Source of the DNA: Tistrella mobilis KA081020-065
GTDB taxonomy: Bacteria > Pseudomonadota > Alphaproteobacteria > Tistrellales > Tistrellaceae
NCBI RefSeq assembly: GCF_000264455.2
Contig: NC_017957.2
Location: 620,001 to 684,000 of the forward strand
Direction of reading: 5' to 3'
Length of the DNA stretch: 64,000 bases
A program made the translations under genes and the position numbers. Shown one piece after another: positions 1 to 64,000 of the stretch (position 1 is the stretch's first letter; each line of letters opens with the position of its first letter). The notes below the pieces were generated by a model. That model saw only the letters and a program-made list of their open reading frames with translations. It had not been told where the DNA came from and did no database searches.

Positions 1-2
1 TC

Positions 3-440
3 GGCGATGTGGCGGCACAGCCGGGGCCGGATGGCCGGTCCCTGCGCTGCGAAACCTGGCAGAATGCCAACATCACCGCCGAACGCGCGGTGGCGGCGAT
101 TCTGGGCAGCCCTTTGCCCGCCCCCGAAACGCCCTGGTTCTGGACCGATCAATACGATCTGAACGTCCAGCTCGCCGGCGTCACCGGGCCCGAGGCCGAC
201 ACTGCGCGGATCGTCGAACAGCGGGCCGGCGCCGGCCGGCTGTTCCTGGTGCTGGACGGCGACCGGCTGATCGGGGCGGCGGGCATCAATGCCGGCCGCG
301 ACATGGCCGCCTGCCGGCGGCTGATCACCGCCGGCATTCACCTGCCGCCCGGGATGACCGCGTCCGACAGCTTCGATGCAAAGGCGGCGCGCGGCCTGCT
401 CAGCCCGGCTGCGGCCAGCGCCCGCCCAGCCTATGCGTAA
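3..440 (+). CDS. Ferredoxin reductase, C-terminal part (cut by window edge)
   Basis: The open frame enters from the left edge; the first visible residues are GDVAAQ, the FAD-binding GD motif common near the end of NAD(P)H-dependent rubredoxin/ferredoxin reductases. A reductase C-terminal domain follows, with the hallmark PWFWTDQYDLNVQLAG. Such enzymes pass electrons from NAD(P)H to a ferredoxin that feeds a Rieske oxygenase or P450. Because the next genes look like a gentisate-type pathway, an oxygenase such as salicylate 5-hydroxylase upstream is plausible, but that is inference. An internal GTG at 9 is not a credible start. The 3' end overlaps the convergent IclR gene by about 40 bp. Confidence 0.85.
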   Translation, partial: GDVAAQPGPDGRSLRCETWQNANITAERAVAAILGSPLPAPETPWFWTDQYDLNVQLAGVTGPEADTARIVEQRAGAGRLFLVLDGDRLIGAAGINAGRDMAACRRLITAGIHLPPGMTASDSFDAKAARGLLSPAAASARPAYA

Positions 441-1218
441 CCTCGCGCGCGGCCGCAATCAGCATGTCGCGGGCGGCGGTATCGCCGTCGCGGCCGAAAT
501 TCGGCGAGGCGATGATCGACAGGGCCAGCACCAGCTGGCCCTGAAGATTGAACACCGGCGCCGCGAAGGCCCGCAGCCCCGGCGCGGTGGTGCCGTCCAC
601 CGCGGCCGACAGCTCACGCCTTGTCTGCGCCCGCATCGCATCGATGTCGACCGGCCCTTCGGAGCGGTCGCGCGCCAGTTCGCGCTGCAGCAGGTCGGAC
701 ACGAACCCCTCGTTCAGGAAGGCGAGGAAGATCCGGCCGGTGGCAGATTGGGTGAGCGAGAGATGCGAGCCGATGGTGAGCATGGTGTAGACCGGCGGAT
801 TGCCGGGGTACCAGCGGATGATGGTCGGGCCGGTTTCGGCCCAGACCGCAATCAGCACGGTGCGGCCGCTGGCGGCCACCAGCTCCTGCGCCGCCCGGCT
901 CGCCTCTTCGAACATGTCGAGCCGGCCCATGGCGGCCAGCCCGAGGCGCAGCGCGCCGGTGTGCAGATCATACAGCGCCGTCGCCGGGTCCTGGCGCAGG
1001 AAGCCGGTGTTCACGAAACTCGCCAGATAGCGATGAGCCTGACTGACCGACTGGCCGCTGGCCCGGGAGATATCAGTCAAAGAGCTGGGCCGCCCCAGCC
1101 GGACCAGGGCATCGAGCACGCCCATGCCGATTTCGACCGACTGGATGCCCTTGCGCTTGGTGTCGCCGCCGGCACCTCGTCTGCCGCCGGACCTGGCTCC
1201 CGCCTGCTTCGCCTCCAT
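400..1218 (-). CDS. IclR-family transcriptional regulator
   Basis: About 272 aa. An N-terminal winged helix-turn-helix (GMGVLDALVRLGRPSSLTDISRASG region) is followed by the IclR effector-binding domain, with GSHLSLTQSATGRIFLAF and a C-terminal ALSIIASPNF segment. The start at 1218 is chosen because an AGGAG site lies about 10 nt upstream; the frame remains open further upstream, but that stretch is low-complexity and unlike the family. IclR proteins commonly control aromatic acid catabolism, and this one is divergent from the isomerase/hydrolase pair, so it probably regulates them. Effector unknown. Its 3' end overlaps the convergent reductase gene. Confidence 0.9.
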   Translation of the reverse strand: MEAKQAGARSGGRRGAGGDTKRKGIQSVEIGMGVLDALVRLGRPSSLTDISRASGQSVSQAHRYLASFVNTGFLRQDPATALYDLHTGALRLGLAAMGRLDMFEEASRAAQELVAASGRTVLIAVWAETGPTIIRWYPGNPPVYTMLTIGSHLSLTQSATGRIFLAFLNEGFVSDLLQRELARDRSEGPVDIDAMRAQTRRELSAAVDGTTAPGLRAFAAPVFNLQGQLVLALSIIASPNFGRDGDTAARDMLIAAAREVTHRLGGRWPQPG

Positions 1219-1320
1219 CGCCCGCCCGTTCTCCTGCTGACGGCTGCCGCCTGATGCAGCGCACCATAGCCCCCGCGCCCCGGCCGGGCAACGGGGCCCA
1301 GCGACATCCGGAGTTGCATC

Positions 1321-1962
1321 TTGAAGGTCTACGGCTATTTCCGCTCCTCCGCCTCGTACCGGCTGCGCATCGCCCTCAACCTGAAGGGGCTGGCGCCGGA
1401 TCAGGCCTTCGTGCATCTGCGCCGGGGCGAGCAGCGCGCCCCCGATTATCTGGCGCTCAATCCCGAAGGTCTGGTGCCGGCCCTCGTCACCGATGACGGC
1501 CAGGTGCTGACCCAGTCACTCGCGATCATCGAATGGCTGGACGAGCGTTTCCCCCTGCCCCGGCTGCTGCCCGAAGATGCCGACGGTCGCGCCAGGGTGC
1601 GCGCGATCGCGCTCGCCATCGCCTGCGACATCCACCCGATCGACAATCTGCGCGTGCTGACCTATCTCCGCGACCGGCTGGGGTTGGACCAGGCCGCGCG
1701 CGACGCCTGGTATGGCCATTGGGTCGCCGAGGGGCTGACGGCGCTGGAAGCGCGCCTCGCCCGCGATCCCGCAACCGGCCGCTTCTGCCATGGCGATGCG
1801 CCGTCGCTCGCCGATATCTGCCTGGTGCCGCAACTGGCCAATGCCGCCCGCATGGGCTGCCCGCTCGACGCTTACCCGACGCTGACCCGCATCGCAGACG
1901 CCGCCGGCACCCTCCCCGCCTTCGCCGCTGCGGCGCCGGGGCGGCAGCCGGATGCGGAATGA
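1321..1962 (+). CDS. maiA: Maleylacetoacetate / maleylpyruvate isomerase (zeta-class GST)
   Basis: 213 aa, the normal length for the family. The N-terminal thioredoxin-like domain carries the SSASYRLRIALNLKG motif (Ser-rich glutathione site), followed by LNPEGLVPAL and the helical GST C-domain with FCHGDAPSLADICLVPQL. It isomerises maleylacetoacetate (tyrosine route) or maleylpyruvate (gentisate route) to the fumaryl form using glutathione in the cytoplasm. It starts at TTG behind CCGGAG, with no better ATG. The next gene encodes an FAH-family hydrolase that would cleave its product. Which ring acid is the true substrate cannot be decided from sequence; the adjacent reductase tilts it towards gentisate. 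Confidence 0.88.
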   Translation: MKVYGYFRSSASYRLRIALNLKGLAPDQAFVHLRRGEQRAPDYLALNPEGLVPALVTDDGQVLTQSLAIIEWLDERFPLPRLLPEDADGRARVRAIALAIACDIHPIDNLRVLTYLRDRLGLDQAARDAWYGHWVAEGLTALEARLARDPATGRFCHGDAPSLADICLVPQLANAARMGCPLDAYPTLTRIADAAGTLPAFAAAAPGRQPDAE

Positions 1963-2006
1963 GGCGTGACGGCCCGAACAGACCACCCCACGTCAAGGAC
2001 ACCCCG

Positions 2007-2696
2007 ATGACCACCTGCCTCTTCGACCCCGCCCCCACCCCGCTCGCCGACGTCAAAGGCACCGAGGCGCGCTATCCCGTCCGCCGGATCTTCTGCGTCG
2101 GCCGCAATTATGAAGCCCATGCCCGCGAGATGGGCGTGGTGGTCGATCGCGAGGCGCCGTTCTATTTCACCAAATCCGCGCTCGCTTACGTGCCGTCGGG
2201 ATCCACCATCCCCTACCCGCCCGGCACGGAGAATTATCATTACGAAATGGAGCTGGTGGTGGCGATCGGCAAAGCCGGCTTCGAGATCGCGCCCGATGAC
2301 GCCCTTTCCCATGTCTTCGGCTATGCCTGCGGCCTGGACATGACCCGGCGCGACCTGCAGCTGGCGGCGCGCGCGAAACAGCGGCCCTGGGATCTGGGCA
2401 AGGATTTCGAGCAGTCGGCCGTGCTGTCGCCGATCGTGCCGGTGGCCGAAAGCGGCCATCCGACCGGGGGCCTGCTGGAACTGCGCGTCGACGGCGAGAC
2501 CCGCCAGTCAACCGATCTGTCGCTGCTGGTCTGGTCGGTGGCCGAGCTGATCGCCCATCTGTCGCGCTTCTACCATCTGGAGCCCGGCGATCTGATCTAT
2601 ACCGGCACGCCCGAAGGCGTCGGCCCGGTGGTGGCCGGCCAGACCATCGAAGGCTCGATCGAAGGCCTGGGCGGCATTTCGCTGACCATCGCCTGA
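2007..2696 (+). CDS. FAH-family hydrolase, probable fumarylpyruvate hydrolase
   Basis: 229 aa. Short single-domain FAH fold: RRIFCVGRNYEAHAREMG near the N-terminus, then the metal-binding acidic cluster YHYEMELVVAIG, the FGYACGLDMTRRDLQ segment and the C-terminal GDLIYTGTPEGVGPV. This is the pattern of fumarylpyruvate hydrolase (gentisate pathway; product fumarate plus pyruvate) rather than the longer two-domain fumarylacetoacetase. An AAGGA site sits 8 nt before the ATG. It lies 44 bp after the isomerase gene and is surely cotranscribed; together they form the last two steps of ring-cleavage-product breakdown. Confidence 0.87.
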   Translation: MTTCLFDPAPTPLADVKGTEARYPVRRIFCVGRNYEAHAREMGVVVDREAPFYFTKSALAYVPSGSTIPYPPGTENYHYEMELVVAIGKAGFEIAPDDALSHVFGYACGLDMTRRDLQLAARAKQRPWDLGKDFEQSAVLSPIVPVAESGHPTGGLLELRVDGETRQSTDLSLLVWSVAELIAHLSRFYHLEPGDLIYTGTPEGVGPVVAGQTIEGSIEGLGGISLTIA

Positions 2697-2730
2697 TCGC
2701 CCGGGTTGAGGGCGAGCGGTCGCACGAGCG

Positions 2731-2753
2731 GGGTGGCACAGGGCTTGCCACCC
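2731..2753 (+). terminator. Possible terminator hairpin after the FAH gene
   Basis: Perfect 8-bp stem GGGTGGCA / TGCCACCC with a 7-nt loop, 34 bp past the stop codon. There is no T-run after it, so it may act only as an mRNA-stabilising hairpin. The remaining DNA to 2939 holds a 12-bp palindrome ATGACATGTCAT (2783-2794) and no credible gene. Confidence 0.4.
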
Positions 2754-2939
2754 CCCTGCCCTGGCTGGCTTACCGGCCGTAGATGACATGTCATGCACCT
2801 CGCCGCAGCAACGCTGCGAGTCTTTCTTTGTCTAAGGACGATAATGTTGCCGCAAGCTGCCGCATCGGCCGGGCTTGACGGTTGCCGGTGATTTTCAGCC
2901 AGATCTTTCAAGATTGCGCAATCTGGATGAAAAGCCGGA

Positions 2940-3860
2940 TCAGCCGCCGCGCACGAAGCGGTCGCGGGTTTCGCGGAAGCGCCGGACCAGGAAATCGCGG
3001 CAGACCGCGATCCGCGCCAGATGATGCGTGTCCGGATGGGTCAGCAGGTGATAGCGACGGCGGAAGGTCAGCCCGGGCAGGATCGGCACCAGATCGGGGG
3101 CGTCGCGCACCGCGAAATCATGCAGGATGCCGATGCCCACCCCGGCGCGGATCGCCTCCATCTGCCCGACCACGCCGGCGCAGCGGAACTCGCGTGGCCC
3201 CAACTCCCGCGATCCATACTCGCGTGATCCATACCGTGTCAGGGCCCGGCCGTAATCCAGCGACGAGGCATAGGCGTAATCCTCCACCCCCGTCACCACC
3301 ACATGGCCGGCCAGATCCTCGGGCGTCTCCGGCACGCCGGCACGTTCCAGATAGGACCGGGCGGCATAGACGCCCAGCGTATAGTCGCCGAGGGCGGTCA
3401 CCAGCAGCCGCCCCTCGGCCGGCGGGTCAAGGCAGACGGCCAGATCCGCCTCGCGTTTCGACAGCGAGAAGGTGCGGGGCAGCGGTACCAGCTCAATCAC
3501 CAGATCCGGATGCATGGCCCCCAGCCGGCCGAGTTCGGCGGCCAGGAACCAGGTGCCGAGCCCGTCGGGCGCCCCCACCCGCACCACGCCCGACGGCGCG
3601 GCACCCTGGGCGCGAGTCTCTTCGGCGATGCCGAAAATCTCGGTCTCGACCCGCTCCGCCGCCGCCAGAAGCCGCTCTCCGGCCTCGGTGAGCGTCGCGC
3701 CCGAGGGCCGGCGCTCGAACAATGGCTGGCCGAGCGAGGCTTCGAGCGCATCGAGCCTGCGGGCGACGGTCGCATGGTTCAGCCCCAGCCCCCGCGCCGC
3801 GGCCAGAATCTGGCCGCGCCGGGCGATGGCGAGGAAGACGCGGAGATGGTCCCAGTTCAT
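2940..3860 (-). CDS. LysR-family transcriptional regulator (near mmsA)
   Basis: 306 aa. N-terminal HTH (NWDHLRVFLAIARRGQILAAARGLGLNHATVARRLDALE) followed by a periplasmic-binding-protein-like effector domain. It belongs to the LysR subset whose first residues are MNWDHLR, often lone regulators near dehydrogenase genes. It is divergent from mmsA with 153 bp between starts, so it probably controls mmsA or its own gene. Odd: residues around 210-224 are three tandem pentapeptides (YGSRE, YGSRE, LGPRE) encoded by a 15-bp repeat, looking like an expansion in a surface loop of the effector domain. Confidence 0.92.
   Translation of the reverse strand: MNWDHLRVFLAIARRGQILAAARGLGLNHATVARRLDALEASLGQPLFERRPSGATLTEAGERLLAAAERVETEIFGIAEETRAQGAAPSGVVRVGAPDGLGTWFLAAELGRLGAMHPDLVIELVPLPRTFSLSKREADLAVCLDPPAEGRLLVTALGDYTLGVYAARSYLERAGVPETPEDLAGHVVVTGVEDYAYASSLDYGRALTRYGSREYGSRELGPREFRCAGVVGQMEAIRAGVGIGILHDFAVRDAPDLVPILPGLTFRRRYHLLTHPDTHHLARIAVCRDFLVRRFRETRDRFVRGG
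3189..3233 (-). repeat. 15-bp in-frame tandem repeat (x3) inside the LysR gene
   Basis: Three consecutive 15-bp units (3189-3203, 3204-3218, 3219-3233). The second and third are near identical and the first is more diverged. They encode (Y/L)G(S/P)RE on the minus strand. A multiple of three keeps the frame, so the number of copies could change without breaking the protein. Confidence 0.8.
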
Positions 3861-3894
3861 TGGATGCGGAAACTCCGTCAGGATCAGGCTTCAA

Positions 3895-3919
3895 ATATCG
3901 CACAACAGCTTCTCGATAT
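3895..3919. promoter_or_regulatory. Dyad between LysR gene and mmsA, probable LysR site
   Basis: Perfect 6-bp arms ATATCG and CGATAT separated by 13 bp, located in the divergent intergenic region about 35 bp upstream of the LysR start and 95 bp before mmsA. LysR proteins bind interrupted dyads with a T-N11-A core between divergent genes, so position and shape fit. Assignment is by position only. Confidence 0.45.
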
Positions 3920-4013
3920 CTCCGGTTTCTGTGCACCGGATCATCCACCATCATCACCCCATCAGAGGGGGCCGGCCCCCCGGACGGCGTCATCCATGCG
4001 AAGGTGAGCGGAG

Positions 4014-5513
<1,500 letters not shown>

Positions 5514-5590
5514 CCGCGGCACGGCACATCCGACCCCGGGCAGCGACCGCACCCCCCCGCACCTCCCCCCTTGCGGTCCGCCCGGACCGG

Positions 5591-5630
5591 AACGGCCCCC
5601 GGCTCCCGACCGGGGGCCGTTCTTCGTTTC
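5591..5630 (+). terminator. Rho-independent terminator of mmsA
   Basis: Perfect 12-bp stem (AACGGCCCCCGG with CCGGGGGCCGTT), 7-nt loop, followed by CTTCGTTTC. It lies 78 bp after the mmsA stop codon. Confidence 0.85.
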
Positions 5631-5680
5631 GCGGCGGGATCCCCTGCATCGGGCACCCGTACGGACACTGGAGTTACCAC

Positions 5681-5829
5681 TTGTTTTTATGACCGGACCG
5701 CCGATTTTTCGCATAACCTACTGATAAATATTATTTTATAGGGAACGCTCCGCGGCGGTTATGTAGGTACTGGAAACGTGACTCATATCGTTTGCGTTTC
5801 TTATGACTCACGCCTTACCATTAATGGTA
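5681..5829 (+). promoter_or_regulatory. AT-rich promoter region with palindrome before the CHASE2 operon
   Basis: This stretch is strikingly AT-rich against its surroundings (TTGTTTTTAT at 5681, TATTATTTTATAGGG near 5730), as expected for a promoter, though I cannot fix -35 and -10 boxes. A perfect 14-bp palindrome TACCATTAATGGTA at 5816-5829 lies just before the preferred start codon and could be an operator in the leader. The GTG at 5778 would place this palindrome inside coding sequence, but codons 5778-5855 have few G/C third positions, unlike every gene nearby, so I treat them as leader. Confidence 0.5.
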
Positions 5830-5855
5830 GGAGCGGACATCATCCGGATCGCGAT

Positions 5856-8021
5856 ATGAGGGCAAGATCACTCGCAACACGCGCGCGCCGCTGGCAGTCG
5901 CTCCTGACGGGTGACCGGCCGGCAAAGCGCGTGTTCCTGATCGTGACCCTGGCCACGCTGGCCTTCGAAAGCGGCCGGATCTTCAATTTCAACTTCGCCG
6001 AGGAAACCTGGAGCACGTCCACGGCGATCGCGGTCGGAATATGGGCGCCCTGGTACGACATGCGTTTCCCCGCTGCCCGACAGGCGGCAGAGCGCATCGG
6101 CATCGTCATGATCGATGACGACGGACTTCCCTTTATCGGCGACAGGTTCCCGATCCCCTATGACCGCCAGGCCCGGATGATCAGCGAGATCATCCGCCCC
6201 TCCGGCGCGCCGGACACCCCGCCGGTCGCCGTGTTCATGGACTTCCTCTACGCAACCAACCGCCACACACTGAGTGGCGGCCGGCGACCCTCCATGCCGG
6301 TCCAGGCCGTGGATCTGCAGACGCTCGGCGCAGACATGGATTATCTGGCCGAAGAACTGGCGCTCAACCGCCGTGACGGGCAGATCGATACCGATGTCGC
6401 CGATGCGATGGGCGCACTTTTACCGCCGCTGCTTGTGCGGCGGGCCGGTATGCTGGTTGCCGACCAGCCTGTCGCCCTGCGCCAGGCCACCCGTCCGCAA
6501 GAGGCGCGCAACCCCGAACGGCGCAATACCTTCGGCATCGTCAATCAGCTGGCGGTGCCCGCTGCGCCGGGAATGTTCCTCACGCCGCCGCTGCGCTATG
6601 CGCTGGCGCCGGACGGCCTTCCCTCGCCGGCCCTGCTGCTGACGATCTGGAGCTGCGCCGTCGAGGCGGGCCTGCCGGGCTGCTCGCTCGACGAACCGGT
6701 GGTGAGCCTGTCCGAGATACGGGAGGCTGCACGGGCGGCCGCCATCGCCGATGTGACCGGCGCCTGTGCCGATCGTATCGATGCGGAACTGCGGACCGCG
6801 AGCCTTACTGGAGACAACAGCCATCGCCGCAGGCCGCCTCCGACGGCAGATCCCGACATCGTCGACAGGCTGACAATTCATTGCCGCGATATTGCCTATG
6901 ACCATGCGGCGAATGCCGGCTGGATCCCCGATCCACCGGCATCGACGGCGATTGCCCGCACCACCATGGCCCTGCTGCCGGCCTATGCCGCGGCCCGCCG
7001 TGACGGCCGCTTTGCCGGCAGCTTCGAGGCCCTGACATGTCTCGACGGGCTGGTCCCCCGCCCGGCAGGCGGAGACATAGTGCCACAACCACCCGTTGCA
7101 AACGTCACCCTGGCCCGCCTGCGCCAGGCATCGGCCGACTGTCACGGCCTGTCGGATGCCATGGCCGACCAGCGGATCGGACCGACGATGACCGTGCTCT
7201 GGGGGGCCGGCACAGATGACGGCGGCCCGCCCCGTGATGCGACGCCGGCAGACCGGCTGGCCTTCCGCCAGAGCGGTCAGGCCGCAGCACCCTATGCCTG
7301 GGCCGAGGTGGATCATCATCCGGTCGAGGATGTCTGCGCCCCCTTCCGGCTGTCGCGGGACATCCTGTCCCGCCTGTCGGAGTCGAGCCGACTTCTCGCC
7401 TTTACCCTGTATCAGGGGGAAAACACACATCAGGATCTTTGCGCCTATCACCGGACCGTCCGCGTGCCCTGGCTTTCTTCCACCCATGACCGGACCCGGG
7501 CCTATGTCGCCTCGGCCCTGTCGAACCGGGTGGTGATCCTGGGGGCGACGGTCAGTGGAGCCGAAGATCTCCATCCGATGCGCGGGGTCTATGCCCCCGG
7601 CGCCTGGGCCCATGCCATGGCCCTCGACAACCTGCTCGCCATGGGGCGCGACTACCGTCCGGGCGCCCTCGACGGCATCGGTTTCAGCGCCGGGACAGGC
7701 TATGAAGCTGCCCGCCTGATGCTTCAGACCCTGCTGGCCGGCCTGATCGCTCTTGGTCTGCACAACATCGTCCGCCCCTGGCAGATCGAGGCCCTGGTGC
7801 ATCGCAACCTGCCCGGCTGGATCGCCCCCACCCTGCCCGCGGTGCTGGTCGATGTCGTGGTCGCCGGCTTCGCCACCAGCATCCCCAGCCTGCTCGTCGC
7901 CCTGATCCTGCTCACCCTGCTGCCGATCCAGCCGCTGGACTGGATCGCCGTCGCCGCCTTCGCCGCCACCGCCTGGATCGCGGCCGGCGACGGCTCCACA
8001 AACCCCTCTTCATCACGCTGA
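5856..8021 (+). CDS. CHASE2-type membrane sensor protein without output domain
   Basis: About 721 aa from the ATG at 5856 (a GTG at 5778 would add 26 residues with atypical codons). An N-terminal membrane segment (RVFLIVTLATLAFESG) is followed by a large extracytoplasmic region that begins like CHASE2 (WYDMRFPAARQAAERIGIVMIDDDGLPFIGDRFPIPYDR) and ends like it (NRVVILGATVSGAEDLHPM, then the PGAWAHAMALDNLL motif). Three hydrophobic segments close the protein. CHASE2 normally feeds a cyclase, GGDEF or kinase domain after these helices; here the protein simply stops. About 400 residues are inserted between the two halves. First gene of a four-gene operon. Ligand unknown. Confidence 0.75.
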   Translation: MRARSLATRARRWQSLLTGDRPAKRVFLIVTLATLAFESGRIFNFNFAEETWSTSTAIAVGIWAPWYDMRFPAARQAAERIGIVMIDDDGLPFIGDRFPIPYDRQARMISEIIRPSGAPDTPPVAVFMDFLYATNRHTLSGGRRPSMPVQAVDLQTLGADMDYLAEELALNRRDGQIDTDVADAMGALLPPLLVRRAGMLVADQPVALRQATRPQEARNPERRNTFGIVNQLAVPAAPGMFLTPPLRYALAPDGLPSPALLLTIWSCAVEAGLPGCSLDEPVVSLSEIREAARAAAIADVTGACADRIDAELRTASLTGDNSHRRRPPPTADPDIVDRLTIHCRDIAYDHAANAGWIPDPPASTAIARTTMALLPAYAAARRDGRFAGSFEALTCLDGLVPRPAGGDIVPQPPVANVTLARLRQASADCHGLSDAMADQRIGPTMTVLWGAGTDDGGPPRDATPADRLAFRQSGQAAAPYAWAEVDHHPVEDVCAPFRLSRDILSRLSESSRLLAFTLYQGENTHQDLCAYHRTVRVPWLSSTHDRTRAYVASALSNRVVILGATVSGAEDLHPMRGVYAPGAWAHAMALDNLLAMGRDYRPGALDGIGFSAGTGYEAARLMLQTLLAGLIALGLHNIVRPWQIEALVHRNLPGWIAPTLPAVLVDVVVAGFATSIPSLLVALILLTLLPIQPLDWIAVAAFAATAWIAAGDGSTNPSSSR

Positions 8022-8035
8022 CAGGGAGAATGCCC

Positions 8036-8410
8036 ATGTCGCTCATCGCATATGCACCCGCCCGTCATGTCGTCATCGGCCCGCGCGTCACCGCCGCACT
8101 GACCGTCACCGCCGCACTGGCCGCGGCCGCCTTGCTGATCATCCCCACCCCTGCTGCCGCCCAGGCCTGCCCGGGCAACGGCACAGACATCCGGGTGGTG
8201 AGTGTGTCGGGCAACATCGATCCGGCCCTTGTCGGCAGGTCGGGCAAGGAAGTGTCGCTGAAAGAGGTCTGTATCGACGGGGTCAACTACTCCCGCCGCT
8301 TCGTTCGGGTCGAACGGGTGCAGACGGACGTCGTCTCGAAGGTCTGCGGTGCCACGCTGGCGCAGAACGGCGCACCACGGACGGGTTCCAACCTCGGCAA
8401 CGGCTGCTGA
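8036..8410 (+). CDS. Small secreted cysteine-containing protein, function unknown
   Basis: 124 aa. An AGGGAGA ribosome site at 8023-8029 fits the ATG at 8036, not the one at 8030. A signal peptide occupies roughly residues 1-44 (long Ala/Leu/Ile core ending PTPAAAQA before Cys45). The mature part of about 80 residues has four cysteines (CPGNG, EVCIDG, KVCGAT and the C-terminal Cys), suggesting two disulfides in the periplasm. No family recognised. It sits 14 bp after the CHASE2 gene and 21 bp before the M48 gene, so it is very likely a partner, ligand or substrate of one of them. Confidence 0.72.
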   Translation: MSLIAYAPARHVVIGPRVTAALTVTAALAAAALLIIPTPAAAQACPGNGTDIRVVSVSGNIDPALVGRSGKEVSLKEVCIDGVNYSRRFVRVERVQTDVVSKVCGATLAQNGAPRTGSNLGNGC

Positions 8411-8431
8411 ACCCCGGAAAGGGCAGGACCG

Positions 8432-10216
8432 ATGACACGCATCCGACGTCCTCTTCTGGCCCTGAGCGGCAGCGCCCTGCTTCTCACCGGCTGCGTGACC
8501 GGCGGCATCCCGGTCCCGGGCCTGTCCGACGACAGCATCGCCGGGATGAAAGCGCCGTTGATCGCAAGCGCGCAGTTCGATGCCACCCTGCCCAGCAGCG
8601 CCGGCGATCCGCGCCCCCCTCGCACCCTCTATTTTTCAGGGGCGGCCGACGACGTCGGCACCAATTACTGGCGCCAGGAACGGGACAAGGTGCCGATCCC
8701 CGAAGCATCGCGCGTCATCCCGGATGCGAAGATCCAGGCATATCTCCGCGGCATTCTGCTGCGGCTTCTGGCCGTCGCCCCGCCCGGGGCCCCGGATGTG
8801 CAGGTCCACCTCCTGGCCAGTTCAGGCTATCAGGCCATGGCGCGGCCCGACGGCGACATCTATGTCAGCATCAACGTCCTCGCCCAGGCTGGGTCGGAGG
8901 ACGAAGTGGCCATGATGCTCGGCCACGAACTGGGCCATCTGCTGCTCCGGCATCACGACAAGGACAAGCTGTTCAAGGAACAGCGTGACGCCACCACCAT
9001 GGCGGCCGGCGCCTTCGTTCTCGGCACCGTGCTGAAAAGCCAGATGGACGCCGGAGGTGGCAACCTGGCCGGCAACCAGAAGGCGGGGCTGCAACAGGAC
9101 GCCAACACGGTGATGGCGACCAAATTCGCACTCGATTTCATCGGCAAGGATGTCGTCGGTGCCGCCTGGAACCGCCAGCAGGAAAACGAGGCCGACCTGC
9201 TCGGCATCGATCTCATCTCCCGCGCCGGCTATGCTCCGCTCGTCGCACAATACGGGCTGGAGAAGATCGTCGCGGGCGAGAAGGCGCGCGGCACCATGAC
9301 CGAGCGCCTGCAGAAACTCTCGGACGAACGCACGAAGCGGGTCGAGGCAGAGATGCAGGCCGCCTGGTCGTCCGGCAATATGACCGTCACACCGGTGGTC
9401 GGTGCCATGCTGGATGCCGGCACGGATGTCGGGCGGGAAATCGTCGATGCCGTTTCCGGCCGCTATGCCTCCGGTGAGGAACGCCTGCAACGCAGCTGGG
9501 ACTATAATGACAAATTTTATGCCGACGCGCCGGGGGCGCCGCATGAAGGATATGAAGAGATCAAGACGTCGCTCGGTATCAAAGACATGAACAACGCCTA
9601 TGCCGGGGTCATCGAGGCCCTGTTCGCGCTGCCCGAAAACAGATACGACGACGCTGAGGCCCGGTTGAAGGCGGGCTATGGCATTGACCGGATCGGCGAT
9701 CATCCCCTGCCGCGGATGGTCGAGGCGCTGATCCATCAGGGCCTGGGCCGGGATGCTGCCGCTCTTCAGGCACTGCAGCAGATCGACCCCGACCTGCCGA
9801 TGCCGATCGAAGGCTATACCATGAAGGCGACGCTCGAAGCTTCGAAACCCGCCGGCATGAACAGGTGGCAGGCGATCACCGCGGCCCCGTCCAAGGGCAA
9901 GGCGAAGTCGAAACCGCAGCCTGCCGGCAATCCACTCGTCACGCTGGAAACCGCCCAGGCGATCTATGGTCTCGAAGCGGTCCAGCCGACCAGAATCGCC
10001 GTCCTCGCCCGGATGGGCGACAAGGCCCAGGCGCGCGCCGCCTATGACGCCTGTCAGAATCTGTCGGAGATCACCCGGAAGCAGTGCAGCACCACGGCCG
10101 TCGCCGTCCAGGTCGCCGAGGCGGAACAGCCGGTCATCCCCCTTCCCGACGTCAACGCCACCCCTGCCGAACCAAAGAGCCCGAGCCTGCGCAGCCTGCT
10201 GGGCTTCGGTGGCTGA
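8432..10216 (+). CDS. M48-family zinc metalloprotease lipoprotein
   Basis: 594 aa. Lipoprotein signal with lipobox LLTGC (Cys21). The peptidase domain has HELGH at about 165-169 (zinc ligands and catalytic Glu) and ENEADLLGIDLISRAGY at about 251, the third-ligand helix of M48 (Ste24/HtpX/BepA-like) peptidases. The C-terminal half is helical with repeat-like segments (residues 380-480) resembling the TPR partner of BepA/YfgC, plus an Ala/Pro-rich tail. Expected to be anchored in the envelope and to degrade or process envelope proteins. It directly abuts the TAXI gene. Longer than BepA by about 100 residues. Confidence 0.88.
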   Translation: MTRIRRPLLALSGSALLLTGCVTGGIPVPGLSDDSIAGMKAPLIASAQFDATLPSSAGDPRPPRTLYFSGAADDVGTNYWRQERDKVPIPEASRVIPDAKIQAYLRGILLRLLAVAPPGAPDVQVHLLASSGYQAMARPDGDIYVSINVLAQAGSEDEVAMMLGHELGHLLLRHHDKDKLFKEQRDATTMAAGAFVLGTVLKSQMDAGGGNLAGNQKAGLQQDANTVMATKFALDFIGKDVVGAAWNRQQENEADLLGIDLISRAGYAPLVAQYGLEKIVAGEKARGTMTERLQKLSDERTKRVEAEMQAAWSSGNMTVTPVVGAMLDAGTDVGREIVDAVSGRYASGEERLQRSWDYNDKFYADAPGAPHEGYEEIKTSLGIKDMNNAYAGVIEALFALPENRYDDAEARLKAGYGIDRIGDHPLPRMVEALIHQGLGRDAAALQALQQIDPDLPMPIEGYTMKATLEASKPAGMNRWQAITAAPSKGKAKSKPQPAGNPLVTLETAQAIYGLEAVQPTRIAVLARMGDKAQARAAYDACQNLSEITRKQCSTTAVAVQVAEAEQPVIPLPDVNATPAEPKSPSLRSLLGFGG

Positions 10217-11218
10217 ATGACGCCCGGACGGATCCGCGCATCGGGGGCGCGGCGGTTGGCCATCGCCGCACTGCTCCTGGCCGCAGGCTTCACGGCCACC
10301 GCCCGGGCGGAAGACCCCGCCTACATCACCATCGCAACCGCGGCGCCCGACGGCGCCTATCACCGCCTGGGGCTCGACACCTGCCGCATGATCAATCGCC
10401 GCTGCGCCGGTCGCGGATTGCGCTGCGTGGTGGAGCCGACCAACGGGACCGGCGACAATCTGCTGCACATCGCGGCCGGCCATGTCGATCTCGCCTTCGC
10501 CCAGCTGGATGGTGTGGTGCGCGACCAGCCGGACGCCATCCTGGTGTCGGAACGCGGCCGGTGCACCACCCATGCCGACGGCGACGCGCCCGGGGACGAC
10601 CGCGTCCTGACCGGCACCGAAGAAGCGCTCTTCATCCTCCGGCGGGCCGAGGCGGGGGACCGGGCCTCTCCGGCCGATCTCGCCGGCCTGCTTCAGATGC
10701 CAGGCACGCTGGTCAGCCTCGGCCCCGCCGGCTCCGGCACCCGCAATCTGGCCGAGGCGTTGCTGGCCTATCTCGGGATCGACCTGCCGGCCGGTCGCGA
10801 GGTGGCACTGCCGGCCGATCTCCAGCTCCCCGCCCTCTGCCGCCAGGATGTCGACATCATCTTCCGGATGCTCGCTCCGGCACGCGCCGCCCTCCTGCTC
10901 AATGCGCCGCGGGACAGCTGCCGGCTGCAACTGATCCCGGTCCCCGCCGACGATCCGCCGGGCGCACCACCACTGACGCGTGCGGTCGGGGTGGAGCGGC
11001 GGGTGATCACACTCTCCGATCTGCCCGAGGGCGATATGACGGTCATGACCGTCACCGCACCGATGGTGGTACTGGCCTCACCAGGCCTCTGCGCGGCAGG
11101 CGGGGGAAAGCTTCCACCGCTGCTCCGCAATGCCCTGTTGGCAGCCATAAAGCCCGATCCTTTGCCCGAGACCACATTGCCGGCCGCAACGCCGGCCGGC
11201 TGTGCGGCAGGACCATAA
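10217..11218 (+). CDS. TAXI-family TRAP-type solute-binding protein (orphan)
   Basis: 333 aa. Signal peptide ending TARAED. TAXI-like core: YITIATAAPDGAYHRLGLDTCRMIN, then VEPTNGTGDNLLHIAAGHVDLAFAQLDGVV, the glycine-rich ligand site of this family. Its ATG follows the M48 stop codon with no gap, so translation is coupled. There is no fused or separate TRAP membrane subunit nearby; the TRAP permease at 19-20.8 kb has its own DctP-type protein. An orphan binding protein in an operon with a sensor suggests ligand sensing rather than transport, which is inference. Confidence 0.82.
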   Translation: MTPGRIRASGARRLAIAALLLAAGFTATARAEDPAYITIATAAPDGAYHRLGLDTCRMINRRCAGRGLRCVVEPTNGTGDNLLHIAAGHVDLAFAQLDGVVRDQPDAILVSERGRCTTHADGDAPGDDRVLTGTEEALFILRRAEAGDRASPADLAGLLQMPGTLVSLGPAGSGTRNLAEALLAYLGIDLPAGREVALPADLQLPALCRQDVDIIFRMLAPARAALLLNAPRDSCRLQLIPVPADDPPGAPPLTRAVGVERRVITLSDLPEGDMTVMTVTAPMVVLASPGLCAAGGGKLPPLLRNALLAAIKPDPLPETTLPAATPAGCAAGP

Positions 11219-11581
11219 TTTCACAGTTTTTATACGGTATATAATACTATTATTGACTCATTTTATGGACTAAACATACTTGATCCATGGCCGCCGGACA
11301 GGGCGGCCATCGCGGAGTTTGAAGAGCAGCTTGCGCCGCGTCACCAACCGCTAAAGCGCCACGATCGCCGGTCGTGGCCTCGCATCCTCGTATCCCGTCG
11401 GAGAGAGCCCCCCATGATCCAGCGATCGCACACCGCGCTCCGGTGTCTCCTGTCGATCTCCTGCCGGTTGCAACCCCGCACCGGCCACTGTCCCTGCGGG
11501 CCGCGCGCCTTCGGGTGATGCGGCCCGACCTTTTCCCGGACAGCACAGATCGTTTCAGACCTGAATGGAGGGCCATCCGCC
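11219..11581 (+). promoter_or_regulatory. Intergenic region with a predicted promoter and hairpins
   Basis: The first 60 bp are AT-rich. A plausible sigma-70 promoter is TTGACT (11253-11258), 16 bp, CATACT (11275-11280). Just downstream are a perfect hairpin ATGGCCGCC/GGCGGCCAT (11287-11310) and a smaller one CCACGA/TCGTGG (11359-11377). If real, transcription gives a leader of about 300 nt before the 65-codon gene at 11582. The leader could host a small RNA or attenuator, but nothing else identifies it. Confidence 0.4.
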
Positions 11582-11779
11582 ATGTCTGCCATCCTGCCGA
11601 TCGAGGTTGCCGGCGAGGCGACCGGTTTCGTCACGCCGGAGCCGCGCGGCTTCCGTTTCCACGCCGCCTCGGGCCGCTATCGCCTGCTCGACGGCTCGCG
11701 TTTCCCGTCTCCTGAAACCGCCCGTGCTGCAGCCCAAAGGCTGCGGGCGGCCCAGGACGACCGGCGTCAGCGGTCGTGA
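11582..11779 (+). CDS. Small hypothetical protein
   Basis: 65 aa, no recognised family. GGAGG lies about 10 nt before the ATG. The sequence is compact and soluble, with alternating segments (GFVTPEPRGFRFHAASGRYRL) followed by an Arg/Ala-rich C-terminal helix (ETARAAAQRLRAAQDDRRQR). No signal peptide or membrane segment. It stands alone between its own promoter-like region and a strong terminator, which supports it being a real transcript unit. Function unknown. Confidence 0.55.
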   Translation: MSAILPIEVAGEATGFVTPEPRGFRFHAASGRYRLLDGSRFPSPETARAAAQRLRAAQDDRRQRS

Positions 11780-11836
11780 CGTCGCCCGCCGCCGGCCCCA
11801 CGGCCGGGGGAGGCCGGATCGGCGGCAGAGGCGACA

Positions 11837-11880
11837 GGCGGCGGCTGCGGAAATCCGGCAGCCGCCGCCGTCTTCGTTCG
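11837..11880 (+). terminator. Terminator between the small gene and the M20 gene
   Basis: Perfect 12-bp stem GGCGGCGGCTGC / GCAGCCGCCGCC followed by GTCTTCGTTC. It ends the rightward small transcript and, lying next to the end of the leftward M20 gene, may serve both. Confidence 0.75.
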
Positions 11881-11886
11881 GGCAGG

Positions 11887-13059
11887 TCAGCCTGCGGCGG
11901 GCAGCCGGTTTTCGACCAGGCGCACCAGAGCCGTTGCAACCATTGGAATTAGTCGATCATCGAAATCATAGTTTGGGTTGTGGACCATGCAGCCCCCCTC
12001 CCCGCCCTGGCCGAAGAGCAGATAGGCGCCGGGCCGCTTTTGCAGCATGAAGGCGAAATCCTCGGCCGCCATCAGCGGCGGGAAATCGGGGCGGAAATTC
12101 CCGCCATAGAGATCCGCCAGCACTGCGGCCGCGCGCGCCGTTTCGGCCGGGTCGTTGACCAGCACCGGATAGCCGCGGCGATAGTCGACCGCCGCAGTCA
12201 CCCCGCGCGCCGCCGCCACGCCGGCCACGGTGCGGGCAAGCCCGGCCTCGACGATCGCGCGCGCCTCCTCGTCCAAGGCCCGCACCGTGCCGCCCAGCCA
12301 GCCCTGATCGGCGACCACGTTGTGGGTGGTGCCGACATGGATCTGGGTGACCGACAGCACGGCGGCACTGTTCGCGTTCACCTCGCGCGACACCAGGCCC
12401 TGCAGGCTGCAGGTCGCCTCGGCCAGCGCCAGCGCCGGATCGCGGGTGGTGTGCGGCATGCCGGCATGGCCGCCTTGCCCGGTCATCGCCACCTTGAATT
12501 CATCGAACGACGCCATGGCCGGCCCCGGCCTGACGCTGGCGGTGCCGAGCGGCAGCAGAGGCATGTTGTGGAATCCGAACACCGCGTCTGTGGGGAAGCG
12601 GTCGAACAGCCCCTCCTCGACCATCCGCGCGCCCCCGCCCAGCCCCTCTTCGGCCGGCTGGAAGATCACGGTCAGCGTGCCCTGAAAGCTGCGGCTCGAC
12701 GCCAGATGACGGGCTGCCGCCAGCAGGCAGGTGGTGTGGCCATCATGGCCACAGCCATGGAACAGGCCGGGATGACGCGACGCCCAGGGCCGCTCGTCCA
12801 CGCCCGGACCCTCGTCCATGGGCAGGGCGTCCATATCGGCGCGCAGCCCGATCGACCCGCCCGCACCGGTGCTGATCCGGCCGACCACGCCGGTGCCGGC
12901 GATGCCTGTGGTCACCTCGAACCCGGCTTCGGCCAGACGGTCGGCCACGAAGGCCGCCGTGCGGTGTTCCTGAAAGCCGATTTCGGGATGTGCGTGCAGA
13001 TCGCGCCGCCATGCGGTATGCGTCTCGTTCAGATCGGCCAGGTCGCGGATGATCTGCAT
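11887..13059 (-). CDS. M20-family metal-dependent amidohydrolase
   Basis: 390 aa, as in hippurate/IAA-amino-acid hydrolases. Metal and catalytic motifs are intact: LRADMDALPM, HGCGHDGHTTCLLAAA, QPAEEGLGGGARM, GGHAGMPH and the C-terminal AAEDFAFM. It hydrolyses N-acyl amino acids or related amides in the cytoplasm. The start at 13059 is behind GGAGG. It is divergent from the MarR gene, with a 17-bp dyad in between that recurs before the TRAP binding-protein gene, so all three are probably one regulon. Natural substrate unknown; it may release the acid taken up by the TRAP system. Confidence 0.9.
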   Translation of the reverse strand: MQIIRDLADLNETHTAWRRDLHAHPEIGFQEHRTAAFVADRLAEAGFEVTTGIAGTGVVGRISTGAGGSIGLRADMDALPMDEGPGVDERPWASRHPGLFHGCGHDGHTTCLLAAARHLASSRSFQGTLTVIFQPAEEGLGGGARMVEEGLFDRFPTDAVFGFHNMPLLPLGTASVRPGPAMASFDEFKVAMTGQGGHAGMPHTTRDPALALAEATCSLQGLVSREVNANSAAVLSVTQIHVGTTHNVVADQGWLGGTVRALDEEARAIVEAGLARTVAGVAAARGVTAAVDYRRGYPVLVNDPAETARAAAVLADLYGGNFRPDFPPLMAAEDFAFMLQKRPGAYLLFGQGGEGGCMVHNPNYDFDDRLIPMVATALVRLVENRLPAAG

Positions 13060-13094
13060 GGCCAGGGGCGTCCTCCGTTGCGGGCATGGGATAT

Positions 13095-13111
13095 GGTCAA
13101 TATAGTTTACT
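13095..13111. promoter_or_regulatory. MarR operator, copy 1
   Basis: GGTCAATATAGTTTACT, an imperfect dyad between the divergent M20 and MarR genes. It matches the perfect dyad at 13713-13729 at 14 of 17 positions, including both half-site cores and the central spacer length of 5. Its position just before the MarR start fits autoregulation. Confidence 0.65.
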
Positions 13112-13131
13112 ATCTTCCGGCAAGGGACAAG

Positions 13132-13674
13132 ATGGGAAAGATGGCAAGCGGACGGGATGGCGATCGTGAAGAGCGCGTGGTGCTGCGCGGCGACGAGTTG
13201 GAGAGGTTCCGGCAGGTGAATCTGGGCCGGCTGCTCGACGAGGTGCATATGGGCTTCGACCGCCGCGCGCTGCACTATCTGCGCGAGAGCGGCTATCCGA
13301 TGCTGAATGCCGCCCACACCCATGTCCTGCGCACCATGCGCTTCGAGGGCTCGACGATCACCGACATGGCGGCGCGTGCCGGCATCTCGAAACAGGCGAT
13401 GAGCAAGCTGGTCGCCGCTTTCGAAGAACAGGGTTTCGTGGCGCTCGCCCCCGATCCGGCCGATGCCCGCAGCCGCATCGTCACGGTCACCGAAGACGGC
13501 CGCCGGCTGCTGTCGCTGGGCATCCAGGCCCTGAAACGCGCCGAGGCCGATATCGCCCGGGTGATCGGTGGCGACCGTCTGGACCAGCTGATCGAACTGC
13601 TGGCAGCCGCGCGCGAGGCGGGCTCTCCCGACGACGAGGCGCCGGCATCGGCATACCGGCGCCGTCGGAGCTGA
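13132..13674 (+). CDS. MarR-family transcriptional regulator
   Basis: 180 aa from the ATG at 13132 (AAGGGA 5 nt upstream; another ATG at 13141 is in frame). Winged-helix core: HTHVLRTMRFEGSTITDMAARAGISKQAMSKLVAAFEEQGFVALAPDPADARSR, ending in RIVTVTEDGRRLL of the wing. MarR proteins are dimeric repressors released by small phenolic or carboxylic ligands. Two copies of one 17-bp dyad flank this gene, before M20/MarR and before the TRAP binding protein, making it the likely regulator of both units. Confidence 0.9.
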   Translation: MGKMASGRDGDREERVVLRGDELERFRQVNLGRLLDEVHMGFDRRALHYLRESGYPMLNAAHTHVLRTMRFEGSTITDMAARAGISKQAMSKLVAAFEEQGFVALAPDPADARSRIVTVTEDGRRLLSLGIQALKRAEADIARVIGGDRLDQLIELLAAAREAGSPDDEAPASAYRRRRS

Positions 13675-13712
13675 GCCGGATGTTCCCACGACGGGGCGCT
13701 CCGTCACGAGAT

Positions 13713-13729
13713 AGTCAATATTGTTGACT
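13713..13729. promoter_or_regulatory. MarR operator, copy 2, before the TRAP operon
   Basis: Perfect inverted repeat AGTCAA-TATTG-TTGACT. The right half TTGACT could itself be a -35 box, with CAGACT 17 bp further on as a weak -10, so a bound repressor would cover the promoter of the TRAP binding-protein gene at 13807. It shares 14 of 17 bases with the dyad at 13095. Confidence 0.7.
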
Positions 13730-13806
13730 TCCTTTCCGACCGCCCGCAGACTGGATCTCACGAGCCGGAGAGAACCGGCCGCTCTCCTCGACAGGGAAGA
13801 TCCATC

Positions 13807-14955
13807 ATGCGCCGATATGCATTTGCACCGCGCAGGGCGACGCGCGCCCTGATTTCGGGCGCGGCCCTGGCCGTGCTGTCCCTGGGCCTGCCCGCCGCGG
13901 GCCCCGCCACGGCCGCCACCTTTACCTACGGATCGGGCGTGCCGGAACGGTCCAGCGCCAATCAGCAGGGTGTCCTGCCGATCCTGGCCGACATCACCCG
14001 GGCGACCGATGGGCGGGTGGCGTTCACGCCGATCCTGGGCGGACAGCTGGTCTCGATCGCCAACGGCTTCGACGGCATCCGCGACGGGGTGGTCGATGCC
14101 GGCTTCTTCATCGGCCAGCTGACCGGCAGCCAGCTGCCCTATTCCTCGCTGATCGCCGAGATGACCGGGCTTGGCGGCGACCCCTATGCCACAATGGGCG
14201 CCATCAACGAGATTTTCTTCGTCGGCTGCCAGAACTGCCGCGACGAGGTGAAGATGGCCGGGATCGTGCCGATCCTGATGCAGTCGGCCTCGCCGCTCGC
14301 CATGATGTGCACGAAGCCGGCCCAGGCCGCCGCCGATCTCGCCGGCCGCCGGGTCAGCGTGGTCGGCTCGCCCGAGGCGCGCTGGGCCGCAGCACTCGGC
14401 ATGACGCCGGTACGTAGCAACATCACCGACATCCTGCCCGCCCTGCAGCTGGGCCAGAGCGACTGCACCCTGCTCGGCCTCGCCTGGATCCGCAGTTACG
14501 GCCTTCAGGATACGGTGAAATCAGTGATCGAGATGCCCCAGGGCATCATCGCCGGTGCGGTGCCGATCGCCTTCAACCGCAAATCCTGGGAGAAGATCTC
14601 GAAAGAAGACCGGGCGGCGATCGTGAAGCTGATGCCGGCGGCGGTCTGGAACTATGTCACCGAAGCCTACGTCGCCCAGGATGCCCGGGTGAAGGCGGCA
14701 CTTGCCGACAAGGTGACCTTCAGCCCCGGCGACGAGGCGATGAAGACCCGCTGGACCGGCTTTCAGGATGGCGAGGTTGCCGCCCTGAAGGCACTGGCCC
14801 GCGATCGCGGCCTCGCCGACGGCGATGCCGTGGTCGACCGGATGGTCGCGACCTTCCGCATCTGGCACGAGCGGCTGCTGCCCAAATTCCAGGGCGACCG
14901 CGCGGCGTTCGAGCAGATCCTGACGGAGCGCGTCTTCTCCAAATATCCTTTCTGA
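13807..14955 (+). CDS. TRAP transporter substrate-binding protein (DctP type)
   Basis: 382 aa with a signal peptide (RALISGAALAVLSLGLP...ATAAT). Family features: TFTYGSGVPERSSANQQGVLP at the start of the mature protein, RVSVVGSPEARWAAALGMTPV in the middle (substrate-orienting region) and a helical C-terminus. It delivers a carboxylate to the DctQM permease encoded at 18962-20826, which has no other binding protein nearby. Four catabolic genes lie between, and 256 bp without a credible gene follow. It is under the MarR-type dyad. Substrate likely an organic or aromatic acid; not determinable. Confidence 0.88.
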   Translation: MRRYAFAPRRATRALISGAALAVLSLGLPAAGPATAATFTYGSGVPERSSANQQGVLPILADITRATDGRVAFTPILGGQLVSIANGFDGIRDGVVDAGFFIGQLTGSQLPYSSLIAEMTGLGGDPYATMGAINEIFFVGCQNCRDEVKMAGIVPILMQSASPLAMMCTKPAQAAADLAGRRVSVVGSPEARWAAALGMTPVRSNITDILPALQLGQSDCTLLGLAWIRSYGLQDTVKSVIEMPQGIIAGAVPIAFNRKSWEKISKEDRAAIVKLMPAAVWNYVTEAYVAQDARVKAALADKVTFSPGDEAMKTRWTGFQDGEVAALKALARDRGLADGDAVVDRMVATFRIWHERLLPKFQGDRAAFEQILTERVFSKYPF

Positions 14956-15211
14956 CCTTCTGACCCCGCCCCCCCCTGGCGGCGCATCGGCTCCGTACCG
15001 TCTCCCCTCCTGACGGTCGGGCCGCGCCTGCCGGCGTCCGGATCCTGCACCCTGGCGGCGCTGCCGGATCCTCCTCCCCCCGTGCGACAGGACCTACTGG
15101 CCAGGTCTCCGGCATCCCCCTGCCGGCGGCGCACGGCCGGCTGCGTCCGATCGTGCGGGATCCGGACGTCTTTTCCGTCTGACGCACACCCTCTGCCCGG
15201 AGTCGCCCGCA

Positions 15212-16231
15212 ATGAAAGCCGTATATTTCGACACCCACGGATCCCTCGATGCCCTCACCTATGGCGAGATTGCCGATCCCGTCCCGCCCGCAGGCTGGGT
15301 GAAAGTGAAGGTCGGTGCCTGCGCGCTCAATTATCTGGATGTCTTCTCCCGGCGCGGCATGCCGGGGATCAAGGTGGAACTGCCGGGCATCACCGGCGGC
15401 GACTGCGCCGGCACGGTGGCGGAGACGGGTGAGGGCGTCACCGGCTGGGCGCCGGGCGACCGGGTGCTGATCAACCCGGCCTTCGTCGACGACCGGAGCG
15501 GCCATTTCGAGATGATGGGCGAAACCCGGCGCGGGGCGATGGCCGAATACTGCATCTGCCGCGCCGATCAGCTGATCCCCGTGCCGACCCATGTCTCCGA
15601 CGAGGCCGCCGCCGCCCTGCCGGTCGCCTATGGCACCGCCTATCGCATGCTGTTCACCCGCGGCGGGCTGAAGGCGGGCGAGACCATCCTGATCCTGGGT
15701 GCCTCGGGCGGTGTCGGCACCGCCTGCCTGCTGCTGGCGAAGATGGCCGGCGCCCATGTCGTCGCGGCCGCCGGTTCGCCCGACAAATGCCGGCGGCTGA
15801 CCGAGCTTGGCGCCGACGAGACCATCGACTATTCGGCCGAGGCGATCGACGCCTATACCCGCAAGCGCACCGGTTCTCTGTTCCGGGGCGGCGGCTGGGA
15901 TGTCGTGGTCAATTTCACCGGCGGCGACAGCTGGGTGCCGTCGCTCAGGGCCGTGAAGCGCGGCGGCCGGCTGCTGACCTGCGGCGCCACGGCCGGCTTC
16001 GACCCCAGGACCGACATCCGCTTCATCTTCATGGCCGAGATGTCGATCCTGGGATCGACCGGTTTCACCAAAGACGACATCGCCGCCTGCCTGGATCTGG
16101 TCGCGGAAGGCCGTCTCGATCCGGTGATCGACAAGGTGCTGCCGCTGTCCGAGGGCCGCGAGGGCGTGCGCCTGCTGGAAGACCGCGAGGTCTTCGGCAA
16201 GGTGATCGTCAAGCCGGGGCTGGACGCATGA
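15212..16231 (+). CDS. Zinc-type MDR oxidoreductase / quinone reductase-like
   Basis: 339 aa. Medium-chain dehydrogenase fold: GroES-like N-domain (VKVGACALNYLDVFSRRGMPG, GITGGDCAGTVAETGEGV), Rossmann fingerprint ILGASGGVGTACLLLAKMAGAHV, then the substrate-domain tail. The structural-zinc cysteines are mostly absent, as in quinone-oxidoreductase and enoyl-reductase subgroups. Likely NAD(P)H-dependent reduction of an alpha,beta-unsaturated carbonyl intermediate. It heads a tightly packed run: its stop overlaps the ligase ATG (ATGA). The 256 bp before it (14956-15211) hold no recognisable gene; a separate promoter is possible. Confidence 0.82.
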   Translation: MKAVYFDTHGSLDALTYGEIADPVPPAGWVKVKVGACALNYLDVFSRRGMPGIKVELPGITGGDCAGTVAETGEGVTGWAPGDRVLINPAFVDDRSGHFEMMGETRRGAMAEYCICRADQLIPVPTHVSDEAAAALPVAYGTAYRMLFTRGGLKAGETILILGASGGVGTACLLLAKMAGAHVVAAAGSPDKCRRLTELGADETIDYSAEAIDAYTRKRTGSLFRGGGWDVVVNFTGGDSWVPSLRAVKRGGRLLTCGATAGFDPRTDIRFIFMAEMSILGSTGFTKDDIAACLDLVAEGRLDPVIDKVLPLSEGREGVRLLEDREVFGKVIVKPGLDA

Positions 16232-18114
16232 CCGCCGATGCCCATGGCGGACGGCCGCGCCATCTGCCGCCCTTCCGGAGCCTCGCCGATGTCGAGGCGC
16301 TGGAACGCGACCCGATCGACAGCCATCTGACCGGGCGCACCATGACCGGGGTGCTGGCCCATGCCGCCCGGACCCATGGCGACCGCATCGCCGCCTGCTA
16401 TCTGGCCGATCCCGCCGATCCGGAGGGGATGGCCGAGGAGATCGGCTTTGCCGCCTTTTTCAGGCGCGCGATGCAGGCGGCCGTCCTGTTCCGCAGCCTG
16501 GGCCTGACACGGACCGAAGCGGTGGGCTGCCTGCTGCCGGCCCTGCCCCAGACGGTGGAAATCGGCTGGGGCGCCGCCCATGCCGGCCGGATCATGCCGG
16601 TGAACCCTTTCCTGGAACCGGCGATCATCGGTGCGATGCTGGGCCGGGCAGGCGCCGCCATCCTGTGCATCGAAGGCCCGTCGGGCCGCGACGGCACCTG
16701 GGAGAAGCTGCCGGCAATCCTGGCCGCCGCACCGGCCATCCGCCATGTGCTGGTGGTGGGCGAGCCGGCCGCCCCGGATGGTGTTCTGCATTACGAGACC
16801 TTGCGCGCCGCCGCCGACCCGGCCGAAGCCGGCCCCGAGCCGGCGCCGGGCGACATCGCCGCCTGTTTCCACACCGGCGGCACCACCGGCCTGCCCAAGA
16901 TCGCCCCGCTCACCCATTACAACCTCGCCTGCATGAGCCTGATCGCCGGTTACGGGGCCGGGCTCCGGGCCGGCGACACGCTGACCAACGGCATGCCGCT
17001 GTTCCATGTCGGCGCGCTGGTGATGGGGGCGCTGGCCCCCTTCGCCCATGGCTGCCGGGTGGTCCAGCTGGGAAGGCGCGGCTATCGCGATCCCTCGGTC
17101 ATGGCCGGGCTCTGGGACATCTTCGGCCGGGTGCGGCCCGACATCGCCATCGGCCCGCCGACGGTGGTCGCCGCCGCCACCCAGAGCTTCGCCGCCCCCC
17201 CCGGCGACACGGGTCTGCGGGCCTGGATCTCGTCTGCCTCCTCGCTTCCGGCCGAGGTGCACCGGCGCTTCACCGACCGCACCGGCGTGCCGATCAAGGA
17301 AGCCTGGGGCCTGACCGAGGCGACGCTGGTGCTGACCTATATGCCGCCCGACGGCGAAAGCCGCCCGGGCTCGGTGGGGCTGCGCCTGCCCTGGTGCGAA
17401 GTTCGGGTCGCGCGGGTGGCGGACGGCCGGGTGGTGGAGCTGCTGCCCGCCGGGACTGCCGGTGCGATCATCGCCCGCTCGCCCTCGGTGTTTCCGGGCT
17501 ATCTCGACCCCGCCGCCAATCGCGGCGTTCTACTCGAAGACGGCTGGCTCGACACCGGCGATATGGGGGTGATGGATGCCGACGGCTTCCTGACCATCAC
17601 CGGCCGGGCCAAGGATGTGATCATCCGGGGCGGCCACAACATCGATCCGGCCCTGATCGAGGAACCGCTCAACGCCCATCCCGATGTGGCGCTGGGTGCC
17701 GCGGTCGGCCTGCCCGATGCCCGGCTGGGCGAGGTGCCGGTCGCCTTCGTCACCCTGAAGCGTGGCAGCAGCCGGAGCGGGGCCGACATCCTGGCCGAGC
17801 TGGCCCCGACCATCGCCGAACGCGCCGCGATCCCGCGCTGGATCGAGGTGCTGCCCGCCCTGCCGATGACCGCGGTGGGCAAGGTCCACAAGCCCGGCCT
17901 GCGCCGCGAAGCCTGCCGCCGTGCCGCGGCCGCCTGTCTGGGGCTCGATCCCGACCGGATCGGTGCGGAAGACCTGCCCGGCGGGCGCATTGCCGTGATC
18001 CTGCCCTTCGCCGCCGGCAGCGCCGCCTTCGACCAGGCAGCCGCCACACTTGCCGGGCTCGGCCTCGACGCCCGGCCCTCCCCCGCTCCCGCGCCTGAGG
18101 AACCCCGTCCTTGA
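16228..18114 (+). CDS. AMP-binding acyl-CoA ligase
   Basis: 628 aa. ANL-superfamily motifs: FHTGGTTGLPKIAPLTH (A3 P-loop), EAWGLTEATLV (A5), GWLDTGDMGVMDADGFLTITGRAKDVI (A7-A8 hinge), and the C-terminal lysine in MTAVGKVHKPGL (A10). It activates a carboxylic acid as AMP ester and then CoA thioester, the entry step for the acid taken up by the TRAP system. The start at 16228 overlaps the previous stop by 4 bp. An extra segment of about 70 residues after A10 (PGGRIAVILPFAAGSAAFDQA) is unusual. Substrate not predictable by eye. Confidence 0.9.
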   Translation: MTADAHGGRPRHLPPFRSLADVEALERDPIDSHLTGRTMTGVLAHAARTHGDRIAACYLADPADPEGMAEEIGFAAFFRRAMQAAVLFRSLGLTRTEAVGCLLPALPQTVEIGWGAAHAGRIMPVNPFLEPAIIGAMLGRAGAAILCIEGPSGRDGTWEKLPAILAAAPAIRHVLVVGEPAAPDGVLHYETLRAAADPAEAGPEPAPGDIAACFHTGGTTGLPKIAPLTHYNLACMSLIAGYGAGLRAGDTLTNGMPLFHVGALVMGALAPFAHGCRVVQLGRRGYRDPSVMAGLWDIFGRVRPDIAIGPPTVVAAATQSFAAPPGDTGLRAWISSASSLPAEVHRRFTDRTGVPIKEAWGLTEATLVLTYMPPDGESRPGSVGLRLPWCEVRVARVADGRVVELLPAGTAGAIIARSPSVFPGYLDPAANRGVLLEDGWLDTGDMGVMDADGFLTITGRAKDVIIRGGHNIDPALIEEPLNAHPDVALGAAVGLPDARLGEVPVAFVTLKRGSSRSGADILAELAPTIAERAAIPRWIEVLPALPMTAVGKVHKPGLRREACRRAAAACLGLDPDRIGAEDLPGGRIAVILPFAAGSAAFDQAAATLAGLGLDARPSPAPAPEEPRP

Positions 18115-18965
18115 GCATCCTCGACATCGACCATCTGATGATCAAGACCGGCGACCTCAGCGCTGCCGGCGACCGGTTCGCCGAACTCGGCTTCACGGTC
18201 ACCGCCCGATCGGAGATGCCCGGCCTCGCCAACCGGCTGATCTGCTTCGACGCAATGATCCCGGGCGCCTGCAACTACATCGAAATCATGCAGCTGACCG
18301 ATCCGGCGTCGGCGCCGCCGCCGATGCCCCGGGTGCTGGATGCCCCCGACGGCCCGGTCTCCACCGTCACCGCCACCAGCGATGCCGATGCGACCGCCGC
18401 CCGGCTCAACGCCGCCGGCATCCGGGTGCCGCCGCCGGTCTCGATCCGCCGCGACTGGCCGCTCGGCACCGGCGAGGTGATCTCCCCCGCCTTCCGGGTC
18501 GCCATCCCGCTGACCGGCCAGGCGCCGTTCTACTGGAATGCCTGCCAGCATCACACGCCACAGCACTACACCCGGCCGGAATTCACCCGCCATGCCAATC
18601 ATGCCCGGCAGATGATCGGGGTCGTTGCCGTGGCCCCCGATCCCGCGGCCGTGGCCGCGGCCTATCGGCAGCCCTGGGCGGCGCGGATCGAGGGCGAGGC
18701 CCCCGTCCGGGTGACGGCCGGCCCCGGCCGGGTCGCGCTGCGCATCCACACGCCCGACCAGCTGATCCGCGCCTGTCCCGGCATGATGGCGGGGGCGGAT
18801 GATCAGCGGCTGGCCGGCCTGGTTTTCGCCACCGACGACATCGACGCCGCCTTCGCCCGGATCGATGCCACCGACGCCCGGCCGGTGCGCACGGCGCCCG
18901 GCCGCTTCCATGTCCTGCCGCACCAGGCCAATGGCTGCCTGATGATCTTCGAGGGGATGGCATGA
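18111..18965 (+). CDS. VOC/glyoxalase-like domain protein
   Basis: 284 aa. The start SILDIDHLMIKTGDLSAAGDRFAELGFTV is the classic first VOC strand with a metal-ligand His; CNYIEIMQL supplies the matching Glu; a second VOC-like repeat begins near LAGLVFATDDIDAAFARI. This resembles the Glyoxalase_3 family of uncharacterised hydrolase/isomerase-like proteins. It starts at TTG, overlapping the ligase stop by 4 bp, with GAGGAA upstream. In this operon it may isomerise, hydrate or cleave a CoA-linked or free intermediate. Function inferred from position only. Confidence 0.8.
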   Translation: MSILDIDHLMIKTGDLSAAGDRFAELGFTVTARSEMPGLANRLICFDAMIPGACNYIEIMQLTDPASAPPPMPRVLDAPDGPVSTVTATSDADATAARLNAAGIRVPPPVSIRRDWPLGTGEVISPAFRVAIPLTGQAPFYWNACQHHTPQHYTRPEFTRHANHARQMIGVVAVAPDPAAVAAAYRQPWAARIEGEAPVRVTAGPGRVALRIHTPDQLIRACPGMMAGADDQRLAGLVFATDDIDAAFARIDATDARPVRTAPGRFHVLPHQANGCLMIFEGMA

Positions 18966-19525
18966 CCGCGACACCCGATCGCCTGAACGACCCGCCCGCA
19001 CCGGCCGCGGCGCCGCTCCATGGTCTGCGCCGCCTGGTCGACGGCGCCGGCATCGCGGGCGGGCTTGCCGTCGCCCTGATGGCGCTGCATGTGGTGCTGG
19101 ACGTGGCGGCCCGGAACCTGGCCGGGCTGCCGCTGTCGGGCACCACCGAATTCGTCGCCGGCTGGTACATGGTCGCGGTGGTGTTCTGTGCGCTGGGCAG
19201 CGTCCATGCCCGCGGCGACCATATCCGGGTCGATCTGATCGACATGATCGCCGGCCCACGGCTCGACGGCCTGCTCACCCTCTTCACCAGCCTGGTCTTT
19301 CTGGCAGCGGCGGCGGCGATGACCGTCTGGGGCATCGATGATGCGCTCGACGCCACCCTGAGGGGCGAAAGGGTGGAGTTCGCCACCTGGGCGCTGCCGG
19401 TCTGGCCGGGCCGCTGGCTGGTGCCGGCGGGCTTCGCGCTGACCGGTCTCGTCGCCCTGCTCGATCTGGGGCGCGGCCTGCACCGCCTGACCGGTCGCCG
19501 CCCGCCCCGGGGAGACGCCGCATGA
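18962..19525 (+). CDS. TRAP transporter small membrane subunit (DctQ type)
   Basis: 187 aa with four hydrophobic segments (GLAVALMALHVVLDVAARN, GWYMVAVVFCALGSVHARG, LFTSLVFLAAAAAMTVWG, WLVPAGFALTGLVALLDLG). The GTTEFVAGWYM and HARGDHIRVDLI motifs are those of DctQ subunits. It pairs with the large subunit, which it overlaps by 4 bp (ATGA), and overlaps the VOC gene by 4 bp as well. Confidence 0.92.
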   Translation: MTATPDRLNDPPAPAAAPLHGLRRLVDGAGIAGGLAVALMALHVVLDVAARNLAGLPLSGTTEFVAGWYMVAVVFCALGSVHARGDHIRVDLIDMIAGPRLDGLLTLFTSLVFLAAAAAMTVWGIDDALDATLRGERVEFATWALPVWPGRWLVPAGFALTGLVALLDLGRGLHRLTGRRPPRGDAA

Positions 19526-20826
19526 GCCCGGTGCTTCAGGGATGCCTCACCCTGGCCGCGATCCTGCTGCTGATCGGCCTGCGCCTGCCGGTCGGCCTGG
19601 CGCTGGGTGTCGCCGCCTTCATCGGCACCGCCGCCCTGCTGCCGCTGCCGGCCGCGATCAGCGTCATGGCGCGGGTGCCGTATGAATTCTCGGCCAGCTG
19701 GGAATTCTCGGCCGTGCCGCTCTTCCTGCTGATGGGCAATGTCGCCTGGCGTGCGGGCATGACCGACGGCCTGTTCCGCATGGCCGAGCTTGGTCTCGCG
19801 CGGCTGCCGGGCGGGCTTGCGGTTGCAACCAATTTCGCCGCAGCGGGCTTCGGCGCCGCCTCGGGCTCCAGCCTCGCCACCACCGTCTCCATGGGCCGGA
19901 TCGCGATCCCCGAGATGCTGAGGGCCGGCTATCACCCGTCTCTGGCAACGGCGGTCTGCGCCTGTGCCGGCACGCTCGCCGCCCTGATCCCGCCTTCCAT
20001 CCCGCTGATCGTCTACGGCATTCTGGCCGAACAGTCGGTCGCGAAACTGTTCTTCGCCGGCATCGTGCCGGGCCTGCTCACCGCCCTCGCCTATACGGTG
20101 ATGATCGTGCTGCGCTGCCGCTTCAACCCGGCGCTCGCCCCCCGGGTCGAGGTGAAGGCGGCCCCCGGCGAATGGCGGCACCTGCTCACCACCTCGTGGC
20201 CGCTGCCGCTGCTGGCGCTGGTGGTGCTGGGCGGCATCTATGGCGGCTGGTTCTCGCCCATCGAGGCCGGCGGCATCGGTGCGCTGGCCAGCATCGCCTT
20301 CGCCGCCCTGCAGGGCCGGATGGGGCCGCGCCGGCTCTGGCAGGTCTGTCTCGATGCCGCCCGCACCACCGCCGCGATCCTGTTCATCGCCATCGGCGCC
20401 TTCATGCTCACCCGCTACATGACCCTGACCGGCCTGCCGGCGGCGGTGGCGACGGGGGTTGCCGCCCTCGACCTGCCGCCGGTGCTGATGATGGCGGCGA
20501 TGGCGGTGGTCTTCCTGGTGCTCGGCATGTTCCTCGACCCGTTCGGGGTGATGCTGATCTCGATCTCTGTGCTGCTGCCGCTATTCGAACGCATGGGCTA
20601 CGACCTGATCTGGGTCGGCATCATCGTGGTCAAATACATCGAAATCGGCCTGATGACCCCGCCGGTCGGGCTCAACGTCTTTGCGGTCAAATCGATCGCC
20701 CCCGGCATCGGCCTGCCGACCATCTTCCGCGGCGCGCTCTGGTTCCTGCTCGCCGAGGCGGTGGTGATGGTGCTGCTGCTGGGCTTCCCCGACCTCACCC
20801 TCTGGCTGCCCGCGCAGCTGCTCTGA
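19522..20826 (+). CDS. TRAP transporter large permease subunit (DctM type)
   Basis: 434 aa, about a dozen hydrophobic segments. DctM signatures: LRLPVGLALGVAAFIGT, AASGSSLATTVSMGRIAIPEMLRAGY, CAGTLAALIPPSIPLIVYGILAEQSVAKLFFAGIVPG and EIGLMTPPVGLNVFAVKSIAP. It drives sodium- or proton-coupled uptake of the acid bound by the DctP protein encoded at 13807. That binding-protein gene is separated from QM by four catabolic genes, an arrangement that ties uptake and activation into one transcript unit. Confidence 0.95.
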   Translation: MSPVLQGCLTLAAILLLIGLRLPVGLALGVAAFIGTAALLPLPAAISVMARVPYEFSASWEFSAVPLFLLMGNVAWRAGMTDGLFRMAELGLARLPGGLAVATNFAAAGFGAASGSSLATTVSMGRIAIPEMLRAGYHPSLATAVCACAGTLAALIPPSIPLIVYGILAEQSVAKLFFAGIVPGLLTALAYTVMIVLRCRFNPALAPRVEVKAAPGEWRHLLTTSWPLPLLALVVLGGIYGGWFSPIEAGGIGALASIAFAALQGRMGPRRLWQVCLDAARTTAAILFIAIGAFMLTRYMTLTGLPAAVATGVAALDLPPVLMMAAMAVVFLVLGMFLDPFGVMLISISVLLPLFERMGYDLIWVGIIVVKYIEIGLMTPPVGLNVFAVKSIAPGIGLPTIFRGALWFLLAEAVVMVLLLGFPDLTLWLPAQLL

Positions 20827-20841
20827 AGGAAGCGATCCCCG

Positions 20842-21276
20842 ATGACCTTCGACGATCTGAAATCCCTGGTCGCCTCGGCCGAATACCACAAATTCCTGAA
20901 GGTGGAGCCGGTGGAGGCCGATCCGGAGAAAGGCGTGGTGGTGCTGAAACTCGCCTTCGACCCGGCCTATACGATCTTCGCAAAGGCCGGCAACTATCAT
21001 GGCGGCGTCACCGCGGCACTGATCGACGTGGCCGGTGCCATGGCCTGTTCGGTGATGACCGGCTATCCCACGCCCACCATCAACCTCCGGGTCGACTATA
21101 TGCAGGCGCCGCGCAGAACCGGCCTCACCGCCCGGGGCGAGGTCCGCCGGATCGGCAAGGCGATCGGCGTCGCCGACGTCACCATCACCGATGATGCGGG
21201 CGAGATCTGCGTCATCGGCCGCGGCACCTTCTCGACCGTCGACCCGCGGCCGAAGCTGATGACGCCCGAGGCCTGA
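20842..21276 (+). CDS. Hotdog-fold thioesterase (PaaI-like)
   Basis: 144 aa. PaaI/4HBT-like pattern: NYHGGVTAALIDVAGAMACSVMTG (with the helix carrying the catalytic acidic residue), then TPTINLRVDYMQAPRRTGLTARGEVRRIGKAIGVADVTITDD. It hydrolyses acyl- or aroyl-CoA thioesters, probably rescuing CoA from stalled intermediates of the ligase pathway. It lies 15 bp after the DctM gene, last of the operon. Confidence 0.88.
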   Translation: MTFDDLKSLVASAEYHKFLKVEPVEADPEKGVVVLKLAFDPAYTIFAKAGNYHGGVTAALIDVAGAMACSVMTGYPTPTINLRVDYMQAPRRTGLTARGEVRRIGKAIGVADVTITDDAGEICVIGRGTFSTVDPRPKLMTPEA

Positions 21277-21322
21277 TCACCTCAGACCCCTGAACACCCC
21301 AGCCCCCTGAACACCTCAGACC
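21272..21322. repeat. 17-bp imperfect tandem repeat (x3) bridging two stop codons
   Basis: Units at 21272-21288, 21289-21305 and 21306-21322, of the form CCTGA(T/A)CACC(T/C)CAG(A/C)CC. The first contains the thioesterase stop codon; the third contains the stop codon of the convergent gene at 21316. The array therefore fills the whole convergent gap. Confidence 0.75.
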
Positions 21323-21795
21323 CCCGGCAGGGGCACGTAGATCGTCACCAGTTCCAGCCCGCCCGTGGCGCCGAATTGCAGATGCAGGATGTCCGCGCCC
21401 AGATCATACGAGATCCAGCGCGGCACGGTGCGGCGGAGCGTGCGGCTGAACGTGCCGCCGCCCTGGTTGCGGATGTCGCCGAGCGCGGCGCGGATCGGTG
21501 CCTCTTCGGCGCCGAAGGTGAGACCAGCCGGCAGGCTGCCCGCGAAACCGGCCGAATTCTCATAGCCGGGGCTGTAGAAATGGACGGCCTCGACATGCAG
21601 CGTCTCGCCCTCTTCGCCGGTCACCCAGGGGGCGGTCTTGAACATGACCGCCACCCCGTGGCGCTGCAGGCGGATGAAGCCGGTCCAGTCCACCCGCTCC
21701 AGCCCGTCGGGGGCGACGCGTATCAGTGCCTGCACCGCCGGATCGTCGACCGGGCGGCGCAGCAGGCGGCGAAAGGTTTCGGCGTCGGTGGACAT
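21316..21795 (-). CDS. Hypothetical soluble protein
   Basis: 159 aa, no family I can name with certainty. It opens with ETFRRLLRRPVDDPAVQALI and then has alternating beta strands with SPGYENSAGFAGSLPAGLTFG, followed by a helix with IRAALGDIRNQGGG and a C-terminal DILHLQFGATGGLELVTIYVPLP. The 'domain-pair with LPxGL' look recalls small cytoplasmic proteins often annotated as unknown and sometimes as immunity proteins, but no toxin gene is adjacent. No signal peptide. Convergent with the TRAP operon. Confidence 0.65.
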   Translation of the reverse strand: MSTDAETFRRLLRRPVDDPAVQALIRVAPDGLERVDWTGFIRLQRHGVAVMFKTAPWVTGEEGETLHVEAVHFYSPGYENSAGFAGSLPAGLTFGAEEAPIRAALGDIRNQGGGTFSRTLRRTVPRWISYDLGADILHLQFGATGGLELVTIYVPLPGV

Positions 21796-21878
21796 CGGCA
21801 GACGGGACCCGCAGGGTGCAGGGGCACGGAACCGGCCTTGCGGCCGGTTCCGGCATTATGCACCGGATCGCCCCCGGA

Positions 21879-24527
21879 TCAGAAGCGGAGCGTCGCCGAG
21901 GCATAAAGCGTCCGGCCCGGCCCCGGCTGGTTCACCAGCCCCAGCGGGTCGATGTAATAGCGGTCGGTCAGGTTCATCACCGACAGGCTGGTGGTCAGGT
22001 TCTCGTTGATCTCGATATCCGCAAACAGATCCACCAGGGTATAGGGCTTCCAGTTCACCTGAGAGATGAACTGCGATGCGCCCTGGGCGGTGACGTCGCC
22101 ATGGCCGATCGCCCGGGGTCCGATGTGCGAGACCCGGCCGCCCAGCGTCAGCATGTCGTCGAACAGCAGCTGCGAGAGCGTCAGGTCGGCCGAATATTCC
22201 GGCGGCACATGATTGGTGGCATAGTCGCCATAGAGCGATTTGTCGATGCAGCTGCCCGAGGTGCGGCAGAATTCGACGTTGAGATAATAGTTGGCGGCAA
22301 ACTCGGCGGTGAAGCCGCCCTGGCGATAGCGGCCCGAGATTTCGAGACCCTCGAACTTCGCGCGGTCCAGATTGTAGATGTGCATGCTCCAGTAATTTTG
22401 CTCCGTGTTGTGATACCATTCGCGGGCGATGTAATCGGTCACATCCCAATTGAAGTAGCTGAGCTTGACCATGGCATCGTCGGCAGGGTCGATCACGCCG
22501 CGCAGGCGCTGGTTGACGCCCAGCTCCCAATTCCGCGACCGTTCCGGCGTGACGTCGGGGTTGACGCCCATGGTGAAGGCCGATGCGGTCTCGATCAGGC
22601 TGGGCGCCCGCATCACGTTGGAATAATTGACATAGAGCTGGGTGCCGTCGAAGGGCTCCACCGTCACGCCCAGCGACGGGCTGAAGCCGCCATCGCTGAA
22701 GCGCGTGTCGTAGTCATAGCCGCGTTCAAGATAGGGATCGTTGCGATCCTGGGTCCGGAAGTGCATGTAGCGCAGGCCGCCATTCACCGTCAGCCAGTCG
22801 GTCGCCTCCCACGCGGCCTTGACGAACCCGGCCGCCTCCTCGCGCTTCGCGTCGCGATAGTCCAGCCAGGTTTCGGCCTCGCGGGTGCCGTCGCTCGGCC
22901 GCGTGTCCTCGCCGCGATAGGACAGGCCATAGGTGAAGGTCGTATCGCCGAAGCCGGTCGCCACCCGGCTGATATTGGTGATCTCCGCCCCCCACATATC
23001 GGTGTCGGAACCGGCGCGGAAATCGCCCGGCTTCGGCAGCTGCCAGCCGGTGCGGAGCGGGTTGCGCAGTTCCAGATGCGACCAGTAGAGATTGGCCTTC
23101 AGGTCGATCAGCGGTTCGCCCTCGGGCTTCCAGCGATAGTTGAAGGTGCCGGTATCCAGCCAGGTGCCGGCGGTCTGGCCCAGCTGGACCGCCTGCGAGT
23201 TCTCGCCGGTCAGCCGCGAGGCGATGCGGTCGCCGGCCTCGCTGCGGAATTTGGTATAGCCCAGCTGCACCGCATGGCCGTCGCCGAAGCGCAGCCCGGC
23301 CTTGCCCAGCCACGAGCTGGTTTCAAGCTCGGTGTTCAGCACCTCTTCGCCCGCGCGGTAATTGGCGATGCCGTCATTCTGGTAGCGGGCATCGACTTGG
23401 GCGCAGCTGCCCCAGCTGGTGCAGTATTCGCCCGGCCCCAGATTGGTGACGGTGGCCGCCGGGCCATGGCTGCCGGCATGGTAATTGCCTTGTTTGCGAT
23501 AGGCATAGGCGGCGAGCAGATCGATATCGGCATCGCGATAGGCGGCGACCGCGCTGCCCGACCCGCTGGTCGGCTCCGCCCAGCCGGGCCGGTCGAGGCC
23601 GGTGGGGCTGGCGGTCGGTGCCGCCGGCGAATTCGACGGCCAGGCATAGCCCGATGTATCACCCGCCTTGGGCGACGAGGTGTTGGTGCCGAATCCGCCC
23701 TTCAGCCGGACGCCGAAATCCTCACCCTCCTGCACGATGTCCCGGGCCGAGAGCGTGCGCATCGCCACCGTGCCCGCCGTGCCGAAGGACGACACGTCGG
23801 AGCCCTTGGTGATGTCCACCTCGGCCAGCAGGTCGGGATCGACGAAGGTGCGGTTCGACGCGCCCTGATAGCCCTGATAGACGGTCACCAGATTCTCGGC
23901 CCCGTCGATCGTGGTCGCCACCCGGCCCATGCCCTGCATGCCCCGGATGTTGACGTCGACCGATCCGGCGCCGTTGCGCGCCTCGCCCGACATCACGCCG
24001 GGCACGCCGCGGAAGATGTCGGCGGGGCTGCTGCCGCGGAAGCGCTGGATGGTTTCGCCCGAAATATGCGCCACCGGCGCCGCCGTCTCATAGGGTTTGT
24101 CGGTTGCAGGTATGGCGCTTGTCACCACCAGCGGCTGCAACTGTCGGGCATCTCCGGTCTCCGGTGCCGGCTGGATGATCACCGCCTCGCCGCTGAACCG
24201 CCAGGTGAGCCCCGTGCCCGCCAGCAGCCGGGCCAGCGCCATATCGTCGGTATAGCGGCCGGCGAGCCCGGCGGTGGACCGGCCGCGCAGCAGTTCGCCA
24301 TCGGCCACCACCTGCCGGCCGGTCACCTCGGAAAACCGCACCAGCGCCCCGGCCAGCGGCTGGGCCGCGATCTCATAGGCCCGCACCGCGGCCACCTCGG
24401 CCGCCACCGGTGCCGGCGCCACCGGCAGCATCGCCCCGGTCATGAGAAACACCAGCGTCGCGGCGCCCCATCCCGCCCCGTGAGCCCGTCCTGTGCCGTG
24501 CCCTCGTCTCGTCATGTGATCCGGCAT
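21879..24527 (-). CDS. TonB-dependent heme/hemophore-type receptor with STN domain
   Basis: About 882 aa from the ATG at 24527 (AAGGA upstream; an ATG at 24554 is also in frame). Signal peptide, then an STN signalling domain (YEIAAQPLAGALVRFSEVTGRQV), plug domain with SVDVNIRGMQGMGRVATTIDGAEN and VYQGYQGASNRTFVDPDLL, then a 22-strand barrel ending in aromatic ATLRF. The plug wording is that of the hemoglobin/transferrin/HasR class, so heme or hemophore is the likely ligand. The STN domain should touch the FecR-like protein encoded just upstream, giving cell-surface signalling to the sigma factor. Confidence 0.92.
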   Translation of the reverse strand: MPDHMTRRGHGTGRAHGAGWGAATLVFLMTGAMLPVAPAPVAAEVAAVRAYEIAAQPLAGALVRFSEVTGRQVVADGELLRGRSTAGLAGRYTDDMALARLLAGTGLTWRFSGEAVIIQPAPETGDARQLQPLVVTSAIPATDKPYETAAPVAHISGETIQRFRGSSPADIFRGVPGVMSGEARNGAGSVDVNIRGMQGMGRVATTIDGAENLVTVYQGYQGASNRTFVDPDLLAEVDITKGSDVSSFGTAGTVAMRTLSARDIVQEGEDFGVRLKGGFGTNTSSPKAGDTSGYAWPSNSPAAPTASPTGLDRPGWAEPTSGSGSAVAAYRDADIDLLAAYAYRKQGNYHAGSHGPAATVTNLGPGEYCTSWGSCAQVDARYQNDGIANYRAGEEVLNTELETSSWLGKAGLRFGDGHAVQLGYTKFRSEAGDRIASRLTGENSQAVQLGQTAGTWLDTGTFNYRWKPEGEPLIDLKANLYWSHLELRNPLRTGWQLPKPGDFRAGSDTDMWGAEITNISRVATGFGDTTFTYGLSYRGEDTRPSDGTREAETWLDYRDAKREEAAGFVKAAWEATDWLTVNGGLRYMHFRTQDRNDPYLERGYDYDTRFSDGGFSPSLGVTVEPFDGTQLYVNYSNVMRAPSLIETASAFTMGVNPDVTPERSRNWELGVNQRLRGVIDPADDAMVKLSYFNWDVTDYIAREWYHNTEQNYWSMHIYNLDRAKFEGLEISGRYRQGGFTAEFAANYYLNVEFCRTSGSCIDKSLYGDYATNHVPPEYSADLTLSQLLFDDMLTLGGRVSHIGPRAIGHGDVTAQGASQFISQVNWKPYTLVDLFADIEINENLTTSLSVMNLTDRYYIDPLGLVNQPGPGRTLYASATLRF

Positions 24528-24659
24528 TCCCGGCCGTCCTTCCCTGTCGGTCATGTCCCACGATCGGCCGCCTGCGCGCGGCCCTCATGATCCAGACACC
24601 CCAGGGGCGAGGGGTTATGATCCGGCCTGTGCTTTTTTTTGCGGGACAGCGGCTTTTTT

Positions 24660-25589
24660 TCAGCCCGCCCGTGTGACCAGGGCGAGGCCCGCCAGGCGGC
24701 GGATCCTGAGATCCAGCGTCTCGGCCAGGATGTCGAGCGCCTGATCGGGCCGGGTCAGGTCGAAGACGGCGGTCACCTTCAGACCTGCGACCCGGTCGCC
24801 GCCGAGCAGGATCCGGCCCGGGCGGTAGCGGTCCAGGTCCTCGACCACCGCCGCCAGCGTCTCGTCCTCGAAAACGATCCGGTCGCGGCGCCAGGCCAGC
24901 ACCTCCTGCGCGCGGCAGGGGCGGGGCGCTCCGGCGGCACGATCGTCGAAGGCCGATCGGTGGCCCGCCGCCAGATCGACCGGCGCCCCGGCGGCGGGAT
25001 GCAGGCGAAGCCCGCCCTCCAGCGCCGCCGCGATGGTCACGCCGCCGCGGCGCTTCACGTCGAACGCGGCGCCCGCGGTGGCGGTCATCAGCCCCTGGCC
25101 GGTGCGCAGCACGAAGGGGCGCGGATCGGCCGCCGGGCGAAACCAGGCCTCGCCCGCCTCCAGCGTGACCAGCCGCCGGCTGCCGTCGAGCCGGGTGGAC
25201 AGGGCCGAGCGCCCGCCCAGCTCCACCCGGCTGCCATCGGCAAGCACCAGCTGGCGGCGTTCGCCGGTGCCGGTCGTCTCGTCGGCCAGCAGCCGGCCGG
25301 GGGCCACCAGCTGCGATGCGGCCGCACCCGCCATCAGCGCCACGCCACCGGTCAGCACCGCCCGCCGGCCGACCCGCCGCCGTGTCTGCATCCGCTGCCA
25401 GGCGGGTTTCACCGCACCGAACCGGTCCCACAGCTCTTCCGCCCGGGCATAGGCGGCAACGCGCCCCTCGCCGCCGGCCAGCCAGCGGGCGAAGGCGGCA
25501 CGATCCTCTGCCGCCACCGGTTCCTCGTTCAGCAGCAGGAACCAGCGCATCGCCGCGGCGCGGTCATCCTCGTCGATCATGGCCGCCAT
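24660..25589 (-). CDS. FecR-family anti-sigma / signalling protein
   Basis: 309 aa. The N-terminal cytoplasmic domain (MRWFLLLNEEPVAAEDRAAFARWLAG) is the DUF4880 sigma-binding helix bundle. One membrane segment near residues 75-95 begins with RRRVGRRAVLTGGVALMAGAAAS, a twin-arginine-like sequence. The periplasmic FecR domain (LADGSRVELGGRSALSTRL...LEAGEAWF) and a C-terminal STN-like segment follow. It relays receptor occupancy to the sigma factor. The start codon overlaps the sigma-factor stop (ATGA), so they are translationally coupled. Confidence 0.92.
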   Translation of the reverse strand: MAAMIDEDDRAAAMRWFLLLNEEPVAAEDRAAFARWLAGGEGRVAAYARAEELWDRFGAVKPAWQRMQTRRRVGRRAVLTGGVALMAGAAASQLVAPGRLLADETTGTGERRQLVLADGSRVELGGRSALSTRLDGSRRLVTLEAGEAWFRPAADPRPFVLRTGQGLMTATAGAAFDVKRRGGVTIAAALEGGLRLHPAAGAPVDLAAGHRSAFDDRAAGAPRPCRAQEVLAWRRDRIVFEDETLAAVVEDLDRYRPGRILLGGDRVAGLKVTAVFDLTRPDQALDILAETLDLRIRRLAGLALVTRAG

Positions 25590-26092
25590 CAGCCGAGCGC
25601 CCGATCCAGATCGGCCATGGCCGAGGCGATCTGCGAGATCACCGTGTTGCGCGAGATGCCCATGCGCCCGGCGATCTGGGCGTAGCTCAACCCCGCCAGC
25701 CGGCTGAGCACGAAGACCTGCCGCCGCCGCCGGGGCAGGGCCTCGATCGCCTTCAGCAGCCGCCGCAGCTCCGCCCGGTGGATCACGGTGTCTTCCGGGC
25801 TCGCGACCGGCGCCGGAATCGCGGCCATCGCCGCATCGTCCAGCGCCACCTCGCCATGGCGTTTCGCATTGCGCAGATGGTTGAGGGTCAGATTGCGCAC
25901 CGCCGCGGTGATATAGGCCTGGCTCACCGGCGGCGGCTCGGCATGGCTGCTGCGGCCCAGCAGGTTGACGAAGGCCTGCTGCACGAGATCCTCGGCCGTG
26001 ACCGGATCGCCCAGAATCCGCCGCGCGATCGCCCGCAGACGATCGCGTTCATGGCCATACAGCCTGGATATGGAGAGTGCGCGCGTCGCCAC
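25589..26092 (-). CDS. FecI-like ECF sigma factor
   Basis: 167 aa. Region 2 (RILGDPVTAEDLVQQAFVNLL, then QAYITAAVRNLTLNHLRNAKR) and region 4 (LRRLLKAIEALPRRRRQVFVLSRLAGLSYAQIAGRMGISRNTVISQI) are complete, as in iron-uptake ECF sigma factors. It should direct transcription of the receptor gene. A Fur-like dyad lies about 85 bp upstream of the start codon, consistent with iron repression of the sigma gene. Confidence 0.94.
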   Translation of the reverse strand: MATRALSISRLYGHERDRLRAIARRILGDPVTAEDLVQQAFVNLLGRSSHAEPPPVSQAYITAAVRNLTLNHLRNAKRHGEVALDDAAMAAIPAPVASPEDTVIHRAELRRLLKAIEALPRRRRQVFVLSRLAGLSYAQIAGRMGISRNTVISQIASAMADLDRALG

Positions 26093-26175
26093 CCCTCCCC
26101 GCCTCCCTGATCGGTGATCTGCGGTGGATGATGCTGGCGGCTGGCTGACGGCAGTCTAACGGGCGGCGCAGATTA

Positions 26176-26204
26176 TGACAATGCGTCTCATTCTCATATT
26201 GTCA
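26176..26204. promoter_or_regulatory. Fur/Irr-like dyad before the FecI-FecR-receptor operon
   Basis: Arms TGACAAT and ATTGTCA, perfect over 7 bp, flank an AT-rich core with TCTCATTCTCAT, close to the AATGAGAAT-type half-sites of Fur boxes. It sits upstream of the sigma-factor gene in an otherwise GC-rich region. Iron or heme control is inferred from this plus the regulated genes. Confidence 0.6.
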
Positions 26205-26213
26205 CGAAGAAGA

Positions 26214-26241
26214 GGGCGCCCGGTTGTCCGAGGCGCCCTTT
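26214..26241 (-). terminator. Terminator of the RiPP operon
   Basis: Stem GGGCGCC/GGCGCCC with an 11-nt loop. Read leftward it is followed by TCTTCTTCG; read rightward by TTTT. It lies 25 bp beyond the stop codon of the 48-aa precursor gene and separates that operon from the sigma-factor promoter. Confidence 0.7.
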
Positions 26242-26265
26242 TCCGGCAGCGGGTACCGGCCGGGA

Positions 26266-26412
26266 TCAGGGCGGCGGCAGGGACACGGTCGCCCCGTCAA
26301 GGAACGGGCCGGCTGCCCCTTGCGCCTCATTGAGATTGAGCCGGATGACCTCAGGCTCGATCCAGCTTTCCCGGCCATCCGGCCGGTCGCCGGCGATGTC
26401 GTGATCGATCAT
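26266..26412 (-). CDS. Candidate RiPP (lasso-type) precursor peptide
   Basis: 48 codons, short enough to be missed by gene callers. ATG at 26412 has a strong site GAGGAAAGGA 8 nt upstream. The first 31 residues look like a leader: charged start, then WIEPEVIRLNL, which matches the Y-x-x-P-x-L recognition motif read by lasso B1/RRE proteins with W and V substituted. The remaining 17 residues are GAAGPFLDGATVSLPPP. Gly32 and Asp39 are spaced 1 to 8, the exact geometry of a lasso macrolactam ring, leaving a 9-residue tail. The usual Thr at core minus 2 is Ala. It lies 76 bp after the PqqD-type gene. Lasso class is inference; precursor status is strongly suggested by context. Confidence 0.7.
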   Translation of the reverse strand: MIDHDIAGDRPDGRESWIEPEVIRLNLNEAQGAAGPFLDGATVSLPPP

Positions 26413-26488
26413 ATGATCCGTCCTTTCCTCTGACAGAGTTCGTCGCGTGTATCGTCAATATCTGCGCGATGCAGATCTCTGACGGCCA

Positions 26489-26794
26489 TCATGTCACGAC
26501 CAGCCCGGCCGCGACCAGATCGCCCAGCACCTTCTCCACGGCCGCAAGGCTGGTCGCCTCGTCGACCGCGAAGCGGGCACGAAGTCTTGCCGCCAGATCG
26601 CGGCCGCTCTTCGGGGTTTCGAGCCCGTCCCAGACGGCCGCCGCACTGCGGTTGAGGCCCAGAATATCGCCGGTCTCGGGGTTCATCAGCACGACATCGC
26701 CATTGAGCGGCGTTGCCATCACGCCGGGGGCGCGGGTGTACACGCGGTCGGGATCGATGGTGGCCGGACTGGTCAAAGGGGTCTGGCTGGTCAT
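26489..26794 (-). CDS. PqqD-family peptide-recognition protein (RRE)
   Basis: 101 aa. PqqD/RRE pattern: VYTRAPGVMATPLNGDVVLMNPETGDILGLNRSAAAVWDGLETPKSGRDLAARLRARFAVDEATSLAAVEKVLGDLVAAGLV, i.e. three beta strands then three helices. These domains bind the leader of ribosomal peptides and present it to modifying enzymes. Its start overlaps the kinase stop (ATGA). With the asparagine-synthetase homologue and the small peptide gene it forms the B1-type part of a lasso-like system. Confidence 0.9.
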   Translation of the reverse strand: MTSQTPLTSPATIDPDRVYTRAPGVMATPLNGDVVLMNPETGDILGLNRSAAAVWDGLETPKSGRDLAARLRARFAVDEATSLAAVEKVLGDLVAAGLVVT

Positions 26795-27747
26795 GAGGTC
26801 GGAACATCCTCGGAAACGGCAGGGACGGCGGCGGCGAGATGCTGGCGGATAGTCGCCACCACCGCCGGCAGGGCGTCGAAGCGACGGGGATAGTGCAGGC
26901 GATGGACCGGCACGCGCTGCACCAGCCGCAGAACCGCGGCCTGGATCGCCGGTTCCCGGCCGAGCGGCCCCATCACCCAGCCGCCATAGAGATTGCCAAG
27001 CACCAGCTTCAGCGCGGCAAGGCCGGACAGCCGCTCGATCCGGATGCCGGGCGTCTCTGCGGTCGCCGCCAGCCCGAAGATGCCGCGGAGCGGCAGCAGG
27101 CGGTCGGCCGCCGCGGTCGGCACCAGATCGTCGAACCGGAACTTGTCGACACCGGCGGCGACGGGGCGCTCCCCCCGCCCCGCCCAGGCCAGCCCTGCTA
27201 CCGAGCTGTCCCAGAGCCTGAGTTCGCGTTGCAGGGATCGCACGCGGGTCTCCCCCGCCACCTCCTGCAGATGGCAGACGTCATCGGCCACCAGTTCCGT
27301 GCCGGCATCGGTGAAGGCGGCGGCCAGCGTCGACTTGCCGGCGCCGGAATCGCCACAGAAGGCAGCCACCCCGTCGCCCAGCACCAGCCCGCTGGCATGC
27401 AGCGGCAACAGGCCGTTGCAGAAGGAGAGATGCGTATACACCGCCACCCGCATCATGTGATCGACATGCTCCGGCGCGTCGGGGGCAAGCACGACCTCGC
27501 GGCCCGCCACGATCATCAACCGGCCGAGCCCGGGCAGGATCTGGATGTAATGCGTGGCATCGATCCGGGAATGCGGGCCCGTGAACAGCGGCGCCGGCAG
27601 ATCTTCGGGCACGGGCCCGAGGCGGATGGTCGCCACCGGATCGCCCGCCTCGGGTCCGGCCGGCTCCAGCCCGCCGAGCGGCACGGCGCTCGCCAGCACC
27701 AGGCCCAGCATCCGGTAGCGATAGGGCAGATCATTCCCCGCCATCAT
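26791..27747 (-). CDS. HPr-kinase-like P-loop protein of RiPP locus
   Basis: About 318 aa. The start is placed at the ATG that overlaps the upstream stop codon (TGATG). The N-terminal half is unassigned; then LPLHASGLVLGDGVAAFCGDSGAGKSTLAAAF (Walker A at about 132-140) and ELVADDVC, the pattern of HprK-like kinases that accompany PqqD proteins. In paeninodin-type lasso clusters a related kinase phosphorylates a C-terminal serine of the precursor; here the candidate precursor has Ser44 near its C-terminus. Whether this protein phosphorylates it is untested. Residues 155-156 (DD) could be the Walker B/catalytic acids. Confidence 0.85.
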   Translation of the reverse strand: MMAGNDLPYRYRMLGLVLASAVPLGGLEPAGPEAGDPVATIRLGPVPEDLPAPLFTGPHSRIDATHYIQILPGLGRLMIVAGREVVLAPDAPEHVDHMMRVAVYTHLSFCNGLLPLHASGLVLGDGVAAFCGDSGAGKSTLAAAFTDAGTELVADDVCHLQEVAGETRVRSLQRELRLWDSSVAGLAWAGRGERPVAAGVDKFRFDDLVPTAAADRLLPLRGIFGLAATAETPGIRIERLSGLAALKLVLGNLYGGWVMGPLGREPAIQAAVLRLVQRVPVHRLHYPRRFDALPAVVATIRQHLAAAVPAVSEDVPTS

Positions 27748-29726
27748 CAATCACCCGCCTTTGCCGCATCCTCGCGGCCGGTCTGGTTGCTGCCCGAAAA
27801 CCGTCGGGCGAAGCGGCCGACATTCAACGCCTGGGTCAGGGTCACCTGCAGGGCGATCATCATCTCGCGGCTCTCGTCCGGACCGTCGATCTCTGCGGCC
27901 AGCACCTTCAGCCGCTCGATATCGAACAGGCCGGCGGTGTCGGGGCAGGCGGCGAGCGCATCGATCTCGCGCAGGATCTCGTCCCGCGCCGCCGACATCT
28001 GACGGCGCCAGGTCACTGCCTGGGCGCCCTGCCGCCGGTTCTCCACCACCGCCGGCGGCAACAGGCCGGCCATGGCCCTGCGGATCAGCCCGCGCGGCGT
28101 GCCGCCGGCCAGAAAGGCTTCGGGCGGCAAGCCCCAGCAGTATTCCGCCACCCGCCGGTCGGCGGTGGGATCGCGCAGCGACAGCCCGCAGCTCGCCTCG
28201 TAATAAAACGTGAGAAAGGCGAGGTCGTTATTGGCGAAGGCCGCGACCCGCCGTCCGCCATCGGCCAGCCGATCGGCACCGGGCCAGCGCCACACGGCCG
28301 CTTTCGCCAGACCATCGAGCCCGCCATCCGGCAGGGCCTCGGGCCGCAATGCCGCCGAAGCGTTTTCCAGCACCCGCCGGCCGATCCGGCGCCGCAAACC
28401 GGCCGGCACCGGCAGCCGGCGGCGGACCGCCATCGCCGTCTCCGCGACCAGCAGCCGGCGCTCGATCCGATTCAGATCGCGCAGCCGCCAGCCATGGCGG
28501 GCGAGCGCCAGGAACCGGCCGCGCAGGACCATGTCCGCCAGCCCCTCGAACCCCTCGGCACTGATGGTGAGATTGCCGTACCCGGCGTGAAGCAGCACGC
28601 CGGCCCCCCGACGGCCGGCCGCCCGGGCGATGTCGTCGAACCAGGGCATGTTCATGGCGTTGACCGGCGGCAGATCGGCCCCGGCGGCGATCCGGTCGAA
28701 CAGCTCCAGCTCCAGCGCCGGGGTTTCGCGGATCACATGATGGCGGATATTTGGGAAGCGGGCCGCGGTTTCGGCGGCAACACCGCTTTCGTCATGGCGC
28801 AGCAGCGGATGGACCGGGGGCGTGCCCTCGGGCGGGGCGGCGGTATAGGCGTCCAGCACGTCATTGCGGGCGGCCAGCACGCCCGCCGCCAGGGCGGTGA
28901 CGGCGCTACTGTCCAGCCCGCCGCTCAACTGGCTGGCGACGCCCCGGGCGCTGCGGGTCTGTGCGGCCACCGCCGTCTCCAGCACCGCACGCAGCCCCTC
29001 GGCATAATCATCCGTGCGGGCGAAGCGCAGCGGGGCCACGTGATCCGGCCGCCAGTGATGATCCACCACCACCCGGCCGGCCTGCATTTCAAGGAAGCAG
29101 CCGGGCGGCAGGGCCTGAATGTCCTGATAGATCGTCCGGTCGGCCGCCACCCGCCAGCGGATCGAATGGCGGGCAAGGGCAACGGGATCCAGCGCCCGCG
29201 GCACCGCCGGATCGGCGAACAGGCCCCGGGGCACGGTGGCGAAGCGCAGAAAATCGCGCGCCAGATGATAGACCAGCGGCCGCATGCCCAGGGCATCGCG
29301 CGCCAGCAGCAGCCGGTCCTCGCCCTCGTCGAACAGGGCCAGTGCGAAGGCCCCGCAGAACCAGCCGAGCGCATCGCGCCCCGCCGCCTCGAAACATCTG
29401 AGCGCGATCCGCCCGTCGGGCATGGACGCCGCCTCGGGCCCCGTCCGCCCCAGCCGGGCCAGCAGCTCCGCCCGATTGTCCAGCCGCCCGTCGAACACCA
29501 TCACCAGCCGGCCGCCGCCGCCGCGCATCGGCTGACGATCGACGCGATCCTCGGGCAGATCGACGAACTGCCGCCAGGCCAGCGCCGCACGGTCCCCGCG
29601 CACCACCCCGTCGGTGCCGCCCCCATCGGTGCCGCCCATGGGCAGCATCGCGCGAAGGCCCCGCGGCTGCCAGTCCGGGTCAACAGGACGTCCGTCACGG
29701 CTTGCGATACCCAGGATGCAGGACAA
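27747..29726 (-). CDS. Asparagine-synthetase-like enzyme, candidate lasso cyclase
   Basis: About 659 aa from a TTG at 29726, chosen because GGAG lies 9 nt upstream and the protein then begins MSCILGIASRDG like an asparagine-synthetase N-terminus. ATGs further out (29792, 29819, 29837) add a low-quality extension. The glutaminase-like domain has Cys at position 3, not 2, so it is probably inactive, as in lasso cyclases. The synthetase domain keeps the ATP-pyrophosphatase loop SQLSGGLDSSAVTALA (about 264-279). It would adenylate the Asp or Glu side chain that closes the ring. First gene of the operon, divergent from the acylase. Confidence 0.85.
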   Translation of the reverse strand: MSCILGIASRDGRPVDPDWQPRGLRAMLPMGGTDGGGTDGVVRGDRAALAWRQFVDLPEDRVDRQPMRGGGGRLVMVFDGRLDNRAELLARLGRTGPEAASMPDGRIALRCFEAAGRDALGWFCGAFALALFDEGEDRLLLARDALGMRPLVYHLARDFLRFATVPRGLFADPAVPRALDPVALARHSIRWRVAADRTIYQDIQALPPGCFLEMQAGRVVVDHHWRPDHVAPLRFARTDDYAEGLRAVLETAVAAQTRSARGVASQLSGGLDSSAVTALAAGVLAARNDVLDAYTAAPPEGTPPVHPLLRHDESGVAAETAARFPNIRHHVIRETPALELELFDRIAAGADLPPVNAMNMPWFDDIARAAGRRGAGVLLHAGYGNLTISAEGFEGLADMVLRGRFLALARHGWRLRDLNRIERRLLVAETAMAVRRRLPVPAGLRRRIGRRVLENASAALRPEALPDGGLDGLAKAAVWRWPGADRLADGGRRVAAFANNDLAFLTFYYEASCGLSLRDPTADRRVAEYCWGLPPEAFLAGGTPRGLIRRAMAGLLPPAVVENRRQGAQAVTWRRQMSAARDEILREIDALAACPDTAGLFDIERLKVLAAEIDGPDESREMMIALQVTLTQALNVGRFARRFSGSNQTGREDAAKAGD

Positions 29727-29894
29727 GCGTGCGGGCTCCGCGTTGCGGGGGAAGGAGGCCGGAAGATACACCACGGCAGGTCGCCCTTCCATCCCGGTTG
29801 ACGCCACCCCCCGCTTCATGCGCCCCTTTCCCGTCACCCGCCTTTCCCGTCACCCGCCTTCCCGCCACATTCGACTGCGAGGATCCTTCGCCCC

Positions 29895-32276
29895 ATGGCC
29901 GCCGATCGCATGCCCGACGATATCATCCTGGCCGGTCTCGACGGCCCTGCCGAGATCCGGATCGATGGCCACGGGCTGGCCCATCTGCGGGCGGGGTCGG
30001 AGGCGGATCTGTTTATGCTGCAGGGGTTCAACGCCGCCCGCGACCGGCTGTGGCAGATCGATCTCTGGCGCAAGCGCGGGCTGGGGCTGCTCTCGGCCGA
30101 TTTCGGGCCGGGCTATCTGGCGCAGGACCGCGCCGCGCGGCTGTTTCTCTATCGCGGCGACATGGCCGCGGAATGGGCCGCCTATGGGGTGCCGGGGCTG
30201 GAGGGGATCGTTGCCGCCTTCACCCGCGGCATCAATGCCTGGATCGCGCTGACCGAGGCCGATCCCGGGCTGCTGGCGCCCGAATTCCACGCGCTGGGTA
30301 CCCGGCCGGCGCGCTGGGCGCCCGAGGATGTGGTCCGCATCCGCAGCCATGCCCTGGTGCGTAACCTGACATCGGAAGTGATGCGTGCACGCCTTCTGGG
30401 GCGTGCCCGGGCGCTCGCCCGCGAACAGGGCCGGGCGGCCGACGACGCCGCGGCGCTGGCGCTGGATCTCGTCCGCCGCTCGATCGCGCCGGCGCATGAA
30501 ATCCGGGTGCCGGACGGGCTCGACCCCGAGGATATCGGCGCCCGGGTGCTGGATGATTTCCTGCTCGCCACCGCCCCGGTCAGCTTCGAGCCCGCCCGGC
30601 TTGCCGCGAACCTCGACGAGGCGCCACGCTGGTCCCGGGTCGATGCCGAGGGGCGGGTGATGGCGGTGATGGCGGCGGCCGAAGGCTCCAACAACTGGGT
30701 GGTGGCGCCCGGGCGCACGGCCACCGGCCGGCCCCTGCTCGCCAGCGATCCGCATCGCCATTACGCCCTGCCGTCGTTGCGCTATGCGGTCCATCTCACG
30801 GCACCCGGGCTCGACGTGATCGGCGCGGGCGAGCCCGCCATTCCCGGCATTTCGCTCGGCCATAACGGCCATGCCGCCTTCGCGCTCACCATCTTCCCCG
30901 CCGATCAGGAAGATCTGTTCGTCTGCGAAACCGCGGCGGAGGACCCGCTGCTCTACCGCCATGGCGACGGTTATGTGCCGATGACGGTGGTGGAAGAGAC
31001 CATCCCGGTGAAGGGCTGCCCGGATCAGACGGTCACGCTGCACTTCACCGTCCACGGGCCGGTGATTTTCCGCGATACGGACCGCCGCCGCGCCTTCGCG
31101 GTGCGCACCGTCTGGTCGGAGCCCGGGGCGGCTCCCTATCTGGCGGGGCTCGGCTGTATGCGGGCACGCACCCCCGAAGCCTATGCCGCCGCCCTCGGCC
31201 ACTGGTCGGTGCCCTCCACCAACCATGTCTATGCCGATATGGACGGGCGGATCGCCTGGATCGTGGGCGCGAAACTGCCGCTGCGCCCGGCCTCGGACGG
31301 GCTGCTGCCGGTGCCCGGCGACGGCCGCTATGACTGGTCGGGTTTCCAGGACCCCGCCGGCCTGCCGCGCGAGATCGACCCGCCGCGCGGCTTCATCGCC
31401 ACCGCCAACGAAATGAACCTGCCCGAGGGGCCGCTCCGCGCGCGCGGTTTCGGCTTCGAATGGCTGGAGCCCTTCCGTGCCGACCGGATCAAGGCGGTCC
31501 TGGCCGACGGCCCGCCGCACGACCCGGCCGCGGCCGAAGCCCTGCAGGGCGATGTGTTCTCGATCCCGGCCGCGCGGGTCTGCGGCCATCTGCCGGCGCC
31601 CGAAACCACACCCGCCGGCGACCTCCAGGACGGCCTGGCCCTGCTCGCCGGCTGGGATCATCATCTGCGGCTGAAAACGCCGGCGGCGGCGCTGTTCGAG
31701 ATCTGGTGGACCCATCATCTGCGCCCGGCGCTGCTCGACCGCATGACCGATGATCCGGCGCTGCGCCGGATGCTGGAGCCGGGCGATGTCGAAACCCTGC
31801 TCGACCGGCTCGACACCGACCCCGCGGCCCGTGCCTGCCTGCTGCCGACGCTCGGCCAGGCGGTCGCCGATTGCCGCCGTCGCTTCGGCGCCGACCCGGC
31901 CGGCTGGGATTGGGGGCGGTTCCACCACGCGCTCTTCGTCCATCCGCTGGCCGAGGCGGGTATCGGGGGCTTCCCGCAGCTTGGCCCGCTGCCGGTGGGC
32001 GGGTCGGGCATGACGGTGATGAACACCACCTATCGCCCCACGGACGGGCGGCTGGTGATCGGCGCCTCGTTCCGCATGGTGATCGATGTCGGCAACTGGG
32101 ATGCCGCACGCTTCGTCAACGGCCCCGGCCAGTCAGGGGACCCCACCAGCCCCCATCTGGCCGACCATGCCGAAGACTGGGCCCGCGCCGCCACCCTGCC
32201 CATGCCCTATAGCCGGGCCGCGGTCGATGCCGCCACCGTCACCACCATCCGCCTGCGCCCGCAGGCGCGGGCTTGA
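29895..32276 (+). CDS. Penicillin-acylase-family Ntn hydrolase without signal peptide
   Basis: 793 aa. Ntn-hydrolase layout: alpha chain with HGLAHLRAGSEADLFMLQGFNAARDRLWQIDLWRKRGLG, a spacer, then the autoproteolysis site AAEGSNNWVVAPGRTATGRPLLASDPH near residue 267, where Ser becomes the N-terminal nucleophile of the beta chain; downstream ISLGHNGHAAFALT and the AsN-type VPSTNHVYADMDGRIAWIVGAKLP are also present. Most relatives are periplasmic, yet this one has no signal peptide, so it acts in the cytoplasm. It is divergent from the cyclase-like gene, 168 bp apart. It may process or linearise the RiPP, or act on unrelated amides. Confidence 0.88.
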   Translation: MAADRMPDDIILAGLDGPAEIRIDGHGLAHLRAGSEADLFMLQGFNAARDRLWQIDLWRKRGLGLLSADFGPGYLAQDRAARLFLYRGDMAAEWAAYGVPGLEGIVAAFTRGINAWIALTEADPGLLAPEFHALGTRPARWAPEDVVRIRSHALVRNLTSEVMRARLLGRARALAREQGRAADDAAALALDLVRRSIAPAHEIRVPDGLDPEDIGARVLDDFLLATAPVSFEPARLAANLDEAPRWSRVDAEGRVMAVMAAAEGSNNWVVAPGRTATGRPLLASDPHRHYALPSLRYAVHLTAPGLDVIGAGEPAIPGISLGHNGHAAFALTIFPADQEDLFVCETAAEDPLLYRHGDGYVPMTVVEETIPVKGCPDQTVTLHFTVHGPVIFRDTDRRRAFAVRTVWSEPGAAPYLAGLGCMRARTPEAYAAALGHWSVPSTNHVYADMDGRIAWIVGAKLPLRPASDGLLPVPGDGRYDWSGFQDPAGLPREIDPPRGFIATANEMNLPEGPLRARGFGFEWLEPFRADRIKAVLADGPPHDPAAAEALQGDVFSIPAARVCGHLPAPETTPAGDLQDGLALLAGWDHHLRLKTPAAALFEIWWTHHLRPALLDRMTDDPALRRMLEPGDVETLLDRLDTDPAARACLLPTLGQAVADCRRRFGADPAGWDWGRFHHALFVHPLAEAGIGGFPQLGPLPVGGSGMTVMNTTYRPTDGRLVIGASFRMVIDVGNWDAARFVNGPGQSGDPTSPHLADHAEDWARAATLPMPYSRAAVDAATVTTIRLRPQARA

Positions 32277-32347
32277 CCGGCGCAGTCACTGCCGTAGACT
32301 TCAGAAATCGATGCGAGCCCTCTCGCCAAGACAAAAAGCCGGCGCCG

Positions 32348-32438
32348 CCAGATCAAACCCCGTTCCAAACGCTGTATCCGCCTCCCGATCTATTTGGCTC
32401 ACCTGATCGAACGAGAGGGTGAACACTGTTTGATCTGG
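32348..32438. repeat. Long-range inverted repeat in the leader of the enoyl-CoA hydratase gene
   Basis: Perfect 11-bp arms CCAGATCAAAC (32348-32358) and GTTTGATCTGG (32428-32438) enclose 69 bp. The region 32277-32482 is less GC-rich than its neighbours and holds no other gene. The arms could fold the mRNA leader about 45 nt before the start codon, or be a remnant of a mobile element; I saw no transposase. Confidence 0.6.
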
Positions 32439-32482
32439 AGGCCGACGGCCACGGAACCCGCCACAAGAAGGTTTCCCCCCAG

Positions 32483-33304
32483 ATGACTGCCCAGACCACC
32501 CCGGCCTACACCGACATCCTCTACGAGGTCGACGGCCCGCTTGCCGTCATCACCCTCAACCGCCCGGATCGTCTCAATGCCTGGACCCAGGTGATGGAAG
32601 ACGAGATGCACGCCGCCATGCTCCAGGCCGAGGCCGACGAGGCGGTGCGCGCGATCATCGTGACCGGTGCCGGGCGCGGCTTCTGCGCCGGTGCCGATAT
32701 GGGTCTGCTTTCGGGCGCCGCCGAAAGCCAGGGCACGCGTGAGCCGCGCGCGGCCGAAGCGGTGTCGGACGACAATTTCGACCAGAAATTCAGCTATATG
32801 CTGAAGCTGAAGACCCCGGTGATCGCGGCGATCAACGGCCCGGTCGCCGGCATCGGGTTGTGCATGGTGCTGTTCACCGATCTGCGCTTCATGGCCGAGG
32901 GGGCGAAGCTCACCACCGCCTTCGCCCGCCGCGGGCTGATCGCCGAACACGGCAGTTCCTGGATGCTGCCGCGGCTGATCGGCAACATGAACGCGCTGGA
33001 ACTGCTGTTCTCGGGCCGGCTGGTCGGCACCGCCGAAGCCGAGCGCCTGGGCCTGGTGCGCAGCCTGCCGGCCGAGGGCTTCCTCGATGCCGTCAAGACA
33101 TACGCCCGCGAACTGGTCACCACCTCGTCGCCGCGCTCGATCGGCGTGATGAAGGGCCAGGTCTACCGGGCGATGTTCCAGAACCTGTCGACCGCCTGGG
33201 ACGAGGCCAACCGGCTGATGGTGGAGAGCTTCGAAAGCGAGGATTTCCGCGAGGGCGTGAGCCATTTCGTGGAAAAGCGCGCCCCGGCCTTCACCGGCCG
33301 CTGA
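32483..33304 (+). CDS. Enoyl-CoA hydratase/isomerase family protein
   Basis: 273 aa crotonase fold. VTGAGRGFCAGADMGLL forms the first oxyanion-hole strand; INGPVAGIGLCMVLFTDLRFM and RRGLIAEHGSSWMLPRLIG supply the second (with Glu in AEHGSS, the catalytic acid of hydratases). The C-terminal helices are complete. It acts on CoA thioesters in fatty-acid or aromatic-acid degradation. It is single, with a TetR gene convergent 23 bp downstream. The start at 32483 has AAGGTTTCC rather than a strong ribosome site. Specific substrate unknown. Confidence 0.9.
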   Translation: MTAQTTPAYTDILYEVDGPLAVITLNRPDRLNAWTQVMEDEMHAAMLQAEADEAVRAIIVTGAGRGFCAGADMGLLSGAAESQGTREPRAAEAVSDDNFDQKFSYMLKLKTPVIAAINGPVAGIGLCMVLFTDLRFMAEGAKLTTAFARRGLIAEHGSSWMLPRLIGNMNALELLFSGRLVGTAEAERLGLVRSLPAEGFLDAVKTYARELVTTSSPRSIGVMKGQVYRAMFQNLSTAWDEANRLMVESFESEDFREGVSHFVEKRAPAFTGR

Positions 33305-33327
33305 ACCGCACGCAGGCGAGGCGCACG

Positions 33328-33960
33328 TCAGACCAGGCCGGAAAAGCGGAGCCGTTCCAGCACCGCCCCGGCCTCGGCCTCGGCGCCGACCATGGCGAGC
33401 GCATTGCGCACCATGCCTTCGGCGATGCGCGCCCGGGTCAGCCGGCCGTCGGGGCGGTACCAGTTGTGCACCCAGATGATCATGCCGGCGAGGGCAAGCG
33501 CGGTGACCCGCGGATCGGCGACCGTCAGCCGCCCCGCCGCTCGGCCGGCCTCCAGCATCTCGACCAGCAGCGCATCGAAGGCGCGCTGGGTGGCGATGAT
33601 CCGCTCCTGCCCCGCTTCGGGCAGATGGGCGAATTCGCGGGCATGGATGGCGATCTGCTGGTGGTTGTCGATCACCACCCCGGTGAAACCATGGGCCACC
33701 GCACCGATCTGCGCCACCGGGTCGAGCCCGGCACCCGCCACCCGCCGCACCACATCCAGCGAGGCATCGACCGAGGCTGCGCAGATCGTCGACAGGATCT
33801 CGGCCTTGCCCGAGAAATGGTCGTAGATCGAGGCCTTGGACATCTGCAGCCGCACCGCCAGATCGTCCAGCCTGGTGCGGGCATAGCCCTGGGTGAAGAA
33901 CAGCTCCGCCGCCGCCTTCAGGATCAGCGCCCGCTTGAATTCCCGGACGTCGTCGCGCAT
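33328..33960 (-). CDS. TetR-family transcriptional regulator
   Basis: 210 aa. HTH: RALILKAAAELFFTQGYARTRLDDLAVRLQMSKASIYDHFSGKAEIL, followed by a helical ligand domain with YRPDGRLTRARIAEGM, the pattern of fatty-acid or acyl-CoA responsive TetR proteins. The start at 33960 sits behind GAGAGG; the frame extends to 34155 but that stretch is unlike TetR N-termini. It is convergent with the enoyl-CoA hydratase gene, so control of it is possible but not shown. Between it and 34151 I see nothing. Confidence 0.92.
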   Translation of the reverse strand: MRDDVREFKRALILKAAAELFFTQGYARTRLDDLAVRLQMSKASIYDHFSGKAEILSTICAASVDASLDVVRRVAGAGLDPVAQIGAVAHGFTGVVIDNHQQIAIHAREFAHLPEAGQERIIATQRAFDALLVEMLEAGRAAGRLTVADPRVTALALAGMIIWVHNWYRPDGRLTRARIAEGMVRNALAMVGAEAEAGAVLERLRFSGLV

Positions 33961-34151
33961 CCGCCCCTCTCTTAAACTCCGCCCCCCGCCCGCCCGGCGG
34001 GTCAGGCGGCGGATGGTACCCGCAAGCGGTCCGGCTGTCGCCTGTGCTGACCCGCCGGGCGGCATTTGGCGCGGGCGCGTCAGAGCGACGCCACCACCCG
34101 GGGCGGACCGGCGCATCAGGGCATCGCTCAGGCGCCGGCGCAGGGCCGGGG

Positions 34152-34646
34152 TCATTGCGGCAGCCGATGCACCACCACCCGGAAACCCTCCTCGGGTGCC
34201 GGGGGGACGAAATGCGCGGTGATCTGGTCGAACTGGGCATCGGTGGCGGCGAAATCATGGCCGCCTGCGGCATTGCGCTGCCGCAGCCGGGCCCGGCAGA
34301 CCTCGTCGGGCAGGTCGATCAGATGCAGGCGATGGTCGGCACCGGCGGCCTCGAAGATCCCGCGCATCCAGGCGCGGTTGGCAAGGGTGTTGGCGGGGAA
34401 ATCCAGCACCACCGACAGGCCGGCGCGGAGCAGCCCGGCGACATGCGGCCCCATGGCGGCGCGCAGCCGGGCCGAATACCGCACATAATCGGCGACGCTG
34501 GTCATTTCAGGGCCATAGAGCCGGGCGAGCCAGGCGTCTTCGGCGATCAGCACCGTGGCGGGGGCGGCGGCAAGGCGGGCGGCAAGGGTGGACTTGCCGG
34601 CCGCGATCTTGCCCGAGAGCAGATGAAGGACGGGTGTGGAGGACAT
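34152..34646 (-). CDS. Small P-loop ATP-binding protein (kinase-like)
   Basis: 164 aa. Starts HLLSGKIAAGKSTLAARLAAA, a Walker A of the AAA_33/zeta-toxin/shikimate-kinase-like group. Then VLDFPANTLANRAWMRGIFEAAGADHRLHLIDLPDEVCRARLRQRN is the strand plus lid region seen in such small phosphotransferases. Substrate unknown; without an adjacent antitoxin gene I do not call it a zeta toxin. ATG at 34646 follows a weak ribosome site. Confidence 0.82.
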   Translation of the reverse strand: MSSTPVLHLLSGKIAAGKSTLAARLAAAPATVLIAEDAWLARLYGPEMTSVADYVRYSARLRAAMGPHVAGLLRAGLSVVLDFPANTLANRAWMRGIFEAAGADHRLHLIDLPDEVCRARLRQRNAAGGHDFAATDAQFDQITAHFVPPAPEEGFRVVVHRLPQ

Positions 34647-34743
34647 GGATCAGAAAACTTCCGGACAACGCCCCGGCCTCGCGAGACATATCCCGCAGAG
34701 CATACCGACGGCGGATGGCTGACAGAATGGCGCGCGCGATTGT

Positions 34744-34767
34744 CCCGGCCTGAAAGGTCAGGCCGGG
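34744..34767. terminator. Perfect hairpin between the kinase gene and the SGNH gene
   Basis: 10-bp stem CCCGGCCTGA/TCAGGCCGGG with an AAGG tetraloop, in a 224-bp gap without other features. The leftward SGNH/MBOAT transcript ends about 100 bp to the right, so this may terminate it; no T-run is seen. Confidence 0.5.
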
Positions 34768-34870
34768 CAGCTAATTCGACGGGTGCCACACATCATCCAC
34801 ATGTCGTCAGCTGGCCTTGTCGTTGATGGATTGCGCCAGCATAGCCCGGCCGGGCCATGGCGGGAAGCCA

Positions 34871-35893
34871 TCAGAGATCGCCCAGCCTTTGCAGCAGCAG
34901 CCGCGACCAATGCGGCTGCGCCGTCTGAAGGGCATGGATGCCGTCGACGAATTCGTCATCGGCGATCTCGTCCCCGAAATCGATATGCGGGATCCCGGCC
35001 TCGTCGAGCGCCCGCGCCTCCAGCCGCCTGAATGCCGCCAGCTGCGGCACCGCCTTGCGCAGCGCCCGGCTTTCGACCGACTGGTACACCGTCACCCGGA
35101 TACCGGCCGCCTGCAGGCGATGCACGGCCCGGATCAGTGCGTCCAGCCGGGCCAGGCCGTCGGGGGCATCGGCGGCACGGCCGCCGGCATTCCGTGCGAC
35201 ACTGTCGATCATGCCACGGCGTGCATTCTCCCTGACCTCGGGCGACGGGTCCGCCGTCGGATAGCGCCGGGCATGGATCCGGCGCCAGGCGGCCACGCCC
35301 ACCGTACCCGCGGCAAAAACCGGCCGTTCGATCAGGCGCAGCACCGGCCCGGTCACCGGCGCCGTCAGCCGTGCCGCCACATGCGGACCGTCGGGCCCGA
35401 TCTCGAACGCGCCGGTGTTTTCCAGATAGCGGCCAAGGGTGGGGATGCTGGCAAGCAGCGGGATCGGCGGCAGATACGACAGATAATGGGTGGCGATGAC
35501 CAGCCGGGTTCTCGCCGCACGGTCGGGCGGCAGGCAGTTCACCAGGGTGTCGGCAATGGTCGCCATCTCGTCGATCGGCGCCCCCGCCATGTGCATCAGA
35601 TGATGCCGCGGCCCCGGATCCAGCGCCGCCCGATCGGCGGGGACGAAGGCCCGGGCGCTGGACGGGCCGATCACGATAAGCTGATCCCCGAGGCTGGTAT
35701 CGGTACAGATCCAGTAGAGCGCGCGGGCCGTGTAGGCGCGGTTGTCCAGGGTACGGTACAGGGCGCTGTCAGCCGGCAGCACCGGGACCAGAAACGAGGC
35801 GGCGATCAGCAGCGCCCAAATCGCCGCCGCCAGTGCGGCGACCGCCGTCAGCGGATGGCGCCGCAGCCATGTCATCCGGTCAGAAGCCCGCAT
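34871..35893 (-). CDS. Membrane-anchored SGNH-like protein, partner of the MBOAT gene
   Basis: 340 aa. One N-terminal membrane segment (AALAAAIWALLIAASFLVPVLP), then an extracytoplasmic domain with LIVIGPSSARAF (nucleophile-type Ser of SGNH/DltD-like hydrolases) and, near the C-terminus, DDEFVDGIHALQ (D-x-x-H dyad). Such proteins accompany MBOAT transferases and hand acyl groups on to a polysaccharide or protein acceptor. Its start (GGAG 7 nt upstream) overlaps the MBOAT 3' end by 14 bp, so the two are coupled. Acceptor unknown. Confidence 0.75.
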   Translation of the reverse strand: MRASDRMTWLRRHPLTAVAALAAAIWALLIAASFLVPVLPADSALYRTLDNRAYTARALYWICTDTSLGDQLIVIGPSSARAFVPADRAALDPGPRHHLMHMAGAPIDEMATIADTLVNCLPPDRAARTRLVIATHYLSYLPPIPLLASIPTLGRYLENTGAFEIGPDGPHVAARLTAPVTGPVLRLIERPVFAAGTVGVAAWRRIHARRYPTADPSPEVRENARRGMIDSVARNAGGRAADAPDGLARLDALIRAVHRLQAAGIRVTVYQSVESRALRKAVPQLAAFRRLEARALDEAGIPHIDFGDEIADDEFVDGIHALQTAQPHWSRLLLQRLGDL

Positions 35894-37349
35894 AGATGAA
35901 CTCCGGGATCGGCTCGGACTTCAGCGCCGCCACCATCGCCAGGGCGCAGATGGCGACGGCAAGCCCGAAACAGGCACGTGGCGAAACCCGGCGCGGCACG
36001 AACCGGCCGTCCATCCAGGCCGAGCCCGCCCGCCAGACCAGCCCGCCCGCCAGCACCCAGAGCGCTGCCGGCAAAAGTGCCAGCACCGCCAGCGGCCCGG
36101 GGGCGATATCCGGCATCGGCGCCCCGCCATACAGCCAGGTGAAGGCGGCGACGAAGCCCGACAGGAACAGATAGGCCGACACCGCCGAGACGGCACGATA
36201 CCAGCCCCGCGCCTTCAGCCGGCGCCAGCCGCCGGTACCGAGCGCCGCGCGCAGGCCCCACCGCCAGCCCCGGTTCCAGATCATGCCCAGGCCGATGAGC
36301 AGGCCGATGGCCAGAAAGCGCAGGCTGACGTCGTGCCAGAGCCCCACCGCCAGGAAGGTGACGAAGGTGCCAGCCATCGCCTGCAGCTCCATCGCCCGGG
36401 GCGAGGGCCAGCGCCGATGCAGGGCGGTGACCAGCGGCGTGAACACGTAATCCTGGTACCAGCGCGACATGGTGATATGCCAGCGGGTCCAGAAATCCAG
36501 CAGGCAATCGGCCCGGAACGGGTGGTCGAAATTCTCAGGCACCCGCAGACCGGCCAGCCGGCCGATGCCGATCACGATATCCATATAGGCCGAGAAGTTC
36601 AGATAAAGCCGGATGGGGAAGATCGTCGCCGCCATGAGGTGGAAGCTCACCACCACCACGCCCGGCCCCTCGGGGCCGAGCAGCCGGGCCGCGAGCGCCC
36701 CCAGGTCGACGCCCGCAACCACCGGCGCCGTCGCCTGCAGCACCAGCCAGTCATGCAGATCGTCGCAGAGCGGCAGGGCGATCAGGATCTTGGCATAGCC
36801 GGCGAGGATCCGGCCCAGCGCCGCCAGCCGCGCCGCCTCCCCTGCCGGCTGCCGGTCTGCCATGGCCGCCAGATGATCCGGCCAGCGCTGCAGGGGGCCC
36901 GACAGAAAGGTGAGGAAATTCAGCGTGAAGAGCAGATAGCGCCCCGCTGTCACCGGCGGCGTGCCGCCGGGATCCGAGGCGGTATCGACCAGCAGATGCA
37001 CCATCCGCGCCAGCACATAGGCAAGCCCCAGAACGCCCGCCACCCCGGCCAGATCCACCGGCAGCGGCAAGAGCCCCGCGGTCTTCACCAGGGCGAATTC
37101 GGCCAGGATGACGACGAGCCCCGGCCCCGCCGCCCGCCAGCCATGCCGGCGGGCCAGATATGTGGCGACGAAGCCCGTGGCCACGAAACCGCCGAGCAGG
37201 CCGATCTGCGCCGGGCCGAGGCACAGCGCCAGAAAGGCCAGGCTGAAGCCGCCCAGCACCAGCCGGAACCAGGCTTCGGGCATCGGCCGTGCGGTCACCG
37301 CGATGAAGGCGACGGCAAGCGCCAGGAAGGACGGTTCCAGAAAGATCAT
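35880..37349 (-). CDS. MBOAT-family membrane O-acyltransferase (AlgI/DltB-like)
   Basis: 489 aa, about ten or more hydrophobic segments. MBOAT signature: FPIRLYLNFSAYMDIVIGIGRLAGLRVPENFDHPFRADCLLDFWTRWHITMSRWYQDYVFTPL and the catalytic histidine in TFVTFLAVGLWHDVSLRF. It moves an acyl group from a carrier across the inner membrane to an extracytoplasmic acceptor. Unusual setting: an acyl carrier protein gene is divergent 133 bp away and an FkbH-like enzyme lies beyond it. The start at 37349 follows AAGGCG. Confidence 0.92.
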   Translation of the reverse strand: MIFLEPSFLALAVAFIAVTARPMPEAWFRLVLGGFSLAFLALCLGPAQIGLLGGFVATGFVATYLARRHGWRAAGPGLVVILAEFALVKTAGLLPLPVDLAGVAGVLGLAYVLARMVHLLVDTASDPGGTPPVTAGRYLLFTLNFLTFLSGPLQRWPDHLAAMADRQPAGEAARLAALGRILAGYAKILIALPLCDDLHDWLVLQATAPVVAGVDLGALAARLLGPEGPGVVVVSFHLMAATIFPIRLYLNFSAYMDIVIGIGRLAGLRVPENFDHPFRADCLLDFWTRWHITMSRWYQDYVFTPLVTALHRRWPSPRAMELQAMAGTFVTFLAVGLWHDVSLRFLAIGLLIGLGMIWNRGWRWGLRAALGTGGWRRLKARGWYRAVSAVSAYLFLSGFVAAFTWLYGGAPMPDIAPGPLAVLALLPAALWVLAGGLVWRAGSAWMDGRFVPRRVSPRACFGLAVAICALAMVAALKSEPIPEFIYAGF

Positions 37350-37481
37350 GCCATCGCCTTGCCCGCGGTTACCCACGCATGGCGCTGGTCGTCGCCGGAC
37401 GACGGGCGGATCCTTGCCGGGTCATGGGGTGACCACTATCATGCCACCCCTGACCGGTCCATACGGGAGATGCCCAGCACC

Positions 37482-37718
37482 ATGTCGCGCCTTGCCCGCA
37501 TTGCGGAGATCCTGCAGGAGATCCTCGACCTCCCCGACCTGGTGGTGACCCCGGAGCTGTCGGCCGCCGATGTCGAGGACTGGGACAGCCTGAACCACAT
37601 CCGCTTCATCGTCGCGGTCGAGGCCGAATACGGCGTGAAGTTCACCACCCGCGAGATTGCCGGCATGCGCCATATCGGCGACCTGCTGGCCATATTGGAC
37701 GCAAGGGCGGGCGACTGA
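37482..37718 (+). CDS. Acyl carrier protein
   Basis: 78 aa from the ATG at 37482 (GGGAGA about 12 nt upstream; the ATG at 37470 is too close to it). EDWDSLNHIRFIVAVEAEYGVKFT is the carrier motif, with Ser in D-S-L as phosphopantetheine site; the N-terminal helix ARIAEILQEILD is typical. A dedicated carrier beside MBOAT and FkbH-like genes should hold the group to be transferred. The 132 bp before it, shared with the divergent MBOAT gene, must contain both promoters. Confidence 0.9.
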   Translation: MSRLARIAEILQEILDLPDLVVTPELSAADVEDWDSLNHIRFIVAVEAEYGVKFTTREIAGMRHIGDLLAILDARAGD

Positions 37719-37729
37719 CATCAGCAGTG

Positions 37730-38665
37730 TCAGTCGGGCGCACGGGCGATGATCACCGCCGAGATGGTGGCCGCGATCTTTCGTGCCCGGTCGAGCGTCA
37801 GGCCGGTCGAAGGCAGGAAGGCCGTATGTTCGATGGCAAAGCCGGCGGCCCGGGTCATGTCCACCACGGCTTCCGGGGTCTCGAACAGGAAGATGTGATC
37901 GGGGGCCGGGCTGTTGACCGGCACGTTCAGGAACAGCCGCGCCCCCGGTGCCGCCAGCCGGCAGAAGGTTTCCAGCGCCAGATCGGGCCGTTCCAGATGT
38001 TCCAGCACCTCGCTCGCCACCAGGCTGTCGAAGCTTGCGCCCGAGAAGGCATCCCGATCGGCCACATCCACCGCACGCAGATCCGCGACCCGGCCGATGC
38101 CGAGGCGCGCCAGGGCATCGGCCGTGCGGCCGAGGCTGGTCGCGCTCACATCCCAGCCTGCCGCCGCGGCACAGGCCGGGTCGGCCAGCGCCAGGGCCAG
38201 CAGCAGCCCGTGGCCGGGGCCGATTTCCAGATGGCGATAGCCGGGCCGGTTGCCGCCCAGAAAGCGCCGCCGATAGAGGCCGATCGCATCGGCGTGGTTG
38301 CGCCACAGCAGCTGCGACAGCAGGATGCCGTCCAGATAGGGCGCCATGCAGGCCGGATCGGCATAGATCGCCGCCTCGACCTCGGCGAAGCTCGACAGCC
38401 GATAGCGGCCGGTGCGGCGGAAATGGATCTCTTCGTCATTGATCATGCCGCACATATGGCGATAGCCGTCGATCACCCGGCCGAGGTCGTCGCCCGCGAT
38501 GGCTGCGACCAGCCCGGCCAGGGTCTCGGCCGATGCCAGGCCCTCGGGGGTTTCGTCGCGGAAGCGCCGGTCCAGATAGCCGCGGTGCTCCGGCCAGCGG
38601 TCCAGCACCGCCGCCACGATGCGGGCAAGCACGGGGGCGGCGGCAGGCAGGTCTGGCAGGATCAT
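37730..38665 (-). CDS. Class I SAM-dependent methyltransferase
   Basis: 311 aa. A helical N-terminal half (residues 1-140) is followed by a Rossmann SAM domain: YRHLEIGPGHGLLLALALADP (motif I), DLRAVDVADRDAFSGASFDSLVASEVLEHLERPDLALETFCRLAAPGARLFLNVPVNSPAPDHI. The N-terminal part has CGMINDEEIHFRRTGRYR, unassigned. It is convergent with the ACP gene (11 bp) and divergent from the FkbH-like gene, so it probably modifies the same product. Acceptor atom unknown. Confidence 0.85.
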   Translation of the reverse strand: MILPDLPAAAPVLARIVAAVLDRWPEHRGYLDRRFRDETPEGLASAETLAGLVAAIAGDDLGRVIDGYRHMCGMINDEEIHFRRTGRYRLSSFAEVEAAIYADPACMAPYLDGILLSQLLWRNHADAIGLYRRRFLGGNRPGYRHLEIGPGHGLLLALALADPACAAAAGWDVSATSLGRTADALARLGIGRVADLRAVDVADRDAFSGASFDSLVASEVLEHLERPDLALETFCRLAAPGARLFLNVPVNSPAPDHIFLFETPEAVVDMTRAAGFAIEHTAFLPSTGLTLDRARKIAATISAVIIARAPD

Positions 38666-38683
38666 GGCGGCAGCTTCCGACGA

Positions 38684-38719
38684 ATGGTACAGCAGGCGGG
38701 GATGGTACAGCAGGCGGGG
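38684..38719. repeat. Perfect 18-bp tandem duplication
   Basis: ATGGTACAGCAGGCGGGG occurs twice without a gap (38684-38701 and 38702-38719), in the divergent promoter space between methyltransferase and FkbH-like genes. Each copy contains GGTAC and CAGGCGGGG and could bind the same regulator twice, or be a recent slippage event. Confidence 0.85.
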
Positions 38720-38769
38720 CGGGTCCGGATCTTAATCGGGCCCCGGCCTGAACGAAAGGCGGCAGCCGC

Positions 38770-40806
38770 ATGACCGATATCCCGATCGACCAGCTGCCCT
38801 GGCTGCCGGTGCTGACCGACAGGCTCCGCGACCGGGTCCGGGCGGTGGCGGAACTGGCCGCAGACGACCGCATGGCCGGGCTGCAGGGGCTCAGGCATCT
38901 GGCCGGGCACCGGCTGGATCTTGCCCAGGCCGGGCCGGTGGCGAAGCTGGCCGATCGGGTGATCGGGAAAGCCGGGGGCGCACCGCTGTTCAGGACGGTG
39001 CGGCTCTGCATCCTGTCGGACACGACCACGGCGCTGCTGCCGCCGGTTCTGCGGGTGGCGGGGCTGCGCCACGGGCTGGATCTTCAGATCACCACCACCC
39101 CCGACGACCAGATCATGAGCGTGCTGGAGGATCCGGGGGGCCCCCTGACCTCGCCGCCCGTCGATCTGGTGCTGCTGGCGTTGGACCGACGCCGCCTGCC
39201 CCACTGGCCGGCCACGGGCGAGGACGATGACGGCCGGGCCATGGCGAGGGTCGGCGAGTACATCGCCGGGATCGCCCGACGGATTGCCGGGGCGACCGGC
39301 GCCACGCTGATCTTCCAGACCCTGCCGCAGGAGCCGATCGCCCTGTTCGGCCATCTGGAGCGGCGGATGGCAACGTCACTGCGGGGACAGATCGACCATG
39401 TCAATCGGCTGATCCTGGATCAGGCGACGGCGATGGATGCGCTGGTTCTGGATGTCGATGCCCTGGCCGGCCAGGTCGGCACGACCCGCTGGCACGATCC
39501 GCGCCACTGGCACTGGTCGAAATCGGCCGTCGCTCCGGCCATGCTGCCGCTTTATGCCGACCATCTGGCCCGGCTGATCGCGGCCTGGGCCGGGCTGGCC
39601 CGCCGCTGCCTGGTGCTGGATCTGGACAACACGCTCTGGGGCGGGGTGATCGGCGATGACGGGCCGGACGGCATCATCCTCGGCCAGGGCGATGCCGAGG
39701 GGGAGGCCTTCCTGGCCGTCCAGCGCCAGGCGCTGGACCTCCGCCGCCGCGGCATCGTGCTGGCGGTGGCGAGCAAGAACGACGCGGCCACCGCCCGCCT
39801 GCCCTTCCGCGACCATCCCGACATGCTGCTGGGTGACGACGACATCGCGGTCTTCATCGCCGACTGGCGCGACAAGGCCAGCCAGCTTGAAGAAATCGCC
39901 CGGCGGCTGGGCTGGGGCCTGGATGCCCTGGTCCTGCTGGACGACAACCCGGCCGAGCGCCGCCAGGTGCGGGACGCCCTGCCCCAGGTGGCGGTGCCCG
40001 AACTGCCGGCCGATCCGGCCGGCATGCCGCTGGCGCTGATGGCCGGCGGCTGGTTCGAAACCGTCGCCGTCTCGACCGAAGACCGGCTACGCGCCGACCA
40101 TTATACCCGGCAGGCGCGCGCGGCTGCGGACGATACCGGCGCCCCGGACAATCCCGACACCCGGCAGGCGCCGGCCCGCCGCGAGGATTTCGAGGCCTAT
40201 CTGCGCGGGCTGGAGATGCGCCTCACCCTGGCGCCGATCGATGCACGGTCAAGACCCCGTGCCGCACAGCTGATCGGGCGGTCGAACCAGTTCAACCTTA
40301 CCACCCGCCGGATCGACGCCGCCGGCCTCGCCGCAATCGAGGCCGACCCGGCCCGGCACTGTTTCGCCATCCGCCTGGCCGATGTCTTCGGCGATGCCGG
40401 CATCATCTCGGTGGTGATCACCCGCGAGGTGACGGCGCCCGACGGCAGCCCGGCCGGGGCGGCGGGACATATCTGGGCGATCGATCTCTGGCTGATGAGC
40501 TGCCGGGTGCTGAACCGGCGGGTGGAGCAGGCCGTGCTCAAGGCCCTGGCCGACCGGGCCCGGACGCGGGGCATCGGGCAGCTGATCGGCCTCTATCTGC
40601 CCTCGGGCCGCAATGCCCTGGTCGCCGGCCATTATGCCCGGCTGGGCTTCACGCCCTGCCCGCCGGAGGTCTGGCCCCACGCCGCCCCCTCCCCTTCCGA
40701 CGGTTCCGGCATCCCGGCGCTTCCCGAGGAGGCGACGGTCTGGAGCCTCGCCCTTGCCGGCTATACCCCGCCGGAACTGCCGATCCGCATCGACGGGCCG
40801 GCCTGA
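38770..40806 (+). CDS. FkbH-like HAD-IIIC enzyme (SGNH-HAD-GNAT architecture)
   Basis: 678 aa. An N-terminal SGNH-like region of about 270 residues (KTVRLCILSDTTTALLPPVLR-like motif near 80) is followed by the HAD phosphatase domain with VLDLDNTLWGGVIGDDG (catalytic Asp near 282 and 284), LAVASKND and VLLDDNPAERRQV, and a C-terminal GNAT-like domain (RAAQLIGRSNQFNLTTRR). This is the FkbH family, which makes glyceryl-S-carrier from 1,3-bisphosphoglycerate in polyketide pathways. Beside an ACP and an MBOAT gene it suggests glyceryl or hydroxyacyl transfer to an envelope polymer. Substrate is inference. Confidence 0.85.
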   Translation: MTDIPIDQLPWLPVLTDRLRDRVRAVAELAADDRMAGLQGLRHLAGHRLDLAQAGPVAKLADRVIGKAGGAPLFRTVRLCILSDTTTALLPPVLRVAGLRHGLDLQITTTPDDQIMSVLEDPGGPLTSPPVDLVLLALDRRRLPHWPATGEDDDGRAMARVGEYIAGIARRIAGATGATLIFQTLPQEPIALFGHLERRMATSLRGQIDHVNRLILDQATAMDALVLDVDALAGQVGTTRWHDPRHWHWSKSAVAPAMLPLYADHLARLIAAWAGLARRCLVLDLDNTLWGGVIGDDGPDGIILGQGDAEGEAFLAVQRQALDLRRRGIVLAVASKNDAATARLPFRDHPDMLLGDDDIAVFIADWRDKASQLEEIARRLGWGLDALVLLDDNPAERRQVRDALPQVAVPELPADPAGMPLALMAGGWFETVAVSTEDRLRADHYTRQARAAADDTGAPDNPDTRQAPARREDFEAYLRGLEMRLTLAPIDARSRPRAAQLIGRSNQFNLTTRRIDAAGLAAIEADPARHCFAIRLADVFGDAGIISVVITREVTAPDGSPAGAAGHIWAIDLWLMSCRVLNRRVEQAVLKALADRARTRGIGQLIGLYLPSGRNALVAGHYARLGFTPCPPEVWPHAAPSPSDGSGIPALPEEATVWSLALAGYTPPELPIRIDGPA

Positions 40807-40835
40807 TCCGTCCGCCGCCGGAAGCCGGCGCGCCA

Positions 40836-41741
40836 TCACCCCTGCCGCAGCCGCTCGCGCAGGCGCGGCGTGGCATGATCCAGGAAGGCCTCGATCCGCC
40901 GCGGCGCGCGCTCGCGTCCCAGATACACTGCATGCACCACCTCGCTGTCGGCCAGGCAGTCGTCCAGCACGGTGACCAGCCGGCCGGCGGCGATGTCGTC
41001 GCGGACATGGTATTCGGCAAGTCTCGCCAGCCCCAGCCCGGCGCGGGCCATGTAGCGCATGGTCTCGCCGTCGCTGACCTGGATCCGGCCCTCCACCTCG
41101 CGCGCGACCCTGCGGCCATCCACCGTCATCGGCCAGACCGCGGCGGCACGGCGGAAATTGAAGCCCAGACAGTCGTGATCGACCAGATCATCGGGCCGCT
41201 GCGGCACGCCGCGCCGGGCCAGATAATCGGGCGAGGCCACGATCCGCCGCCGCACCTCGCCCAGATGCACCGCGCGCAGGCCCGAATCGCCCAGCTTCCC
41301 CACCCGGAAGGCGATGTCGACCCGCGCCAGATATAGATCGACCACCTCGTCGGTGAAGGTGAGGTCCAGCCGGATCTGCGGGTATCGCGTGGTGAACTCG
41401 GGCAGCAGTGGCAGCAGGCAGTGCCGGCCGAAGGGGATGGAACTGTTGATCCTGACCAGCCCCGAGGGCACCACCGCCTGACCGGCGACTTCGGCCTCCA
41501 TCGCCTCCAGCTCGGCCAGCAGCGCCTCGGCCCGCTCGCGGTAGACCTCGCCCTCGGGCGTCAACCGCAACCGCCGGGTCGACCGCTCCACCAGCCGCAC
41601 CCCCAGCCGCGCCTCGATCCGCGTGATCAGCCTGGCGGTCGCCGACGGCGTCATCCCCAGCTCCCGCCCGGCCGCACTGAAGGCCCCGCGCGCCGCGACA
41701 CGCAGAAAGACACGCATTTCCCAGGCGCGGGCGTCGGTCAT
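40836..41741 (-). CDS. LysR-family regulator following the TA module
   Basis: 301 aa. HTH: VFLRVAARGAFSAAGRELGMTPSATARLITRIEARLGVRLVERSTRRLRLTPEG; effector domain with FRVGKLGDSGLRAVHLGEVRR. Start at 41741 has GGAAG 6 nt upstream. It begins one base after the stop codon of the ParE-like toxin, so it has no promoter of its own that I can see and is likely expressed by read-through of the toxin-antitoxin operon. Target genes unknown. Confidence 0.93.
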   Translation of the reverse strand: MTDARAWEMRVFLRVAARGAFSAAGRELGMTPSATARLITRIEARLGVRLVERSTRRLRLTPEGEVYRERAEALLAELEAMEAEVAGQAVVPSGLVRINSSIPFGRHCLLPLLPEFTTRYPQIRLDLTFTDEVVDLYLARVDIAFRVGKLGDSGLRAVHLGEVRRRIVASPDYLARRGVPQRPDDLVDHDCLGFNFRRAAAVWPMTVDGRRVAREVEGRIQVSDGETMRYMARAGLGLARLAEYHVRDDIAAGRLVTVLDDCLADSEVVHAVYLGRERAPRRIEAFLDHATPRLRERLRQG

Positions 41742-41742
41742 C

Positions 41743-42033
41743 TCAGCTTCCGGATACCGGTGGCCACTGTTGGGCACCATGAAGCACGCGTAGAACAATC
41801 ACCGCACGGGGTGTTTCCTGATAAATCACCAGATAATTCGATCGCACGAGCATTTCCCGGGTGCCTGGAACAGGCCCGACCCTGTAAAGACGCGGATGCA
41901 TCGGGAGCTGGGCAACCCTGGCCTCGATATCATCCTTCAGACGCTGCGCAGCATCCGGATTGTGATCCGAGATGTAATCGACGATCGCCAGAAGGTCCGC
42001 CCGCGCGGTCTCCCGCCATTCAAGACCGGGCAC
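41743..42033 (-). CDS. RelE/ParE-family toxin
   Basis: 96 aa. Pattern WRETARADLLAIVDYISDHNPDAAQRLKDDIEARVAQLPMHPRLYRVGPVPGTREMLVRSNYLVIYQETPRAVIVLRVLHGAQQWP, the small beta-sheet fold of RelE/ParE with the conserved C-terminal VLHGAQ. It inhibits gyrase or cleaves mRNA in relatives; which applies here is open. The gene overlaps the antitoxin 3' end by 14 bp. Confidence 0.93.
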   Translation of the reverse strand: MPGLEWRETARADLLAIVDYISDHNPDAAQRLKDDIEARVAQLPMHPRLYRVGPVPGTREMLVRSNYLVIYQETPRAVIVLRVLHGAQQWPPVSGS

Positions 42034-42319
42034 GGCGCTTCCTGTCGATCAGTGCCTGAGCCTCGTCCATCACCCGGTCGTGCGACACCGCCGGCCGATC
42101 GTCGTCCAATGCCTCCAGAACCTTCGCTCGGAACCAGGCATCATAGGCCTCCGGGTTCGCGGTCAGGCTGGCGGGGAGCGCCTTGTCGCGGACCACACGG
42201 GTCAGCAGAATCCGAACGGCATCAGAGACGGTCAGGCCCAGATCCGCAAGCGTTTCGGTCGCCTCGGCCTTCAGCTGCTCGTCAACACGGATATGGAGCA
42301 TGGTGGTTCGGGCGGGCAT
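42020..42319 (-). CDS. RelB/DinJ-family antitoxin
   Basis: 99 aa. Ribbon-helix-helix N-terminus: MLHIRVDEQLKAEATETLADLGLTVSDAVRILLTRVVRDKALP. The start at 42319 follows AGGAG; the frame continues to 42460 but that extension is unlike the family. The long C-terminal part wraps the toxin. It should autorepress through the palindrome just upstream. Confidence 0.93.
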   Translation of the reverse strand: MPARTTMLHIRVDEQLKAEATETLADLGLTVSDAVRILLTRVVRDKALPASLTANPEAYDAWFRAKVLEALDDDRPAVSHDRVMDEAQALIDRKRRARS

Positions 42320-42348
42320 GAGCGTGTCTCCTCCTGTCGCCCAAGAAT

Positions 42349-42366
42349 GCATCTCAATTGAGATGC
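42349..42366. promoter_or_regulatory. Palindromic operator of the toxin-antitoxin operon
   Basis: Perfect 18-bp palindrome GCATCTCAATTGAGATGC, 30 bp before the antitoxin start codon, where an autoregulatory RelB site is expected. RelB-type operators usually have short palindromic half-sites; the size and position match. Confidence 0.75.
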
Positions 42367-42460
42367 GCTCAAGAGCCGAAAACCATGTCGGACGGATGCC
42401 GTCGCCGGTCAATCGCGCGCCATCAGGAAGGCGGCGACGGCCAGGCCACGGGGTTACCAA

Positions 42461-42738
42461 CCGATCTCGCCCCGAAGTGCGTCAGCGTTGAATAATCCTC
42501 GGTTGTATCCGTTTGATGACCCGCCTTCTGGTGCCCCTGCGGCAACCCGATGGCGCCGCCTTCTTGTCAAGTGCATATTCCAGGCCAATTTTTCGCCATA
42601 AAATGAAATGATTCGACTCCCTCTTCGCACATAAATTGCGCTACCGTCTCTGTGACGGGCATCACATCCGCCCGCTTTCCACAGTCTTCCTGACAACATC
42701 ATACAACTATTGATAGTGTATCGATCCGGGAGGGACGG
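42461..42738 (+). promoter_or_regulatory. AT-rich promoter region before the giant-protein genes
   Basis: The 278-bp gap contains no gene. Its right half is AT-rich with a putative promoter CTGACA (42690-42695) and ATAGTG/TAGTGT 17-18 bp later. Overlapping this is a near-perfect dyad TACAACTATTGATAGTGTA (42702-42720), which could be an operator. The ribosome site GGGAGGGA is 6 nt before the ATG at 42739. Confidence 0.5.
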
Positions 42739-45700
42739 ATGCCCCAGGATGACCCGATGGCGGGGCTCGCCCGCCTTTTGCCGGGCCTGAAGGCCGATCG
42801 GCGGACCGCGGCGGCAGATCTTGATGTGCTGGCCGGAAAGATCGAGGCCGCAAAGATCGAGGGCCGAAAGCCCGAAGCCGGGGAAGCGGGCGTCCTGACG
42901 GCGCGGCCGCAGGATGCGTTTTCGGTGCTGGCCATGGCCGGGATCGGGCCGGCGGCGGATCTGCGCGGGCTGGCGCCGTCCAGGGTGGCCGGGCCGTTCA
43001 TCGATCTGGACGGGCGGCGGCTGTTCGTCGACGTGTTCGAGGCGGGCAAGCTGACGCCGATCACACCCAAGGGCCAGGCGGCGCCGCTGATGCTGGTCTC
43101 GGGCGGCTCGGCGCGGCGCACGCGCGATCAGGTGTCGATCGGCATCGATGCCGGCACGGTCTGGATCGCGGCCGGGCTGTTTTCGAACAAGGCGCCGGCC
43201 GATGGCTGGGCGGGGCTGCCGGTCCGGCGCGGCACGGCGCGCTTCGCCGCCGCCGCTGCAACCGGCACGACCATCGCCGCCCCGCCCAAAGGCGAAATCG
43301 TGCTGGAACTGGGCTATGCGCCCGACCCGGCCAATACCTGCCCGGATGCCGCGATCACGGCGCCCGCCAAACTCACCATCACCATCGACGGCAGTAAGGC
43401 CGCGGTGGCGCTCGATGGCGGCGAGGCGCGGTTCGGCGGCACCACCCATACCGTCGCCCCGACGGAGAAGGTGGTGTGGAACGCGGCCGAAAACGGGCTC
43501 TGGTTTCCGGCCGATATCGATCCTCTGGCGATCGATGCCGCCGGGATCGACTGGCGGGTGGCCAGCTTCGATGCCGGGTTTCGCATCGCCCGCGGCGGCT
43601 GGCTGATCCCGGTGGTGGTGAGCACCACCCCGCAGACCCTCCCCCAGGCCAGCACCAGCGGCCATTGGTGCTTTGCGCTGAAGGGCGATCCGCGGGTCGG
43701 CTGGGTGGGGCTGGATGGCCGGGTGCGGATCACCGACCCCACCCTGTTGATCGGCCAGGGCATTTTCATGCTGGTCGACCGCAACGCCGCCGCCGATCCG
43801 GGGGCCGTGACCCGCTTCGATCTCTGGGCGCTGGGGGCCGGGATCGCCGGGCGCCAGAGCGTCACCGCCACACTCGCCGCCGCCGGTGCGGTGGTGATCG
43901 GCTGCGCCGGCGCCGGGCGGCATTTCGCCATGGCTGAGGCCCGCGTGGCCGAACGCCTCGCCTGCCCGCGCGACCATGCCGGCCGGCCGGTAACGACCCG
44001 GCCGGTGACCGCCATGGTGATGATCGCCGAAGAGGCCGGGCGGCTTCAGGCCGATCTGATCGCCACCGGCTTTGCCGGCGATCCCCCCGGCAGCCTGCGG
44101 CTGGTGGTCGAAAACGCCGTGCTCGCGACCGGGCTGCCGGCCCTCTATCGCGTGTCGGGCACGGTGGATGCCGACGGCGTGATCCGCGCCGGCACGCTGG
44201 ATCTGGTCTTCGGCCTGCTGAACTGGCTGCCGACCCTGCCCGACCCTTATGTCTCGTCCTGTGCGGGCGGGCTGCCGCTGCCCCAGGCCGGCGCCGCCGC
44301 ATCGGGAGGCGTGCTGCGCGCCGCGGTCAGCTGGTCGGGCGACGGCCCGCCGGCCCTCGCCTTCGCCGGCGACCTGCCGCCACCCCTGCTCGGCTGCGAC
44401 AATCCCTCCAAGCCCGATCGGCGGCCGGCACGCCTGCCCGATCGCGAGTTGACCGGCCAGACCGCCCAGGGCACAGGCCTGCGCGGCAAGGCCGAACTGG
44501 CCGCGTGGGAGCGCGCCCGCCGCGCCGCAGAGGGCTTCCAGGGCAACGAGTCCTGGCCCAAGGCGCGGGCGACCTTCGCCGACCGGGTGGGCACGCTGGG
44601 CCGCCGGCCGGGGGTGTCGCTGCTCGACGTCTCGACCCGGCGCCATCAGATCGGCGTCGCCTTCGACACCAGGGTCGACCAGCCCCTGACGCATGCCGTG
44701 CCCATGCCCGATACCGCCGCACGGATCGAGGGGCTGCGCTTCAAGACCGGCCTGCGCGTCTTCGCCCTGCCCCAGATCCAGTGGGAACCGGTGCGCACGT
44801 TGGATGCCGACCAGGATCTGGTGACGCTCGGCTGGTTCCCCACCCCGCTCGCCTCGGCCGGCGATGGCGGGCCGGCGATGATCCGCGGCGCCGCGAAACT
44901 GCGGCCGGCCATCCCCGATCTCGCCCTTGAAGAGATGGTTGCGGGCTTCAACAGCGGCGACCCGCTGGAGGTACTGACCACCCTGCCCTTCGGCATGATG
45001 GCCAAGATCGAGATGAAGGGCGCCGCCGATGCCGATGCGGCAGCCGATACCGCGACCATGCTGCGGCCGCGCTTCGACCGGGGCGGGCCGCTTGAAGGCG
45101 GCCATCAGCTGAGCCTGCGCGCCGGCACGCCCACGGCCGCATCGCCGCGTCAGAGCGCCGGCTTCCGCGGCCTCGCCACTCAGACGCCCAATGGCGTCGA
45201 CCTGGCCTCGGGCGCACCGCTCGACATCTCGGTGCTGGGCGCCACCGCCGGCCCCGAGGGCGCGGTCGAGGCGATGTTCAACAATGAATTCACCCTGTTC
45301 CGCCCCCGGGTGCCGGTCACCCGGCTCGATCTCTCGGGCTATGGCAGCAGCACCTTCAGCGACTGGGGCAACCCGTTCGCCGCCTTCGCCGAGGCCGCCA
45401 AGGTCCAGTTCCAGGTGATGGTCGGCCGCACGGCGCTGGAGGTGGTGAAATTCGTCAGCGTCATCTACCCCTGGGGGATCAGGGCGACGCGCACCGTCAC
45501 CATCGAACGCCGCGGCGGCGGTGGTGTCCTGCGCCGCGACAGCGGCTGGCAGGCGGCCTCGGCCGGGCTGTTCGATTTCCGCCATGTGCCGGAAGGCGGC
45601 GGCGCGCCGGTCTCGCCCGATTACGAGGTCCATCCGGGGCTGATCCGCGGGATTTACGACGTCACCCGCATCCGCCCATCCGACAGGCCGGCGATCGATC

Positions 45701-46431
45701 TGCCCTCGGGCGGGCGGGTGCTGCCGATGTATTTCGATGCGCTGGCCGAGGTCGGCACCGATGCCGCCCATGCCCGCACCCCCGTCCGCGGCATGCTGGG
45801 CTGGCTGCATCTGCTGCCGGTGGGCGACCCGATCACCCCCGCCGATCTGGACCAGCTGCTGCGGGTCTATGGCCCGGCAGGCGGGCCGATAGAGGTATCG
45901 CTGCCGCTGGATGCCTCGGGCTTCCGGATGCGGCTGAAACGGATCGAGGCCGCACCCGCCTGGAACGGCCCCCACCCGCCATCGTCGGCGCGCTGCGCGG
46001 CGCACCGCAATTCGGCGCCGGCAACGGCGCCTGGTCGGTGGCGGCCTTCCCCGGCCCCGCCCATCCCGACCAGCCGGGAGAGGCGGTGGCCGCCCCCGAC
46101 GGTGTGGCGGTGCTGCGCGCGGGTGAGGCCGGCACGCCGCTGGCCGACCGCATCCGCGTGCCGGCACCATCGCCCCTCCTCACCTTCCAGGACCCGCAGG
46201 ATCTGTTCGCGGGCGCCAGCCCGCGGGCCGATTACGCCTTCGTCCAGACCACCCCCACCCATGCCTTCGCCTTCCGCCGGCCCAGGATCCAGATCGGCAG
46301 TTCCGACATCACCGCCGGCCTGCCGGCGCTGTTCGCCGACGTCTTCGCCCGCACCACCGGCGCCGGTGTCTTCCCGCATCCCGATGCGGCCATCCCGCTC
46401 GGCGGGGCCGGCAGTCACCGCCTGCGGGTGA
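42739..46431 (+). CDS. Giant uncharacterised protein, 5' part (frameshifted)
   Basis: Open frame of 1230 aa, but only about the first 1077 residues look genuine; after about 45972 its composition turns to Pro/Ser/Arg-rich nonsense, while the -1 frame continues with normal codon use and joins the gene at 46038. No signal peptide and no recognised domain. The first 70 residues are helical (GLARLLPGLKADRRTAAADLDVLAGKIEAAKIEGR), then long beta-strand-rich stretches such as GPFIDLDGRRLFVDVFEAGKL and RFDLWALGAGIAGRQSVTATL. It is first of a three-frame operon with a second giant gene. If the frame is repaired the product would be about 1,566 aa. Confidence 0.6.
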   Translation: MPQDDPMAGLARLLPGLKADRRTAAADLDVLAGKIEAAKIEGRKPEAGEAGVLTARPQDAFSVLAMAGIGPAADLRGLAPSRVAGPFIDLDGRRLFVDVFEAGKLTPITPKGQAAPLMLVSGGSARRTRDQVSIGIDAGTVWIAAGLFSNKAPADGWAGLPVRRGTARFAAAAATGTTIAAPPKGEIVLELGYAPDPANTCPDAAITAPAKLTITIDGSKAAVALDGGEARFGGTTHTVAPTEKVVWNAAENGLWFPADIDPLAIDAAGIDWRVASFDAGFRIARGGWLIPVVVSTTPQTLPQASTSGHWCFALKGDPRVGWVGLDGRVRITDPTLLIGQGIFMLVDRNAAADPGAVTRFDLWALGAGIAGRQSVTATLAAAGAVVIGCAGAGRHFAMAEARVAERLACPRDHAGRPVTTRPVTAMVMIAEEAGRLQADLIATGFAGDPPGSLRLVVENAVLATGLPALYRVSGTVDADGVIRAGTLDLVFGLLNWLPTLPDPYVSSCAGGLPLPQAGAAASGGVLRAAVSWSGDGPPALAFAGDLPPPLLGCDNPSKPDRRPARLPDRELTGQTAQGTGLRGKAELAAWERARRAAEGFQGNESWPKARATFADRVGTLGRRPGVSLLDVSTRRHQIGVAFDTRVDQPLTHAVPMPDTAARIEGLRFKTGLRVFALPQIQWEPVRTLDADQDLVTLGWFPTPLASAGDGGPAMIRGAAKLRPAIPDLALEEMVAGFNSGDPLEVLTTLPFGMMAKIEMKGAADADAAADTATMLRPRFDRGGPLEGGHQLSLRAGTPTAASPRQSAGFRGLATQTPNGVDLASGAPLDISVLGATAGPEGAVEAMFNNEFTLFRPRVPVTRLDLSGYGSSTFSDWGNPFAAFAEAAKVQFQVMVGRTALEVVKFVSVIYPWGIRATRTVTIERRGGGGVLRRDSGWQAASAGLFDFRHVPEGGGAPVSPDYEVHPGLIRGIYDVTRIRPSDRPAIDLPSGGRVLPMYFDALAEVGTDAAHARTPVRGMLGWLHLLPVGDPITPADLDQLLRVYGPAGGPIEVSLPLDASGFRMRLKRIEAAPAWNGPHPPSSARCAAHRNSAPATAPGRWRPSPAPPIPTSRERRWPPPTVWRCCARVRPARRWPTASACRHHRPSSPSRTRRICSRAPARGPITPSSRPPPPMPSPSAGPGSRSAVPTSPPACRRCSPTSSPAPPAPVSSRIPMRPSRSAGPAVTACG
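45969..45973 (+). other. Apparent one-base frameshift in a C homopolymer
   Basis: In GGCCCCCACCC the reading frame of the giant gene changes. Reading through one added C gives ...WNGPPPAIVGALRGAPQ..., continuous with both flanks; without it the frame shifts and codon use becomes abnormal. It could be a true mutation, a sequencing or assembly error, or (least likely) programmed frameshifting, as no classic slippery heptamer is seen. Confidence 0.65.
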
Positions 46432-47438
46432 ACCCGGCCAATGGCCGTTTCCGGCTGATGCCGCCGGTCGCCATGGCGCCGGGGCCGGTGCAGATCGTGC
46501 TCTCCGACGACGTCGATGCCGGCAGCCGGATCGACTATGCCGCAAGCTCGATCACGCTTGCGATCGAGGAAGACGGCTGGTCGCTGACCATGCCCCGGGT
46601 GAAGGTCTGGACCGACATTCTTGGCCTGACCGACGTCACCGGCATGCAGACCGACATCATCGGCGGCAGCACGCTCAGGCCGAAGCTCACCGCCATCAAC
46701 TCGCTGATGCATCCGGTGCTGGAAGACATCATGACCTTCCTGCCCGGCTTTTCGTCACGGCCGGAAATCGCCCCGATCGATCTGGCGGCGACCAATCTGA
46801 AATACAAAGTGAAGCTGAAGACGGTGGCCGAAAAGGAGGTCGAACTCGGCCCCCTGCATCTGAAGGTCGGCGCGGTGTTCGAGGCCGGCACCGACGAGGT
46901 CGACGTGCCCCCCGATCTGCTGCCGCCCGGCAGCCCGCGGACCGAGGCCGAGGTCGAATTCGTCGGCGGCGGCATCTCGGTCGCGCTGGAGGGCGAGACC
47001 CCGACCAGCCCGTGGAAAGTGGTCTATGGCGCCGAATTCGGGCTCGGCGGCAAAACCTATATGCCGCAGCTGACCACCGACCCTTCGGGCGGCGGTGCGG
47101 TGGTGGGCAGTTTCTCCAAGGCATCGTTCGAGCTGAAGGCCTATATCGGCATCGGCGTCGGCGGCCATCTGGGGCCATTCAAGGCCGAGGCCTCCGTCGG
47201 CATCGGCCCGGTGATCGTCTATGAAGGCGACTGGGGCTTCGGCGGCTTCGTCTTCTTCGATGCCAAGGTCGACGTCAAGATCGTCACCGTCGGCGTCTAT
47301 GGCGAATTCTCGCTGATGATCGTGAAGAAGGTCGATGGCGACTATGCCGCCTATGAGGGCGAGGTCGGCATCTACGTGAAGATCATGTTCTTCTCGATCA
47401 AGGCCAGTATCGGATTTTCCAAGGAAGACAAGATCTGA
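46038..47438 (+). CDS. Giant uncharacterised protein, 3' part
   Basis: 466 aa as an independent frame starting at GTG 46038, which has no good ribosome site; most likely the rest of the preceding gene. Its final 120 residues are striking alternating strands (FKAEASVGIGPVIVYEGDWGF, VDVKIVTVGVYGEFSLMIVKK), like a barrel or beta-sandwich wall. No signal peptide. Stop at 47438 is followed 13 bp later by the next giant gene. Function unknown. Confidence 0.6.
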   Translation: MAAFPGPAHPDQPGEAVAAPDGVAVLRAGEAGTPLADRIRVPAPSPLLTFQDPQDLFAGASPRADYAFVQTTPTHAFAFRRPRIQIGSSDITAGLPALFADVFARTTGAGVFPHPDAAIPLGGAGSHRLRVNPANGRFRLMPPVAMAPGPVQIVLSDDVDAGSRIDYAASSITLAIEEDGWSLTMPRVKVWTDILGLTDVTGMQTDIIGGSTLRPKLTAINSLMHPVLEDIMTFLPGFSSRPEIAPIDLAATNLKYKVKLKTVAEKEVELGPLHLKVGAVFEAGTDEVDVPPDLLPPGSPRTEAEVEFVGGGISVALEGETPTSPWKVVYGAEFGLGGKTYMPQLTTDPSGGGAVVGSFSKASFELKAYIGIGVGGHLGPFKAEASVGIGPVIVYEGDWGFGGFVFFDAKVDVKIVTVGVYGEFSLMIVKKVDGDYAAYEGEVGIYVKIMFFSIKASIGFSKEDKI

Positions 47439-47451
47439 GGAGGCCCCGGCC

Positions 47452-50400
47452 ATGGCCGCACCCCGCCTGTCCATTCTGCCCTTCCTTCAGTCCTGGGATG
47501 CCGCCCAGGGCCGCCTGACCGTGAACCTGCTGCTGGTGCCGGTGGGCGACCCGGCCCAGCCGCTCGGGCCCCCCACCGCCCCGGCCTTCCAGGGCACGGC
47601 GCTGCGCCTTGCCGCCCATATCTCGGATGATCCGGGGCGGGTGGCGACCCTGGCCGATGTGCCGGCCGGGCCGCAGCTTGTCGATCTGGCGCCGCCGCCC
47701 GATCAGGCGGCGCTGCTCGACTGGCTGCGCGCCGAATTCAAGCTCACCCGGCCCGAGACGGTGCATGTCCGCAGCGACGACTTCCGGCTGCGCAAATACC
47801 TGCCGCTCAGCTATCGCCGCGCCCATAGTTTCGTGGCGCCGAAAACACCGCTCGCCTCGATCGACGACACCTATCACTGCCTGCTGAAATGCCCGCCGCC
47901 ATCGGCACGCCCTACCCCACCCGCAACCGACGAGATGAGCTGGGGCGAAGGCTTCGCCGTGCTGCTGCGCCAGCCGCCGGTCGCCCGCGCCGCCGGGCTG
48001 ATCCACACCGTCACTATCGATCTGCCGGAACCGGCGCCGGGCCAGGCCCATCCGGGCGGCTGGCTGTTCTTCTCGCTGGCGGCCGGCCATCCCTTCGCGG
48101 CCGAGGCCGCCGCCGATCCGGGCTGGGCGAATCTCTACGCCACCCGCCTGCCCCGGCTGGACCGGGCGGAACCGCGGCCGGTCTTCACCGCCACCCTGTT
48201 CCCGGTGGCGGCGGATGCCGCGGCGGCGGCCGGTCTCGGCCCGCTCGACCAGGTGTTTCCGGAAGCCACCGTTTTCGACGACGGTTTCGCCAAGATCGTC
48301 CATGCCCGCCAGCCGATCCATGCCGACGGCAGCGCCGAGGATGCCGCCGGCGGCCCGCCGCTCCGGCTCGACCCCGGCATTCAGCTGGCCTGGGACGACG
48401 AGGACACGCTGGTCGCCACCAACCGCGCGATCGGCACCGAGATGGACGGCTCGCTGCCGCCCGAAGCGCCGAGTGCGGTCTTCGGCTACCGGGTCGATGT
48501 GCGCGCGGCCGGCGATGCCGGCTGGACCTCGCTGCAGGCGGTCACCTCGCCCGGTTTCGCGGTCGGCGCGGCCACGATCCCCGGCTTCGATGCCGAAGGC
48601 ATCGTCGAGGTCCACCCCATGACCGTCGCCGGCCAGTTCTGGCTGCCGGTGTTCTTCGCCCGCTGGGCCGGCGGCTCGCTGGTCGCCCCCTCCGATGACG
48701 AGGTGCTGCTGCGCGGGCCGGCGCGCGCCCGCGCCCTGCCCTATGCCGGCACCGGCGCCGGAGCGGTGCCGCTGCGCTATGGCCACGACTATGAATTCCG
48801 GGTGCGGCTGGCCGATACCACCGGCGGTGGCCCGGCGGCGGATACCGATCCGGTGAACCCGGCCGCGGCACCGGTGGCGCGCCAGGCCTTCCGCCGGATG
48901 ATCCCGCCCGGCGCGGTGCGTAGCCGCGACCTGGACGGCACCGGCGCCCACACGCCCCGGCAGTTCCAGATCCACCGGCCGCGGATCGGCTATCCCCAGG
49001 CGGTGTTCACCGGCTTCCCCGGCGCTTTCGACCATCTGGCCGCGATCGGCCGCGCCAATCAGGGCCGGCCGGCGGCCGCCTGGGTGGTGCCGGACATGCC
49101 CGACCCCGATGCCGATCTGCTGGAGATCCGCGTCCTGGTCCAGGCGCCGCGCTTCGACCCGGCCGGCGGCGATGCCGGCTTCACCCAGCTGTACCGCACC
49201 ACCCGCGCCTTCCCGGCGCTGGTCGATCCGGCCGCACCCGCGGTGCTGGACCTCACCCTCGACTGGGTGGATTGCGCGCGCCTTTCCGACATCGCCTGGC
49301 CGATGGATGGCGGCCTGCCCGGCACCGGGCCGGTGGTGGTGCCGCGCGGCCGCAATGTCCGGGTGCTGGTGCGGGCGCTGGGGCGCGCGGATCCGGGCTA
49401 TTTCGGGTCCGAGGCCGCACGTCTGGGCAGCCCGGGAGAGCTGTGGCCGGGCACGGTGACGGTGCCGCTCGCGCCCGAACCGCCGCTGTTTGCGCCCACC
49501 AGCGATCAGGAGCGTCTGGCCTCGGTCTTCCTGCAACCGGAAGTGCCGCGCGCGGCCGAAACCGCGGTGGCGGCCGCCCAGGCGGGGGCCACGACGCTGA
49601 TGGTCACGCGGCTTGCCGCCGCCACCGGGCTGGTGGCAGAGGACGGCACGCTCTACGGGGCCCCCGGCCGGCGCACGGTTTTCGGCTGTGCCGGGCTGAA
49701 ACATCACCTGGCGCCCGATGGCGGCGCGCTGACCCTGACCAGCCCGGTGGAGCTGGACCGGGTCTGGCTGAACCTGGTGCGGCTCAGGCTGGATCGCGAC
49801 TGGAGCTGGACGGGGCTTTCCAGCCCCTCGGTCACCGTGTCGCGGCGGGTGGAGCTGCTGCCGATCGGCCAGATCTCGACCCGCGCCCTCGGCAGCCTGC
49901 AGGTCGATCATGCGATCAACGGCCAGGCGCTCAGGGCCGCCCCCGACCGCGAGAGCCTGGATCTGGTCTTCCTCGACGCGCTGGAACCGCCCACCGGCCC
50001 CGACGGCCACCCTTACGAGGTCCGTCTGACCTATACGCTGACCGCGCGTTTCGACGATGGCGGCACGCAATCGGTGGAGGTAGAAACCCGGCTGCCGGTC
50101 GCAACCGCGCCCAAGGTGGCGCCGAAACTGGTCTCGGCCGGCCATGCCTTTTCCGACTACACCATCTTCGGCGATTACGAGGCGACCGGCCGGCGGCGGC
50201 GCATGCTCTGGCTGGAATTCGAACCCGACCCCGCGCGCGACCCGCGCGACATCATCTATGCCCGGGTGCTGCACCAGACCCCGGACCCGATGCTGATGCC
50301 GGGCTGGGAACCGGCGGCCGACCCCGCCCCCTATGCCGGGCTCGATCTCGACCCCGAGGCGGTGCGGGTGATCCGCCCCGGCCAGGGCGACGACCATGCC

Positions 50401-51111
50401 GGGCTGAACGCCATGCAGCCGCTGATCAAGGCGGTGGACAGCGACGTGCACTACGCCCTGCCGCTGCCGGCCAATCTCTCCAGCCAGTCGCCGGAACTCT
50501 TCGGCTTCTTCACCTATGAATTCCGGGTCGGCCACCCCCAGGGCACCGAGGCGGCGCCCTTCTGGTCCACCGCCCAAGGCCGTTTCGGCCCGGCGCTGGT
50601 GATCGAGGGGGTGCAGCACCCGACGCCGGACCTCGCCTGCGCCATCCGCCGCACCCGCGCCGGCATCACCGCCAGCGCCGGCTATGCGGTGGCGGTGCAG
50701 GATGGCCGGGTGATGCGCATCCAGCCGCCCAACACCGAAATCTGGTTCGTGCTCTACGGCCGGGTGATGCAGGCCGACGGCCAGAGCTGGCGCAACATCC
50801 AGCTCGACCTCCGCCGCGCCCAACCGGCCATCCGCCGCCCGACCCACGGCCGCCCCGTCGCCGGGTACCTTGGCACCCGCCATCTGCCGCCCACCGGCCA
50901 CGCCGCCTGGACCACCGCCGACATCGAAGCCCGCCTCGCCGCCTTCGGCTTCGACGACGCCACCCCGCTCACCGCGCTCGCCATCGAACTCCTGCCCGAA
51001 CCCAACGGCGCCTTCGACGCGCCGCTGGCGGGAGATCTGGGCCAGGTGAGGATCCTGCGCACCTCGCCGCTGGTGGCGGTGGGTGGGGGGTGTTGTCCGC
51101 CGGAGGTATGA
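47452..51111 (+). CDS. Second giant uncharacterised protein
   Basis: 1219 aa, complete, behind GAGGAG. No signal peptide, no recognised domain. It starts APRLSILPFLQSWDAAQGRLTVNLLLVPVGDP and is beta-rich throughout, with several fibronectin-like strand patterns (YGHDYEFRVRLADTT, HPYEVRLTYTLTARF, ELFGFFTYEFRVGHP) that suggest many immunoglobulin-like modules, and it ends in Cys-Cys-Pro-Pro. The modular look and lack of secretion signal recall phage- or contractile-system structural parts, but nothing else here supports that. It is cotranscribed with the first giant gene. Confidence 0.72.
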   Translation: MAAPRLSILPFLQSWDAAQGRLTVNLLLVPVGDPAQPLGPPTAPAFQGTALRLAAHISDDPGRVATLADVPAGPQLVDLAPPPDQAALLDWLRAEFKLTRPETVHVRSDDFRLRKYLPLSYRRAHSFVAPKTPLASIDDTYHCLLKCPPPSARPTPPATDEMSWGEGFAVLLRQPPVARAAGLIHTVTIDLPEPAPGQAHPGGWLFFSLAAGHPFAAEAAADPGWANLYATRLPRLDRAEPRPVFTATLFPVAADAAAAAGLGPLDQVFPEATVFDDGFAKIVHARQPIHADGSAEDAAGGPPLRLDPGIQLAWDDEDTLVATNRAIGTEMDGSLPPEAPSAVFGYRVDVRAAGDAGWTSLQAVTSPGFAVGAATIPGFDAEGIVEVHPMTVAGQFWLPVFFARWAGGSLVAPSDDEVLLRGPARARALPYAGTGAGAVPLRYGHDYEFRVRLADTTGGGPAADTDPVNPAAAPVARQAFRRMIPPGAVRSRDLDGTGAHTPRQFQIHRPRIGYPQAVFTGFPGAFDHLAAIGRANQGRPAAAWVVPDMPDPDADLLEIRVLVQAPRFDPAGGDAGFTQLYRTTRAFPALVDPAAPAVLDLTLDWVDCARLSDIAWPMDGGLPGTGPVVVPRGRNVRVLVRALGRADPGYFGSEAARLGSPGELWPGTVTVPLAPEPPLFAPTSDQERLASVFLQPEVPRAAETAVAAAQAGATTLMVTRLAAATGLVAEDGTLYGAPGRRTVFGCAGLKHHLAPDGGALTLTSPVELDRVWLNLVRLRLDRDWSWTGLSSPSVTVSRRVELLPIGQISTRALGSLQVDHAINGQALRAAPDRESLDLVFLDALEPPTGPDGHPYEVRLTYTLTARFDDGGTQSVEVETRLPVATAPKVAPKLVSAGHAFSDYTIFGDYEATGRRRRMLWLEFEPDPARDPRDIIYARVLHQTPDPMLMPGWEPAADPAPYAGLDLDPEAVRVIRPGQGDDHAGLNAMQPLIKAVDSDVHYALPLPANLSSQSPELFGFFTYEFRVGHPQGTEAAPFWSTAQGRFGPALVIEGVQHPTPDLACAIRRTRAGITASAGYAVAVQDGRVMRIQPPNTEIWFVLYGRVMQADGQSWRNIQLDLRRAQPAIRRPTHGRPVAGYLGTRHLPPTGHAAWTTADIEARLAAFGFDDATPLTALAIELLPEPNGAFDAPLAGDLGQVRILRTSPLVAVGGGCCPPEV

Positions 51112-51176
51112 TCCGGAAGATCATGTAGAACAGCCACTTCGCCCGCGACACCACGGGGTTGGGTCACCCCTGGCTC

Positions 51177-52445
51177 TCACCGGGCCCTCCCCCCGACCGT
51201 CAGGGCACAACGCTCGGCACGGTCACGGATCATGTCGGCAAACTGCTCACTGGCCCGTCGGTCCAAGCCGGACGGCGAAAGCTCCTCTGCAACGGCGGTT
51301 GCCTTCTCAAGCACGCCCTTGCTGATCTCCGCAACCCGTCGCCGGATCAGCGGCAGGCCGAGACCCGTCTCAGCTGCGAAGGTTGCCCAGCCCTTGGCAT
51401 CCAGCTCGGCGAGCGTCGCCCGTTTCCCGATCTTCATGGCGAAATTCGGCGAGAGGTCGGGATAGGCGACAGTCGCCAGCAGGTCGTAGAGCGGGGCGAG
51501 GCGCGGGCCTCCGGTGTCATAGAGGATCGAGAAGTTCTTGCCGTGCGCATCGGCATTCCCGGCGATCACATTGAAGATCACCGCGTCGAGAAGCTTCAGC
51601 ACATCGACGGCGGGCCTGGCAGCGACACGGCGGAGCAGCGCGAAGCAATCCTTGAAGGTCGGGCCACCTTCGCTGGCATATTTGATCTCCGGTGGTACAC
51701 CGAGCGCCTGGCAGAAATCTTCCTGATGGATCCGGTGCACAGCCCCATCACCGCCGATGTCGCGGTCGTAGCGCTGGACCAGCAGAAATGGGCGACCCTG
51801 CACGATACGCGCCTCTACCGGCGCGACATCGAGACCGATTGCCGCGGCAAGGCACATCACAAAGGCCTCGTTCTCGGTCGTGGCCGCGAAGCGCGAGATC
51901 GGCGGTTTGAGAATATGCGTCGTCGGCTGGCCCGGCACAGGCAACGCCACCGCGCCATCCACCAGAACGACCGGCACCTTCGACTGCGCACCGGCCAGCG
52001 AGAGCCGCAGTCCGCGCTCGCCCGCCAGCAGCGGGCGAAGGGGCAGCGCCTCCAGTACCCGGATCAGGGCCGCATCATCGAGCGGGCTCGCCTGCCGCTC
52101 GTCGGCAAGACCCATCTGTGGTTCGCCGGGCGGCAGAAGCTGGAGCGCGCCCGCGACATCGCCACCGAGACGATCGAGAAGGGCAAAATCATTGGCCCGT
52201 GAAACGCCGAGCGCCTGGGCCACAGCGTCGCGCTGGCCTTCTTCCGGCAAGAGGCCACCGAAAAACGGCCGACATTCGCGACGACTGAACGGCTCCGCCC
52301 GCTTCGGCAGCGAGGCGGACAAGGGCGGCATCTCTGCATCGCCCAGCCACTCCGGCGCATAGGCGAAGCCGAGTTCACCGTGCGGGTTCTGTGTCAGCTG
52401 GCCCACCAGGCGCCCGTCCCACCAGACATCGAGGGCGCGCGTCAT
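51177..52445 (-). CDS. hipA: HipA-family serine/threonine kinase toxin
   Basis: 422 aa. N-terminal HipA_N pattern (LDVWWDGRLVGQLTQNPHGELGFAYAPEWLG), then the kinase with LSLAGAQSKVPVVL (P-loop), LVQRYDRD, and the catalytic/metal pair NVIAGNADAHGKNFS and APLYDLL. Phosphorylates a translation factor (Glu-tRNA synthetase in E. coli) to cause dormancy when not bound by HipB. The start codon overlaps the hipB stop (ATGA). Right of it, 51112-51176 has nothing. Confidence 0.95.
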   Translation of the reverse strand: MTRALDVWWDGRLVGQLTQNPHGELGFAYAPEWLGDAEMPPLSASLPKRAEPFSRRECRPFFGGLLPEEGQRDAVAQALGVSRANDFALLDRLGGDVAGALQLLPPGEPQMGLADERQASPLDDAALIRVLEALPLRPLLAGERGLRLSLAGAQSKVPVVLVDGAVALPVPGQPTTHILKPPISRFAATTENEAFVMCLAAAIGLDVAPVEARIVQGRPFLLVQRYDRDIGGDGAVHRIHQEDFCQALGVPPEIKYASEGGPTFKDCFALLRRVAARPAVDVLKLLDAVIFNVIAGNADAHGKNFSILYDTGGPRLAPLYDLLATVAYPDLSPNFAMKIGKRATLAELDAKGWATFAAETGLGLPLIRRRVAEISKGVLEKATAVAEELSPSGLDRRASEQFADMIRDRAERCALTVGGRAR

Positions 52446-52684
52446 GCCTTCCGCCCTCCGTTGATATCCGGCGGCGGCATGATGTCGAACGAACATCCAA
52501 GGGCCGCCAGGACCTGAAGCGTCTTGCCGATCTGGGCGGTCGGCTTGCCCGCTTCGAGATCGACGATGAAGCGCAAGCCGACCCCGGCTGCGCCCGCAAG
52601 CTCGTCCTGCCGCAGGCCTGCGGCCTTGCGGGTGGCGCGGACAATGTCGCCGATCTCGGCAGGGGTGAGCGTGCGTCTGGCCAT
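52442..52684 (-). CDS. hipB: HipB-like antitoxin, XRE family
   Basis: 80 aa. HTH of the XRE type: TPAEIGDIVRATRKAAGLRQDELAGAAGVGLRFIVDLEAGKPTAQIGKTLQVLAALG. The start at 52684 follows GGGAAAG inside the first operator palindrome. The frame extends upstream to 52843, but that includes the operators and is not coding. It neutralises HipA and represses the operon. Confidence 0.93.
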   Translation of the reverse strand: MARRTLTPAEIGDIVRATRKAAGLRQDELAGAAGVGLRFIVDLEAGKPTAQIGKTLQVLAALGCSFDIMPPPDINGGRKA

Positions 52685-52688
52685 GATC

Positions 52689-52753
52689 TTTCCCGATCGG
52701 GAAATTATGATCGAACCCCGAAGATTATCCATCAGAATTTCCCGCTCGGGAAA
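52689..52753. promoter_or_regulatory. Twin HipB operators
   Basis: TTTCCCGATCGGGAAA (perfect 16-bp palindrome, 52689-52704) and TTTCCCGCTCGGGAAA (52738-52753, one mismatch) are 49 bp apart, immediately upstream of hipB. The spaced pair is the layout used by HipB to loop and silence its promoter. The sequence between is AT-rich, as expected for the promoter. Confidence 0.8.
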
Positions 52754-52819
52754 ACGCTTCGCGAGCATCATGACGGCGGATCGTCTTAAAGAGACATAAA
52801 AAGTAGCCTCGGTCTCGGC

Positions 52820-52855
52820 AAAAAGAAGCCCCGACAGGCCCAAACCCGCCGGGGC
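52820..52855 (-). terminator. Terminator of katE
   Basis: Stem GCCCCG/CGGGGC with extra pairing inside, read leftward, followed by TTCTTTTT. It lies 27 bp past the katE stop. Confidence 0.8.
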
Positions 52856-52881
52856 AATTCTCCCTCACAAAAGGCCGCCGC

Positions 52882-55002
52882 TCACACCGCCGCGATCACC
52901 TTCTCCCGCGCCCAGAAGCGCAGGTCGCGGCAGGTTTTCAGGAAGGCCGGGGCGTCCGACGGCGCTCCGAGTTTCACGAAGCCGGCATCGCGTTTGGGCG
53001 GGGCCACGCCCGCTTCGGTCATCAGCGCGTCGGCGTCGGGGGCCCAGGCGATGAATTTGCGGTGGGCATAGGCGTCGCCGATGAAGTCGAGCGCGGCCGG
53101 GTGGGTTTTCAGCCGGTCGGCGCCTTCGGCCGAGGTCAGGATGGCGACGGCGTCGTAGAGCACCGAGGGGCCGCCGTCGATCTTCTGGGCCGCCGGCACC
53201 AGCATGCCGTCGCTGAGGGTGACGCCGGCGATTTCGGGGGCGATCACCTCGATCATCGCGCCTTCGGCCGAGACCGCCTTTTCGAGCGCGGCATAAAGAT
53301 CGGCATCGGCGCCGTCGGTCAGCAGCACGCCGAGCTTGCGGCCGCGGAAGCTGTTCGGGCCGTTGAGCACGATCGACAAGGCCGGCGAGGGCGGCAGATC
53401 GGTGCGGGTGGGTTTCGCCGCCGGGGCCGGGTCGGGCATGTCGCGCACGCCCAGCCCCGCCGCCACGGCATCGGCCAGATCCTCGTGCACGTTCTGAAGA
53501 TGCGACAGCATGCGCAGGCGGATATCGGGGCGTTCCACCTTGCTCAGCTCGAACACCAGCGCATTCGCCATATGGGTGCGTTCCTCGGGCGTCTGGCTGA
53601 TGTAGAACTGCCGCGCCTGGCTGTAATGATCGGCGAAGCTTTCCGGCCGCATGCGCAGCTTGTCGGGCTCGTGCTCGGTGACCCGCAGGCTGGAGAAGCC
53701 GGTCTTCGGGTCTTCGCGCGGCCCTTCCTTCCAGGAATTGGGCTCGTAATTGGCGCGGCCCTTGCGGACATCCATGCGCATATGCCCGTCCTGCTGGAAG
53801 TGATGCATGGGGCAGCGCGGCCGGTTGACCGGGATCTCGTTGAAATTGGGGCTGCCCAGCCGCTTCAGCTGCGTGTCGAGATACGAGAAATTCCGTCCCT
53901 GAAGCAGCGGATCGTTGCTGAAATCGACCCCCGGAATGATGTTCTGGGTGCAGAAAGCGACCTGTTCGGTCTCGGCGAAGAAATTGTCGACGACGCGGTC
54001 GAGCACCAGCCGGCCCACCCGGCGCACCGGCACGATTTCTTCGGGGATGATCTTGGTCGAATCCAGAATGTCGAAATCGAAGGCCTGAGCGAAGCTTTCG
54101 TCGAACAGCTGAAGCCCCAGCTCCCATTCCGGCGCGTCGCCCTTGGTGATCGCATCCCAGAGATCGCGGCGGTGGAAATCCGGATCGGCGCCGTTGATCT
54201 TCACCGCCTCGTTCCACACCACCGACTGCATGCCGAGTTTGGGCTTCCAGTGGAACTTCACGAAGGTCGATTTGCCGTCGGCATTGACCAGACGGAAACT
54301 GTGCACGCCGAACCCTTCCATGAAGCGGAAGGAGCGCGGGATCGCCCGGTCCGACATGATCCACATGACCATGTGCATGCTCTCGGGCGTCAGCGAGATG
54401 AAGTCCCAGAAATTGTCATGCGCCGTCTGCGCCTGGGGGAAGCCGCGATCGGGTTCCTGCTTGGCGGCATGAATCAGGTCGGGGAACTTGATCGCATCCT
54501 GAATGAAGAAGACCGGGATGTTGTTGCCGACGATGTCCCAGTTGCCGGCCCCGGTGTAAAGCTTGACCGCAAAGCCGCGCACATCGCGGGCCAGATCGAA
54601 CGAACCCTTGTTGCCGGCAACCGTCGAGAAGCGCACAAAGGCTTCGGTGCGCCGTCCCGCTTCCTGAAACGGATCGGCGGTGGTGATGTCGGCCAGCGAT
54701 TCATACGCCTCGAAAAAGCCGTGCGCGCCCATGCCGCGGGCATGCACCACCCGTTCCGGGATCCGCTCGTGATCGAAATGGAAGATCTTGTCGCGGAAAT
54801 GCACGTCCTCCATCAGCGTGGGCCCGCGCGGGCCGATCTTCAGCGAGGACTGATCATCGGCGACCGGCATGCCGTGCGAGGTGGTGAGCACCGGCGTATC
54901 ACCGCCGGCGGTCTGATGCAATTCCCCGCCAGGGCCGCGAAGCGCCTCCTGGTCGTGGATCTTCACGGGCGTGCGGGCATCGGGATCGGTGGTATTGGCC
55001 AT
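52882..55002 (-). CDS. katE: Large-subunit catalase (HPII type)
   Basis: 706 aa, the size of large-subunit catalases. Heme-pocket residues: His in [12 protein letters not shown] (about 87), Asn in [11 protein letters not shown] (about 160), proximal Tyr in [12 protein letters not shown]. The C-terminal 150 residues have the flavodoxin/DJ-1-like fold ([23 protein letters not shown]) of this class. It destroys H2O2 in the cytoplasm. Upstream at 55055-55102 is an 8-bp tandem repeat. The terminator lies next to the hipBA promoter. Confidence 0.96.
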
Positions 55003-55054
55003 CTGGTCGGGGCTCCGCTGGCGGGATCAGGCGATCCGGGGCTGGCTGAGTGAA

Positions 55055-55102
55055 GGGAGAGAGGGAGAGAGGGAGAGAGGGAGAGAGGGAGAGAGGGAGA
55101 GC
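55055..55102. repeat. 8-bp tandem repeat upstream of katE
   Basis: Six consecutive units of GGGAGAGA (55055-55102; the last ends in C). They begin 53 bp before the katE start on its template side and lie downstream of the CBS gene. Eight is not a multiple of three, and slippage would change promoter spacing, not a protein. Confidence 0.9.
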
Positions 55103-55163
55103 GGGCGGCCCGGCCGGGGAGGCGGGGCGGAGCGGCCGGGCCGCCCGCCGACGGGGGCAGGGC

Positions 55164-55652
55164 TCAGCGCCCGCCGCCGCCATTTCCGGCCGAGCCGTGC
55201 CCGGCGCTGCTCTGACCGGCGCGGGCCTGGTTGTGCGCACCACCGGGCACGACCACGCCGGTCATCGCGGTACCGGTGGATGGGGGCGAATAGCCGAGGG
55301 CGCTGTCGGCCAGCGACAGCACACCGACCAGCCGGTCCTGCCGGTTCATCACCGGGATGCGGCGGACCTGGATGTCGCCCATGTTCTGGACGACATGTTC
55401 CACATCCTCGTCCTCGTAGCAGTATTTCACGTCGCGGGTCATGACCTCGGCGACCTTGGCGGAACCGTCGCGGCCGGCACCGACGCCGCGGATCGCGATG
55501 TCGCGATCGGTGACCGCGCCGATCAGACGGTCGTTCTCGCCCACCGGCATGTAGCCGATGTCGCAGTCCGCCATCCGCTCGGCGACCGCCCGCAGGCTTT
55601 CATTCGGCGTGGCGAGCTGGATGTTGCGGTTCATGAGTTCCTGGACCTGCAT
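55164..55652 (-). CDS. CBS-domain protein
   Basis: 162 aa with two CBS motifs: VQELMNRNIQLATPNESLRAVAERMADCDIGYMPVGENDRLIGAVTDRDIAIRGV, and AEVMTRDVKYCYEDEDVEHVVQNMGDIQVRRIPVMNRQDRLVGVLSLADSAL. A Gly/Ser/Ala-rich tail follows. CBS pairs bind adenine nucleotides and act as sensors or regulators. The start at 55652 follows GGAGG. It precedes katE and shares orientation, which may indicate a stress unit, but there is a 161-bp gap with the repeat between. Confidence 0.9.
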   Translation of the reverse strand: MQVQELMNRNIQLATPNESLRAVAERMADCDIGYMPVGENDRLIGAVTDRDIAIRGVGAGRDGSAKVAEVMTRDVKYCYEDEDVEHVVQNMGDIQVRRIPVMNRQDRLVGVLSLADSALGYSPPSTGTAMTGVVVPGGAHNQARAGQSSAGHGSAGNGGGGR

Positions 55653-55673
55653 ATCTCGATCCTCCGTCACGGT

Positions 55674-55701
55674 GCCCGGCCGGAAAGACGGGCGGCCGGG
55701 C
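55674..55701. other. Perfect hairpin upstream of the CBS gene
   Basis: 9-bp arms GCCCGGCCG and CGGCCGGGC separated by 10 bp, in the divergent region between the CBS gene and udgX. It could be an operator or leader structure; nothing more identifies it. Confidence 0.5.
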
Positions 55702-55845
55702 CTGGGTTCGGGTGTCTCGGATTCGGGTGCCCCGGTTGTCGGGCCGCATCGGGCGTTCGGGCGCTCAACGCGCACCGGCAGCGATGGTTCCGGAACGGAT
55801 CGCCCGAAGAGGCGATTAAGGGGCCGCATCCCCAAGGAGCCCGCC

Positions 55846-56556
55846 ATGCCCGCCCCCTCTCTCGACGGCCACCCCGACGGCCAGACTTCCATCCGCTCGC
55901 TCGACGAGGCCCGCCGGCAGGCGGAAGGCTGCCGGCGCTGCGATCTCTGGGCCAATGCCACCCGGACCGTGTTCGGCGAGGGCCCGCCATCGGTGGAAGG
56001 GGCGACGGCGGAAGGGGCGACGGCGGAATGGACGGCGGCGGAATGGACGGCGGGGGGGCCCCGGCTGATGCTGGTCGGCGAACAACCCGGCGACCGCGAG
56101 GACCGGGCCGGCCATCCCTTCGTCGGCCCGGCCGGCGCGGTGCTGAACCGGGCGCTGGCCGAGGCGGGCATCGATCGGGCGCGGGTCTATCTCACCAACG
56201 CGGTCAAGCACTTCAAGAACGAGCCCAGGGGCAAGCGCCGGCTGCACAGGCGCCCGGATGCCGGCGAAATCGACCGCTGCCGCTGGTGGCTGGAGCTGGA
56301 ACGCCGCTTCGTGCGCCCGCAGGTGATCGTGGCGCTGGGGGCGAGCGCCGCCCGGGCACTCACCGGCCATGCGGTCACCATCTCGCGGGTCCGCGGCCGG
56401 GTGCTGACCCTGGACGCGACCGGGGTCGCACCGGCGGCCCGGCTGCTGGTCACCACCCACCCGTCCTACATCCTCCGCCAGCGCGACGACGACGCCCGCC
56501 GACGGATTTTAGAGGCGATGATCACCGATCTGGTTCTGGCCGCCCGCCAGAAATGA
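55846..56556 (+). CDS. udgX: UdgX-type uracil-DNA glycosylase (covalent binder)
   Basis: 236 aa. Fe-S cysteines start in EGCRRCDLW (about 29-34); motif 1 GEQPGDREDRAGHPFVGPAG (78-97); then the diagnostic KRRLH loop (about 130-134), the UdgX insert whose histidine becomes covalently attached to uracil-excised DNA; C-terminal TTHPSYILR. The start at 55846 follows AAGGAG. Unusual: residues about 50-69 are four tandem pentapeptides (EGATA x2, EWTAA x2) that lengthen the loop before motif 1. Confidence 0.9.
   Translation: MPAPSLDGHPDGQTSIRSLDEARRQAEGCRRCDLWANATRTVFGEGPPSVEGATAEGATAEWTAAEWTAGGPRLMLVGEQPGDREDRAGHPFVGPAGAVLNRALAEAGIDRARVYLTNAVKHFKNEPRGKRRLHRRPDAGEIDRCRWWLELERRFVRPQVIVALGASAARALTGHAVTISRVRGRVLTLDATGVAPAARLLVTTHPSYILRQRDDDARRRILEAMITDLVLAARQK
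55996..56055 (+). repeat. 15-bp tandem repeats inside udgX
   Basis: Two copies of GAAGGGGCGACGGCG (55996-56010 and 56011-56025) followed by two near-identical copies of GAATGGACGGCGGCG (56026-56040 and 56041-56055). In frame they add four pentapeptides. The same unit length occurs in the LysR gene at 3189, suggesting a common slippage tendency in this genome. Confidence 0.85.
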
Positions 56557-56666
56557 GGCCCCGTTTCCGGCCCATATGCCGGATCTCTGATGCGCAGTGT
56601 GCAACGAGCTTTGAAGGTGGACGGCTCCGGGGTCAATGAACATCCATAAACCCGCCGGGATGACTT

Positions 56667-56684
56667 GCAGGTGACACAACCTGC
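56667..56684. promoter_or_regulatory. Dyad before the NRPS gene
   Basis: Perfect inverted repeat GCAGGT-GACACA-ACCTGC. It lies between TTGCAG (56665) and TCTACT (56687), which could be a -35/-10 pair 16 bp apart, so a repressor or LuxR-type activator could act here. The rest of 56557-56764 holds a small hairpin and nothing else. Confidence 0.5.
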
Positions 56685-56764
56685 ACTCTACTCTGCTCGA
56701 AAATCAGGGTCATGCCGGCGGTCGAACCGGCAGGCCTGGGGTAATCGGGCAGCGGGAGGCTATC

Positions 56765-59700
56765 GTGAGCGTGATCGGTCGGGCAGGTCCGGGCGGGCGG
56801 CAGGATGCGGCGGCAGAGACCATCGCAGAGGCCGCACCTGTATCACTGCTGCCGCTGTCGGGCGCGCAGGCGGGCATCTGGGCCGATCTGACGTCGGGCG
56901 GGGTGGGGCCTGCCGGCTACAACATCGCCGACCGGATCGATCTCGACGGGCCACTTGCCCCCGCAGCCCTCTGCACCGCCATCCGGCTGACCGATCAGGC
57001 GACGGAGGCGGTACGGCTGCGCTTCACCACCGACGAGACCGGCACCCCCTGGCAGTGGCTCGCCGAAGCGCCCGGCCGGTTCGATTTTGCCGTGGTCGAC
57101 CTGTCGGACGCCGACGACCCCGACCTGCTTGCCCAAGAGGCCTTCGAGGCGCTGCAGGCCCGCCCCTTCGACACCGCCCAGGGGCCGCTCTGCCGCCATC
57201 AGCTGCTGCGGCTGGCGCCCGATCGCCATCGCTGGATCCGCTGCTATCATCATCTGATCCTGGATGGTCAGGGTGGCATGATCCTGGCCGGCGCGGTCGG
57301 GCGGATCTACACCGCGCTCATCCGTGGCGAGCCGGTGCCCGATCCGGATCTGCCGGCCTTCACCGACCATCTGGCGCGTGAAGCCGCCCATGCCGCCGGC
57401 ACCGGTGCCGGGGCCGATGCCGCCTGGTGGCGCAGTCGTCTGGCCGGGCTGCCGGCCGCGGCCCGCTTCCGGCCGGCCGCCACCGCCGCCGCCCGCTTCG
57501 ACGGGCGGATCGCGTCGGTGACCCGCCCGCTCGGCGCAGCACGGCTGGCGGCAATGGACCGGGTGGCGCGGGCGCATGGCCTCGCCTCGCGCAGCAGCCT
57601 GGCGCTCGCGCTGTTCCTGGTGCTGCTGGGCCGGGTGGCCGGCACCGATACCCCCGTCTGCAACACGCCGCTCGGCAATCGCATGGGGCGTGCGGAACGG
57701 CGCACCCCGGGCGAATTCGCCTATACCGTCCCGACCGGCACCCGGATCGACGGAACCGAAAGCCTCGCCGGGCTCGCCCGGCGGCTCGATGCCATGACCC
57801 GCCGCGACCTCCGGCACATGCGCCTCGCACCCATGCGCTGGCCCGAGGCCGGCTTCATCCCCGACAGGCCGGCCAGCCGCGGCGCGCTGTTCAATGCCAT
57901 GGATCTGCCGGCGACCTATGGTTTCGACGGCCTGCAGGTGAGGGTGGCGGACTCGATCTTCGGCGAGTTGCACGACGTGATGGCCTGTCTGCGGACCTAT
58001 GGCGCCGCCGATGCCTCGGACATGCAGTGGAGCTTCCCGCCCGCCCGCATCGACCGGGCCCGGGTGGAAAGCCTGGCCGCCGCGTTCGAGGCCATGCTCG
58101 ATGCCGCCCTCGCCGATCCGACGCAGCCGGTGGATCACCTGCCGGCAGGCGATCTGCCGTCACCCGCCGACACCGCCGGGCCGGTCCCGCCGCAGCCGGC
58201 CGTGCCGCTGATCGATACCACCACGCGTACGGCGCTGGAGGCCGAGGTCACCCGGCTGTTCGCGGGTCTGCTGGATGCCCCGCAGCTGACCGCCGATGAC
58301 GATCTCACCGCCCACGGCCTGCAATCCCTGCGCGCCATCCGCGCGGTGGCGCCGCTCACCCGGCTGATCGGCCGCGAGGTGACCGTGGCCGACATCCTGG
58401 GCCACCCCTCGGCCGCGGCCCTGGTCGGCCATCTCTTCGGGCGGCTTGAGACGATGGCCGCGGCGGACGAGAGTCGACATGCAGAGGTTGATTCACCCGC
58501 AGAAATAACCTCATTCAGATTGCCGGCCCGGCTGGAGGGGCAATGGCTTGCCCGGCGCGATGCCGGCCCCGGCACCAGCTATTCCATCGGGCTGGTCTGC
58601 GACCTGCCGGCCGGGACCAGGGCAGCGGCGCTCGAAGAGGCGCTGCACCGGCTGCTCGACCGGCATCCGGCCCTGCGCTCGACCTTCGCCGAGGGCGTGG
58701 ACGGAGAGGTGATGCAGCGGATCGGTCCGGTGCCGCCGATCCGGCTGGCCGGCTATGACGATGCGGCGGAAATGCTGGCGCCCTTCGACCCGGCGACCGG
58801 GCCGCTGATCCGCTTCGGCTGGGAGGCGGACCAACCCGAGCGGTTGCGGGTGGTGGTCGATCATCTGGTCTTCGACGGCGAAAGCCGCACGGTGTTCCAG
58901 CGGGAACTGACCGCCCTGCTGACCGGGCAGCCCCTGCCCCCGGCGCCGCCGGTGGATGCCGGCGGCCTGGACGAGGCCGCCGAGGCGGCCGCGCGCGCCT
59001 TCTGGGCCCCGCGCCTCGCCCGGCTGCCCGAACGCGCCCTTGCCGCCGAACCGGATCCGGTGCCGTCGGGAGAGGGGCGCCGGGCGATGATCCGGCTCGC
59101 ACCGGAAACCACCCGGGCGCTGCACGGCCTGACCGGCCGGGGCGCCACGCCGACCGCGGTCTGGACCGCCATTGCAACCACCGCCCTGTGGCGAATTCTT
59201 GAAGACACGCAAAGGTTGTCGGCCGGCATCGCCTTTGCCGGGCGCAGCCGCCGCGACACCACCGATGCCATCGGATGTTTTGTGAATCTGCTTCCTGTGG
59301 TTGTCGAGCCGACCGCAGGCGAGGCCCTGCCCCAGCTGGCCCGGCGGATCGGCCGGGACATCTCTCAGGTGCTGACCGTCCAGGACTACCCGCTCTCCCG
59401 GCTGGCGGCGGACTGGGCGCAGGCCGTGCCCGCCCGCGGGCCCACGCCGGTCGATCTGGTCTGCACGCTGGAAAACGACCTCTCGGCGCTGGAAGCGGCC
59501 GACATCTCCTTCGCCACCGGCAAGTTCCCGCTGCTGATCGGGCTGATGTGGCAGGGCGATGCGGCGGCGCTCAACATCGAATACGACCCGTCCCGTTTCG
59601 GCAGCGCCTGGATCGGGCGGCTGCAGACGGTCATCACCCGGCTGATCGCCGCCGCCGCCGCCGATCCGGCAACCCCGATCGACCGGCTGGACCTGCTGGA

Positions 59701-62700
59701 TGCCGGGGATCGCGCGGTCATCGCCGCCGCCAATGCCACGGAATTCACCTGGCCGCGCGACGGCGGCCTCGGCCGGCAGCTCGACCAGGTGCTCCGCGCC
59801 GATCCGGACCGCATCGTCCTTGCCGACGATGCCCGCGCGCTCACCGCCCGCGATCTGCGCGCCCGACTGGGCGGGGTTGCCGCGGCCCTCGCCGCCGTGG
59901 GCGTTGAGCCCGGCACGCCGGTGGCGCTGGCGGTGGAGCGGGATCCCGACGGCCTGACCGCGCTGATGGGCATCATCTGGGCCGGCAACGCCTTCCTGCC
60001 GCTCGCCGCCACCTTCCCGGTGGCGACCGCGCGGGAGCTGCTGGCCACCGCCGGCTGCACGGTGCTGGTGGCGGATGATGCCGGCCTGGAACGCTGGGCC
60101 GCACTCGCCCCCGGGATCACGCTGATCCCGCTGCCGACCGGCCGGGCCGACCTGCCCCCCGCCCCGCGCGGGCCCGAAGATCCCGCCTGCCTGCTCTATA
60201 CCTCGGGCTCGACCGGCATGCCCAAGGGCGTGGTGGTGCCGCATCGGGCGATCCTGCGCCTGGCCTATGGCGACTTCTGCACGCCCGGCGGCTGCATGGC
60301 CCAGGCGGCCCCCATGGCCTTCGATGCGATCAGCCTGGAACTCTGGGCGCCGCTACTCAATCACGGCCGGGTGCGGATACTGCCGGCAACCACCATGTTC
60401 GACCCGCCGCTGCTGGAGCGCAGGATCCGCGACGACGGCATCGATACGATGTGGGTCACCGCCAGCCTGTTCAATCAGATCGTCGACGAACGGCCCGGCA
60501 CCTTCGCCGGCCTTAAACGGCTGATGACCGGCGGCGAGGTGATCAGCCCCGATCATGTCCGCCGGGTGATGGCCGCCTGCCCGGGCGTTGTGCTCTACAA
60601 CGGCTACGGTCCCACCGAGAACGGCACCTTGACCACCATCCACCGGATCACCGCCGCCGATCTGGAAGGTGGTCCGGTGACGATCGGCCGGCCGGTCCCC
60701 GGCACGCGGGTGCATATCGTCGACGGCCGCGGCCAGCCGCTTCCGATCGGCGTCTGGGGTGAGCTGGTCACCGCCGGCGACGGGCTGGCCACCGGCTATG
60801 CCGGCCGGCCGGAGCTGACCGCCGCCGCCTTCGTCACTCTCGACGGGCTGGACGAGCCGCTGGTCTATCGTACCGGCGACCGGGCGCGCTGGCGCGCCGA
60901 CGGCAGGATCGATTTCGGCGGCCGGCGCGACGGCCAGCTGAAGATCCGCGGCCAGCGGATCGAGACCGCGGCGGTGGAGGCGATCCTTGCCGCAGCCCCG
61001 GGCGTGCGGGATGCGGTGGTGGCGGGCATCGGCCACGGCGCCGATCAGATCCTGGCGGCGCTGGTCGCCGCCGACGAGGCCGACGAGGCCGGCTGGCGGG
61101 CCGCCATCGCTGCACGGCTGCCGGCCTATATGGTTCCCGAACGCTTCCGGCTGGTCGATCGGCTGCCGGTCAATGCCAATGGCAAGGCCGATCGCCGGCA
61201 GGCGGCCGCAATGCTCGCCGAAGCCGCCCCCGTCGCCCGACCTGCCGGCACGGGCACGGGTTTCGAGCGGGCGGTGATCACTGCCTTCGAAAGCCTGTTC
61301 CCCGGGGTCCGGATCGGTATCGAGACCGATTTCTTCGACCTGGGCGGCCACAGCCTGGCCGCCATGCGGCTGTCCGCCCTGCTTCAGGCATCGACCGGCC
61401 GACGGCCCGGGCTGGCGCAGATCATGGCCGCGCGCAGCGTGCGCGGGATTGCTGCCCTGCTCGACCGCCTGCCCGCGGTGGCGGCGCAACCGGCCATCCC
61501 GCGCGCCACCGGCAATGAGCACCCGCTCTCCCCCGGGCAGCTGCGGCTCTGGGTGCTGCACCGGCTGCATCCCGGGCTTGCGACCTATTCGGTGCCGATG
61601 CTGCTGGCGCTGGACGGCCCTCTCGATGCCGATGCGCTGGATCGGGCGCTGGTCGGGCTGGAAACCCGCCATCACGCCCTGCGCACCCGTTTCGTCGCCC
61701 GCCCGAATGATGGCGACGGCGTCCGCCAGATCGTGGCCGCACCGGGTGCCCTGACCGCCCGGCGGCTCTGCCTGGATGCGACCGGGGCCGACCAGGCGAT
61801 CGCCCGCGAGATCGCGCGGCCCTTCGACCTCGGCGCGGAGCCGCTGGCCCGCGCCGTGCTGATCCGCATCGACGCGCACCACCACCGCCTGCTGCTGGTC
61901 CTGCACCATGCCATCGCCGACGGCTGGTCGCTGCCGGTGCTGCTGCGCGATCTGGGCCGGCTTTATGCCGGCGCGGTGGACGGCCGGCCGGACGATCTAC
62001 CGCCGCCCGCCCGCCAGCTCGCCGATATCGCGGTCTGGCAGCGGGCCCGCGCCGCCGGCGCCGAAGGCCGCGCCCTGATCGACCGCTGGCAGAGCCGGCT
62101 GACGCCGCCGCCCCAGCCGCTCCGCCTGCCGGCCGATCACCCGCGGCCGGCGGTGCGCAGCTTCGCCGGAGACATTCTGAGCCTGACCCTGCCCATGGCC
62201 GCCACCGCCGCGGTCGACCGCATGGCCGCAGCCGCCGGGGTGACGCCGTTCACCGTGCTGACCGCCCTGTTGCAGGCCCTGCTGCACCGGCTGACCGGTG
62301 CCCGCGACATCGCCCTCGGCCTGCTGGTCGCCGGCCGCGGCGCGCCGGTGCCGGACGATCTGGTGGGCTTTCTGGTCAACACCGTCGTGCTGCGCCAGTC
62401 GGTCGATCCGGGTGCCCGCTTCGCCGATCATCTGGCGATCACCACCGATCGGCTGGCCGAGGCAAGCGCCGATCAGGACGCCCCCTTCGAAGCCGTGCTT
62501 CAGACCCTGGCGCTGGACCGCGACCCGGCGCGCAACCCGCTCTTCGACGTGCTGGTCACCTGGCAGGACGACATGCCGGCCATGCCGGCGATGGCCGGGC
62601 TGACGGTCAGGCCGCTGGACTGCGTGCTGCCCTTCGCCAAATTCGACCTCTCTTTCCATTTCCAGCGCGATGGCGGCCGGATCCGCCTGCATCTGGAATA

Positions 62701-64000
62701 TGCGACCGAGCTGTTCGAGACCGCGACGGTGCGCCGGCTGGCCGACCGGCTGGCGGTGCTGGCCGCGGCGCCGGGGCTGGAGGGCAGCGCGATCGGCGCG
62801 CTGCCGCTGATGACCGATATCGATCGGGCGGCGCTGGCGCGCTGGAACGACACCGCCCGGGCGCTCGACACCACCCGGCCGCTGCCGACGCTGCGTCATG
62901 CGGGCGATCCCTCGGCCCCGGCGCTGATCGCGCCGGGTCTCACCCTCGACAATCAGGGCTTCGACCGGCGGGTCGGCGGCCTGGCCCGCCGGCTGCTGGC
63001 CGCCGGTGTCCGGCGGGGCGATGTGGTGGCGCTGGTCCTGCCGCGCAGCCCCGATCTGCTGATCGCGGTGCATGCCGTGCTCGCCGCCGGTGCCGCCTGG
63101 TGCCCGCTCGGCCCCGACCTGCCGCCGCAGCGCCGGGCGCATATGATCGAGGATCTGGGCGACCCCTGGTTTCTGAGCGATGCGGCGCATGGCACGGATC
63201 TGCCGGCCGACCGGCTGATCCTGATCGGAGACGACCTCGCCGATGCGCCGGTGGTGCCGGCGGGGCCGGACGCGCTTGCCTATGTCCTCTTCACCTCGGG
63301 CTCGACCGGCCGGCCCAAGGGGGTGGAGATCACCCGGGGCGCGCTCGCCAACCGCATCCTGTGGATGCAGCAGACCTTCCCCATCGGCCCGGCTTCCATC
63401 GATGCTGGGGACGTGATCCTGCAGAAGACCCCGGCCGGTTTCGACGTCTCGGTCTGGGAACTGGTCTGGTGGGCCTGGAGCGGGGCCGCGGTGGCCGTGC
63501 CGCCGCCGGGCATCGAACGCGACCCCCAGGCATTGGCGGCGGCGATCCGCGATCATCGCGTCACCGTGATCCATTTCGTGCCGGCGATGCTGCGCGCCTT
63601 CCTGGATGCGCTGGACGACGGCCGGATCGAGGGGGCCCACCTTGCCACGCTGCGCCTGGTCTTCGCCAGCGGCGAGGCGCTGGATGCCGCGACCGCCGCC
63701 CGCTTCGACCGCCTGCTTCATGCCCGCTTCGGCACCGCGCTGCACAATCTCTACGGGCCGACCGAGGCCACCGTCGACGTCACCTGGCAGCCCTGCACGC
63801 CATGGGATCCGGCGGCGAAAACGGTGCCGATCGGCCGACCGGTCGCCAATACCCGCGTGCTGATCCTGGACCGGGCCGGCCGCGCGCTGCCGCCCGGCGT
63901 CGCGGGCGAAATCGTGCTCGCCGGCCCCCAGGTCGCCCGCGGCTATCGCGGCCGGCCGGATCTGACCGCAGACCGCTTCCGCCCCGACCCCGAGATCGCG
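56765..64000 (+). CDS. Non-ribosomal peptide synthetase, N-terminal 2,412 residues (runs off window)
   Basis: Starts GTG at 56765 with GGGAGG 5 nt upstream; frame uninterrupted to the edge. Domains: C1 (about 26-450, YHHLILDGQGG), T1 (GLQSL, Ser521), C2 (580-985, with DHLVFDGES where the first His is Asp), A1 (1000-1480, LLYTSGSTGMPKG), T2 (GGHSLAAM, Ser1530), C3 (1580-2010, LHHAIADGWS), A2 (from 2030, LFTSGSTGRPKG). A1 pocket residues by eye read D-A-L-W-M-G-G-T-L-K, near valine-type codes; A2 reads D-V-W-H-F-S-L-V-D-K, close to the serine code. The first C-T pair has no A domain, so its carrier must be loaded in trans or by an acyl starter. Product unknown. Confidence 0.9.
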   Translation, partial: MSVIGRAGPGGRQDAAAETIAEAAPVSLLPLSGAQAGIWADLTSGGVGPAGYNIADRIDLDGPLAPAALCTAIRLTDQATEAVRLRFTTDETGTPWQWLAEAPGRFDFAVVDLSDADDPDLLAQEAFEALQARPFDTAQGPLCRHQLLRLAPDRHRWIRCYHHLILDGQGGMILAGAVGRIYTALIRGEPVPDPDLPAFTDHLAREAAHAAGTGAGADAAWWRSRLAGLPAAARFRPAATAAARFDGRIASVTRPLGAARLAAMDRVARAHGLASRSSLALALFLVLLGRVAGTDTPVCNTPLGNRMGRAERRTPGEFAYTVPTGTRIDGTESLAGLARRLDAMTRRDLRHMRLAPMRWPEAGFIPDRPASRGALFNAMDLPATYGFDGLQVRVADSIFGELHDVMACLRTYGAADASDMQWSFPPARIDRARVESLAAAFEAMLDAALADPTQPVDHLPAGDLPSPADTAGPVPPQPAVPLIDTTTRTALEAEVTRLFAGLLDAPQLTADDDLTAHGLQSLRAIRAVAPLTRLIGREVTVADILGHPSAAALVGHLFGRLETMAAADESRHAEVDSPAEITSFRLPARLEGQWLARRDAGPGTSYSIGLVCDLPAGTRAAALEEALHRLLDRHPALRSTFAEGVDGEVMQRIGPVPPIRLAGYDDAAEMLAPFDPATGPLIRFGWEADQPERLRVVVDHLVFDGESRTVFQRELTALLTGQPLPPAPPVDAGGLDEAAEAAARAFWAPRLARLPERALAAEPDPVPSGEGRRAMIRLAPETTRALHGLTGRGATPTAVWTAIATTALWRILEDTQRLSAGIAFAGRSRRDTTDAIGCFVNLLPVVVEPTAGEALPQLARRIGRDISQVLTVQDYPLSRLAADWAQAVPARGPTPVDLVCTLENDLSALEAADISFATGKFPLLIGLMWQGDAAALNIEYDPSRFGSAWIGRLQTVITRLIAAAAADPATPIDRLDLLDAGDRAVIAAANATEFTWPRDGGLGRQLDQVLRADPDRIVLADDARALTARDLRARLGGVAAALAAVGVEPGTPVALAVERDPDGLTALMGIIWAGNAFLPLAATFPVATARELLATAGCTVLVADDAGLERWAALAPGITLIPLPTGRADLPPAPRGPEDPACLLYTSGSTGMPKGVVVPHRAILRLAYGDFCTPGGCMAQAAPMAFDAISLELWAPLLNHGRVRILPATTMFDPPLLERRIRDDGIDTMWVTASLFNQIVDERPGTFAGLKRLMTGGEVISPDHVRRVMAACPGVVLYNGYGPTENGTLTTIHRITAADLEGGPVTIGRPVPGTRVHIVDGRGQPLPIGVWGELVTAGDGLATGYAGRPELTAAAFVTLDGLDEPLVYRTGDRARWRADGRIDFGGRRDGQLKIRGQRIETAAVEAILAAAPGVRDAVVAGIGHGADQILAALVAADEADEAGWRAAIAARLPAYMVPERFRLVDRLPVNANGKADRRQAAAMLAEAAPVARPAGTGTGFERAVITAFESLFPGVRIGIETDFFDLGGHSLAAMRLSALLQASTGRRPGLAQIMAARSVRGIAALLDRLPAVAAQPAIPRATGNEHPLSPGQLRLWVLHRLHPGLATYSVPMLLALDGPLDADALDRALVGLETRHHALRTRFVARPNDGDGVRQIVAAPGALTARRLCLDATGADQAIAREIARPFDLGAEPLARAVLIRIDAHHHRLLLVLHHAIADGWSLPVLLRDLGRLYAGAVDGRPDDLPPPARQLADIAVWQRARAAGAEGRALIDRWQSRLTPPPQPLRLPADHPRPAVRSFAGDILSLTLPMAATAAVDRMAAAAGVTPFTVLTALLQALLHRLTGARDIALGLLVAGRGAPVPDDLVGFLVNTVVLRQSVDPGARFADHLAITTDRLAEASADQDAPFEAVLQTLALDRDPARNPLFDVLVTWQDDMPAMPAMAGLTVRPLDCVLPFAKFDLSFHFQRDGGRIRLHLEYATELFETATVRRLADRLAVLAAAPGLEGSAIGALPLMTDIDRAALARWNDTARALDTTRPLPTLRHAGDPSAPALIAPGLTLDNQGFDRRVGGLARRLLAAGVRRGDVVALVLPRSPDLLIAVHAVLAAGAAWCPLGPDLPPQRRAHMIEDLGDPWFLSDAAHGTDLPADRLILIGDDLADAPVVPAGPDALAYVLFTSGSTGRPKGVEITRGALANRILWMQQTFPIGPASIDAGDVILQKTPAGFDVSVWELVWWAWSGAAVAVPPPGIERDPQALAAAIRDHRVTVIHFVPAMLRAFLDALDDGRIEGAHLATLRLVFASGEALDAATAARFDRLLHARFGTALHNLYGPTEATVDVTWQPCTPWDPAAKTVPIGRPVANTRVLILDRAGRALPPGVAGEIVLAGPQVARGYRGRPDLTADRFRPDPEIA

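Follow-up and report, generated by a model that had tools for sequence, protein, structure and literature searches.

A probable mobile lasso-type cassette in Tistrella mobilis may rely on a leader peptidase shared from elsewhere in the genome

Searches for lasso peptides generally look for a full A-B-C cluster. Published accounts stress a Thr at position -2 of the core, and the C-terminal Ser is the usual target of HprK-type kinases of the sort that accompany paeninodin. The closest described systems are the paeninodin-type phosphorylated lasso peptides (kinases PadeK, ThcoK and SyanK of Sphingobium yanoikuyae), which have in common with the locus reported here a W-x-x-P leader, a discrete B1, an HprK-type kinase and an AsnB-type cyclase, as well as a core in which residue 8 or 9 is the ring acid. 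Our locus differs in having neither a B2 leader peptidase nor a transporter, in carrying Ala at -2, in lacking a C-terminal Ser, and in being alphaproteobacterial, whereas the paeninodin family proper is restricted to Bacillota in PMC13381572. The Bsf lasso peptide of Bradymonas sediminis (BsfA/K/B1/B2/C) likewise departs from Thr at -2, where Ile is accepted, and its kinase acts on an internal Ser (Ser3); unlike our cassette, it has a local B2, a nucleotidyltransferase and a transporter (PMC10368454). Linear polyphosphorylated peptides (LPPs) also combine a B1, an HprK-type kinase and a [Y/W]xxP leader, but, according to PMC13381572, their clusters lack a cyclase and rely on a SipW-like signal peptidase. 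We rejected LPP identity on account of the cyclase in our unit; Pfam and NCBIfam scans of eight window proteins revealed no SipW-like signal peptidase. Lanthipeptides with unclustered proteases resemble our case in that the maturation protease is encoded away from the precursor locus (PMC8960859), although they are another RiPP class with other proteases, and ours concerns a lasso B2. Open-access papers on lasso B2s in trans or missing, unclustered lasso genes, orphan lasso precursors and lasso peptides of Tistrella, judged mostly by titles and abstract openings, yielded no description of the arrangement reported here.

The window, a stretch of 64,000 nucleotides of T. mobilis KA081020-065, carries these features:

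26202 to 29796, no strand assigned: inserted unit, a four-gene lasso-type cassette (3595 bp missing from the sister species G002)
26213 to 26239, minus strand: RNA hairpin, possible weak terminator after the precursor gene (71-nt stretch folding at -33.5 kcal/mol, z -3.2)
26266 to 26412, minus strand: precursor gene A, 48 aa (held-out profiles, spacing statistics of relatives, Shine-Dalgarno sequence)
26269 to 26319, minus strand: predicted core, GAAGPFLDGATVSLPPP (alignment with relatives; cleavage site predicted)
26281 to 26283, minus strand: Ser13 of the predicted core
26296 to 26298, minus strand: Asp8 of the predicted core
26317 to 26319, minus strand: Gly1 of the predicted core
26347 to 26364, minus strand: leader motif W17-I-E-P-E-V, proposed B1 binding site (alignment and published RRE motif)
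26489 to 26794, minus strand: B1, PqqD-type RiPP recognition element, 101 aa (PF05402, 8e-16)
26791 to 27750, minus strand: K, HprK-type kinase, 319 aa (PF07475, 9e-5)
27747 to 29726 (TTG start) or 27747 to 29837 (longest frame), minus strand: C, AsnB-type macrolactam cyclase (Asn_synthase, GATase_7)

The four genes are overlapping or closely spaced on one strand, forming one operon with all frames intact. An earlier note made from the bare sequence had proposed a small frame beside PqqD, HprK-like and AsnB-like genes; every part lay where it was placed, and the tightly packed B1/kinase/C set was upheld. Window positions 26201 and 29797 are only 10 bp apart in G002 (4056 and 4045 of locus L185), both flanks being conserved and the 3595 bp between them absent; A, B1, K and C are therefore the entire inserted unit. 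The locus is absent from both other genomes of the genus. In G001, another strain of the species, a RADAR anti-phage system occupies the corresponding site; the left flank of that insert is a 46-bp piece at 83% that lies at the edge of a contig, with the remainder ending another contig. The earlier note had seen neither the empty site nor the RADAR occupant. The neighboring FecI/FecR/TonB receptor genes and the penicillin amidase were discarded as system parts, since G002 keeps both flanks but has no cassette; the TonB receptor scores above the threshold for a family of heme-type receptors. A search of plasmid DNA returned only short penicillin acylase matches, in four records. A second cassette, L019, also lacks B2 and is likewise missing from G002, the only genome showing its empty site (a single flank aligned in G001).

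Among the enzymes, the cyclase matches Asn_synthase (3e-30) and GATase_7 (1e-19), groups with the L019 cyclase and has the lasso cyclase model NF033535 as its best NCBIfam match (203 bits, where the curated threshold is 525). The TTG at 29726, where the earlier note ended the gene, matches the N-terminus of homologues. The kinase scores 22.4 bits against a PF07475 cut-off of 33.3. It carries the His-Lys-Asp-Asp residues of paeninodin-like kinases in the expected order (HASGL...GDSGAGKST...ADD), a His-GKS-Asp-Asp pattern to which 80 of 102 kinase-like frames conform, and its relatives occur with B1 and cyclase in other loci. A 19-member family profile of B1 matches the solved lasso B1 proteins 9x90 and TbiB1; the lasso-specific NCBIfam B1 models remain under their cut-off (36.2 versus 70 bits), and scanning the genome contigs with the window B1 as query found no relative. 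PADLOC reported nothing for the three enzymes.

The precursor frame translates as MIDHDIAGDRPDGRESWIEPEVIRLNLNEAQ (leader) followed by the core, and AAGGA precedes its ATG by 8 nt, consistent with the ribosome site and precursor gene claimed in the earlier note. Pfam and NCBIfam scans of the ORF gave no match. Three profiles from each of which it had been left out ranked it first of 1149 window frames (E 5e-6, 1.5e-5 and 9e-4), and for the profile built solely from 53 short ORFs that neighbor related cyclases at other loci (E 5e-6) it was the sole match. A rule demanding W..P, a Shine-Dalgarno sequence, Thr or Ala at -2 and Asp or Glu at 8 or 9 selects one ORF in the window, this one; in 40 first-order Markov sequences the rule selects a mean of 0.125 ORFs (at least one in 5 of 40), an expectation per 64 kb computed before any demand on position. 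Similar short ORFs emerged by rule at 44 of 80 loci scanned, so that conservation beside such gene sets, on which the earlier note had staked its claim, holds. Judged by these comparisons, the ORF is a real gene, overlooked until now; they show it to be a member of a precursor family, and it is very likely a lasso-type precursor. Downstream of it the terminator rule returned no site because the hairpin has no long T run.

Residue spacing in the relatives supports the predicted core. The rule-collected set of 53 includes apparent spurious frames (36 of 80 loci yielded none) and is not fully independent (L139 comes with four near-copies, and the members of the pairs L145/L157, L143/L149 and L171/L172 are almost the same); 45 of its members have Thr or Ala at -2 and Asp or Glu at 8 or 9, where 9.5 were expected, a spacing equivalent to the Gly1/Asp8 ring proposed for the window core. 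The discovery set, counted with the window but without L027 and L028, which nearly duplicate L022, has the spacing in 22 of 24 (4.6 expected) and ends in Ser in 21 of 24, figures biased because its 26 ORFs were picked by eye after the spacing had been seen. The W and P of the leader motif are invariant in a 26-row alignment whose rows were chosen by that very motif. W17-I-E-P-E-V conforms to the [Y/W]xxPx[L/V/I/F/A] motif bound by lasso RREs, as given in PMC13381572. At -2 the core has Ala, as the earlier note observed; its suggestion that this marks a new subtype does not stand, since among 76 ORFs (23 from discovery without the window, 53 from validation; 10 unassignable under a scheme that admitted only T, A or I accompanied by a ring acid and gave T priority) the 66 assignable relatives have Ala in 21 and Thr in 45. 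The core end is more unusual. Ser closes 47 of the 53 rule-collected relatives, whereas the window core finishes in Pro (VSLPPP), with Ser13 followed by the four-residue extension LPPP; this went unremarked in the earlier note. The L019 paralogue core has the same layout, Ser13 plus IFPI, and the extension thus appears to be a trait that the two have in common. For the 17-residue window core minus water the calculated [M+H]+ is 1548.81, or 1144.56 should the peptide stop at Ser13; phosphorylation would add 79.97.

No B2 lies within the unit or near the locus. The earlier note was right about this absence, but the organism does possess a B2, a single detected copy on another replicon that is conserved in the genus. 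Its gene lies on the minus strand at C3:654690-655172 of this genome, G000. Each of three genus genomes has one orthologous B2 away from its cyclases; these are 96-97% identical and share the same surroundings, no lasso gene was recognized beside them, and the B2 profile found no solved relative. In the same genomes 6, 5 and 5 cyclases exceed 350 bits, and precursors are numerous and dispersed. They include a run that has no recognized cyclase, B1, B2 or kinase nearby, over a distance of about 5 kb to one side and 12 kb to the other. Precursor runs elsewhere in the genome, one of them at G000:C2:466974-468298, were missed by the earlier note. The genome also has nine B1-like genes. Among related loci with full flanks, 14 of 54 have B1 but no B2. 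In a search covering 24 of 32 loci without local B2, and counting B2 at any distance from the cyclase locus, B2 was detectable in 19 of 23 genomes outside the genus with B2-less loci. It was undetected in the other 4 and in G006, which points either to a different route or to B2s that escape the profile. A FastTree tree of 119 rows, with truncated loci scored as lacking B2, requires local B2 to have switched between present and absent 28 times, with starred branches forcing 23 or more of these switches.

On balance, we think it rather likely that 26202-29796 is a mobile A-B1-K-C lasso-type cassette relying on a shared B2 in trans; the required protease probably comes from a single shared gene at another place in the genome. 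B1 would bind the W17-x-x-P-x-V leader, K would phosphorylate the precursor while it is still linear, with Ser13 the likeliest residue, a B2 from another replicon and common to several cassettes would cleave after Gln31, and C would close a ring between the amine of Gly1 and the side chain of Asp8 around the threaded tail, giving the putative lasso topology. We favor this reading because held-out profiles single out the ORF, its relatives share the -2 and ring-acid spacing (45/53), the genes are close on one strand, the B1 family matches solved lasso B1s, the kinase carries its His-GKS-Asp-Asp signature, the G002 empty site is exact, L019 is also B2-less and missing from G002, and one B2 per genus genome faces several cyclases. 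Against it count the cyclase and kinase scores under curated cut-offs, the core without the usual terminal kinase target, the genomes without detectable B2, and the nine B1-like genes, each no more than a candidate for handing its own precursor to the B2.

An unlikely alternative is a real lasso-type unit whose leader is removed otherwise, for instance by a peptidase-bearing transporter or some other protease of the cell, or whose cyclase needs no leader peptidase. The four B2-negative genomes fit this, as do two reference titles in PMC10885120, one on a peptidase/ABC-transporter in cochonodin I maturation and one on pseudomycoidin made without leader and leader peptidase; yet the genus retains a near-identical B2 with no recognized lasso gene beside it, which needs a use, and most genomes with B2-less loci have one. 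Decay of the cassette, with the proper end of the precursor lost by read-through past Ser13 and nothing made, would explain the Pro end and the lack of B2 and transporter, but four intact frames and the matching L019 layout make it quite improbable. We give somewhat less credence still to a non-lasso product, whether a macrolactam left unthreaded by C or a linear phosphorylated peptide: threading is unreadable from sequence and LPP clusters share B1, kinase and leader motif, but a cyclase is present, the ring-acid position is conserved among relatives and, in PMC13381572, LPP leaders carry Tyr and the clusters lack a cyclase. A chance frame, suggested by the ORF's shortness and lack of database matches, is barely credible and we dismiss it, given the held-out profile score (E 5e-6), the Markov expectation of 0.125 with position ignored, and the ORF's place within the exact inserted unit.

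Should the protease indeed be shared from elsewhere, as in the favored cassette reading, lasso genes could spread without bringing a full cluster along. We see an even chance of a decentralized lasso system, in which one conserved B2, several scattered strain-variable C/B1 cassettes and many scattered precursors, including runs with no recognized lasso enzyme close by, act in trans, the window cassette being a plug-in module at a cargo site where another strain of the species carries RADAR. Among the relatives, those with Ala at -2 constitute a natural group, and together with the two cores bearing Ser13 and a short extension they offer test material for the requirements of B1, B2 and kinase. 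Cassettes and lone precursors of this kind would be under-counted if many loci draw on one B2, and deletion of a single protease gene would then expose every lasso product of a genome at once.

The locus is a genuine cassette of lasso type. It belongs to the phosphorylated, paeninodin-like kind, is pared down to precursor, recognition element, kinase and cyclase (A-B1-K-C), and differs from paeninodin-like systems in lacking a C-terminal Ser. The four genes placed here by the earlier note were all found as described, on one strand and in this transcription order:

27747-29726, minus strand: AsnB-type cyclase, from a TTG that aligns with the start of its homologues (the longest frame runs from 29837)
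26791-27750, minus strand: HprK-type kinase
26489-26794, minus strand: B1/PqqD recognition element
26266-26412, minus strand: 48-aa ORF, its ATG preceded by AAGGA at a distance of 8 nt

The B1 protein matches PqqD (PF05402, 8e-16). It is also one of the 19 B1 proteins behind a profile that matches solved B1 proteins of lasso systems, 9x90 and TbiB1. The expected order of residues, His then GKS then Asp-Asp, is present in the kinase, whose Pfam score is below the cut-off. Among NCBIfam models, the cyclase scores best against the one for lasso cyclases, at a value below the curated cut-off. In the cyclase tree it pairs (support 99; 42-44% identity) with the cyclase of L019, the second cassette without the leader protease B2 and the closest paralogue; the two fall within a set of 55 of the 119 rows (support 100).

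The 48-aa ORF, 76 bp beyond B1, returned no match in Pfam and NCBIfam searches. Relatives hand-picked out of a motif list (the discovery set) hinted at a shared architecture: W-x-x-P-x-[LIV], then at a set distance Thr or Ala, and an acid 9 or 10 residues on. For a test on fresh data, we searched the genome collection using an alignment of five cyclases, kept 80 of 429 loci, and took every ORF that satisfied a rule on leader motif, Shine-Dalgarno site, length, proximity to cyclase or B1, and lack of overlap with larger genes. This yielded 53 ORFs at 44 of the 80 loci, bearing out the conservation of short frames beside related enzyme sets that the earlier note had proposed to look for. Thr or Ala at -2 (the second residue before the predicted core) together with Asp or Glu at core position 8 or 9 occurs in 45 of the 53, where shuffling predicts 9.5 and none of 5000 shuffles reached 45; Ser is the last residue in 47 (6.0 expected). 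Among 1149 stop-to-stop window frames, a profile of these 53 ORFs alone identified the 48-aa ORF at E 5e-6, with no other frame below E 0.27. The discovery profile likewise ranked it first without the window row (E 1.5e-5) and without both that row and the closest paralogue (E 9e-4). The full rule selects this single ORF in the window, compared with 0.125 per simulated sequence.

Alignment predicts a cut after Gln31, which would release the core GAAGPFLDGATVSLPPP with Gly1 and Asp8. Thr at -2 is described as conserved or invariant, with Ile and Val as rare exceptions, in two reports (PMC10368454, PMC10885120). Ala, as in the window precursor, is common among the relatives: it occupies -2 in 21 of the 66 that could be assigned and Thr in the remaining 45, with 10 others not assignable. 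The odd feature of this core is its end: Ser13 is followed by LPPP, while most relatives finish on Ser, the residue modified by characterised kinases of this type according to PMC9266682 and PMC8498205. The L019 precursor similarly has Ser13 followed by IFPI. Ser13 may be the target of the window kinase, by analogy with BsfK, which is described in PMC10368454 as modifying an internal Ser3; alternatively, the residues after Ser13 may be trimmed off. The cassette works like a lasso system. It has no local B2, no Thr at -2 and no C-terminal Ser, and the lasso topology of its product is predicted; for these reasons we stop short of assigning it strict lasso membership.

In the sister species (G002), the counterparts of window positions 26201 and 29797 are separated by only 10 bp; the inserted piece is therefore the four genes alone. 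This empty site rules out the penicillin amidase and FecI/FecR/TonB genes as members of the unit. The penicillin amidase has orthologues in G001, another strain of the same species (97%), and in G002 (95%); those of the TonB receptor are at 95% in G001 and 91% in G002. G002 also lacks, between conserved flanks, the L019 stretch with its acyltransferase, cyclase, B1 and precursor genes, and the two empty sites thus indicate that small lasso cassettes come and go at variable sites. In G001, the site of window 26202-29796 holds ~5.3 kb of other DNA (L187 203-5364, contig C38), with a short left flank at a contig edge, encoding the RADAR anti-phage proteins RdrB (PADLOC, 9e-124) and RdrA (2e-72). 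The site appears to be a hotspot for cargo.

The window's own genome (G000) has one B2 above the Pfam cut-off, the only gene recovered by a 13-sequence B2 profile:

C3:654690-655172: B2 leader protease, on replicon C3, whereas the window is on C2

It lies among genes for isopropylmalate synthase, a histidine kinase and plasmid RepA. G001 and G002 each encode a single B2 that is 96-97% identical and has corresponding neighbours, and the three stretches around B2 gave no cyclase, B1 or kinase match. Cyclases above 350 bits number 6, 5 and 5 in G000, G001 and G002, and B1-like genes 9, 6 and 6.

On G000, 15 of the 28 precursor-profile matches listed have E up to 0.001, 7 of the 15 being rows of the profile itself. 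Further matches make up a run at C2:466974-468298 (L192 4975-6299), which packs five ORFs, one without a Shine-Dalgarno site, into 1.3 kb; two more precursor-like ORFs (L192 10148-10291 and 14146-14274) lie within 8 kb, and nothing in the surrounding 19 kb (C2:462000-481000) matches a cyclase, B1, B2 or kinase. The run ORFs show a W.RP leader, Thr at -2, a ring acid and a C-terminal Ser. Similar runs occur in the stretches examined from G001 and G002 (L196, L197), also without a match to these four there. A lone cyclase (L021, C4:923264; orthologues L025 and L026) is conserved across the genus at 93-95% identity, in stretches that contain neither a convincing precursor nor any match to B1, B2 or kinase, and is a candidate partner of the precursor runs. 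G000 also carries a richer cluster (L020 3091-11225, from C4:1010000-1026500) with two precursor-like ORFs, two B1 genes, cyclase, kinase, and sulfotransferase-like, beta-hydroxylase-like and cupin-like genes, and no B2.

Outside the genus, 54 loci had 6 kb or more of sequence on each side; B2 occurs in 33 of them, B1 in 46, and B1 without B2 in 14. A B2 is present somewhere in 19 of the 23 genomes that carry B2-less loci, counted as genome presence at whatever distance from the locus; in the other four no B2 was detected, one of them (L098) apparently being G006, where the 13-sequence profile found none. A shared B2 therefore cannot be claimed for every case. Trios of genes that match phage-tail-fiber (collar) proteins, or are annotated as such, adjoin alphaproteobacterial cyclase, kinase and B1 clusters (L030, L031, L068, L078, L080 and others). 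We found no description of an A-B1-K-C cassette with a shared remote B2 in the open-access literature searched. The window cassette most likely depends on such a B2, and for the genus the simplest reading has scattered precursors served in trans by one B2 and probably also by some of the cyclases and B1s.
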